From contig CALXUG010000030.1 in NCBI GenBank assembly GCA_944391625.1, forward strand, positions 1 to 37,601: a stretch of DNA of 37,601 nt. Reading direction: 5' to 3'. This document shows positions 1-37,601 of the stretch, piece by piece. The position numbers and the translations under genes were made by a program. This DNA is from an uncultured Clostridia bacterium (GTDB lineage Bacteria > Bacillota > Peptococcia > Peptococcales > Peptococcaceae). The notes beneath the pieces were generated by a model. It worked only from the letters and a program-made list of their open reading frames with translations, was not told the origin of the DNA and did no database searches. Positions within the stretch are counted from its first letter, which is position 1. Each line of letters starts with the position of its first letter.

Positions 1-355
1 GTTCACGCAGCACAGCGGCCTCCTGCAGATAATGACAACGCAGTTGAATCTTTTTGCTGGTCTGCTGCAGTTCGGCGATTTTAGCATCCACCTCCCACTG
101 TTTTTGCTGCAGCAGCTGCTCCAATTCCCCGGCAGAAAGGCAGAACAGTTGCTTTAACTCTTTGGTAGAAAAATATAAATCTCGATAAAAAATAATATCG
201 CTGATATGCAGCAAATCCAAAAAGGAATACTGCCGATAATTATTTTCTTTGTTCCGTTCCAACTTTAACAATCCCTGCTGTTCCCAAAACCGCAGCTTAG
301 AACTGCTAATCTGCAATAGCTCTGCAATTTCTCCAATTTGAAACCAATGCCGCAT
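1..355 (-). CDS. MerR-family transcriptional regulator (partial, C-terminus outside window)
   Basis: The first 118 codons of a MerR-type regulator are visible and run off the window edge without a stop. The protein opens with a winged-helix segment (IGEIAELLQISSSKLRFWEQ, about residues 7-26) followed by the GLLKLERNKENNYRQYS wing typical of MerR proteins, then a long helix that would form the dimer coiled coil. The effector-binding C-terminus is not visible, so the ligand cannot be guessed. The ATG at 353-355 is chosen because it places the helix-turn-helix right at the N-terminus. The gene is divergent from the MATE exporter, and a MerR-type promoter lies between them, so it most likely controls that exporter and perhaps itself. 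Family is confident; target is inference. Confidence 0.88.
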   Translation of the reverse strand, partial: MRHWFQIGEIAELLQISSSKLRFWEQQGLLKLERNKENNYRQYSFLDLLHISDIIFYRDLYFSTKELKQLFCLSAGELEQLLQQKQWEVDAKIAELQQTSKKIQLRCHYLQEAAVLRE

Positions 356-436
356 TGCTGCCACACTCCTTTTTCGGTTCAATACATCATATAAAAATTT
401 TATTTTCGCTTTTATCTGAAAATCAAAGAAAACAAC

Positions 437-467
437 TTGACTTTTAAGCTGCTTTAAGGCTTATAAT
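437..467 (+). promoter_or_regulatory. MerR-type promoter and operator of the MATE gene
   Basis: The -35 box is TTGACT (437-442) and the -10 box is TATAAT (462-467), separated by 19 bp instead of the usual 17. An imperfect dyad (441-459, CTTTTAAGC-T-GCTTTAAGG, 14 of 18 flanking positions symmetric) fills the spacer. A 19-20 bp spacer with a central dyad is the hallmark of promoters that MerR proteins activate by DNA distortion. The predicted transcript starts about 30 bases before the MATE start codon. Confidence 0.8.
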
Positions 468-506
468 ATCATCTGTTATCTTACTTGAAAAGGGAGAATC
501 TGTTCT

Positions 507-1826
507 ATGCAGCTGGATTTATTAAAAGATGAACCTCGAAAATTATTTTTAAAATATTTAATTCCCTCTGTCAGCGCCACCATGGTTACTTCTATCTATT
601 TGTTAGCCGATTCTATCATGGTAGGCAAAGGATTGGGGGAAATCGCCATTGCAGCATTAAACCTTGTACTGCCGCTGTTTAATATTTTATTTGGCACCGG
701 CGCGCTGTTCGGCGTAGGCGGCGGTGTACTGTTTTCGGTAGCCATGGGCAATCATGACCCCCAGCGAGCCAAACGTTATTTTACGCTGGCAGTCTTATTA
801 AACGGCAGCTTTATGCTGTTCTATCTGATTTGCGGCATCTTCTTTCTAAAACCTATTTTGACAGCCTTGGGCGCTACTGCTGTTACCATGCCTGATGCCT
901 ACGCCTATGCCAGATGTATCGTACTGGGCGTTCCATTTTTCACATTCAGCAGTTTTTTACAAGCGTTCATTCGTAACGACAAAGCACCCAAGCTGGCTAT
1001 GCTGGCTGTCATTACCGGCGGCGTTACCAACATTGTGCTGGACTGGGTATTCATCTTTCCGCTGGGCTGGGGCATGGCCGGTGCAGCTCTGGCTTCGGTT
1101 ATCGGTGTCATTCTGACCTGCCTGATTTTATGCACCCATTTCTTCCACAAAGAAAATCATCTTTCTTTCCTGACAGAACGCCTGCGTCCTCGCTATGTGA
1201 AAGAAATTTTTCAGTATGGATTTTCCAGCTTCTTTATGGAAATCTCAACAGGTATCGTTATCTTTGTATTTAATTTGCAGCTGCTGCATTATGCCGGTGA
1301 ACTGGGCGTTACGGTCTACAGTATTTTATCCAACAGCGCTTATATGATCATTGCTTTAAGCAATGGCATTGCCCAGGCGGCGCAGCCGTTAATCGCTACC
1401 AACTTTGGCGCAAGGAATTATGCCCGTATCCAACAAATCAAAAAATATGGTCTGTTTACTGCAACCATGGAAGGCGGATTTTTTGCCCTGTGCGGTTTAT
1501 TGTTCCCATTGGCTGTTGTCTATATTTTCATCAACCCGACAGAACAGATTTTGCAAATGGCACCGCTGGCTGTACGGCTGTATTTCTTATCCTTCCTGGG
1601 TATGTCGCTGAACATTTTCTTTATCAACTACTTCCAGGCCATCCTGCAGCCATCCAAAGCATTGACCGTCTGCGCATTGCGCGGACTGGTGCTGTGCGTC
1701 ACCCTGGCTTATCTGCTGCCGCTGGTTCTTGATGTAACCGGTATCTGGCTGGCTATGCCGCTGGCAGAAACCATTACATTAATTGTGGCGCTGCTGTTAA
1801 ACCGACGCACTAAAATGGCGTCGTAA
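507..1826 (+). CDS. MATE family efflux transporter
   Basis: A 439-residue, very hydrophobic protein with about twelve predicted membrane segments arranged as two similar halves, the normal size and layout of MATE/NorM/DinF exporters. The N-terminus (LFLKYLIPSVSATMVTSIYL, then LADSIMVGKGLGEIAIAALN) is the standard MATE opening, with the 'D-x-x-M-V-G' segment of helix 1. These proteins sit in the cytoplasmic membrane and expel cationic drugs, dyes or metabolites in exchange for Na+ or H+. An AAGGGAG ribosome site precedes the ATG by about eleven bases. The divergent MerR gene and the 19-bp-spacer promoter indicate inducible expression, probably by a substrate of the pump. The substrate cannot be read from sequence. 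Confidence 0.93.
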   Translation: MQLDLLKDEPRKLFLKYLIPSVSATMVTSIYLLADSIMVGKGLGEIAIAALNLVLPLFNILFGTGALFGVGGGVLFSVAMGNHDPQRAKRYFTLAVLLNGSFMLFYLICGIFFLKPILTALGATAVTMPDAYAYARCIVLGVPFFTFSSFLQAFIRNDKAPKLAMLAVITGGVTNIVLDWVFIFPLGWGMAGAALASVIGVILTCLILCTHFFHKENHLSFLTERLRPRYVKEIFQYGFSSFFMEISTGIVIFVFNLQLLHYAGELGVTVYSILSNSAYMIIALSNGIAQAAQPLIATNFGARNYARIQQIKKYGLFTATMEGGFFALCGLLFPLAVVYIFINPTEQILQMAPLAVRLYFLSFLGMSLNIFFINYFQAILQPSKALTVCALRGLVLCVTLAYLLPLVLDVTGIWLAMPLAETITLIVALLLNRRTKMAS

Positions 1827-1907
1827 GCAAAGCTTCATCACCATGAGCTCGAATTAATAAAAAAAGACAGAAATTTGCTCCTGTCCATAAAAAATTACGA
1901 TTACCTA

Positions 1908-1939
1908 CATGGCAGTATGGTTACCGCTATACTGCCATG
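1908..1939. terminator. Hairpin between convergent MATE and hxlR-type genes
   Basis: An 11-bp perfect inverted repeat (1908-1918 with 1929-1939, CATGGCAGTAT arms) separates two convergent genes. There is no long T-run directly after either arm; a short T-run in the minus direction lies about 15-20 bases beyond the stem. It is a plausible but weak shared terminator. Confidence 0.5.
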
Positions 1940-1946
1940 CTTTACA

Positions 1947-2285
1947 TTACTTCACACTTTCGGGCAAATTATTTTCTCCCCATGCTTTCATAACTTCCAA
2001 AACCGGAATAAAACTCTTTCCCAGTTGGGTTAAAGAATATTCCACTCTAGGCGGCACCTCCTTGTAATCAAAGCGGGAAATAAACCCGTCTGCTTCCAGC
2101 TCCCGCAACTGTTTTGTCAGTGAAGATTCGGTTATATCCCCGATATGCCGCCGCAGTTCTCCAAAACGTTGTATATTCTGAACTCCAATGTAATAAAGAA
2201 TTTCTATTTTCCATTTTCCCCCTAAGATTTTCTGAATAGTAGAAACCGTATGACAACGTTCAACCGATAATTGACTTTTCTTCAT
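1947..2285 (-). CDS. HxlR-family winged-helix transcriptional regulator
   Basis: A 112-residue protein spanning a whole HxlR domain: the Cys11 region, the GGKWKIEILYYI helix, FGELRRHI, the recognition segment ITESSLTKQLRELEADGFI and the wing VPPRVEYSLTQLGKSF. HxlR proteins are small dimeric DNA-binding factors; several sense electrophiles, quinones or aldehydes through a cysteine near the N-terminus, and Cys11 lies in the equivalent place. The gene is divergent from a pair of radical SAM genes, and palindromic sites sit on their promoter, so it most likely represses or modulates them and itself. The inducing signal is unknown. Confidence 0.92.
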   Translation of the reverse strand: MKKSQLSVERCHTVSTIQKILGGKWKIEILYYIGVQNIQRFGELRRHIGDITESSLTKQLRELEADGFISRFDYKEVPPRVEYSLTQLGKSFIPVLEVMKAWGENNLPESVK

Positions 2286-2339
2286 TTCTCATACCTCCAA
2301 TTGTTTTCACTATACTAGGTTTATTTTAAAAAATCAATG

Positions 2340-2388
2340 TACTACAAAAAAGTACAGTACTTTTCAAATAAATGTACAAGCATATAAT
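2340..2388 (+). promoter_or_regulatory. Promoter of the radical SAM pair with HxlR-type operator candidates
   Basis: A -10 box TATAAT lies at 2383-2388 with a poor -35 (TTTTCA, 2361-2366, 16-bp spacer). Covering the -35 is a perfect 17-bp palindrome (2348-2364: AAAAGTAC-A-GTACTTTT). Overlapping it is TACT-N7-AGTA at 2340-2354, which matches the operator form recalled for the Bacillus HxlR-family repressor YodB. Both sites lie between the divergent regulator and the radical SAM genes, so occupancy would block the -35 region. Confidence 0.7.
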
Positions 2389-2413
2389 AGGGATAACGAA
2401 AGGAGAGATTTTC

Positions 2414-3313
2414 ATGCACTACACCGGAACCATTTGGCGACCTCCCTACGAAGCATCTTCATTGCTTTTAGAAGTAACCGCCGGATGCACCTATCATCAA
2501 TGCAAATTCTGTACATTGTATCATGATTTGCCATTCAAATTTAGAATAACGCCCTTAGAGGATATAGAAGCAGATTTAAAAGAAGTAAAAAACCTGCTTG
2601 GAGCGGAAAGCCATCTGACTGTATCGCGCACATTTCTGACAGGAGCTAATCCTTTTGCTTTAAATACTGCCCGTTTACTGAAAATAGCTGACCTCATTCG
2701 CCAACATTTTCCTGGCAATAAAACTATCGGCTGCTTTTCGCGAATAACCGATATCACAACAAAAACTGATGAAGATCTAAAACAGTTAAAACATGCCGGA
2801 TATAATGATTTAACCATTGGCATGGAAACCGGTGATGATCAAGCCTTGGCCTTTATGCATAAAGGCTATACGGCAAAGGACATTATCACACAATGCCAGC
2901 GTTTGGATGCCGCAGATATCCATTACACATTCTTTTATCTCACGGGGATTTCCGGCGCAGGGCAAGGAAAAACAGGGGCAAAAAGGACTGCCGAAATCTG
3001 CAATCAACTTCATCCACAACGAATCGGCGCCAACATGCTGACCATTTATCCCAATTCTCAACTATATCAAGAAATACAAAAGAAAACCTGGGAAGAAGAA
3101 TCGGAAATCGAAAAATATGAAGAATTAAAAGTTCTTGTTGAACATTTGCAGATTCCTGTTTACTTTGGCGCATTAGGAGCATCTAATGCCATTCCTATCC
3201 AGGGAATCCTGCCAGAAGATAAAGAAAAAATCCTAACAGTCTTGGATCAGATCATCAGCAACGTGAGTGAACAAAGACTGCGAATATACCGAACAACGCT
3301 CCGGCATCTGTAA
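2414..3313 (+). CDS. Radical SAM protein, first of a tandem pair
   Basis: A 299-residue radical SAM enzyme of unknown reaction. The ATG at 2414 is chosen because an AGGAGA ribosome site precedes it and an upstream in-frame ATG falls inside the promoter. The putative iron-sulfur cluster motif is Cys25-x4-Cys30-x2-Cys33 (GCTYHQCKFC), one residue longer than the canonical CX3CX2C. Later segments (FLTGANPF; GMETGDD, a glycine/glutamate stretch; YLTGISGAG) fit the SAM-binding strands of the radical SAM barrel. There is no extra C-terminal cysteine cluster, so no sign of auxiliary clusters. It is followed at 14 bases by a close paralogue, and the AGGAGG of that gene touches this stop codon, so the two are co-translated. 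Similar stand-alone proteins are common in gut Clostridia, but I know of no assigned function. Confidence 0.88.
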   Translation: MHYTGTIWRPPYEASSLLLEVTAGCTYHQCKFCTLYHDLPFKFRITPLEDIEADLKEVKNLLGAESHLTVSRTFLTGANPFALNTARLLKIADLIRQHFPGNKTIGCFSRITDITTKTDEDLKQLKHAGYNDLTIGMETGDDQALAFMHKGYTAKDIITQCQRLDAADIHYTFFYLTGISGAGQGKTGAKRTAEICNQLHPQRIGANMLTIYPNSQLYQEIQKKTWEEESEIEKYEELKVLVEHLQIPVYFGALGASNAIPIQGILPEDKEKILTVLDQIISNVSEQRLRIYRTTLRHL

Positions 3314-3327
3314 GGAGGTAGTTTCAT

Positions 3328-4209
3328 TTGCATTTTACAGGCAGAACATGGCGTCCGCCTTATGAAGCAGGCTCCTTTATTATACAAGCTACATCCGGCT
3401 GCACCCACAACCAATGTCGATTTTGCAATTTATATAAAAACGAACCTTTCCGTCTGTCGCCATTAGAAGAATTTGAGGAAGATTTGGCAGAACTGGCAAG
3501 ATATCAGCCTACTGCAAAACGCATCTTTTTGACAGGCGCAAACCCTTTTGCAATGCGTTACGAAAAATTAGCAGAACGAGCCTTCTTGATCCATGATTAT
3601 CTTGCCAAATGTCAAACAATTGCCATGTTTGCAAGCATTCGTGACATAAAAGATAAAAAAGTATGGCAATTAAGACGGTTGCGGGCTTTGGGCATTAATG
3701 GCCTCAGCATCGGAACAGAATCCGGTGATGACAGCACCTTGCAATTAGCCAATAAAGGATACACCAGCAAAGAACTGATTGCACAGTGCAGAAAACTGGA
3801 TGAAGCAGGAATTGAATACTATTTTGTATATATGACCGGCCTGGCAGGTAGCGGAAACGGCCGCAGAAATGCTATTAACAGTGCCAAAGTATTCAGCAAA
3901 GTAAATCCCCGCTTTATCTCCATTGATTCATTGACGCTGTTTCCTGATACAGCGCTCTATCAAATGGCGCAAACAGGAACTTTTACACCTGCCGGAGAAA
4001 CAGAACGATTACGAGAACTACAATTATTCGCACAGCATCTACAAATCAGAACGCATTTATTTGCAAATTCGATTTCTAATTTTTATCCGATTACAGCCTT
4101 TCTTCCCAAAGAGCGTAACAAACTGATAGACGAACTCCAATTCATCATTGATACCGTCAGCGAAGAAGAAATGCTGCAATATAGGACAAATCTTCACGCA
4201 TTGGGATAA
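3328..4209 (+). CDS. Radical SAM protein, second of a tandem pair
   Basis: A 293-residue paralogue of the preceding gene, alike over its whole length: the same opening (RPPYEA), the same Cys25-x4-Cys30-x2-Cys33 motif (GCTHNQCRFC), then FLTGANPFA, GTESGDD, NKGYTSKEL and YMTGLAGSG. The start is TTG, with AGGAGG nine bases upstream. The reaction is unknown. Conservation of the cluster motif and the glycine-rich loops in both copies argues that both are active enzymes rather than one being a relic. The pair may act on related substrates or form a heterodimer (inference). Transcription probably ends at the strong hairpin just downstream. Expression is probably set by the upstream HxlR-type operator. 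Confidence 0.88.
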   Translation: MHFTGRTWRPPYEAGSFIIQATSGCTHNQCRFCNLYKNEPFRLSPLEEFEEDLAELARYQPTAKRIFLTGANPFAMRYEKLAERAFLIHDYLAKCQTIAMFASIRDIKDKKVWQLRRLRALGINGLSIGTESGDDSTLQLANKGYTSKELIAQCRKLDEAGIEYYFVYMTGLAGSGNGRRNAINSAKVFSKVNPRFISIDSLTLFPDTALYQMAQTGTFTPAGETERLRELQLFAQHLQIRTHLFANSISNFYPITAFLPKERNKLIDELQFIIDTVSEEEMLQYRTNLHALG

Positions 4210-4291
4210 TACCGTTCACCACCAGATACAACTTCATATCCGCAATCCATTCAAACTTCCAGATAAATTATGAAAACAGACAATCATACAA

Positions 4292-4339
4292 AAAATAGAA
4301 GGAGTGAAAAGTAATACAACTTTTCACTCCTTCTATTTT
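4292..4339. terminator. Bidirectional rho-independent terminator
   Basis: A perfect stem of 15 bp (4297-4311 with 4320-4334, 8-base loop) extends by A-T pairs on both sides, giving a T-run in either direction. It lies between the convergent radical SAM pair and recO and would stop both transcripts. Confidence 0.9.
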
Positions 4340-4354
4340 GCAAAAACCGCCCAT

Positions 4355-5095
4355 CTATAAATCCATCTGCCGCAAAAAATCTCTGGTTTTCAACGGTCGG
4401 CTCAGCAGCTGCTGCATCTGCAAATCCAAATAGCGCTCTATGGATTTTTTGCCTTCTTTGCTGACATACACCAAACCCAGCCGATGCAACGGAATCTGAT
4501 TGAATGCCCGCAGCACAGTCATACCTTCCCGACTGAGCCACAAACCAGGCGGCTCTGCTGCTGCGCAAGCCGGGCAAAGCAAACCGCCCTGCACGCCGCG
4601 ATGACGCTCGGCCGTCAACGGCGCTCCGCAATAAAGGCAATGCTCCAGCTCCACGCCATAGCCCTGCTGCTCCAATAACTGCAATTCCAGATAACGAACC
4701 GCCAGCCAGACATCAATATGCTCCAGCAGCGAAAAAGTCTGCAAAATCAGCAAGAACAACTGGCCATCCGGCTGACCTTCTGCCACCACCTGATCCAGCA
4801 ATTCGGCGGCATAGCTGGCATAACTCATCCGCACAAAATCACTGCGCAGCGCAGAAAACATATTAACAGCCTCTGCCCCTGTCACCACTGGAAATCCTTT
4901 GCTTTCCGCCAGCACCAGCTCCGTCTGGCTAAACAGCAAAATTCCGCTGCGCAGCTTGCTGTTGGTTTTTTTTACACCTTTGGCATGTACGGTGCATTTT
5001 CCCTGTTCATTTGTGTATACTGTAAGGAGCTGATCTGCTTCTTTATAATCTCTGCTGCGCAGAATCAGACCGTTCACATGCTGATATGCTTCCAC
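4355..5095 (-). CDS. recO: DNA repair protein RecO
   Basis: A 246-residue RecO, the usual length for the family. The N-terminus (GLILRSRDYKEADQLLTVYT) is the OB-fold of RecO. A zinc site follows, with Cys153/Cys156 (CLYC) and Cys174/Cys177 (CPAC), and the C-terminus is helical. RecO loads RecA onto SSB-coated single-stranded DNA together with RecR in the RecFOR pathway and anneals complementary strands. Translation starts at GTG, seven bases after an AGAGGA site. This start lies inside the end of yqzL, an arrangement often seen in Bacillota, and it points to coupled translation. A bidirectional terminator follows the stop. Confidence 0.95.
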   Translation of the reverse strand: MEAYQHVNGLILRSRDYKEADQLLTVYTNEQGKCTVHAKGVKKTNSKLRSGILLFSQTELVLAESKGFPVVTGAEAVNMFSALRSDFVRMSYASYAAELLDQVVAEGQPDGQLFLLILQTFSLLEHIDVWLAVRYLELQLLEQQGYGVELEHCLYCGAPLTAERHRGVQGGLLCPACAAAEPPGLWLSREGMTVLRAFNQIPLHRLGLVYVSKEGKKSIERYLDLQMQQLLSRPLKTRDFLRQMDL

Positions 5096-5198
5096 CTGTA
5101 CTATCCTCTTTATGTTCTTCTATCTGACACCCCAACAGATAATAGCCAATTTGCCCACTTTGCTGAAATAAATCCCAGCAAATTTGCTGCAGCTTCAT
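5043..5198 (-). CDS. yqzL: YqzL-like small protein
   Basis: A 51-residue protein whose core (WDLFQQSGQIGYYLLGCQIE) matches the YqzL family pattern W-x-x-F-x-x-T/S-G-x-I-x-x-Y-L-L. YqzL is a tiny protein of unknown function encoded just before recO in many Bacillota. The ATG at 5198 is preferred over upstream in-frame ATGs because AAAGGAG lies seven bases before it. The gene overlaps the start of recO by about 53 bases in another frame; the C-terminal tail after the conserved core is therefore constrained by recO and may be an extension. Position next to recO supports the call. Confidence 0.75.
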   Translation of the reverse strand: MKLQQICWDLFQQSGQIGYYLLGCQIEEHKEDSTGGSISACERSDSAQQRL

Positions 5199-5379
5199 AC
5201 TCATTCTCCTTTCCATCGGAAACAAGCTTCCTGAAAAAACACATCCTTATCACACGCATCGTTTTATTGGTAGTGTCTGCTGTCCAGTTCTTTTTATCCA
5301 GCCCATTTTTTCCAGTAAAAGCGCAGCATCGCAATATTCTGTCGATTGCAGATTATTTTATTATAGTTTTATTTTCGTT

Positions 5380-6144
5380 TCATTCTTCTGCAACATCCGG
5401 CGCTTCCAGCTTATTGGCAGCTAAAACAGCAGCCTGCTCTGCCCGTTCTTCTTCGCTGAGATAGGGTTTCATTTTGTTGCGAATATCCTGCATTTTTTCA
5501 TCCAGCAAAGCGGCCAAATCGGCGCACTGATTTAACCCAATCAATACCTGGCGCGGCACAACCTTACCCTGTTTGTAATACAGTTTATGCTCCAGACTGG
5601 CCCAGAAATCCATGGCGATGGTGCGAATCTGCACCTCTATGGTTACATTTTCTGTTTTGTCAGTCAGAAAAACCGGCACATTTACCAGCAAATGCAGACT
5701 GCGGTATCCATTGTCCTTGGGATTTTTGATATAGTCCTTCACCTGCTTAATTTCCAGGTCACTCTGGCTGGCCAGTTTGTCATAAATTTCGTAAATATCT
5801 TCTACAAAAGAACATACCACCCGAATACCGCCAATATCATGCAAATTTTCCCGAGCGCTTTGCGCAGACACCGGATAGCCTTGCCGAATCAATTTTTCAA
5901 TGGTCTTTTTGGGATTTTTGATGCGGGTTTCAATATGCTCAATGGGGTTATAATCATGCAGAAAATCATATTCTTCATTGAGAATGTTCAGCTTGGTAAC
6001 AATCTCATCCAAACCAAATTTATGCACCACAAACAAATACCGCCACTCGTTCAGCTCTCTGATTTCATCCACATCAATCAGTTCGCGCAGAGAATCTACT
6101 TCACTCAAAAAACTTCCGTTACTGTTATCAATTACTACCGACAT
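5380..6144 (-). CDS. Small alarmone synthetase, RelA/SpoT-domain (p)ppGpp synthetase
   Basis: A 254-residue single-domain (p)ppGpp synthetase of the RelQ/YjbM type; there is no HD hydrolase domain and no TGS/ACT region. Family motifs are clear: the basic segment RIKNPKKTIEK (74-84), HDIGGIRVV (102-110), NGYRSLH (145-151) and EVQIRT (170-175). It transfers pyrophosphate from ATP to GDP or GTP, making the stringent-response alarmone in the cytoplasm. The ATG at 6144 is preferred over an upstream GTG because AAGGAG is eight bases before it, whereas the GTG overlaps that site. About 35 residues longer at the C-terminus than YjbM, with an acidic, alanine-rich tail. It is divergent from rqcH and upstream of yqzL-recO, with 180 bases between, so it may or may not share a transcript with them. 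Confidence 0.92.
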   Translation of the reverse strand: MSVVIDNSNGSFLSEVDSLRELIDVDEIRELNEWRYLFVVHKFGLDEIVTKLNILNEEYDFLHDYNPIEHIETRIKNPKKTIEKLIRQGYPVSAQSARENLHDIGGIRVVCSFVEDIYEIYDKLASQSDLEIKQVKDYIKNPKDNGYRSLHLLVNVPVFLTDKTENVTIEVQIRTIAMDFWASLEHKLYYKQGKVVPRQVLIGLNQCADLAALLDEKMQDIRNKMKPYLSEEERAEQAAVLAANKLEAPDVAEE

Positions 6145-6267
6145 TCCATACACTCCTTGTATTTATATAAAAAGCCTTTTATTTCAAATTTAATTTATGC
6201 TATAATAACCATTACATTGCCATACATTATATCATTTCTATCTTGATTATTCTAGGGGGTAAAAACC

Positions 6268-8055
6268 ATGTCTTTAGATGGAATTGCCATTCACGCTCTG
6301 GCTGACGAGCTGCAGCAGCGTCTGGTCGGCGGCCGTATTGATAAAATACAGCAGCCCGATCCCAGCACCATTCTGCTGTCCATTCGTCAACCGGGCCATA
6401 ACGATAAACTATTGCTTTCCTGCAATGCGCAGACAGCCCGCATCGGTATCACCACCGCAGCCAAAACCAATCCGGCTCAGCCGCCGCTGTTTTGCATGGT
6501 GCTGCGCAAGCACCTGGAAGGCAGCAAAATTGTTGAAATCCGCCAGACCGGATGGGAGCGCATCATCCACATTGTCTGCGAAGGTTATGATGAACTGGGG
6601 GAAAAAGCAACCCGCATCTTAATCGGTGAATTTATGGGAAAACACAGCAACTTAATTCTCATCAACCCACAGACCAATACAATTTTAGACAGCGCCCGCC
6701 GCTTGGGGATCGAAATGAGCCAATACCGTCAGGTATTGCCGGGGCTCACGTACATTACACCGCCGCCCCAGGAAAAACACTCCTTGTTTGAGCTGACCCA
6801 AGAACAGCTAATCAGTTTCTTTTTGGAAGCGCCGGCCAGCCAGAGTCTCAAAAAAATTCTGCTGAACACCATCGCCGGCATTGGCCCGCAAACAGCGGCT
6901 GAGTTGATTTACCGCAGCGGACTCAATCCCGATGATCGGGTGGATTTTCTGGGCCAATATGACTATGACCGTATCTGGCAGCAGTTACTATGGCTGCGCC
7001 ATCTGCTGGAACAAAAAGCATATCAGCCCACACTGGTAGAAGACGGCAAAAAAGCAGTGGCTTTTGCGCCCTTTCCGTTACAACAATTAGAACAGCTGGA
7101 GCAAACCCGGCTGGATTCCATGAGTCAGCTGGTAGAGCTGTTTATCGGCCGTAAGGAACAATCCAATCTGCTGGCCCAACGCAGCGGTGATTTAGAACGA
7201 ATCATCAACCGGGAAATGGAACGTTGTGAAAAGAAACTGGCGCTGCAGCTGGACAAAGTACAGGAAGGCGAAGATGCAGAGCATTTCAAAATCTGGGGAG
7301 AGCTGTTGACTGCCAATCTGTATCAAATCAAACAAGGTGCAGAAGCGCAGGTAGTCAATTACTATGACCCCGACCAGCAACTGATTACCATTCCCATGCA
7401 GGCCAATCTGACGCCCAACGAAAATGCACAGAAATATTTCAAAAAATACGCCAAGGCCAAAGCCGGCGCACAGCAATCAATTGTCCAGGCCGAACACACC
7501 CAGGATGAACTTAACTATCTGGACAGCATCAAAAACAGCCTGCGCAATGCGCAGACACCGGATGATCTGCAGGATGTGCGGTTAGAACTGGAAGGCTCCG
7601 GTTATGTAAAAGCGCGGCTCACCAAACAGAACAAAAAGAATAAAAAAGAACCGGTTTTCAAACCATTGGTGCTGCATTATGGCGATATTGAAATTCTGGT
7701 GGGCAAAAACAACGTACAAAACGATTATGTTACCACCAGACTGGCCCGCAACAACGATGTATGGTTTCACGCCAAAGATATCCCCGGCTCCCATGTCATC
7801 ATCCGCAACCATCAGGAACAGCGGGAACTGACTACCGATGTGCTGGACTTTGCCGCTCACTTGGCTGCTTATTTCAGCAAAAGCCGTTACTCCGCATTGG
7901 TGCCTGTGGACTATACCTTAAAACGGCATGTCCATAAACCCAATGGCGCTAAACCAGGCCGCGTGATCTACGAAAACCAGAAAACCATCTACATCACACC
8001 GGACGAAGAAGCCATTCAACAGATTTTACAACAGGGCGGCAAATCGCTGGATTAA
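6268..8055 (+). CDS. rqcH: NFACT-family ribosome quality control protein RqcH (FbpA-like)
   Basis: A 595-residue NFACT protein with the complete architecture: NFACT-N (about 1-180), a helix-hairpin-helix segment (around TIAGIGPQTAAELIYRSG), a long charged coiled-coil middle region (about 290-440) and a C-terminal NFACT-R/DUF814 domain (NDVWFHAKDIPGSHVIIR, 496-513). RqcH binds stalled 50S-peptidyl-tRNA complexes and recruits alanyl-tRNA to add C-terminal alanine tails that mark nascent chains for degradation; older annotations call it a fibronectin-binding protein. The residue pair that is Asp97-Arg98 in Bacillus subtilis RqcH reads Glu97-Arg98 here. An AGGGGGT ribosome site lies eight bases before the ATG. 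It is monocistronic, closed by a strong terminator. Confidence 0.93.
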   Translation: MSLDGIAIHALADELQQRLVGGRIDKIQQPDPSTILLSIRQPGHNDKLLLSCNAQTARIGITTAAKTNPAQPPLFCMVLRKHLEGSKIVEIRQTGWERIIHIVCEGYDELGEKATRILIGEFMGKHSNLILINPQTNTILDSARRLGIEMSQYRQVLPGLTYITPPPQEKHSLFELTQEQLISFFLEAPASQSLKKILLNTIAGIGPQTAAELIYRSGLNPDDRVDFLGQYDYDRIWQQLLWLRHLLEQKAYQPTLVEDGKKAVAFAPFPLQQLEQLEQTRLDSMSQLVELFIGRKEQSNLLAQRSGDLERIINREMERCEKKLALQLDKVQEGEDAEHFKIWGELLTANLYQIKQGAEAQVVNYYDPDQQLITIPMQANLTPNENAQKYFKKYAKAKAGAQQSIVQAEHTQDELNYLDSIKNSLRNAQTPDDLQDVRLELEGSGYVKARLTKQNKKNKKEPVFKPLVLHYGDIEILVGKNNVQNDYVTTRLARNNDVWFHAKDIPGSHVIIRNHQEQRELTTDVLDFAAHLAAYFSKSRYSALVPVDYTLKRHVHKPNGAKPGRVIYENQKTIYITPDEEAIQQILQQGGKSLD

Positions 8056-8097
8056 CAGTTCTCTGCAGGAACAGTTGCATTCATATAACAAAACTTC

Positions 8098-8133
8098 CAA
8101 GGGCAATTGGCAAACTCCTGCCAATTGCCCTTG
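8098..8133 (+). terminator. Rho-independent terminator of rqcH
   Basis: A perfect 15-bp stem (8098-8112 with 8119-8133) with a 6-base loop lies 43 bases after the rqcH stop. A T-rich tail (TTGTAATTAATT) follows. Confidence 0.85.
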
Positions 8134-8257
8134 TTGTAATTAATTCTGAAAAATTGACAAAATCAAAAACAAAATGACACAACAAACGGTACACCCTATT
8201 TCTTGCAGCAAATCATTTTGCAAATATTGGCATATTTAGCAAGGAATATGGCAAAAA

Positions 8258-8273
8258 TGTTTCACGTGAAACA
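8258..8273. promoter_or_regulatory. parS: parS centromere-like site (ParB/Spo0J binding)
   Basis: The 16-bp palindrome TGTTTCACGTGAAACA matches the bacterial chromosomal parS consensus TGTTNCACGTGAAACA exactly. ParB binds such sites, spreads as a CTP-dependent clamp and loads SMC-condensin; the sites usually lie in the origin-proximal part of the chromosome. It sits in a 412-bp intergenic stretch between the terminators of rqcH and the EFR1 gene, outside any coding region. No parA or parB lies in the window. Confidence 0.93.
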
Positions 8274-8277
8274 TCCA

Positions 8278-8300
8278 TGTTAGCCGCAAATCGGCTAACA
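8278..8300. repeat. Hairpin adjacent to parS
   Basis: A perfect 9-bp stem (TGTTAGCCG, 8278-8286, with 8292-8300) and 5-base loop begins four bases after parS. No T-run follows directly, so it is not an obvious terminator. Its role is unknown. Nothing else is recognisable in the surrounding intergenic stretch (8056-8467) apart from this, parS and the two terminators. Confidence 0.6.
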
Positions 8301-8355
8301 CAAATAGGTAATGAAAAAATTTTACGCTTTTTTACACACGAAACATTTGTAAAAT

Positions 8356-8403
8356 AAAAATCACTCCAGCCGGAATATATCGTTCCAAGCAGAGTGATTT
8401 TTT
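8356..8403. terminator. Terminator downstream of the EFR1 gene (possibly bidirectional)
   Basis: Arms AAAAATCACTC (8356-8366) and GAGTGATTTTT (8392-8402) form an 11-bp stem with an inner GGAA/TTCC pairing. In the minus direction the stem is followed by TTTTTATTTT, fitting the end of the EFR1 transcript; the plus direction also ends in six Ts. Confidence 0.8.
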
Positions 8404-8467
8404 CATATTTATCTATAATTCTTACAACATCCTCAATCTTTAAAATCTACAATGGCTTTTTCCTGCC

Positions 8468-9235
8468 TCATTCTGTCTGATTCTGCACCACTTTTTCACA
8501 AAGATACCGCGGCTCGCCTTTGCTGTGTTTGCCGTATTCGATGGCTTCACTGGGGCAATGGCAGATACACGCCATGCAATGGGTACAATGATTCCCCCAC
8601 ACAGGTTTACCGGCTTCCAGTTTCACGTTGCTTAGCGAACAAACACCAACGCACTTTCCGCAAGAAATACAGGCATCTGTACTATAAAACTGCTTAGCAT
8701 GTACAAAAATCGGATAAAATGCTGTATTTTCTAAGCTGCTTCTTATCTTACCCCGCAGAGTTACAACAGGATCCGGAAAATCCTTTTTACCCTTTATTAA
8801 ATCAGCAGCATGATCAATCACACTGTCTGCTTTCCTGATAATGCCCAAAGCTTCTGCCTGCTGCGGCGCAGAATACATGGCAATGTAATTCTCCGGCATG
8901 ATGACTTCCATGCATCCCATGTAATGCAGCGCTTTAACCTTGCAGAGTTTTTGCAGGTACTTATTCGCATTGCCAAAACTGTCACCGCAAGTCATCACAA
9001 AATAAATGTCCCGGCTACCTGTCAGATTGGTGTGTTCCAGCCAGTTCTGCACAATCCGCGGTATCCGCCACGCATAGGTAGGCGTAACAATCACCCATGG
9101 ACTGCCCGAATGCAGTTGAGAATAATCACTGCCTTTGATTTTTTCAAACAGATCAACCACAGTGTCCCCTATCGCAGCACCGATTCGCTGTGCTGCATAG
9201 GCGCTGTTGCCTGTTCCCGAAAAATATAGAATCAC
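8468..9235 (-). CDS. EFR1-family ferredoxin/flavodoxin fusion protein
   Basis: A 255-residue protein joining a flavodoxin-like N-terminus to a 2[4Fe-4S] ferredoxin C-terminus. The FMN phosphate-binding loop is SGTGNS at the extreme N-terminus (residues 6-11), and VIVTPTYAWRIP is the second flavin loop. The cluster ligands are Cys189-192-195-199 and Cys217-220-223-227, the last followed by proline. This is the EFR1 architecture common in anaerobes. It implies cytoplasmic electron transfer between iron-sulfur clusters and a bound flavin, but the partner is unknown. Translation starts at GTG after an AGAGGGA site. It stands alone with its own terminator. Confidence 0.9.
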   Translation of the reverse strand: MILYFSGTGNSAYAAQRIGAAIGDTVVDLFEKIKGSDYSQLHSGSPWVIVTPTYAWRIPRIVQNWLEHTNLTGSRDIYFVMTCGDSFGNANKYLQKLCKVKALHYMGCMEVIMPENYIAMYSAPQQAEALGIIRKADSVIDHAADLIKGKKDFPDPVVTLRGKIRSSLENTAFYPIFVHAKQFYSTDACISCGKCVGVCSLSNVKLEAGKPVWGNHCTHCMACICHCPSEAIEYGKHSKGEPRYLCEKVVQNQTE

Positions 9236-9327
9236 GATACGTCCCTCTTTTCACTAACATGTTTAATCACTATAGAGAATATAGCACAGCAGTACAACAT
9301 AATAAACATACTAACGCAAGTGTGAAT

Positions 9328-9349
9328 AACAACAAAAGAATTTGTTGTT
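9328..9349 (-). terminator. A/T-rich hairpin downstream of sbcC
   Basis: A perfect 9-bp inverted repeat (AACAACAAA/TTTGTTGTT, 4-base loop) lies 33 bases after the sbcC stop. It lacks a proper U-tract and is A/T-rich, so it is only a weak terminator candidate. Confidence 0.35.
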
Positions 9350-9381
9350 GTCCTTGTCTTCATATATATTTCCTATACAGT

Positions 9382-12075
9382 TTATTCTCTCACCTGAAAC
9401 TTTGCACTGCTGCCTTTTTCGCTGCTTTCCACCACCAGCCAGGCAGGGATCTGCTCTTTCAGCTCTGCCACATGAGAGATCACGCCCACCAGGCGGCCAT
9501 GCTGCTGCAGCTCTAACAAACAGGCTACAGTGGTTTCCAGCGAATCACTATCCAGCGTGCCAAAGCCTTCGTCAATAAAGATGGTGTTCAGTTCAATGCC
9601 GCCGCTGGTGCTCTGCACCGTATCGGACAAACCCAGCGCCAGTGCCAGCGATGCTTTAAACCCTTCACCGCCGGATAAGGATGACACCGCTCTGGGCCGT
9701 CCGGTAAAGTTATCCATTACATCTAAGTCCAGCCCTGCGGTGCGGCGTTTATCTTCGGCTTCACAATGACGCAAAAAATAGTAGCGTCCATTGGTCATCT
9801 TCAGCAGTCGCTGATTGGCCTGCTCCAACACTTGCAGAAAGTATGTGACCAATACATAAGTTTCAAAGGGCATGCGCCAATCATTATCGCCATTGGCCAG
9901 CTTGGCCAGACGCTGTATCATTTTATACTGCTCTGCCAGCTGTTCCATAGCAGCGACCGCTTTTTGCGCCCCATGGAACAGCGCCGCATTTTGCTCCCGC
10001 TCCATGCGCAGCTGCTGATGCTGGCTGGTGCCAGCTTTTAGCTGCGCTGCCAACTGATTCAGCTGCTGCTGCATCTGCTGCAGATCCACCGGCTGCTGCC
10101 CCTGCAGCCGCAATTCATATTGCCCAATCGAACGGCTGTTGTTCTCCACCTGCGCTTGATAATCGCTGCATGCTTTTTGCAAACCGGTCATCTGCGCCAT
10201 CATACGCCGCGCCTGCATATACTGCCCTTCATCGGCAAAATGTAATTTCCACTGCTGCTGCCAGCGTTCTGTCATCTGCTGCTGCGCCTGGCGGCTTTGC
10301 TGCAACTGCTGTTGCTGCGCTTCCAGCTGTCCCTGCAATAAATGATATTGCTGCTCAGCCTGCTCCATCTGCTGATGAATCTGCTGTATCTGCACTTTCC
10401 AATCTTCAGGCAATGCCGACCAGCCCAACGATTGCAGCGATTGCTGCTGCTCTCGCTTCATCACCTCAATGACATCTTTTAACGCCACGCCTTCCTGATA
10501 AACTACATCTTTGCGCTGCATAATCTCTGCAATCGAAGTCAGTCCGGTATCTTCCTGCAACGCTTGTTTACGCTGCCGCAATTCCCCCTCCAGGGAAGCT
10601 GTTTTGCTCATTATTTGCTGATACTGATTGCGCAGTAGCTTCATCTGTTCCTCTGCCTGCTCAATCACGCTGTCGGCTACACCGGCACCACCGGCACGAT
10701 TAGGCGCCGGATGATGAACAGATCCGCACACCGGACAGGGCTGCCCATCCTGCAAATCGGCAGCCAGCGAAGCGCCCAGATGCAGCCGCTGTTGCTGCCG
10801 CAACTGCCCAATGCGTTGCTCCTGTGTGATAACAGCCTGCTCTTCCTGCTGCAGTTGCTGGCTTTGGGTCTGGTATTGACTGGCCAGCTTCAAATATTGG
10901 TTCATTTCCTGATACTGCTTCAGCAGCTTTGTTCGTTGCTCCTCAGCTTCTTTTAACTGTTCCTGCTGCTGCGCCAGCGCATTGGCTGCCTCGGCCCGCT
11001 TGCGTCCATGCACAGCCTGCTGCTGTGCCTTTTGCTGCTGTTGCTGCTGTTGTTGTATCTGCCGCTCCTGCTCGGCTACCTGCTGTGCCTGTTGCTGGCA
11101 CCCCTGGGCTGCCGGTTCCAGCAGACTGGCTTTTTCTGCCTGCGCTAACTGCTGCTGTTTCTGCTCCATCTGCGGACGCTGCTGCTCTAACCGTTGCTGC
11201 TCTCTGCGCAATTGCTCCAGCTGACGGAACTGTTCCTGAATACCGCCTGCCCGTTCTAACTCTTGCTGTAACTGCTGCTGCTGCTCACTAATCTGCTGAT
11301 TGGCTGTCTCCAACTGCTGCAGCTGCTGCTGGCTGGCTGTTAAATGCTGTTCCAGTTCTGTTAAAACAGCATTGCTGTCACCAGTTTGAATAGCCTGCTG
11401 CAATGCTGCATTCTGTCCTGTATGGATGCGTTTCAGATCTTGTTCTAACTGTTTTTTCTGCTGCTGATAATCCTGCTCCAGTTTCCGCCCTCTGCTGCTC
11501 AATTCTTTTTGTACCTGCTCATAAAAAGCAGTGCCGAATAACTGACGCAAAATCTGTTGTTTTTCGGCGGTTGGCGCATTTAAGAACCGACGAAATTCCC
11601 CTTGCGGAATCATCACAATTTTGCGAAATTGCTCATAATCCAGCCCCAAGATTTCCTGCACCTTTTCATCCACTTCTTTTAGCTTGCTCAGCGGTGCAAA
11701 GCTGTCATGCTCCACACACCGCAATTCTGCTTCATGGGTGCCTTCTTTAAATCCCTGCCCATTTTTTTTAGGCAGACGCTGGGCCGGCTGCCGTTTCACT
11801 TCATACACCTTACCCCGCACTGCAAACCGGAAGATGACCTCTGTAATCAGATGTTCTTCCTCCTGCACAAAATCGCTGCGCAATCCTTTTTCACTGCGCT
11901 CACCGGTGGCTTTGCCATACAGCGCATAGCAGATGGCATCAAAGATAGTGGTCTTACCTGCACCGGTAGGCCCGGTAATCACAAAAATATTCTGCTCTTT
12001 CAGCTTGGCAAAATCCAACTCTGTACGTTGGGCATAAGGGCCAAAAGCCTGCATGGTTAATTGTATCGGCCGCAT
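9382..12075 (-). CDS. sbcC: Exonuclease SbcC, Rad50-like ATPase subunit
   Basis: An 897-residue Rad50/SbcC ATPase. The N-terminal Walker A is GPTGAGKT (35-42), the zinc-hook apex is CPVC (447-450), the ABC signature is SLSGGEG (799-805) and Walker B is TIFIDEGFGTLD (831-842). Two long antiparallel coiled-coil arms lie between. With SbcD it forms the bacterial Mre11-Rad50 complex, which opens hairpins and processes DNA ends. It is shorter than most SbcC proteins. The arms are extraordinarily glutamine-rich, including eight consecutive glutamines (341-348), with alternating CAG/CAA codons. The ATG directly abuts the sbcD stop (TAAATG) and the ribosome site lies inside sbcD, so the two are translationally coupled. 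Confidence 0.96.
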   Translation of the reverse strand: MRPIQLTMQAFGPYAQRTELDFAKLKEQNIFVITGPTGAGKTTIFDAICYALYGKATGERSEKGLRSDFVQEEEHLITEVIFRFAVRGKVYEVKRQPAQRLPKKNGQGFKEGTHEAELRCVEHDSFAPLSKLKEVDEKVQEILGLDYEQFRKIVMIPQGEFRRFLNAPTAEKQQILRQLFGTAFYEQVQKELSSRGRKLEQDYQQQKKQLEQDLKRIHTGQNAALQQAIQTGDSNAVLTELEQHLTASQQQLQQLETANQQISEQQQQLQQELERAGGIQEQFRQLEQLRREQQRLEQQRPQMEQKQQQLAQAEKASLLEPAAQGCQQQAQQVAEQERQIQQQQQQQQKAQQQAVHGRKRAEAANALAQQQEQLKEAEEQRTKLLKQYQEMNQYLKLASQYQTQSQQLQQEEQAVITQEQRIGQLRQQQRLHLGASLAADLQDGQPCPVCGSVHHPAPNRAGGAGVADSVIEQAEEQMKLLRNQYQQIMSKTASLEGELRQRKQALQEDTGLTSIAEIMQRKDVVYQEGVALKDVIEVMKREQQQSLQSLGWSALPEDWKVQIQQIHQQMEQAEQQYHLLQGQLEAQQQQLQQSRQAQQQMTERWQQQWKLHFADEGQYMQARRMMAQMTGLQKACSDYQAQVENNSRSIGQYELRLQGQQPVDLQQMQQQLNQLAAQLKAGTSQHQQLRMEREQNAALFHGAQKAVAAMEQLAEQYKMIQRLAKLANGDNDWRMPFETYVLVTYFLQVLEQANQRLLKMTNGRYYFLRHCEAEDKRRTAGLDLDVMDNFTGRPRAVSSLSGGEGFKASLALALGLSDTVQSTSGGIELNTIFIDEGFGTLDSDSLETTVACLLELQQHGRLVGVISHVAELKEQIPAWLVVESSEKGSSAKFQVRE

Positions 12076-13224
12076 TTATTCCACCTCCTGCACAGTCTGC
12101 ACCGTTTCTTCCAGCACAGCAATTTCGGTATCAGTCATTGTGCCGCCGGTCACCTGACCGTAAAAGTCGGCAAATAACTGTCCCGGCGTCTGCTTTTGCA
12201 AGTCAATGCGCTTATATTGCTGCATGGTTTCTGCCTGCAGCTGATGCTCCCGCTCCAGTGTTAAGGCATTGGGATATTTCTCCCGCAGCCGCGCCATGGG
12301 CTCCAACAGTTCGCCGTAGTCGGTGAGAACGGCGCGGATAAAATCCTGACTGTTGGCAGACTGCACCACATCTTCCTGCAGCAAGTCGGTCAAATTGCCT
12401 CGAATGGTGCGCATGTCCCGCAGCGGCGTCAACGGCAGTTGGGTAACAGTTACACCGCCGTCCTCAGCCAAATCCACCTGCAAGATGCCTTTCCGGTGCC
12501 GCTCCTCAGAAAAAGAATATTTCAGCGGAGAACCGGCGTAACGGATGCAATCTGTTCCTGAACGCTGACAGCTGTGCAGATGGCCCAATGCTACATAGCA
12601 AAATCCACTAAGCAAACTGCTGCTCCAAAACTCAGTGCCGCCAATGGTCAGTTCCCGCTCCGAATCGCTATATTCCAGTTCCTCGCTGCCAGCCACCACG
12701 CCATGGGCCAGCAGCACATGCCGCTGCCCATCTTCCAGATTGATGGTCTGCAGCACCTGTTCCATAGCCTGCTGATAATCCAGGGCTTCTTCGGTCTGCA
12801 ATTCATACCGCAGTGTAGCCAAATCTCCATAGGACAACAAATGAAAGATCACCGGCCCCCATGCATCCTGCAAAGTCACGCTAGGCACAGGCAGATGCAG
12901 CCGTCCCGCTATATGCAGCCCTGCCCGGGACAAAATATGATGGGCAAACCCCAGCCGTTCGCCGCTGTCATGGTTACCGCTGATGGCCAGCACCGGAACA
13001 CGGCACTCCAGCACCACCCGGGACAAAAATACATCCAGCAGCTGTACCGCCTCTACCGACGGATTGCGGCGGTCATAAATGTCCCCGGCCAGCAGCAGCA
13101 CATCGGGCTGCTGCTGATTGATGAGCGTTATGGTCTGCTCCAACATGTATTGCTGGTCCTCCAATAGAGAAACCTGATTTAACTTTTTGCCGATATGCAA
13201 ATCGGCCATATGAAACATTCGCAT
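12076..13224 (-). CDS. sbcD: Exonuclease SbcD, Mre11-like nuclease subunit
   Basis: A 382-residue calcineurin-like phosphodiesterase of the Mre11/SbcD family. Metal-binding motifs are D8-x-H10 (MADLHIGKK), GDIYDRRNPS (47-56), GNHDSGERLG (83-92), then LLAHG and ALGHLHS further on. The C-terminus carries the SbcC-binding region. It is the Mn2+-dependent nuclease half of the SbcCD complex. The ATG at 13224 is chosen: AGGAGG lies before it, overlapping the stop codon of the DUF445 gene, and the protein then begins exactly as the family does. The frame stays open for about 94 codons upstream, but that stretch lies within the DUF445 gene and is unlike SbcD. Confidence 0.96.
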   Translation of the reverse strand: MRMFHMADLHIGKKLNQVSLLEDQQYMLEQTITLINQQQPDVLLLAGDIYDRRNPSVEAVQLLDVFLSRVVLECRVPVLAISGNHDSGERLGFAHHILSRAGLHIAGRLHLPVPSVTLQDAWGPVIFHLLSYGDLATLRYELQTEEALDYQQAMEQVLQTINLEDGQRHVLLAHGVVAGSEELEYSDSERELTIGGTEFWSSSLLSGFCYVALGHLHSCQRSGTDCIRYAGSPLKYSFSEERHRKGILQVDLAEDGGVTVTQLPLTPLRDMRTIRGNLTDLLQEDVVQSANSQDFIRAVLTDYGELLEPMARLREKYPNALTLEREHQLQAETMQQYKRIDLQKQTPGQLFADFYGQVTGGTMTDTEIAVLEETVQTVQEVE

Positions 13225-13235
13225 TTTCAATCCTC

Positions 13236-16200
13236 CTAGAGCAGATAAATCAACATACCGGGCAGAGCAAATGCTGCGCCCAGCCAGCCTCTGTTTTCGA
13301 TGTGCACCAGATACTGACTGCCAAAGCCCCACACCACCTGCTCCAAATGGGCGCTGTCCATAGCCGCCAGCTGCGTTTCTGTCAATGCAGATAAGCCCAT
13401 GGCGGACAAAAGCCTGCCGCCGTACTGCTGTCCTGTCTGAAGGGCTGCCTGCATCACCGGCTCCAGTATAGCCTGCCGACTGGCCTGCGGCAATATGTGC
13501 TGCCACTGCTCCGCCAAGTTTATGACAACCATTTGTCCTTCATAGGACAGCCACTGCCGGAATCGTTCATCCTGTACTAATCCTTCCAGTCCGGCTTGCA
13601 GCTGCTGAGCCGCCTGCGGCCAATCCAACCATTGCTGCAATCTGGTAACTGCTATATTTTCTCGCAATCGCATTTGGAACGCGTTCAGCTGAGCAGACAA
13701 TCCTTCATACTGCACCATCTCCGCCAAAGGCACTTCTCCATGCATCCCCTTGGTCAATGCTGGCAATGTCAAAGCAGCGCCATGCTGGTTGTAAATCTCC
13801 ATGGCCAAAGGCTGCCACAATGCCAGCGCTTCCCTGCCGTTTATCTGCCACTGAAAGCCCAGCTGCATCTGCACCCGCTCCAATAGCGGTTTCAACGCCA
13901 ACTGGCTTCCCCACTGCTTCACAGGCATATCCATACAAAGAGATACTGCCCGCCCAACCATGCGGCCTGCTGCCTGATGCACCACTGGCTGTTCCAATAA
14001 TTGCTGCACCAAAGCTTCCACCTGCTGCTGTTGCAGCGGAATCTGCAATAGGGCAGGGAACAGACGCTGCTGCCAGCAATCCATAAATATCTGCTGCAAT
14101 TCTTTGCTTTTCACCGACAGGAATATGGGCAGCTTTTGCTGCAGCACCCGCTCTACAATGCGTGCTACGATTTCATCGCCGCCCATCATGGTATATCCCA
14201 TTTGCTGCATCAGCCCCATCCGATTGAGGATGCTTTTCTGTACAGCCTCTGTCAACGCTGCCTGCTTACTCTGCAGCAATTCCAAAATAGCCCGCTGCGC
14301 CAGCTTAAACAAGCTGGCGGTAATCTCCTGCATCCAGCTGTGACTATGCGCTTGCAGCCATTGCCGGATTCGTTCCGGCTGCATCACGCTGCCCAGCATA
14401 GCCGCAGTATTCTGCTGATGCCCTTTTTGCGCCATCCATTGCTGCACCTGCTGTTCTATACCATGAATCAGCTGTCCCTGTTCCTGCTGAGACATCCACT
14501 GGGCAAGGGACTGTTCACTTTGACAAAATCGTTCCGCCATGGCAGGAAAATCTAAAATTGGCCCTTCCAATATCCACGTCTGCAACATCTGCCACAGCTG
14601 CTGACCGGACACAATATCAGTCAGGGCAATATCCTGCCGCAGCTTTCTATTGCCCCAGGTTTGCAGCCATTGCAATAACTGTTCCTGTTTTTCAGCATTA
14701 CCATTCACAGAAACATTCTGCAAAAAAGCCAACGGCGTACTGCCCAGTGATTCCAGCCATTGTTGGCTCCGTTTTAGTCCGCTCTGTTCCAGCCAGCTCA
14801 GCAGATACTGGGTGAAATGGCTCCGTTGCTGCACAAGCAGAGCAACGCCCTGTTCTAATTTGTTTGTATCTGCAGCCAGACTGGTACTGTAAGCCAGCCA
14901 CTTTGGCTTGCTTTGCTCTAACAACTGCTGTAAAACTGCTTCATTAATCACATAGCGGTCTACCATTTGGCCCATGCTGTGCGCAAAGCGCTGCTTCTGC
15001 TTGGGAATCACACCCTGCAAGGCATCAATCCCGGCCACCGGCTGATAAGGCCAGAACAAGCCCTTTACAGCTGCGCAGTTGGTGGCGTAACCCACAGCAC
15101 CAAACACTGCCGATTTGCCCGCCAATACACTCAGCAGCATAGCCGGACCGGCAGCCGTTACCGGCACAGCAGCCAGCGCTGTACCCACCGTAGCCCCTGC
15201 CACAGCGCCCATACCGGCTCCCAGATAATTTAGCGGCTGTAATTCCTGCCCCATAAAATTCTCTACCAGCTTCAGCATATCTTCATTGCTCAATGCCCCA
15301 ATTTGCTGCTGCGCCAACACACTCAAATGCCCCTGGGCAAATTCCAGACCCAATGCAGTCAGCCCGGAGAGAATCTGCTCCTGATAGGGCTGAACAGCTG
15401 GCTGTAAAGTCTGCACCAGTTCTTTTAAGCTGCACTGCTCTGCCTTCTGCAGCAGCCATTTTTCTCCCTGCTGCTCCCAAATATGCTCCACCCCATCATA
15501 AACAGCATTCCAACAGACAGTTGCCGGCAGCTGCGCCAGATTGGCAGGCAATTGGTCGCAGCCCTGGGTAATCATTTGCCGCAAAAAGTCGGCCATCTGT
15601 TCCGGTTTCATCCGCATCAGCTCCGGCAGCGACAGTTTTTGCAGCTGATCCCCATATTGCCGTAGTAAAGCGGACAAATCCAGCTGCTGAATCTGCCCCA
15701 GCAAAAGCTTGGCCAGCCATTGTTCTATCTGCGGCTGATGCTGGGCCAGCTGCAACGAACCGGGCTTCCAGGCCAAAATTCGACCAAGCTGTTCCTCACG
15801 AAGCTGACCCAACAGCCAGGTAAAGGCCATGGGCAAAAGCCTTTGCAACTGTCCCTTTTGCTGCCAGCGTACAATCCATGTGCCCAAGGTTTGTTCCTGC
15901 AAAGCCCCTCTTAGTTTTTCTAACAACAGCGCTGCCATTTGCTCACTGCTTTCCTGCTCTGACAGCTGCTGCAGAAAAGCGGAAAAATCCAACTGCTGTA
16001 CAGCCTGCTCCAACAACCCATCTTTCAATTGTTGCAATAGCATTCCTTTCATGCCGCCATACTCTTGCGCCACTTCATCCACAGCCAGTTCCAGCATTTG
16101 CTGCACAACCTGTTTGTTTTGCTGCAGCCAATCCAATAACTGCTGCAAGACAAAGGGAATCTCCTGCTGCAGCAATGGCTCCAGCTGCACCATCAATTCT

Positions 16201-17078
16201 TCCGGCAGCAGCTGACTGACCGGAACATCCACTTTCGCCAAAGCCGCCAGCAGTTCCTCCGCCAGATAGGCCAACAAAGCCTGTCCTTCTGCGCTGGTCA
16301 GTTTTTCTTGCAACGCTGCTGCCAGTTGGGCTTCTTCGCCGCAAAAATACTGCCCCAGTGTATACTGCTCCATCTGCTGATCCAGTTCCAGCAAAATCGG
16401 CCGCAGCTGCACCTTTTGTATGCTTTGCAGCAACAATCGTTCCAACGCTTCACCATATTGGCTTTGCAGCTGAGCAGGCCATTGCTGACTTTGCTGTGCC
16501 AAATTGGTTATCACCGCCTGGCAAAACGGGCCTAAGCCTAATTGTTCCAAAGAAAGCTGCCCCTTTTCCTGCTGCCAACCCTGCCATACGTGTTCAGCCA
16601 GCTGCTGCTGTTCCACGGTATCCAGCAATAATCTTTTTAACTGCTGACAGAGTAATTCTGTCTGCTGTTGATCCAACAAAGCGGATAAATCAAACTGCTT
16701 TTTCCATAGATGCACAAGGGTGTCCTGTTCCTGCTGCAAAAACTGCAGCAATTGCCTTTGCAGGCAAGCGCAGCTTTCCTCGCTGCCGGGCAGATCGCCC
16801 AATCTTTTTTCAGCAAATGCATCGGGCAGTCTTTGCTGAAAAAAGGTTTCCAACGCCTCTGTTAAAATCTGCTGCACCTCCGGCAATTGCAGCTGCTGTT
16901 CCAGCACCGCTCTGGTCAGCACCTGATCCTCCAATAACCGACCTGCTTCTCTGGCAAAATCATCTCTGGTCTGTTCCACTACACCGCCGGGCCGAAACAA
17001 ACTGCGAATGGCTGTATGATTGGTCACATAACCTGTTAAAGCACCCAACAATGTTTCTACTATCATCTGCATCAGCAT
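13236..17078 (-). CDS. Double-length DUF445 protein (two DUF445-like modules)
   Basis: A 1280-residue membrane-associated protein of unknown function. DUF445 proteins (for example YheB) are usually about 400 residues, with a conserved GY-TN-x-x-A-I-x-x-LF-x-P segment after an N-terminal membrane helix and a second hydrophobic segment at the end. Here that pattern occurs twice: TNHTAIRSLFRP (19-30), then a glycine/alanine-rich hydrophobic stretch (about 618-665), then TNCAAVKGLFWPYQP (666-680) with IPKQKQRFAHSMG. A final hydrophobic segment (WLGAAFALPGMLIYLL) ends the protein. The sequence between is helical, leucine- and glutamine-rich. AGGAGG precedes the ATG by eight bases. It is the first gene of an operon with sbcD and sbcC, suggesting a role near DNA-end processing or the envelope, but this is inference. 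Confidence 0.8.
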   Translation of the reverse strand: MLMQMIVETLLGALTGYVTNHTAIRSLFRPGGVVEQTRDDFAREAGRLLEDQVLTRAVLEQQLQLPEVQQILTEALETFFQQRLPDAFAEKRLGDLPGSEESCACLQRQLLQFLQQEQDTLVHLWKKQFDLSALLDQQQTELLCQQLKRLLLDTVEQQQLAEHVWQGWQQEKGQLSLEQLGLGPFCQAVITNLAQQSQQWPAQLQSQYGEALERLLLQSIQKVQLRPILLELDQQMEQYTLGQYFCGEEAQLAAALQEKLTSAEGQALLAYLAEELLAALAKVDVPVSQLLPEELMVQLEPLLQQEIPFVLQQLLDWLQQNKQVVQQMLELAVDEVAQEYGGMKGMLLQQLKDGLLEQAVQQLDFSAFLQQLSEQESSEQMAALLLEKLRGALQEQTLGTWIVRWQQKGQLQRLLPMAFTWLLGQLREEQLGRILAWKPGSLQLAQHQPQIEQWLAKLLLGQIQQLDLSALLRQYGDQLQKLSLPELMRMKPEQMADFLRQMITQGCDQLPANLAQLPATVCWNAVYDGVEHIWEQQGEKWLLQKAEQCSLKELVQTLQPAVQPYQEQILSGLTALGLEFAQGHLSVLAQQQIGALSNEDMLKLVENFMGQELQPLNYLGAGMGAVAGATVGTALAAVPVTAAGPAMLLSVLAGKSAVFGAVGYATNCAAVKGLFWPYQPVAGIDALQGVIPKQKQRFAHSMGQMVDRYVINEAVLQQLLEQSKPKWLAYSTSLAADTNKLEQGVALLVQQRSHFTQYLLSWLEQSGLKRSQQWLESLGSTPLAFLQNVSVNGNAEKQEQLLQWLQTWGNRKLRQDIALTDIVSGQQLWQMLQTWILEGPILDFPAMAERFCQSEQSLAQWMSQQEQGQLIHGIEQQVQQWMAQKGHQQNTAAMLGSVMQPERIRQWLQAHSHSWMQEITASLFKLAQRAILELLQSKQAALTEAVQKSILNRMGLMQQMGYTMMGGDEIVARIVERVLQQKLPIFLSVKSKELQQIFMDCWQQRLFPALLQIPLQQQQVEALVQQLLEQPVVHQAAGRMVGRAVSLCMDMPVKQWGSQLALKPLLERVQMQLGFQWQINGREALALWQPLAMEIYNQHGAALTLPALTKGMHGEVPLAEMVQYEGLSAQLNAFQMRLRENIAVTRLQQWLDWPQAAQQLQAGLEGLVQDERFRQWLSYEGQMVVINLAEQWQHILPQASRQAILEPVMQAALQTGQQYGGRLLSAMGLSALTETQLAAMDSAHLEQVVWGFGSQYLVHIENRGWLGAAFALPGMLIYLL

Positions 17079-17178
17079 CTTGTTATCCTCCTGTACTGCA
17101 ATTCTATTTTTTATATTGCAAAAACTGTTTTTCTCACCAATGGTTTCCCTTGCTCTGTAGGATTCTCATAATTTTTAT

Positions 17179-17208
17179 ATTATATCACAGCTGCATCAGG
17201 AATACCAA
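17179..17208 (-). promoter_or_regulatory. Likely promoter of the DUF445-sbcD-sbcC operon
   Basis: On the minus strand TATAAT (17184 to 17179) is preceded by TTGGTA (17208 to 17203) with an 18-bp spacer, about 100 bases before the DUF445 start. The rest of the 324-bp gap 17079-17402 holds the jetC terminator and nothing else that I recognise. Confidence 0.5.
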
Positions 17209-17321
17209 ATAACAGAATTTTTACAGTGTATACCGATTGGCTGCTGGGAAACCGACAAAGAATAGTCTATGTGATTATGCTGGTAACAGTCTTTCACTGT
17301 GTTCTCTGCGCTTGTCAATAA

Positions 17322-17375
17322 AAAAAGACAATAGGGAATGCCATTATTCGTTCCTGCATCCCCTATTGTCTTTTT
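17322..17375 (-). terminator. Terminator of the jet operon
   Basis: Arms 17322-17336 and 17361-17375 form a perfect 15-bp stem (AAAAAGACAATAGGG arm). Read on the minus strand it ends in seven Ts, starting about 28 bases after the jetC stop. It separates the jet operon from the DUF445-sbcDC promoter. Confidence 0.9.
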
Positions 17376-17402
17376 GTCACAGTTTAAAAACCATATATCT
17401 TG

Positions 17403-20400
17403 CTAAAATAATGTAATTTGCTCCATGGGTTCTGTCTGAATATGGGCGGACTGCATATATTCTGCAGGCTCTTCCATGCCCTTAATTTGTTCTCCCCGCA
17501 AATATTCCACACCTTGGTGAAGCCCGGACGCAGTCAGAGTCAGCACATATATATTGTCAAAACGGCTGTAAATGGAATCGCCGCCCAGACCGGACAGACA
17601 AATCAGCTGAATATTGGTTCGCCGCGCAATATCCATCATGGGAACCAGCAGATGGGCGGCATTGGTCTGCGCGAAAGGATTATCCATCAACAACACCTTG
17701 CCTTCCTCCCGCTCCCGAAGCAAATCGCTTTCCTGATAACGCAGAAAGGACAACAGGCTGGATAAGATGATAAAGGCAGATAAAAATCCCTCGCCTCCTG
17801 AATTTTTAGCCACATCGGACCATGGAATGGGGTATTCATGCTGCTCTTCAATCTTGTACAGCCGAATATCAATATTGTTGATGCCAATTACTGCATCATA
17901 CAATTCTTTAGCGTTAATACGGCTGCTGAGTATATTCTCGATATTTTGATTGGCTTCCAGTGCTGCAAGACACTGCTTAATCACATCATCCATGTATCGC
18001 TGCAACTTGGTCTTGTAAAGCACTTCGTTGTCTTTCCAGTCCGGTAAAATAATTTTCAGCATCTTTAATGTCCGTTCCCGCACACGAATGGTTGAGTTGC
18101 GGTCAATCATGCCCATTTGCTGATGTACGTCAGCCGTATAACGGAAAAAGATTTCCTGTATAGTTTCTTTTTCCTGCTCCAGCAAAGCCAAATCTACTTT
18201 CAACTGCTCTAAGATACTCTGATAAGAAGCGATGGTAGTATGCAGCTGCAGCAAATATTCCTCCGGCATAGATGTGAGAGAGGACAGTCCATGGAAAGGC
18301 GCTGCAAAAAATTCCTCCTGATAACAGCTTTGACTGCTGATTTCTCTGGTCAGATTTTCCAGATAGGATACAGCCTGATGGCAATCGCTGATAGCCCTAT
18401 GATAATCCCGAATCAAGCCGCCGCGCAATCGGCTGATATCCTCCCTGTCCATACGAAACAGCTTAGGCGCATCTTCCCAAGGCACTGTAATTTCCAGCGT
18501 ATCATATTCACTGAGACTTTCCAGCTGATTCTGATACAAAGCCAGTCGCGCAGCAATGTTGTTAATGGTTTGCCGGCACTGTTGTTCCTGCTGCTCTTTT
18601 TGCGCCAACGCCAAGTCAAAATCAATCACCAGAATTTCTTCTTTGGGACGAGGCGCTGCATATCCCAATTTTTCCTCCATAGCTTTTAAACTGCCTTCTA
18701 TTCGATTTTGCAGTATGCCCAATGCAATCCGACACTTGTTCTGTTCTTCCTGAATCTGCTTTTCTTCTTCCTTTTGCCGCTTCTGCTGTCGTTGCAGTTC
18801 TTCCTCCATATAGCGGTCATAAGACACAGTGGCATACATATCAAACACCAAATTACAAGACTGACTATAATGTTGTAAATCTGCATCAATCCGATCATGG
18901 CGTTCTTTGGCCTTATGCAGCTGCTGTTCCAAATCCTGCTGTTGGGCAGACACCTGACGGGTGATGGCCCGATAACGGCTCAGCAAATCCTCCACATCCC
19001 GCTGTATCAAGGGACGGGACTGATACTGAGAAAATTCACGCAGCTGTTCCTGCAGTTTTTGTGCCTGATTCTGCCCATCCCGTCTTTGATCCTGCAGGTT
19101 TTGACGCAGCTGCTCCAAATCCCGCTGCTGATATTCATTGGCGGTCAAAGATTTCTCAATTTCCTGCAGAGTAGTCGCTAACCTGTCCAACTGTCGGCGT
19201 TGTTCCTGGTTTTGTCCATACGCAGCGAAAAGATTTTGTAAATCCAGAAGCTTTTGTTCCTGTAATTTTTGCTGCACTGCATTCTGCCGCATGGTTTCCC
19301 CAAGGGTTTCAACGGTATCTTCCAATTGTCTGAGGGTATTGCGCAATTCATGGCTCAATTCCTCGGCATCCCGGGTCTGTTCCTGTAGCTGTTTGATATT
19401 GTTCTGCACAGTTTCATACGCCTTGCGGTCTGCCTGCTGTTTTGTCAGCAAGCCGGCTTTCTTCTGGAAAAACCGTAATTCTTCCTGCCGTTGATGGTAC
19501 TTCTCTGCCAGTTGTTCCAGTCGTTTTTGATAAACTGCCAACACCTGCTGTAATCCTGTTTCATCTAAAAGCCGCTGGTCAAACAGCACATAAAAGCCTA
19601 CCTGACCATGCAGCTGCAAAGTATCCTGCTGGGCTTCTGCTGCTGTAGTCAAAGCTTCCCAGGGAACGATAGGCACCGGAAAGGCGGTTGTAATGGTCAG
19701 ATGGCTATGTTCCAATCGCTGCAACTCTTTTTTGCTCATTACCAAGCTGTAAGGAATAAAGGGATTGGACTGGGTCAACGCCTGTTTTTCCTGCACGGAA
19801 AGCTCTGCCCGTTTCAGCCATTCCATCCCGGTTGTATAATGGATACCCAAATCGTGTAGCGCCTCAGCCAAATCACTGGGCAGTTCCAGCATTTGTCCTG
19901 TCTGTAGTCGAAGCATCTGTCCTTTTTCCTGCTCCTGCTGATTGCGCAGCACCCGCAATTCTTCCAGCAATAAATCAATGCGCTGCTGAAACACTGCCAA
20001 AAGTTCTTGTTTTTCCAAAATGGCTGCAGAATCAAAATTGACATGAGCAGCCAGTGTTCTGCGCATCTCCAGTTCCTGCTCAAAGGATGCCAGCTGTTCT
20101 TCTGCAGTTAGCAACTGTGTCCGCAAACGCCCCAGCCGTTCTGTGTTATCACTCTGCTGCCGGCTAATGACATGGCGCTGCTGTTGGGCTTCTTCTTTTT
20201 GTTTTCCCAAAGCGGTCAATTGCATCTGCAGGTTTTTATTTTGCTGCGCTTCCTGCTGCAGCTGCAATTCCAAAAATCCTGCTTCGTACTGTCCCAAAAG
20301 ATTGCGGGCAAACTGTTGCTGATATTTCTGATTATAGGCTGCTTCCTGCCGATCATATTGCCGCAGCTGCTCCTGCAGACCTGCCTGCTTTTGACCCAAC

Positions 20401-21812
20401 TGCTGCTGCCTTTGCCGTTGCTGCTGTAACTCCGTCTTCAATTGCTGCATCTGGGTTTCCACCCCCTGCAGCCGCTGTTCGGTCTGCGTTAAAGCTTCTT
20501 CCTGCTGCTGCAAAGCATTGCTGTAAAAATGGCGCAAACTATAGCCCAACTGCTCCCGTTCCGGTTCTTTTGACTGCATATCCTGATGCAGCAATTCCAG
20601 CTGATTTTCCAGCTCCTGCACAGTCTGAGAAGCGTCACACCATTCCAAATACCGGCGGGCGCATTCCTGAATATGCAGTTTTTGCTCCAATTGGCGCAAT
20701 ATTTCTGCATGCCGCTGTTCCTGCTCTTCCCAACGGCCCAGCTGTTGCTGCTGCACGGTCTGCTGCTCTTGCAGCTGATAAAGATTCCAGGAGTGCCGGT
20801 CATAAGCAATGGACTTGGCCGCCGCCATCAATTGTTCTAATTCTTCTCTGGCCTGGGCAAGCTGCTGCTCGGTTTCTGCCTGTTGCTGGGATAAATCTGC
20901 CATAAAATGCGCAATCCGGTTGGCCATCTTCTGCTTCTGTTCCTCTTGCTGTACCGAATGCTCCGCTGCCTGCTGAAGTGTTTCACTCTCCTGCAAAAAC
21001 TGCTGAATCACCTGTTTTTGCCCAATTTTATCCTGATTGTTTTTATATTGGGACACATACTGCAGCATCAAACGCTGAAACCCTTTCACCCGATTCTCAT
21101 CCTGATTCAGTTTGGTTGCAATTTCCGGTAAAAACCACTTTTCAATCAGCTGCCGTTCACTTTTCGTATCAGCAAATAATTCCGACAAACCAGACTCTTT
21201 GTTGTTAATTTTTTTGATGATAGTTTCCCATTCTTTATAATAAATCTGATATTCTTCTAATTTTTGAAAATACGCCCGGTATTGCCCTTGTATATTCTGA
21301 TCATATACAAAAAACTGCAGTGTTTTGTCCTCTTTCCAGGCAGAAAAAAGATCCAGACACGCCTTATAGCTTTTTAGCTTTCTGCCGTTTTTCTCCTGGC
21401 TGATAACAGGAAAATTGCGGATATCGCAAGGGCTGCTGGTCTGATATTCGCTGATAAAATGAACCATATCCAGTTCATCCTGCTCCTGTTCCTCGTCCTC
21501 TGTCTTTTGATGACGGCGCACCATCAAACCGGTCAGCACATAACCGGCGTGGTTGTCCAACTGCCATTCCACCAGCAAAAAAGTTGGCTTGTTGGTGGTA
21601 AAGTAACTGGCAAAGGGGCGTTCCTTGGTATTCAGATATTGCTTGTGTACAAAAGGCGCTGTCAGCATTTGCACCAACACGCTTTTACCGCCGCCATTGC
21701 GCAATGAAAACAGCGTATGGGATCCGTTCAGTGTCCAAAGCTCGTCATCAATACGAATAGCGTTATGATTATAGTTTAAGTTAATAATCCGTACCGCATG
21801 GATTTTACTCAT
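17403..21812 (-). CDS. jetC: Wadjet SMC-like ATPase JetC (MksB-like)
   Basis: A 1469-residue SMC-like ATPase. The N-terminal P-loop is NGGGKS (39-44), the signature is NSGGEG (1337-1342) and the Walker B segment is VLLMDNPFAQTN (about 1373-1384). Two very long coiled-coil arms flank a central region of about residues 610-770 that is less coiled, presumably the hinge. JetC is the motor of Wadjet: it extrudes DNA loops and lets JetD cut small circular DNA, so plasmids are removed. The start overlaps the jetB stop by eight bases (ATGAGTAA). The AGGAGG there touches the ATG with no spacer, so translation probably depends on reinitiation after jetB. The arms are glutamine-rich, like neighbouring SbcC. 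Confidence 0.93.
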   Translation of the reverse strand: MSKIHAVRIINLNYNHNAIRIDDELWTLNGSHTLFSLRNGGGKSVLVQMLTAPFVHKQYLNTKERPFASYFTTNKPTFLLVEWQLDNHAGYVLTGLMVRRHQKTEDEEQEQDELDMVHFISEYQTSSPCDIRNFPVISQEKNGRKLKSYKACLDLFSAWKEDKTLQFFVYDQNIQGQYRAYFQKLEEYQIYYKEWETIIKKINNKESGLSELFADTKSERQLIEKWFLPEIATKLNQDENRVKGFQRLMLQYVSQYKNNQDKIGQKQVIQQFLQESETLQQAAEHSVQQEEQKQKMANRIAHFMADLSQQQAETEQQLAQAREELEQLMAAAKSIAYDRHSWNLYQLQEQQTVQQQQLGRWEEQEQRHAEILRQLEQKLHIQECARRYLEWCDASQTVQELENQLELLHQDMQSKEPEREQLGYSLRHFYSNALQQQEEALTQTEQRLQGVETQMQQLKTELQQQRQRQQQLGQKQAGLQEQLRQYDRQEAAYNQKYQQQFARNLLGQYEAGFLELQLQQEAQQNKNLQMQLTALGKQKEEAQQQRHVISRQQSDNTERLGRLRTQLLTAEEQLASFEQELEMRRTLAAHVNFDSAAILEKQELLAVFQQRIDLLLEELRVLRNQQEQEKGQMLRLQTGQMLELPSDLAEALHDLGIHYTTGMEWLKRAELSVQEKQALTQSNPFIPYSLVMSKKELQRLEHSHLTITTAFPVPIVPWEALTTAAEAQQDTLQLHGQVGFYVLFDQRLLDETGLQQVLAVYQKRLEQLAEKYHQRQEELRFFQKKAGLLTKQQADRKAYETVQNNIKQLQEQTRDAEELSHELRNTLRQLEDTVETLGETMRQNAVQQKLQEQKLLDLQNLFAAYGQNQEQRRQLDRLATTLQEIEKSLTANEYQQRDLEQLRQNLQDQRRDGQNQAQKLQEQLREFSQYQSRPLIQRDVEDLLSRYRAITRQVSAQQQDLEQQLHKAKERHDRIDADLQHYSQSCNLVFDMYATVSYDRYMEEELQRQQKRQKEEEKQIQEEQNKCRIALGILQNRIEGSLKAMEEKLGYAAPRPKEEILVIDFDLALAQKEQQEQQCRQTINNIAARLALYQNQLESLSEYDTLEITVPWEDAPKLFRMDREDISRLRGGLIRDYHRAISDCHQAVSYLENLTREISSQSCYQEEFFAAPFHGLSSLTSMPEEYLLQLHTTIASYQSILEQLKVDLALLEQEKETIQEIFFRYTADVHQQMGMIDRNSTIRVRERTLKMLKIILPDWKDNEVLYKTKLQRYMDDVIKQCLAALEANQNIENILSSRINAKELYDAVIGINNIDIRLYKIEEQHEYPIPWSDVAKNSGGEGFLSAFIILSSLLSFLRYQESDLLREREEGKVLLMDNPFAQTNAAHLLVPMMDIARRTNIQLICLSGLGGDSIYSRFDNIYVLTLTASGLHQGVEYLRGEQIKGMEEPAEYMQSAHIQTEPMEQITLF

Positions 21813-22524
21813 CCTCCTGCACCCCCAATACCTGTAAGACCCGATTAAAATTGTTTTTGTTCAGCAAATTGTAATCCATAAACCGATCCAGCTTTTCTGT
21901 CGTATAAATCATCTCTTCTTTATCCACATAAAGAATCAGTCCCTGCTCATCTAAAAAAGATAGAATCGTATACAAAAATCCTTCTTTGGTGGTGCGCGCC
22001 CGTGATCCTTCTTCGGAGCGCAGTGCCTCAAATGCCTCCTGCATGTCGGAAAAGGCCAAAATATCGTCGACGGTGCTGGTTTCCTGCTCTTCCTCTCTGC
22101 GCGCCCCTTCTGCCAGCCGCTGAGCAATCAGATTTAACAGTTCACCAACGCGGATAAAATTACGGGATTTACTACTGCTGCCCTGTCCGTCATAAAACGC
22201 CACCAGCAAGGTGATAACCACAAATTGGGACAGATAATAATCCTTATCAGTTCCATTACTTTTGCAGAGCTTGGTCTTCAGCTGCTTTTTGGAGTAACCC
22301 AGAAAATCATTCTGTAATGCAGGAATCAGATAAATCACGCTGCCGTACCGTTCTATGGTGCAATTGGCAGCATCAGCCTGATAAGTCAGCAGCTGCTGCA
22401 ATTCTTCCTGTTCGATATATCGTTTGAACAACGTTGGTTCTTTTTCTTCCGACAACGCATGATGCTGTAAAAGAAAATAAAAAATCTGCTGGCTCTGTTT
22501 TATCAGTTCTAATTCGTAGGCCAT
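21805..22524 (-). CDS. jetB: Wadjet subunit JetB (MksE-like)
   Basis: A 239-residue, largely helical protein with no enzymatic motif. It is assigned by place and size: between jetA and jetC in a jetD-A-B-C operon, where JetB is the winged-helix kite subunit that bridges JetC and the kleisin JetA. A region with winged-helix character (GFLYTILSFLDEQGLILYVDKEEMIYTTEKLD) lies near the C-terminus. The ATG at 22524 is preferred over an upstream in-frame start because GGGGAG lies about five bases before it and the protein then opens MAYELELIKQSQ. The start lies inside jetA (16-base overlap), so the genes are coupled. It resembles the DUF6063-type proteins that I recall beside JetA in Clostridia. Confidence 0.85.
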   Translation of the reverse strand: MAYELELIKQSQQIFYFLLQHHALSEEKEPTLFKRYIEQEELQQLLTYQADAANCTIERYGSVIYLIPALQNDFLGYSKKQLKTKLCKSNGTDKDYYLSQFVVITLLVAFYDGQGSSSKSRNFIRVGELLNLIAQRLAEGARREEEQETSTVDDILAFSDMQEAFEALRSEEGSRARTTKEGFLYTILSFLDEQGLILYVDKEEMIYTTEKLDRFMDYNLLNKNNFNRVLQVLGVQEDE

Positions 22525-24140
22525 GGCGACTCCCCTTCTTTCAAAAATTCTACCTGAAAATCTGAACAACGCACCCGTTTTAATATACCGGTATCATCCA
22601 GTACGTTGTCAATCTGAACCATCTGCTGCGGCTCACACTTGCCAACACGCAAGGCTGTAATGGTCTGCCACTGAGGATGCATGTCAAACAAATCCAACAA
22701 AACGCTGTTTAACTGAAAGTCCAATAATTGTTCTTGCAGCACGTGCTGCCGTTCCTGCCGCAACTTTGTCAGCCAAATGGTCTGACCGCGCAGCAATTCA
22801 ATGACAACCTCCTGAAAAATTTCGGTAGAAGGAATCAACACGGTCAGATTGCCCTGCAGCTGCTCCAATATTTGAGAGAGCGTAACTTTACCGCTGGCAG
22901 CTCCGGTCAGCTCCAAAATTTGTTCCAGACAATCACGGCAGGCCTGCAGTCGTTTTCGTTTACTTTCCAGCTGTTGCCGCTGCCAGATTTCTTCATCAAA
23001 GGAAAGTAATTCTTCCTCTTCTATCTGCCGCCGACGCAGCGGAACTTGCTTCTGTAAAGCCAGATTAGGATCGTAAATTTTTGTCGGCAGCTGGTTAAAC
23101 AAGGGCCGCAGAAAATACTCCATCCGTTCCAACAACCGTACGTCATTGAGCAATGGTTCATCCAGTTCACTGCGCAAATCAAAGCGTTTGATCATCGCCA
23201 TTTGAGAGAGTTTTTCCAGCTCCGAGGTATACAGCGCTTTCATATCAAAGTGGGCTGTTAAAATCCGCTGATGCTCGTCCAATGAGAGAACCAAATACGT
23301 TTCAATCTGTTTTAAATAGTCCAGATTTTCCCTGTCTTCCAACTCCAGCCGCTTCACATGAATGTCCTGATTGGTCAACTCCTCCACCAGCTCATTTACC
23401 TTTTGCCGATGCAAATCAAACCGTTGTCTGCTCTGCTCTATGGCACTGAGATTTTCCTCCAGCAGAATTTTGTAGTCGGCAACTGTATAGCGCAGCGCAT
23501 TCTGCCGGATACGAAGCATGGCTTCCTGAATTTTCTGCAGCTGTATCCGCAGCCTATGAAAAATATTCCGAATATCATCAGCCGCTTTATCATAGCTGGC
23601 TTTTTCCAAATGCAGCTTAAAAATCATCTCCTGAATGGTCAGCTTCATATTATTCTCGATTTCCAGAGTAGAAAGCAGCAGATTATAGCCATCCTCTGTC
23701 AATTTGTAAGTGGTGTGCCGCACATGATCTTCCTGATAAACAACTTCATTATACACATAGCTGATATGGATTTTTTCATACATACCGGTAGTAAAATTGA
23801 AACCGGAAAAATACATGGCCCGTCCTTCATCACACAGAATCACATTTACCATAAAATCGCCCAAAGCACGGCATTGCTCATAACTCCAGCTTTTTTTCAG
23901 CCATTTCATGTTCAGTTCATCTAAAAAACCGGCAATCTCTTCTATGGTGCAAATTTCATCCCGCAGAGACTGTTCCATCATATACAGCAGCAAAGCAAAC
24001 AGCAGATTAATCTGTTCTTCAAAGGTTTCTACACCATACTGCTTCCAGGTCGTTTTCTGTGCACTGTTTTTTATCAGCAGACTATGTACGCCAACCGTTT
24101 TCATACGAGTAGGAAATTGCTGCAAAAAATCAAAGTCCAT
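22509..24140 (-). CDS. jetA: Wadjet kleisin-like subunit JetA (MksF-like)
   Basis: A 543-residue, mostly helical protein with an N-terminal winged-helix-like part (GVETFEEQINLLFALLLYMMEQ, then IEEIAGFLDELN) and a coiled middle region, as expected of the kleisin that closes the SMC ring. It opens with MDFDFLQQFPTRM, which I recall from clostridial JetA proteins (DUF5716 type), pointing to a type III-like Wadjet. This subtype call is from memory. The ATG at 24140 is chosen over an in-frame TTG six codons upstream because GCAGGTGA lies just before it. The start lies four bases after the jetD stop. Confidence 0.87.
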   Translation of the reverse strand: MDFDFLQQFPTRMKTVGVHSLLIKNSAQKTTWKQYGVETFEEQINLLFALLLYMMEQSLRDEICTIEEIAGFLDELNMKWLKKSWSYEQCRALGDFMVNVILCDEGRAMYFSGFNFTTGMYEKIHISYVYNEVVYQEDHVRHTTYKLTEDGYNLLLSTLEIENNMKLTIQEMIFKLHLEKASYDKAADDIRNIFHRLRIQLQKIQEAMLRIRQNALRYTVADYKILLEENLSAIEQSRQRFDLHRQKVNELVEELTNQDIHVKRLELEDRENLDYLKQIETYLVLSLDEHQRILTAHFDMKALYTSELEKLSQMAMIKRFDLRSELDEPLLNDVRLLERMEYFLRPLFNQLPTKIYDPNLALQKQVPLRRRQIEEEELLSFDEEIWQRQQLESKRKRLQACRDCLEQILELTGAASGKVTLSQILEQLQGNLTVLIPSTEIFQEVVIELLRGQTIWLTKLRQERQHVLQEQLLDFQLNSVLLDLFDMHPQWQTITALRVGKCEPQQMVQIDNVLDDTGILKRVRCSDFQVEFLKEGESPWPTN

Positions 24141-24144
24141 GGAT

Positions 24145-25158
24145 TCACCTGCTTTCAAAATCTTCTATATTTAAAATTTCCTGCGGAATATACAAACGTT
24201 CCGCCAGCAGCTGCTGAATCTGCTGCTGCTCTTCCGGCAGAAAATAGGATAGGAAATGCGCTAACGGAACTGGCTGCTGTCCGGCCTTGGTTTGCGGCAA
24301 TTGCAACTTTGCCGCCTTTTGCAGCATAGCCTGATAAGCGGCGGTAAACAGCTCCACAGACACACTTTCAGCGGCACTGCTGCATACCCCTTCAAAAATG
24401 GCGATTCCTTCATAATCCAAATCACCCCAATAATAAAAACAATTATCCGGGCACAACAGGTAGGGTTCGCCGCCTACAGCAAACTCGGTGATGGTGCGCT
24501 GTATCTTCTTGCCGCCGCCATAAATCAACGTACCTGCCGCGAGACCTAAAATCTTCTCACCGCCAGCAAGCAAATAGCGGCGCAAGCTGTAAAAGGTATC
24601 TTTATTTTCCACAATCACCACAGCCTGCGGCGTTTGCTTATGATGACTGTAATAGGCCAACGGTTCGGTGGTGTCATACACATTCAGCTGCTGCAAGGAC
24701 AGTCCCACCTGTTTTAAAATACGCATACCCGGCCCATCTTTCAAAAATTTCTCCTGCTGCCAGATCTGAAAGCTCCGCTCATTGACCGATACCGCCTGCA
24801 TTAAATTGGAACGATGCCCTTTCCAAAATTGATTTAAAGCCAGCACATAAAACCGATCCTGCCTGTACTGTTCCAAATGCTGCAAATAATAATCCCGCTG
24901 CAAATCGGGATGCAGTTGGTATAACAGTTCTTCCCGATAGATTTCATTATCATCCATCGGCTGCTTTACCCAGTAACTCTGCCACAATGGAGGACGTTTA
25001 CCGTTAGAACCACTGTTTTTTACCGGCTGCAGCCATGCTTCTTCTAAAAGTGTCTGCATAAGCTGAACCAACGCCGGATACTCTCTGATCTGATAAAGCG
25101 CCGCCAATTCTTGCAAAGTAATTTTCTTTTTAGGCCATTGCTTCAACGGTGTCTCCAT
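24145..25158 (-). CDS. jetD: Wadjet nuclease JetD (TOPRIM, MksG-like)
   Basis: A 337-residue protein whose C-terminal half is a TOPRIM nuclease domain. VVIVENKDTF (180-189) carries the catalytic glutamate, and WGDLDYEGIAIF (244-255) carries the paired acidic residues. The N-terminal half is helical and probably binds DNA or JetC. In Wadjet, JetD cuts the plasmid once JetC has reeled it in. JetD is the first gene of this operon (order D-A-B-C rather than A-B-C-D). AAAGGAG precedes the ATG, and a TATAAT box lies about 60 bases upstream. Operon context makes the call firm; the subtype is not certain. Confidence 0.92.
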   Translation of the reverse strand: METPLKQWPKKKITLQELAALYQIREYPALVQLMQTLLEEAWLQPVKNSGSNGKRPPLWQSYWVKQPMDDNEIYREELLYQLHPDLQRDYYLQHLEQYRQDRFYVLALNQFWKGHRSNLMQAVSVNERSFQIWQQEKFLKDGPGMRILKQVGLSLQQLNVYDTTEPLAYYSHHKQTPQAVVIVENKDTFYSLRRYLLAGGEKILGLAAGTLIYGGGKKIQRTITEFAVGGEPYLLCPDNCFYYWGDLDYEGIAIFEGVCSSAAESVSVELFTAAYQAMLQKAAKLQLPQTKAGQQPVPLAHFLSYFLPEEQQQIQQLLAERLYIPQEILNIEDFESR

Positions 25159-25216
25159 GCTGTTCTCCTTTACTCGCCTACATCATAGTTACCAAAATTT
25201 CGTCAATCATGTAGCT

Positions 25217-25222
25217 ATTATA
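25217..25222 (-). promoter_or_regulatory. -10 box of the jet operon promoter
   Basis: TATAAT on the minus strand, about 60 bases before the jetD ATG and downstream of the rlmN terminator. The -35 is poor (CTGCAA at a 17-bp spacing), which fits weak basal expression. This separates the defence operon from the priA-rlmN operon. Confidence 0.55.
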
Positions 25223-25247
25223 GCATATTTCTTTCTCATTGCAGCAC

Positions 25248-25279
25248 AAAAAAGTACAGCCCGCTTTCAGGCTGTACTC
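25248..25279 (-). terminator. Rho-independent terminator after rlmN
   Basis: An 8-bp stem GTACAGCC/GGCTGTAC (25254-25261 with 25270-25277), followed on the minus strand by TTTTTT, lies about 20 bases after the rlmN stop. It ends the priA-to-rlmN transcript. Confidence 0.9.
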
Positions 25280-25296
25280 ACATCTACAAAACCATA

Positions 25297-26370
25297 TTAA
25301 ACTGATTGCTGCTGTTTCAGCACTTTGCCGCGCAGCTGACCGCAGGCACCGTCAATATCAGTGCCTTTTTCTTCCCGCACGCTTGCTTTTAATCCGGCCT
25401 TCTGCAGCGCTTTGACAAATGCAGACACCTGTTTTTTATCCGGTCGGCTAAATTGCGCTGTGTTGGCCACCGGATTGACAGGAATGATATTCAAGTGACA
25501 ATCCATTCCCTGCAACAGCTGTTTTAACTGCTGCACATGAACAGGCTGATCATTAAAACCGGCAATCAGCGCATATTCAAAAGAAATGCGGTTGCGATTG
25601 ATCGCTTGATACTTGCGGCAGGCTGCCATCAGCTGCTCCAGAGGATACTGCCGGTTCACCGGCATCACGCTGGAACGCTGCTCATTATTGGGCGCATGCA
25701 AAGACACTGCCAAAACCAAATCCAGCTTTTGCTGCGCCAGTTCCTGCAGCTTTGGCACAATCCCGCAGGTAGAAACGGTGATGCGCCGAATACCAATCTG
25801 CTGCCCTTGCGGATGATTCAGCAAACCAATGGCTTGCAAAACGTGGTCCAGATTCAGCAACGGCTCACCCATACCCATAAACACCACATTGCCCACAGGC
25901 AACTCATCACCTTCTGCCTGCAAATGACGATTGACCTCATACACCTGACTCACAATTTCTCCCACAGTCAGATTGCGCACAAAACCGCCCTGTCCGGTAG
26001 CGCAAAAAGTACAGCCCATAGCGCAGCCCACCTGACTGGAAATGCACAATGTGTTACGCTGCTTGCTCAAATCACCCCGATAACGCATCAGCACACATTC
26101 GATATCATTGCCATCTGCCAAGCGAAATAAAAATTTTTCCGTACCGTCCCGGGACACCTGCTTGCGTTCCAATTCCATCACAGTAATGTGACAGTGCTGC
26201 TCTAAATAAGACAGCAGCGGCTTGCCCAGATTGTGCATCTGTTCCATATGGGCAACCTGCTTTTGATGAATCCAGCCAAAGAGCTGTTTGGCCCGAAAAG
26301 CAGGCTGTCCTGCCTCTGCCAGCAATGCTGCCATTTCTTCCAAATTCATGCTGCGTAAATCCTGCTGCAC
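25297..26370 (-). CDS. rlmN: 23S rRNA/tRNA adenine-C2 methyltransferase RlmN
   Basis: A 357-residue radical SAM methyltransferase. The cluster motif is Cys116-x3-Cys120-x2-Cys123 (CAMGCTFC), GMGEPLLN is the SAM-binding loop, and Cys343 (GACGQLRGK) is the C-terminal cysteine that RlmN uses to form the protein-RNA adduct. It methylates A2503 of 23S rRNA and A37 of some tRNAs. The likely start is GTG, four bases after the rsmB stop; an ATG seven codons later is possible. It is the last gene of the priA operon and is followed by a strong terminator. In many Clostridia the run continues with stp-prkC-rsgA; here it does not. Confidence 0.97.
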   Translation of the reverse strand: MQQDLRSMNLEEMAALLAEAGQPAFRAKQLFGWIHQKQVAHMEQMHNLGKPLLSYLEQHCHITVMELERKQVSRDGTEKFLFRLADGNDIECVLMRYRGDLSKQRNTLCISSQVGCAMGCTFCATGQGGFVRNLTVGEIVSQVYEVNRHLQAEGDELPVGNVVFMGMGEPLLNLDHVLQAIGLLNHPQGQQIGIRRITVSTCGIVPKLQELAQQKLDLVLAVSLHAPNNEQRSSVMPVNRQYPLEQLMAACRKYQAINRNRISFEYALIAGFNDQPVHVQQLKQLLQGMDCHLNIIPVNPVANTAQFSRPDKKQVSAFVKALQKAGLKASVREEKGTDIDGACGQLRGKVLKQQQSV

Positions 26371-26374
26371 ACCA

Positions 26375-27721
26375 TCAGTCCTCTCTGCGTATCATACGTG
26401 CAATAAAAAATCCATCCATTTGATCGGCAAAAGGCAAAAACTGCACATACCCCTCTTGCCCTTTTTCTACATGCAGCCAACAGTCAGGCAGGGTTTCATC
26501 CAGATAAAACTCCGAATGCCGCTCCAAAAACTGCTGCACCATCTGCTGATTTTCCTCCGGTGTGATGGTACAGGTACTGTAAATCAGCGTTCCGCCCGGC
26601 GTTACCAACTGCGCTGCCTGTTCCAGAATCTGCTTTTGAACCTGGCACAGCGTTTCGATATCCGCCCCATCTTTAGACCAGCGGGCATCAGGCCGACGGC
26701 CCAGCACACCCAGCCCGGAGCAGGGCACATCGCACAGCACCACATCAAAGGGAGTCTGCCACCGCTTGGTTAACTGGGTGCCGTCCTGCAAATAGCAAGT
26801 CACTGATTCCATGCCCAACCGCCTACAGTTTTCCCGAATCAAGTCCAGCCGATGCTGATGAATATCACAGGCGCAAATAACACCATCATCCTTCATCAGC
26901 TGCGCCATATGGGTGGCTTTGCCGCCCGGCGCACTGCACACATCCAGCACCCGCTGTCCCGGCATTGGCTCAGCAGCCAGCGCTACCAGCATAGAGCTTT
27001 CGTCCTGCACAGTAAATAACCCCTGCTGAAATTCCTCCAGCTGATGCAGATTGACCGCAGAAAGAATTTTCAGACCCTCCGGCGTATAGCGGCTTTCTTC
27101 CACCGCAATGCCCTTTTGTTCCAGCTGTTCCTTCAATGCTTTGCGGGATATCATTAACGTATTGGTGCGAATCCACAAAGCCGCCGGCTGATTAAACCAC
27201 TGACACAGCTGCTCGGCCTGCTCTGCGCCATACTGCTGCACAAATCGCTGCACCATCCATACAGGAAAGGAGTACTGCACTGCCAGATATTGTATGACAT
27301 CCTGCTCCCGATCCGGCCATACAACCTGATCCTGTCCCCGCAAATAATTGCGCAGCACCGCATTTACAAATTTATCACTGTGGCCGTACCGTTTAGACAA
27401 TTTTACCGCTTCATCGACGGCGGCAGAATCGGGTACTTTATCCAAAAACATAATTTGATACAGCGCCATCCGCAAAATATTGCGTGTCCAACGGTCCATT
27501 TTTTTTACTTTAATTTTGGCAAACTGGTTCAGCACATAGTCCAGTTTCCCTCTGTTTTTGACAGAGCCGTACACAATTTCTGTAATCAGACCCTTATCCC
27601 GCGGATCTAAATCCTGACACGAAAAAAGGGCTTTATCTAAAGCCAGATTAGCATAAGCCCCTTCTTCGTGAATCTGATATAAAATCTTCAGCGCAATTTC
27701 TCTGCTGTTTCTTTTACTCAT
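26375..27721 (-). CDS. rsmB: 16S rRNA cytosine-C5 methyltransferase RsmB
   Basis: A 448-residue RsmB with an N-terminal NusB-like RNA-binding domain (about 1-130, starting SREIALKILYQIHEEGAYAN) and a SAM methyltransferase domain. The SAM loop is CSAPGGKA (262-269), and the two catalytic cysteines are Cys334 in DVPCSGLG and Cys384 in YSTCTI. It methylates C967 of 16S rRNA. The ATG overlaps the yugP stop by eight bases (ATGAGTAA) with AGGAGG five bases upstream. Confidence 0.97.
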   Translation of the reverse strand: MSKRNSREIALKILYQIHEEGAYANLALDKALFSCQDLDPRDKGLITEIVYGSVKNRGKLDYVLNQFAKIKVKKMDRWTRNILRMALYQIMFLDKVPDSAAVDEAVKLSKRYGHSDKFVNAVLRNYLRGQDQVVWPDREQDVIQYLAVQYSFPVWMVQRFVQQYGAEQAEQLCQWFNQPAALWIRTNTLMISRKALKEQLEQKGIAVEESRYTPEGLKILSAVNLHQLEEFQQGLFTVQDESSMLVALAAEPMPGQRVLDVCSAPGGKATHMAQLMKDDGVICACDIHQHRLDLIRENCRRLGMESVTCYLQDGTQLTKRWQTPFDVVLCDVPCSGLGVLGRRPDARWSKDGADIETLCQVQKQILEQAAQLVTPGGTLIYSTCTITPEENQQMVQQFLERHSEFYLDETLPDCWLHVEKGQEGYVQFLPFADQMDGFFIARMIRRED

Positions 27722-28406
27722 CCCGTCCTCCTAAAATGCCTGAAATCAGTACAAGGCGCACCAGCTGCAATACAGCCATCAGCGCTGCTGCCACATAGGT
27801 CAGCGCAGCCGCTCTCAACACTTTACTGGTTCCTTTCAACTCAGAAGCATCCAAAATGCCTTCATTGCCCAATGTCCGCAATGCACGGGAACTGGCGTTA
27901 AATTCCACAGGCAGTGTTACCATCTGAAAAAACACAATGGCGCCAAACAATAAAACGCCCCATTTTACCAGCATCGGACTGCTCATAAACAAACCCAGAA
28001 AGAACAACGGTATGGCCAAGTAAGAACCAATCTGTGTAACAGGAATGATGGTGTTTCTGATATAAAGCGGCATATAGCCAGTATCATGCTGCACCGCATG
28101 GCCTACTTCGTGGGCTGCTACCCCCAGCGCTGCCAGCGAAGTACTGCCGTAAACATCAGCAGATAACCGCACAACACGGGTCTTTGGATCATAATGGTCG
28201 CTTAACTGGCCGCCGATCCGTTCAATGGGAACATCATACAGGCCGTTTTTATTCAGAATATAGCGGGCAACATCCGCTCCGGTCATCCCCCGATTGGAGG
28301 GCACCTGTGAATAGCGGTGAAAGGTACTGCTTATCTTCATCTGCGCATATAAGCTGATAATCACAGCCGGTATTAAAATAATCATGGTTGGATCCCAAAA
28401 AAACAT
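27714..28406 (-). CDS. YugP-like membrane zinc metallopeptidase
   Basis: A 230-residue membrane protein of the neutral zinc metallopeptidase family (YugP, Zn_peptidase_2). It has a short N-terminal membrane helix, the zinc motif HEVGH (99-103) and several hydrophobic segments in the second half. The family resembles HtpX in the placing of its motif and probably cleaves membrane or misfolded proteins; the substrate is unknown. It lies in the priA-rlmN operon, 17 bases after the DUF116 gene, and its stop overlaps the rsmB start. This placement is conserved in many Clostridia, as far as I recall. Confidence 0.93.
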   Translation of the reverse strand: MFFWDPTMIILIPAVIISLYAQMKISSTFHRYSQVPSNRGMTGADVARYILNKNGLYDVPIERIGGQLSDHYDPKTRVVRLSADVYGSTSLAALGVAAHEVGHAVQHDTGYMPLYIRNTIIPVTQIGSYLAIPLFFLGLFMSSPMLVKWGVLLFGAIVFFQMVTLPVEFNASSRALRTLGNEGILDASELKGTSKVLRAAALTYVAAALMAVLQLVRLVLISGILGGRDE

Positions 28407-28423
28407 ACTAAAGAACCTCCTAG

Positions 28424-29182
28424 TTACTCTTTCATAAAATAATTAATTGCCTGCCTTACCTTGCAAAGCTGTACAGTGGTGTTATGGCACGGGCCATTAG
28501 GCCGCTCATTTAAAACACCAACCACGGGGATATGCTGCATGTGCATATCCTTAATACCGCTGGTCAGGTCCCGTTCACAGGCAATGGCCACAATGGCTTT
28601 TGGCTGATATTCCTGCGCAAACTTGCGGGCAAAAGTACCGCCGCTGGCCACTACAAAATGCACGCCGGTTTCTTCGGCAATGCACAGCAAACCATCCACA
28701 CTGCACCGCCCGCAGCGATGGCAGTTATGTACATCCATGGTAATTTTATAAGGACAGTCCGCTCTTTGCAGACAATGGGGCGCCAACACCAATATTTCTT
28801 CCGGCTGATATTTCTGACCGGATGAAACCGTAATCTGATTGTTGATTTTGATGTAGGAATCCTCGATCTCCTCTTTGGAAATGCCAAAAAGCTGACCGAT
28901 CCGCATTACCATTGGATAAAACAACTCGACAATATTACGGCCCAGTTTTTGCAGCGCAGGGGATTCGACCCCGCGCAGCAGACCAAATATCAGACAGCTC
29001 AATCCCAGCACCATTTGCAGCATCAGCACCACAAAGGCTGCCATCAGACCAATCAGAATAACATGACGCCAAAAAGCAGACTCGCTGGTCATAATCAGCC
29101 AGATTACAGCAAATACCAGACAGTAGAGCAGCACCGTAGCCATTCCCAGCAAAATAAAAAGCCGCTTTTTGCCTTTATTCAT
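28424..29182 (-). CDS. DUF116 membrane protein with cysteine cluster
   Basis: A 252-residue protein of unknown function. Two N-terminal membrane helices (about 8-31 and 40-68) precede a soluble domain rich in cysteine. Cys137, Cys143, Cys154, Cys157, Cys160 and Cys167 (including NCHRCGRCSVDG) look like metal or iron-sulfur ligands, and further cysteines follow in IACERD, PCHN and QLC. The ATG at 29182 overlaps the fmt stop by eight bases, with GGGAGA six bases upstream. A longer in-frame reading into fmt is rejected because it is all within fmt coding sequence. DUF116 genes in this position are typical of Clostridia and Negativicutes. A redox or sensing role is only a guess. Confidence 0.9.
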   Translation of the reverse strand: MNKGKKRLFILLGMATVLLYCLVFAVIWLIMTSESAFWRHVILIGLMAAFVVLMLQMVLGLSCLIFGLLRGVESPALQKLGRNIVELFYPMVMRIGQLFGISKEEIEDSYIKINNQITVSSGQKYQPEEILVLAPHCLQRADCPYKITMDVHNCHRCGRCSVDGLLCIAEETGVHFVVASGGTFARKFAQEYQPKAIVAIACERDLTSGIKDMHMQHIPVVGVLNERPNGPCHNTTVQLCKVRQAINYFMKE

Positions 29183-30116
29183 GGTCTTCTCCCAGGCAAA
29201 TGCCTGCCGCAATACCGGTTCCGTTGCAGAATGCCTTTGCCGGCATGGCTTTTTTGCCTGCTGGCTGTAATTCGGTAATTTCCAGACAACCCTGCCCGGT
29301 CTGCACCAGCAAATACTCCTTGCCGATCTCAACAATGGTGCCCGGCTTTTGATCAGTATGAGTGTCATTCAGACGGCTCTTCCAGATTTTTAACCGCTGC
29401 CCGTTCCACATGGTATAAGCGCCGGGAGCAGGCGATAAAGCCCGAATCTGGCAAAAAATCTGATTGGCAGTCCAATCCCAGTGAATTTGCTCATCCTCTT
29501 TTAAAATTCTTGCCGCATAGGTTGCCGCTTCTTCCTGCTGTTTCTGCCGCTGGATAGTACCCTGCTGCAGCTGCTCCAACGCTTCTGTCAGCAACTGACC
29601 GCCCAGCACCGCCAGTTTTTCAAACATGGTGCCGCTGGTGTCCTCCGCTGTAATGGGCAGACTGCCCTGCAGCAGCATATCTCCGGTATCCATGCCGGCA
29701 TCCATCTGCATAATGGTAACACCGCTCTGGGTGCAGCCGTCAAACACCGCCCGCTGAATCGGCGCCGCGCCTCGATAAGCCGGCAGCAAAGAACCATGCA
29801 CGTTAATGCAGCCATAAGGCGGCAGTTCCAACACCGACTCCGGCAAAATGCGTCCGTAAGCCACCACCACAATCACATCCGGCGCATAGCCCCGCAGCAA
29901 TTCCAAAAAGCTTTCATCCTTTACCTTCAGCGGCTGATGAACCGGCAGCCCCAATTCCAACGCTCTTGTTTTCACCTCAGGAAAGGCCAGCTTATTGCCC
30001 CGTCCTTTGGGGCGATCCGGCTGGGTAATCACCGCAGCCACATCATGACCGGCAGTCACCAGCGCATTCAGCGACTGTACGGCAAAATCCGGGGTTCCCA
30101 TAAACACAATGCGCAA
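29175..30116 (-). CDS. fmt: Methionyl-tRNA formyltransferase
   Basis: A 313-residue Fmt. The formyltransferase core shows Asn105 and His107 in INVHGSLLPAYRGAAPIQ, and QMDAGMDTGDML supplies the catalytic aspartate. The C-terminal OB-like tRNA-binding part follows. It formylates initiator Met-tRNA using 10-formyl-THF. The preferred start is TTG at 30116, eight bases after AGGAGG, giving MRIVFMGTPDFAV as in other Fmt proteins. A GTG three codons upstream overlaps the ribosome site. It lies just after def, so the enzymes that add and remove the N-terminal formyl group are co-expressed. Confidence 0.96.
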   Translation of the reverse strand: MRIVFMGTPDFAVQSLNALVTAGHDVAAVITQPDRPKGRGNKLAFPEVKTRALELGLPVHQPLKVKDESFLELLRGYAPDVIVVVAYGRILPESVLELPPYGCINVHGSLLPAYRGAAPIQRAVFDGCTQSGVTIMQMDAGMDTGDMLLQGSLPITAEDTSGTMFEKLAVLGGQLLTEALEQLQQGTIQRQKQQEEAATYAARILKEDEQIHWDWTANQIFCQIRALSPAPGAYTMWNGQRLKIWKSRLNDTHTDQKPGTIVEIGKEYLLVQTGQGCLEITELQPAGKKAMPAKAFCNGTGIAAGICLGEDHE

Positions 30117-30128
30117 TGGAACCACCTC

Positions 30129-30593
30129 CTACCGTTGATATTCTATATTGGTTGCAGTATCAATAAATAAAATACCGTCCAAATGATCGATTTCATGCTG
30201 CAATGCTCTGGCCAGATAATCTTCCCCTTCGATGATGATTTCCTGACCTTCCGGTGTCAACGCTTTTACTTTTACATATTTGCTGCGTTTTACATCACCC
30301 CACATACCCGGGCAGCTCAAACAGCCTTCCGGCCCATTCTGTTCACCGGAGCGTTCCAAAATTTCCGGATTAATCAGTTTTAATGGTCCGGGACCTTCTT
30401 CGCCGATGTCCACAACCACAACCCGTTTCAAAATGCCGACCTGCGGCGCAGCCAAACCCACGCCATTGGATTCATACATGGTTTCCAGCATATTGTCCAG
30501 CAGTTTTTTTACATTGGGAGTAATTTCCGGTACTGGCTTACAAACTTTACGCAACAGTTTATCTTCTTTGGTTACAATATTATAAATCGACAT
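30129..30593 (-). CDS. def: Peptide deformylase
   Basis: A 154-residue peptide deformylase. All three motifs are present: GVGLAAPQ (44-51), EGCLS (89-93, with metal ligand Cys91) and HEIDH (133-137, two His ligands and the catalytic Glu). It removes the formyl group from new proteins using Fe2+ or another divalent metal. AGGAGG precedes the ATG. It lies 21 bases after priA and 12 before fmt. Confidence 0.97.
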   Translation of the reverse strand: MSIYNIVTKEDKLLRKVCKPVPEITPNVKKLLDNMLETMYESNGVGLAAPQVGILKRVVVVDIGEEGPGPLKLINPEILERSGEQNGPEGCLSCPGMWGDVKRSKYVKVKALTPEGQEIIIEGEDYLARALQHEIDHLDGILFIDTATNIEYQR

Positions 30594-30614
30594 TGCTTCA
30601 ACCTCCTAGGTATA

Positions 30615-33059
30615 CTATAAAACACTTGACGGTTCTACATCAATAAGTATTCTCAAAGTTTTACTCTTTCTTGATAAATTCATGAACTTTTGTCCATATT
30701 CAGCGGCTTCCCGCACCAAATCCAGATAATTTCCTTTTAAAATCAGATGAAACCGATGCCGCCGTCGAATAACAGAAACCGGCGCTTCTGACGGCCCCAA
30801 AAGCTCTATGGTGGGATATTGTTCACAAATGGCATCTGCCATCTGCTGCATCAGCTCCGGCAGCCCATCGGGACGAAAATCAGAAACCAGTAGCCGCGCC
30901 AGATAGGTAAAGGGCGGATAGGCCATCAGTTTTCGCATTGCAATCTCTTTTTGATAGAAACTGCCGTAATCATGCTGCTGCGCCGCCAAAATGCTGTAAT
31001 GCTCCGGATTATAGGTTTGTATCACCACACGTCCCTGCTTTTGCCCTCGCCCCGCCCGACCTGCTACCTGGGTCAGCAGCTGAAAAGTACGCTCTGCAGC
31101 AGTATAATCGGGCAGATTTAAAATCATATCGGCTGCCAGCACACCAACGGTGGTTACATTGGGAAAATCCAATCCTTTGGTCACCATCTGGGTGCCAATC
31201 AGCACTTGGGTTTCACCCCGGGCAAACCGCTCCAAAATCTGCTGATGAGCGCCTTTGTTCTGCGTGGTGTCCAAATCCATGCGGTCAGTCACCAGCCAGG
31301 GCCACAGCTTTTTCAGTTCTTCCTCCACCAGCTCTGTGCCCGAACCCATATAGCGGATAAATCGGCTGCCGCAATGGGGACAGCTGGTGGGCGCCGGTGT
31401 CATATAATCGCAGTAATGGCACTTGGCCAACTGCTGCTCTTTGTGATAGGTCAGCGCAATGGAGCATTTTTCACAGGTTAAGGTATAACCGCATTCCCGA
31501 CAGACAATGGAGCTGGAAAATCCCCGCCGGTTTAAAAACAGGATAACCTGTTCACCGTTCTGTAAACTCTCCTCCATAGTTTGCCGCAAGCTCTGGCTAA
31601 ACATACTCTTATTTCCCTGTTGGAACTCTTTGGCCATATTTACCACCTGCACAGCGGGCAAAGCCTGCTGCATGGCCCGCTGCTGCATAGTCAGCAAAGT
31701 ACTTTGCCCTTCCGTGGCTTCATAATAACTCTGCACCGAAGGAGTAGCGCTGCCCAGCAGCAGCAGCCCATGATTGAGCTCCATGCGGCGGCGGGCCACC
31801 TCTCTGGTATGATAACGGGGTTCCGGCTCCGATTGCTTATAGGTTGTCTCATGCTCCTCATCCATGATGATCAGCTGCAAATTCTGCACCGGCGCAAACA
31901 CGGCGCTGCGCACACCCACTGCAACCCGAGTCTGCCCGCTGCGCAGCCGCTGCCAGGCATCAAAACGCTCACCGTCGGACAAATTGCTGTGCAGCACCTC
32001 AATCTGTTCCCCTAACACCGCTCGAAACCGACCAATTAGCTGCGGCGTCAACGAAATTTCCGGCACCAGCACAATGGCGCCTTTACCCTGATCCAGCACA
32101 TGACGCAAGGTGCGCAGATAGACCTCTGTCTTTCCACTGCCGGTTACACCATGCAGCAGCACGCACTCCATCTGCTCACTGTCAGCCAGACGCAAAATGC
32201 AATCTAAAGCAGCTTGCTGCTCTGCATTTAAGGTCAAACGCTGCCCATTGTGAAAAACCGGCTGATTTTCCGTATATCGCTGCACTTGCACCTTTTTGCG
32301 GATTACCAATTTCTTTTTCTGCAGCTCCTTCAGCAGAGAAAGATAACCGGGCCAATGGCTGCGCAGCACATGACCGGAACAAGGCCCCTGATAAGTCAAA
32401 AAACGCAGAATCTCCCATTGGCGTACCGCGCGGCCCAGCTGTTTTTGCGCCGTTTCCAGCTGCGCGGCGGCAATGCAGCTTTCATAAACATATTCTTCTC
32501 TGCTGCCGCCCTGCTGTCCATAAGCGATTTGCCGCCGCACCAACTGCGCCTGCTCCAACTGCTGCAGCAGCTGATCCGCCTGCGGCCATTGCTTTGTCAC
32601 CGTTGCCAGCGGCATACTGCCCTTTTGCCGAATCTGTCGGGCCAAAGCCCCTGCCTGCCCGTCCAGCAGCAATAACTGGGCCTGCGCCAAATCCGAATCA
32701 CCATTCCAGACAACAGTCTCCTTCTTTTTGCTGCGGGCAAATTTGGGCAGCATATATTCCAGCACATAATAACAGGGACAAACATAATACCGGCTGATCC
32801 ACAAAGCCAGCTCCACCAGTTCTCTGGTCAGCAGTGTTGTTGGCTCAGGCACCGCCAGTATATCCTTATAGGCGCTGATATCCTTGCTGTCGTCGGTTTC
32901 CAGCCCGACCACATAGCCGTTTACCTGCTGATTGCCCCGCCCCATGGGCGCCAGCACCATACTGCCCCAGTCCACCGGCTGCAGTTGCTCCGGCACATGA
33001 TAGGTCAAAATATCCTGATGGGCTGCCAACTTGCGCGCCACAGCCACCTGCACCAGCAT
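30615..33059 (-). CDS. priA: Primosomal replication restart helicase PriA
   Basis: An 814-residue PriA. The N-terminal 3'-DNA-binding domain is followed by a superfamily 2 helicase core with Walker A GVTGSGKT (304-311) and a DEEH box (400-403). An eight-cysteine zinc-binding insertion follows (CRECG, CEKC, CHYC, CPHC). The helicase C-terminal motifs (TQMVTKGLDFPNV; QVAGRAGR) are present. It reloads the replisome at collapsed forks. The ATG at 33059 is used because AGGAGG lies seven bases upstream; an earlier in-frame start gives 14 residues unlike PriA. It heads the seven-gene operon. Confidence 0.97.
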   Translation of the reverse strand: MLVQVAVARKLAAHQDILTYHVPEQLQPVDWGSMVLAPMGRGNQQVNGYVVGLETDDSKDISAYKDILAVPEPTTLLTRELVELALWISRYYVCPCYYVLEYMLPKFARSKKKETVVWNGDSDLAQAQLLLLDGQAGALARQIRQKGSMPLATVTKQWPQADQLLQQLEQAQLVRRQIAYGQQGGSREEYVYESCIAAAQLETAQKQLGRAVRQWEILRFLTYQGPCSGHVLRSHWPGYLSLLKELQKKKLVIRKKVQVQRYTENQPVFHNGQRLTLNAEQQAALDCILRLADSEQMECVLLHGVTGSGKTEVYLRTLRHVLDQGKGAIVLVPEISLTPQLIGRFRAVLGEQIEVLHSNLSDGERFDAWQRLRSGQTRVAVGVRSAVFAPVQNLQLIIMDEEHETTYKQSEPEPRYHTREVARRRMELNHGLLLLGSATPSVQSYYEATEGQSTLLTMQQRAMQQALPAVQVVNMAKEFQQGNKSMFSQSLRQTMEESLQNGEQVILFLNRRGFSSSIVCRECGYTLTCEKCSIALTYHKEQQLAKCHYCDYMTPAPTSCPHCGSRFIRYMGSGTELVEEELKKLWPWLVTDRMDLDTTQNKGAHQQILERFARGETQVLIGTQMVTKGLDFPNVTTVGVLAADMILNLPDYTAAERTFQLLTQVAGRAGRGQKQGRVVIQTYNPEHYSILAAQQHDYGSFYQKEIAMRKLMAYPPFTYLARLLVSDFRPDGLPELMQQMADAICEQYPTIELLGPSEAPVSVIRRRHRFHLILKGNYLDLVREAAEYGQKFMNLSRKSKTLRILIDVEPSSVL

Positions 33060-33110
33060 CCGCTCACCTCCTGTCAGTCGCTGTTTATGCTTTAAACACA
33101 TATGAAAATT

Positions 33111-33116
33111 ATTATA
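33111..33116 (-). promoter_or_regulatory. -10 box of the priA operon
   Basis: TATAAT on the minus strand about 50 bases before the priA ATG; a poor -35 (TTTGCT) lies 18 bp further upstream. It is the only good -10 between priA and the divergent DUF1848 gene on this strand. Confidence 0.55.
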
Positions 33117-33274
33117 CCATATGAAGAATCAAGGAGCAAAGAAAATTGTTGCAGCCTGTCTGCCATCAGAGGTTCAGCATTTTTTATGCCTTTACCAAAA
33201 TAGAATAATCGGTCTGTCGGCAGCGACAGCTCAACCAAGCGACAACTTTTTTATCATAACACCTGCCCATATGC

Positions 33275-33280
33275 TATAAT
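33275..33280 (+). promoter_or_regulatory. -10 box of the DUF1848 gene
   Basis: TATAAT on the plus strand, 27 bases before the ATG, with a weak TTATCA at 33251-33256 as a possible -35 (18-bp spacer). It fits a short 5' leader ending in AAAGGAG. Confidence 0.6.
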
Positions 33281-33307
33281 GCTTTTATCGAAAGGAGCGA
33301 TACTGCC

Positions 33308-34237
33308 ATGATTTTACATACCGGTTTGCGGACCGACATTCCCGCTTTTTATGCCCCATGGTTTGCCAATCGGCTGAAAGCCCGGTTTGTCTGCGTGCGG
33401 AATCCATACAATCCCAGCGCTGTCACCCAATACAGCCTGAATCCGCAAGTGGTAGATTTAATTGCCTTTTGCACTAAAAATCCGGCGCCCATGTTCCCCT
33501 TTTTGGACTTATTGCAGCCCTACGGACAATATTGGTTTGTTACCATCACACCCTACGGCAAAGATATAGAGCCCAATGTTCCGGCAAAAGAAACTGTCAT
33601 AGAAAGCTTTCAGCGGCTTTCCGGCATTGTCGGCACAAATGCCATCGGCTGGCGCTACGATCCCATACTGCTGACAGCCCAATACACCGCCGACTGGCAC
33701 ATTGCTGTATTTGAAACAATGGCAGCGGCTCTTGCCGATTACACCCACACCTGCGTTATCAGTTTTTTGGATTTATATCAAAAGGTGCGCCGCAATTTTC
33801 CGGAGGCCAAGGCAGTGCCTGCGGCAGAGCGGCACAAAATCGGCCGAGAATTTGCCCGCCTGGGCAAACAATACGGACTGACTGTCAAAGCCTGCGCAGA
33901 AGGACAAGATCTGGCTCCCTTGGGCGTGGATTGCAGCGGCTGCATGACAGCGCAAACCTACCAAACGGCTCTGCAATGCCAATTACAAATACCAAAACAA
34001 AAACCTGCCCGCCACCAATGCGCCTGCCTGCTGGGCAACGATATCGGCGCTTATGATACCTGCGCCCATCTCTGCCGCTATTGCTATGCCAACACCGATG
34101 CAGCCGCAGTACAGCGAAACATGCGCCGCCATGATCCCAATTCACCATTTTTGACAGGCAGCTATCAGCCGGGAGATGTCATCCATCAGGCCAAGCAAAA
34201 AAGCTGGAAAATCCAACAATTGCAGCTGTTCCCATAA
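33308..34237 (+). CDS. DUF1848 family protein
   Basis: A 309-residue protein of the DUF1848 family, function unknown. Recognisable family segments are RNPYNP near residue 31, FCTKNPAPM (54-62), YWFVTITPYG and WRYDPILLT. Cysteines Cys209 and Cys212 (CSGC), Cys238 and Cys240 (CAC) lie before Cys252-x3-Cys256-x2-Cys259 (CAHLCRYC), the last a canonical radical SAM-like cluster motif but at the C-terminus. The motif suggests an iron-sulfur enzyme in which the cluster comes last in the chain (inference). Divergent from priA; AAAGGAG precedes the ATG. Confidence 0.87.
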   Translation: MILHTGLRTDIPAFYAPWFANRLKARFVCVRNPYNPSAVTQYSLNPQVVDLIAFCTKNPAPMFPFLDLLQPYGQYWFVTITPYGKDIEPNVPAKETVIESFQRLSGIVGTNAIGWRYDPILLTAQYTADWHIAVFETMAAALADYTHTCVISFLDLYQKVRRNFPEAKAVPAAERHKIGREFARLGKQYGLTVKACAEGQDLAPLGVDCSGCMTAQTYQTALQCQLQIPKQKPARHQCACLLGNDIGAYDTCAHLCRYCYANTDAAAVQRNMRRHDPNSPFLTGSYQPGDVIHQAKQKSWKIQQLQLFP

Positions 34238-34345
34238 ACCGCAGCCCAACCGACAGCAACATCGTTTCTGCACAGGTAACCATGCGGCTGCCAACAAAAG
34301 CAAATATAGCCTGTTGGCCCAACACACCCAAGCGCCAACAAAATA

Positions 34346-34386
34346 AAACAGCGTACCTCTTGTTTGTAACAAAAGATACGCTGTTT
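34346..34386 (-). terminator. Terminator downstream of ribU
   Basis: Arms AAACAGCGTA (34346-34355) and TACGCTGTTT (34377-34386) pair perfectly, with further TTGTT/AACAA pairing inside. On the minus strand the stem is followed by TTTTATTTTG. The 190-base gap between DUF1848 and ribU holds nothing else I can see. Confidence 0.8.
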
Positions 34387-34427
34387 ACTATATCATCACA
34401 TCATCAGTATCAATAATAGAATAGCAA

Positions 34428-35066
34428 TTACTGTTCAAGCTGACGGGCAAGCTTGCGGTAAAGGAAATATGTCAGAATGCCTATCAGAATCCCTTTCAGC
34501 AAATTAAAGGGCGCAACTGCAAATAAAATCAAAGTTTTTAAATCTACAATGGCCGGATTGAGTACATTGCCCATCTGCACAAAAAACTCCAACGGCTGAC
34601 CAAATACTGTGGCATACACCGGCAGCAAAATAAAATAATTGATTACCGAGCCCAGCAGCACCATCATGCAAGTACCGGCAGCCATGCCCATCACCATGCC
34701 TTTCGGCGTGCGGTTCTTGCGGTAAACCCAGGCAGCAGGCACCACAAAGGAGCAGCCGATCAAAAAGTTGCCCAACTCACCCACACCGCCTGTGATCGTG
34801 CCGTTTAATACAAAGTTCAGCAAAATTTTAATTCCCTCAATGGCAGCACCGGCCAAAGGTCCCATGGACAATGCGCCAATCATCACAGCCAACTCGCTGA
34901 AATCCAGCTTATAAAAGCTGGGCGCAAACCACAGCGGAAATTCAAACAGCATCAGCACACCGGCCACTGCCGCCAGCATGGCAACCTTGGTTAAGGTTTG
35001 AATTGACATTTTCTTTCTTGTGTGTTCCGGTTTCATTACCACATTGTTTCTTTCGATCTGTTCCAT
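34428..35066 (-). CDS. ribU: Riboflavin ECF transporter substrate-binding subunit RibU
   Basis: A 212-residue integral membrane protein with about six helices. It has the RibU features FYKLDFSELAVMIGALSMGPLAG and FVLNGTITGGVGELGNFLIG. RibU is the S-component that binds riboflavin and docks onto the shared energising module (EcfT/EcfA) elsewhere in the genome. The ATG at 35066 is chosen because GGGAGG lies eight bases upstream; an in-frame ATG 17 codons earlier lies nearer the attenuator and has no such site. An FMN riboswitch and terminator lie in the leader, so expression is cut off when FMN is plentiful. Confidence 0.95.
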   Translation of the reverse strand: MEQIERNNVVMKPEHTRKKMSIQTLTKVAMLAAVAGVLMLFEFPLWFAPSFYKLDFSELAVMIGALSMGPLAGAAIEGIKILLNFVLNGTITGGVGELGNFLIGCSFVVPAAWVYRKNRTPKGMVMGMAAGTCMMVLLGSVINYFILLPVYATVFGQPLEFFVQMGNVLNPAIVDLKTLILFAVAPFNLLKGILIGILTYFLYRKLARQLEQ

Positions 35067-35133
35067 AGCAGATCCCTCCCAAAGTATAGATTTTGCAGAA
35101 GGCTCCTTTTTTGACATTCAAAAAATGCAAAAC

Positions 35134-35160
35134 AAAAAGCCTCTGAAAACCTTCAGAGGC
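35134..35160 (-). terminator. Intrinsic terminator in the ribU leader (riboswitch expression platform)
   Basis: Stem GCCTCTGAA/TTCAGAGGC (9 bp, loop of four) followed on the minus strand by TTTTTG. It lies between the FMN aptamer and the ribU ribosome site, so FMN binding would stop transcription here. Confidence 0.9.
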
Positions 35161-35179
35161 AGAATATCATTTGGTAAAC

Positions 35180-35213
35180 AACAAAAGGAATTCCACAACG
35201 GCATCCTTTTGTT
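35180..35213 (-). repeat. Additional hairpin between FMN aptamer and terminator
   Basis: A perfect 10-bp inverted repeat (AACAAAAGGA arms, 35180-35189 and 35204-35213). It is separate from the terminator stem and lies just after the aptamer in the RNA. I could not find an obvious antiterminator that involves it. Confidence 0.65.
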
Positions 35214-35224
35214 ATCTGCATTAT

Positions 35225-35340
35225 GATTCTTCTTCCATCCAGACTATACTGTCGGTATCGGAATTACACCGATTCAACCCCAAAAGGCTCGCGGACTGTC
35301 ACCGCCGGTAGGGAATTGCACCCTGCCCCGAAGATTCTTG
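35225..35340 (-). promoter_or_regulatory. FMN riboswitch (RFN element)
   Basis: Conserved RFN segments occur in order on the minus strand: CTTCGGGGCAGGGTG, CCGGCGGT, AGTCCGCGAGC, TCGGTGTAATTCCG, CCGACAGT, AGTCTGGATGGAAGAAGA. These form the six-helix FMN aptamer. It controls ribU: FMN binding favours the terminator downstream and reduces riboflavin uptake. Confidence 0.97.
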
Positions 35341-35349
35341 CTTGCGTTT

Positions 35350-35378
35350 ATCATACTACAATTCAGGGCAGTTGTAAA
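35350..35378 (-). promoter_or_regulatory. Promoter of the ribU leader
   Basis: On the minus strand TTTACA (35378-35373) and TATGAT (35355-35350) are separated by 17 bp. The transcript would start about ten bases before the RFN element. Confidence 0.75.
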
Positions 35379-35783
35379 TATACTTTTTTTCATATTTTAG
35401 AAATCAATATCCTCTAAGGCTTGGAAAAACTACTATGGTTTTTCCTATCAGGATCTCGGCTGAAACAGTCTGACTGGCAGAGTGGTTATGTGGATAACTT
35501 TCAACAGTCTGTCATATTCCAATTGCTCTTGCACTATGGTTTTACAGCTGCGGGGCGCAGCCTCCCCCTCCTCTTTTTTATTTAACTCAGTATAACTTCT
35601 CTCAGTCTTATTACATTGTACTTTCTTCACTTCTGGAGTTGTACTTTTTACATGTCACCATACATAATGATTCCATGGTTTATTCCTGGCTATCTGCGAC
35701 AGTCATATCAACTAAAAAGTAAAGGATACGCTTGATAAAAAGCATCTTCTTTTTCTGCCTTATAAGTTTTATTTAGTGCGAAT
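35379..35783. other. Gene-free stretch upstream of the ribU leader
   Basis: No convincing gene. The longest reading frame, about 60 codons on the minus strand, has no family resemblance and no good ribosome site. An 8-bp A/T-rich hairpin (35423-35430 with 35438-35445) has no T-run, and GCTGC/GCAGC near 35550 is followed by a pyrimidine-rich run. A single perfect DnaA-box sequence (TGTGGATAA, 35489-35497) occurs but is alone. Confidence 0.6.
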
Positions 35784-35933
35784 CAGGGCAGAATTGCCTT
35801 TGCCTTTTCCTCCGTAGTCTGGACAGCGGCTGGTCTGTTCCTCTCGGCCGGACAGAGCTGTCCGCCTCGATGGGAACAGCCTGCGCCCCGGTCCATCCTA
35901 AGTCGGAAGGCGTGCAAAGGCAATTCTGCCCTG
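35784..35933. repeat. 150-bp inverted-repeat element (structured RNA or MITE-like)
   Basis: The ends are perfect 20-bp inverted repeats (CAGGGCAGAATTGCCTTTGC at 35784-35803; its complement at 35914-35933). The interior continues the symmetry: CTGTTCC with GGAACAG, TGGAC with GTCCA, and an apical CGGACA-gagc-TGTCCG hairpin, so the whole unit can fold into one rod. It is much more G+C-rich than its flanks. The plus strand ends in GCTTTTCTT, like a terminator. I see no reading frame and no target-site duplication. It could be a small RNA gene, a MITE or a palindromic repeat; I do not recognise the family. Confidence 0.7.
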
Positions 35934-35964
35934 CTTTTCTTAGTAAACTATCGTTCTAATACAA

Positions 35965-36000
35965 AAACAGCCTTTGGCGCATGGAAACCAAAGACTGTTT
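35965..36000 (-). terminator. Terminator of the exported protein gene
   Basis: Arms AAACAG-c-CTTTGG (35965-35977) and CCAAAG-a-CTGTTT (35988-36000) pair with one mismatch. On the minus strand it is followed by TTTTTG, starting about 45 bases after the stop of the gene at 36045. Confidence 0.85.
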
Positions 36001-36044
36001 GGATAAAAAAGATATTCTTTTTGTTTTACTTTTACGAAACAATT

Positions 36045-36461
36045 CTAGTTGTATTGACTTTCATCGCCAAAAATACTTGGGATGTTATCTATTTTTTCAA
36101 ACTTTGCTGTCATATCCGAAACGGTGAGTTGAAACCCATTGTCCTGATAACCAATTACCTGATCCTTTATCAGCGCCCTGCTTTGGTCATGATCACATAC
36201 AAGTTCATATTGGTTATCTGATATCGGCTGCACTGTACCCCTGATATACACATCTTTACTCTGATCGGTATAAAAGAAACTGTTATCTTTTACAGTATCG
36301 ACTGAAAAATAAATGCTGTACGGACCCTGGCCCGCTGCATAGGTGCCGTGAAAATCGGCAGAAAGCTTGTCACCACTGAAAAATGTCACAAATAAAATCA
36401 GTGCCAGCACTGCCGCAACGCCAATGAACGGAATCGCTTTTTTGCGCAAATTCTGTTCCAT
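36045..36461 (-). CDS. Membrane-anchored or exported hypothetical protein
   Basis: A 138-residue protein of no recognised family. A basic start (MEQNLRKK) and one hydrophobic segment (IPFIGVAAVLALILFVTFF, about 10-28) make an N-terminal anchor or signal. There is no lipobox cysteine. The rest is a hydrophilic, beta-rich domain (FHGTYAAGQGPYSIYFSVD) placed outside the membrane. An AGGGGG ribosome site lies about nine bases before the ATG. It is probably a single-gene transcript closed by a clear terminator. It is more A/T-rich than the housekeeping block. Confidence 0.75.
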   Translation of the reverse strand: MEQNLRKKAIPFIGVAAVLALILFVTFFSGDKLSADFHGTYAAGQGPYSIYFSVDTVKDNSFFYTDQSKDVYIRGTVQPISDNQYELVCDHDQSRALIKDQVIGYQDNGFQLTVSDMTAKFEKIDNIPSIFGDESQYN

Positions 36462-36541
36462 AAAAAATTCCCCCTGTTCTGCAATAAAATAACAACCTGC
36501 TCCACTAATACAACATATTCTTTTTTATAATACCGAACCCA

Positions 36542-37075
36542 TCATACTATAATGGTTCGTTCTCCATTGCATGCTTTATGTTTCAAAAACAAGCCTTCCT
36601 GACAACACAGCAATTGCAGTAAAGGACGGATCTCATCCGGCAAATGATACAATGTCACTGAAAATTCTCCACCGATTGTAATAAGAAATTGTGCTTCTGA
36701 AAAGAAGATATTCATATACCCAACCGGATTCAAAATAACTTCTTTTATAATGCAGGCCAATCGTTCCGGCGAATAATGCCGAATATCGGTAAAAGGTGCT
36801 ATTCCATCAAGTTCAGCACGCTTAACCAATATTTCCGTCAAAAAAATGTGGCAAGGATAGTTCCATATCAATTTTAACATGATACGACTAATTTTTTCTG
36901 CAAACTCCGGCAGATACGTTTTTATAAAATATTCTTCCAATTCTAAATAATCAGGAGAGGTCGGGTTGTGCGGAATATAATCAATATAATCATATTCTTC
37001 GCTTTCCTGCAATTCATCAATAAGCGCCAGCATGTTTTTCCCTACTTTCTGAACCCACTGTTCCACACGAAACAC
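36542..37075 (-). CDS. Hypothetical protein, unrecognised family
   Basis: A 177-residue protein, acidic at the N-terminus (LQESEEYDYIDYIPHN), with hydrophobic helices in the middle and near the end. I recognise no domain. The open frame begins at GTG without a good ribosome site; an ATG at residue 15 (37033) is possible. It lies just downstream of a decayed AAA-ATPase-like gene, on the same strand, in A/T-rich sequence, so it may be accessory cargo. There is no clear terminator after it. Confidence 0.55.
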   Translation of the reverse strand: MFRVEQWVQKVGKNMLALIDELQESEEYDYIDYIPHNPTSPDYLELEEYFIKTYLPEFAEKISRIMLKLIWNYPCHIFLTEILVKRAELDGIAPFTDIRHYSPERLACIIKEVILNPVGYMNIFFSEAQFLITIGGEFSVTLYHLPDEIRPLLQLLCCQEGLFLKHKACNGERTIIV

Positions 37076-37117
37076 TCTTATTAACCAAACGATATCCCAA
37101 TGGACAGCATCAACGTT

Positions 37118-37402
37118 CTATTTCTGATATTGTTCTATTACACATTGATGATTTTTGCTGTCCTTGCCGTAATTCACACCCACCAACAAGATATCTCCTG
37201 TATAGTGTTCCAAAGCTTTCATAATACTGTTTTCCCAAATCAAACTATATTCATCCCGTGCACTGTAGTAAGCCAGCGAATTTTGTTTTGTTCCTAAACA
37301 TTGATTTGTATCAGCAATCAATCCTGACTTATCTACATAGATTTCCGATGCCAATGACTCTCTGAAACCTTTATTCTTTGGGTTCAAATAACTTCCCATC
37401 AT
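37118..37402 (-). pseudogene. Collapsed AAA-ATPase-like / PD-(D/E)XK nuclease gene
   Basis: The 95-codon frame joins the two ends of a protein that is normally about 500-600 residues. The start (GSYLNPKNKGFRESLASEIY, then VDKSGLIADTNQCLGTKQ) is the N-terminus of the AAA-ATPase_like (PF09820) family. The next part (LAYYSARDEYSLIWE) and the last (HYTGDILLVGVNYGKDSKNH) are from its C-terminal PDDEXK_9 domain. The P-loop, most of the ATPase and much of the nuclease region are absent, so internal deletions have removed the function. GAGGTG precedes the ATG. These genes are numerous in gut anaerobes and of unknown role. The family identification is from memory. Confidence 0.75.
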
Positions 37403-37500
37403 GCAACACCTCGTTTCAACTTCACAATCATATAATTTAATCTTAGCAAAGTTCGTAATGCAATGCAACTATAGTGTGAAAAATTGCGTGATCGGCTTGT

Positions 37501-37561
37501 CCTATCTTTGCCTATCTCTTGTTGAAGCAAGTGTGCGGTCGGCTGCCTATCTTTGCCTATC
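37501..37561. repeat. Direct repeat at the window edge
   Basis: CCTATCTTTGCCTATC occurs twice (37501-37516 and 37546-37561), exactly 45 bases apart. Each copy is itself an internal repeat of CCTATC and is preceded by a CGGCT. A hairpin (CCCGAC/GTCGGG, 37572-37577 with 37587-37592) follows. The window ends here, so the full extent is unknown. Confidence 0.6.
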
Positions 37562-37601
37562 CTTCAGTTTACCCGACCAGAAAAGCGTCGGGCAGCGGAC
37601 A

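What the first reader, a model, noticed from the sequence alone, without database searches (positions are those of the whole stretch)
35784..35933. Rod-like 150-bp inverted-repeat element in accessory DNA
Perfect 20-bp terminal inverted repeats enclose an interior that also pairs, giving one long hairpin of unusual G+C richness with a T-rich 3' end on the plus strand. It matches none of the RNA families I can recall. It may be a small regulatory RNA, a MITE or a recombination site.
Basis: seen in the sequence. Interest (0 to 1): 0.6.

Follow-up and report, generated by a model that had tools for sequence, protein, structure and literature searches.

The report
Genus-wide family of dispersed hairpin repeats
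The 150-base hairpin is real and is one of roughly 100 scattered copies of a repeat, found only in this bacterial genus, whose folded shape is kept by matched mutations although its sequence drifts; this copy sits beside the decayed remains of a plasmid-type replication gene.

Summary
Confirmed and extended. Window 35784-35933 is a strong hairpin (perfect 20-bp arms; -89 kcal/mol, z -7.7). It is not a lone palindrome. A covariance model from six close copies finds 94 places in the same genome. A second model built from 36 diverse copies finds 8-67 copies in each of the 8 held genomes of the genus (67 is a scoring cap) and none in 38 other genomes of its class or 144 others across the phylum. 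On the window's minus strand the fold carries massive covariation (37 of 43 pairs with double changes; 0 of 500 shuffles reach it), conserved tandem G.A mismatches and a GNA triloop. That strand folds more stably in 81 of 86 copies, so the folded strand is what selection sees. Rfam has no match. The window copy belongs to a 6-member subfamily, five of which lie beside RepA_N replication genes; in the window only a repA fragment remains 74 bp away. Best reading: a non-autonomous, MITE/REPIN-like structured repeat, brought here with a RepA_N unit. It is not a REPIN as defined: there is no Y1/RAYT transposase in this genome. The mobilising enzyme and any transcription are unknown. About 30 copies in this genome belong to two-hairpin units carrying exact parS sites.

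The parts
35783..35935 (-). Rod-like hairpin element; sense (structure-conserved) strand is minus
   Evidence: R2 covariance-model hit, 128.8 bits, E 2e-31, minus strand only; fold
35784..35803 (+). Left arm of the perfect 20-bp inverted repeat
35914..35933 (+). Right arm of the perfect 20-bp inverted repeat
35903..35904 (-). First GA of the conserved tandem G.A internal loop (minus-strand reading CCGAC)
   Evidence: GA/GA in 22 of 36 diverse copies; position
35811..35812 (-). Second GA of the same tandem G.A internal loop (minus-strand reading CGGAGG)
35475..35710 (-). Decayed fragment of a RepA_N/DUF6017 replication initiator gene (roughly codons 198-299 of the relative on contig C1)
   Evidence: 80-91% DNA identity to intact repA copies; 73% protein identity over aa 240-291; family from Pfam
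35223..35339 (-). FMN riboswitch of the flanking host gene (landmark of the host locus, not part of the element)
   Evidence: Rfam RF00050, 120.8 bits
34428..35117 (-). ECF transporter substrate-binding gene, probably ribU (landmark)
   Evidence: PF12822, E 1e-32; locus conserved in 6 genus relatives
35965..36000 (-). Terminator-like hairpin between the next gene (36045-36461, minus) and the element
   Evidence: consensus scan only

Best explanation
The element is one member of a genus-restricted family of dispersed, non-coding, ~150-nt palindromic repeats that behave as non-autonomous mobile or hitchhiking DNA. Shown: many copies, subfamily bursts, a conserved fold on one strand kept by compensatory change, largely extragenic positions, frequent inverted pairs, and co-occurrence of the window subfamily with RepA_N units. 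Inferred: the folded single strand (as ssDNA during replication or repair, or as RNA) is the form recognised by a trans-acting cell or element protein that spreads or maintains the repeats, comparable to REPIN/RAYT; the window copy arrived as the upstream part of a RepA_N replication unit whose repA gene has since decayed. The protein that recognises the hairpin is not identified.
For: Copies: 5 other near copies at 80-94% identity by blastn; 94 distinct places with model R1; R2 gives 67 (scoring cap)/55/44/29/15/13/11/8 copies in the 8 genus genomes and 0 in 38 class genomes and 0 of 148 non-self genomes sampled across the phylum, 4 of which are among those 38. Fold conserved while sequence changes: 84.5% of cells paired, 37 of 43 pairs doubly changed, covariation 0.503 against 0.209 shuffled (0/500) and at most 0.16 when slid. 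Strand: minus strand more stable in 81 of 86 copies, mean 8.4 kcal/mol; G.U 73 against A.C 33; GA/GA in 22/36 and a GNA loop in 54 of 87 folds. Outer arms vary between subfamilies (about 0.49 column identity against 0.68 in the core) yet pair. Recent amplification: subfamilies of ~30 and ~20 copies and a near-identical tandem triplet on C46. RepA link. The window locus lacks the insert in six relatives that keep the ribU/FMN region.
Against: No Y1/RAYT transposase in this genome or in six of its seven genus relatives. No target-site duplication or clean empty site was established. At least one copy is shared at an orthologous place in two species (L138/L189, 85% identity over 1.66 kb including the hairpin), so some copies are old and inherited, as a functional element would be. 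Conserved internal loops could instead mean a cellular RNA function.
Confidence: 0.6

Rival explanations
1. A family of structured non-coding RNAs (trans-acting or mRNA-end elements) transcribed from the sense strand, spread by duplication and kept for function.
For: Strand-specific stability, G.U over A.C, tandem G.A loops and GNA caps are typical of selected RNA; very strong covariation; one orthologous copy in two species.
Against: Neighbouring-gene orientation looks random: downstream gene same strand 14, opposite 26. The window copy lies behind a terminator-like site with no promoter signal. Head-to-head inverted pairs put the two sense strands on opposite strands. DNA hairpins also tolerate G.A and GNA motifs.
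Confidence: 0.22
2. A replication or control site of RepA_N elements (origin, single-strand origin or antisense-control region) that spread with them.
For: 5 of 6 window-type copies lie by a repA, about 190-260 bp upstream of it in the ancestral arrangement of the four intact ones, and a sixth repA (C67) keeps the end of one arm.
Against: About 90 other copies in the genome are not next to repA; repA on C28 lacks the hairpin; only 1 of the 7 genus relatives has any RepA_N hit, a weak one, although all 7 have the hairpins; orientation relative to repA is not constant.
Confidence: 0.1
3. Classical MITE: internal deletion derivative of an IS with fixed terminal repeats, moved by that IS's transposase.
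For: Size below 200 bp, long inverted arms, extragenic dispersal, as for Correia, ERIC and RUP elements (PMC2229807).
Against: Terminal sequences are the least conserved part between subfamilies; no parent IS with the same ends was met; no target duplication seen. An IS110 gene lies near one copy only.
Confidence: 0.07
4. Incidental palindrome.
For: None beyond the single-copy view inside the window.
Against: Multicopy family with covariation across 8 species.
Confidence: 0.01

Closest known systems
REPINs / REP doublets (BIMEs) with RAYT transposases (PMC3116915, PMC2817692)
   Same: Extragenic, high copy, palindromic, compensatory changes reported in the hairpin, often organised as inverted pairs, within-genome subfamilies
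   Different: Unit here is one ~150-nt rod rather than two 20-40-bp REPs; no Y1/RAYT gene in this genome; the conserved part is the centre of the rod, not its REP-like ends
ERIC / Correia (NEMIS) / RUP / RPE small mobile repeats (PMC2229807)
   Same: 105-155 bp, long stem-loop, extragenic, clade-restricted, no protein coded in most
   Different: Those have fixed terminal repeats, often with TA target duplications; here terminal arms differ between subfamilies and are only required to pair; no duplication found
Stem-loop sequence families of bacterial genomes (PMC1590033, PMC2267715)
   Different: This family is not tied to those lists by any test made here; only their abstracts were seen
Integron attC sites
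   Same: Long imperfect palindromes with variable sequence and conserved fold, recognised as a folded single strand (own knowledge)
   Different: Copies are mostly scattered singles or inverted pairs, not cassette arrays; the attC end motifs were not searched for

Membership tests
REPIN / RAYT system | REP-associated Y1 (HUH) transposase in the genome | tested here: not met
   PF01797: 0 hits in the own genome and in six of seven genus relatives; own genome 96% complete
REPIN / RAYT system | Palindromic repeats in inverted pairs | tested here: met
   Inverted neighbours 7-155 nt apart in four species
REPIN / RAYT system | Two conserved 20-40-nt REPs at the ends of the hairpin | tested here: not met
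   Arms are less conserved than the core
MITE (ERIC/Correia/RUP type) | Fixed terminal inverted repeats shared by all copies | tested here: not met
   Arms vary between subfamilies; column identity about 0.49 in arms and 0.68 in core
MITE (ERIC/Correia/RUP type) | Target-site duplication | tested here: inconclusive
   Flanks listed for 87 copies show no constant duplication by eye; no clean empty site was found
MITE (ERIC/Correia/RUP type) | Below 200 bp, extragenic, multicopy | tested here: met
   140-161 nt apart from one truncated 112-nt copy, 94 places, mostly between ORFs
Known structured RNA family (Rfam 15) | Match above gathering score | tested here: not met
   None for the window or for 8 loci covering other copies
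RepA_N replicon component | Always linked to repA | tested here: not met
   Linked in 5 of 6 window-type copies only
Integron attC site | Conserved R and L box end motifs and cassette arrays | not tested
   Only the scattered distribution was seen

The most novel reading that the evidence does not exclude
A genus-specific mobile system in which a ~150-nt single-strand hairpin with conserved tandem G.A loops and a GNA cap is the recognition unit of an unidentified, non-RAYT protein. Different hairpin subfamilies would be carried by different units: RepA_N genes, two-hairpin elements that sow functional parS sites over the chromosome, and solo copies.
Probability: 0.25. Interest if true: 0.75.

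Novelty: new variant of a known kind. Interest (0 to 1): 0.55.

Why it matters
Most bacterial palindromic repeats are known in Proteobacteria and are tied to RAYTs or IS elements. A large structure-selected family without a Y1 enzyme, with strand-specific non-canonical motifs, points to a different recognition machinery. In one species the repeats also carry dozens of exact parS sites away from the parAB cluster, which makes it testable how a chromosome copes with scattered ParB-loading sites.

Tried and rejected
An exact 18-mer of the arm in 85,000 species genomes gave 13 hits in unrelated taxa, about the number expected by chance, and was discarded. BLAST of the element against plasmids and phages: no match. 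IMG/VR exact scans for two other subfamilies: none. RAYT link tested and rejected. 'parS and hairpin spread together genus-wide' looked attractive because both are enriched only in this genus. But in other species only 2 of 20 fetched parS sites have a hairpin hit nearby, one of them partial and weak, so the physical link holds in this genome only: 13 of 15 sampled parS sites. A kink-turn reading of the G.A motif was dropped because the loop is symmetric and lacks the 3-nt bulge. An empty-site test at the window locus failed because the far flank differs in relatives. Names of the G genomes are not available, so the organism is not stated.

Full report
Observation. Its 20-bp arms are perfect, the whole folds as one rod at -89 kcal/mol with z -7.7, and it is G+C-rich in an A+T-rich intergenic stretch. 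No Rfam family matches.

Copies in the genome. A DNA search of the window's own genome (2.97 Mb in 74 contigs) finds five further close copies, one of them partial; 59 relatives give none by blastn. A covariance model from the six copies (A1, R1) finds 94 distinct places (count). These are not merely any long hairpins: they are 140-161 nt long apart from one truncated 112-nt copy, share core motifs, and fall into subfamilies of about 30 and 20 copies plus singletons. A second model (R2) from 36 diverse copies of 8 species scores the window copy at 128.8 bits on the minus strand, with no plus-strand hit listed even at E 1.

Distribution. A phylum-wide draw of 149 genomes gives hits in the window's own genome only; four of its other genomes were already in the class set, so 144 are new. 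The family is therefore genus-restricted within what is held.

Structure under selection. On alignment A2 (36 sequences, mean column identity 54%) the fixed structure has 84.5% paired cells, 37 of 43 pairs with changes on both sides, and a covariation score of 0.503 against 0.209 in shuffles (0 of 500) and at most 0.16 when slid. The structure was derived from the same alignment, so the slid control is partly favourable by construction, but the number of double changes is not explained by that. The tool also warns that relatedness can inflate the shuffle control.

Strand. The reverse complement (window minus strand) folds more stably in 81 of 86 copies, by 8.4 kcal/mol on average; one copy is tied. 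On that strand G.U cells outnumber A.C cells 73 to 33, one column pair is a U.G wobble in 23 of 35 sequences, a tandem GA/GA internal loop is kept in 22 of 36, and the cap is a GNA triloop in 54 of 87 folds. This says that the folded minus strand is what matters; it does not tell RNA from ssDNA.

Anatomy against MITEs and REPINs. The terminal arms are the least conserved part between subfamilies but still pair. A transposase-recognised terminal repeat would give the opposite pattern. Inverted pairs of hairpins occur in four species, as in REP doublets (PMC3116915), but the Y1 transposase that defines the REPIN system is absent from this genome. Known small mobile repeats such as ERIC, Correia, RUP and RPE are the nearest kind by size and habit (PMC2229807).

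The window copy. It belongs to a six-member subfamily. Four others lie next to intact RepA_N/DUF6017 genes, and a sixth repA copy (C67) keeps the end of one arm. In the window a repA fragment at 35475-35710 lies 74 bp from the hairpin. The neighbouring ribU gene with its FMN riboswitch is conserved in six genus relatives at 69-76% DNA identity; the match stops near 35359, and the fragment and hairpin are absent there. The simplest history is arrival of a repA-hairpin unit followed by decay of repA (inference).

Spread and age. Near-identical arrays (C46) and large subfamilies in one species show recent amplification. One copy shared with its 1.5-kb flank between two species at 85% identity shows that others are inherited.

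Mechanism, graded. Shown: a multicopy, genus-restricted repeat with a selected fold on one strand. Likely: non-autonomous dispersal, partly as a passenger of other units. Unknown: the enzyme, transcription, and any benefit to the host. In 44 contexts the orientation of neighbouring genes looks random, which speaks against a cis-acting leader role. The ORF calls used there were mechanical.

Limits. The genomes are draft assemblies and repeats break contigs, so copy numbers are lower bounds. The paper library holds only open-access text, so an earlier description elsewhere cannot be excluded.

Noticed in passing
whole genome G000; e.g. L158:5000-13500, L143-L157: 69 exact parS sites (TGTTTCACGTGAAACA) in this genome and 3-33 in the seven genus relatives, against 0-2 in 32 other genomes. 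In this genome 13 of 15 sampled sites lie within about 350 bp of a hairpin copy; in other species only 2 of 20 do, one of them weakly.
   Followed up: partly
L158:9594-9926 and about 30 similar loci: Two-hairpin units (inverted b and d hairpins) bounded by parS or parS-like palindromes; one lies inside the parA/parB region between two exact parS sites.
   Followed up: partly
L158:5240-5270, 5487-5510, 13010-13035: Some parS sites sit inside longer palindromes followed by T runs, as if built into terminators.
   Followed up: no
window 8258-8319: An exact parS with a short palindrome, 98% identical over 62 bp to L028:8053-8114; no hairpin copy next to it.
   Followed up: no
window 37474-37601: The contig ends in two partial copies of the b-type arm (GGCTTGTCCTATCTTTGCC); contig breaks probably lie in these repeats.
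   Followed up: no
G000: C1:94355, C28:11572, C20:1025, C45:9727, C2:134329, C67:3846: Six full or nearly full chromosomal copies of a RepA_N/DUF6017 replication initiator at 81-92% identity plus fragments, unusual for a plasmid-type gene.
   Followed up: partly
L027:8788-13189: Two window-type hairpins in opposite orientation bracket a gene for a 1146-aa von Willebrand A-domain protein.
   Followed up: no
L028:8372-9610: IS110-family transposase gene lying between repA and its hairpin.
   Followed up: no
L101:301-1136: Three hairpins at exact 194-nt spacing, ending beside a tmRNA gene.
   Followed up: no
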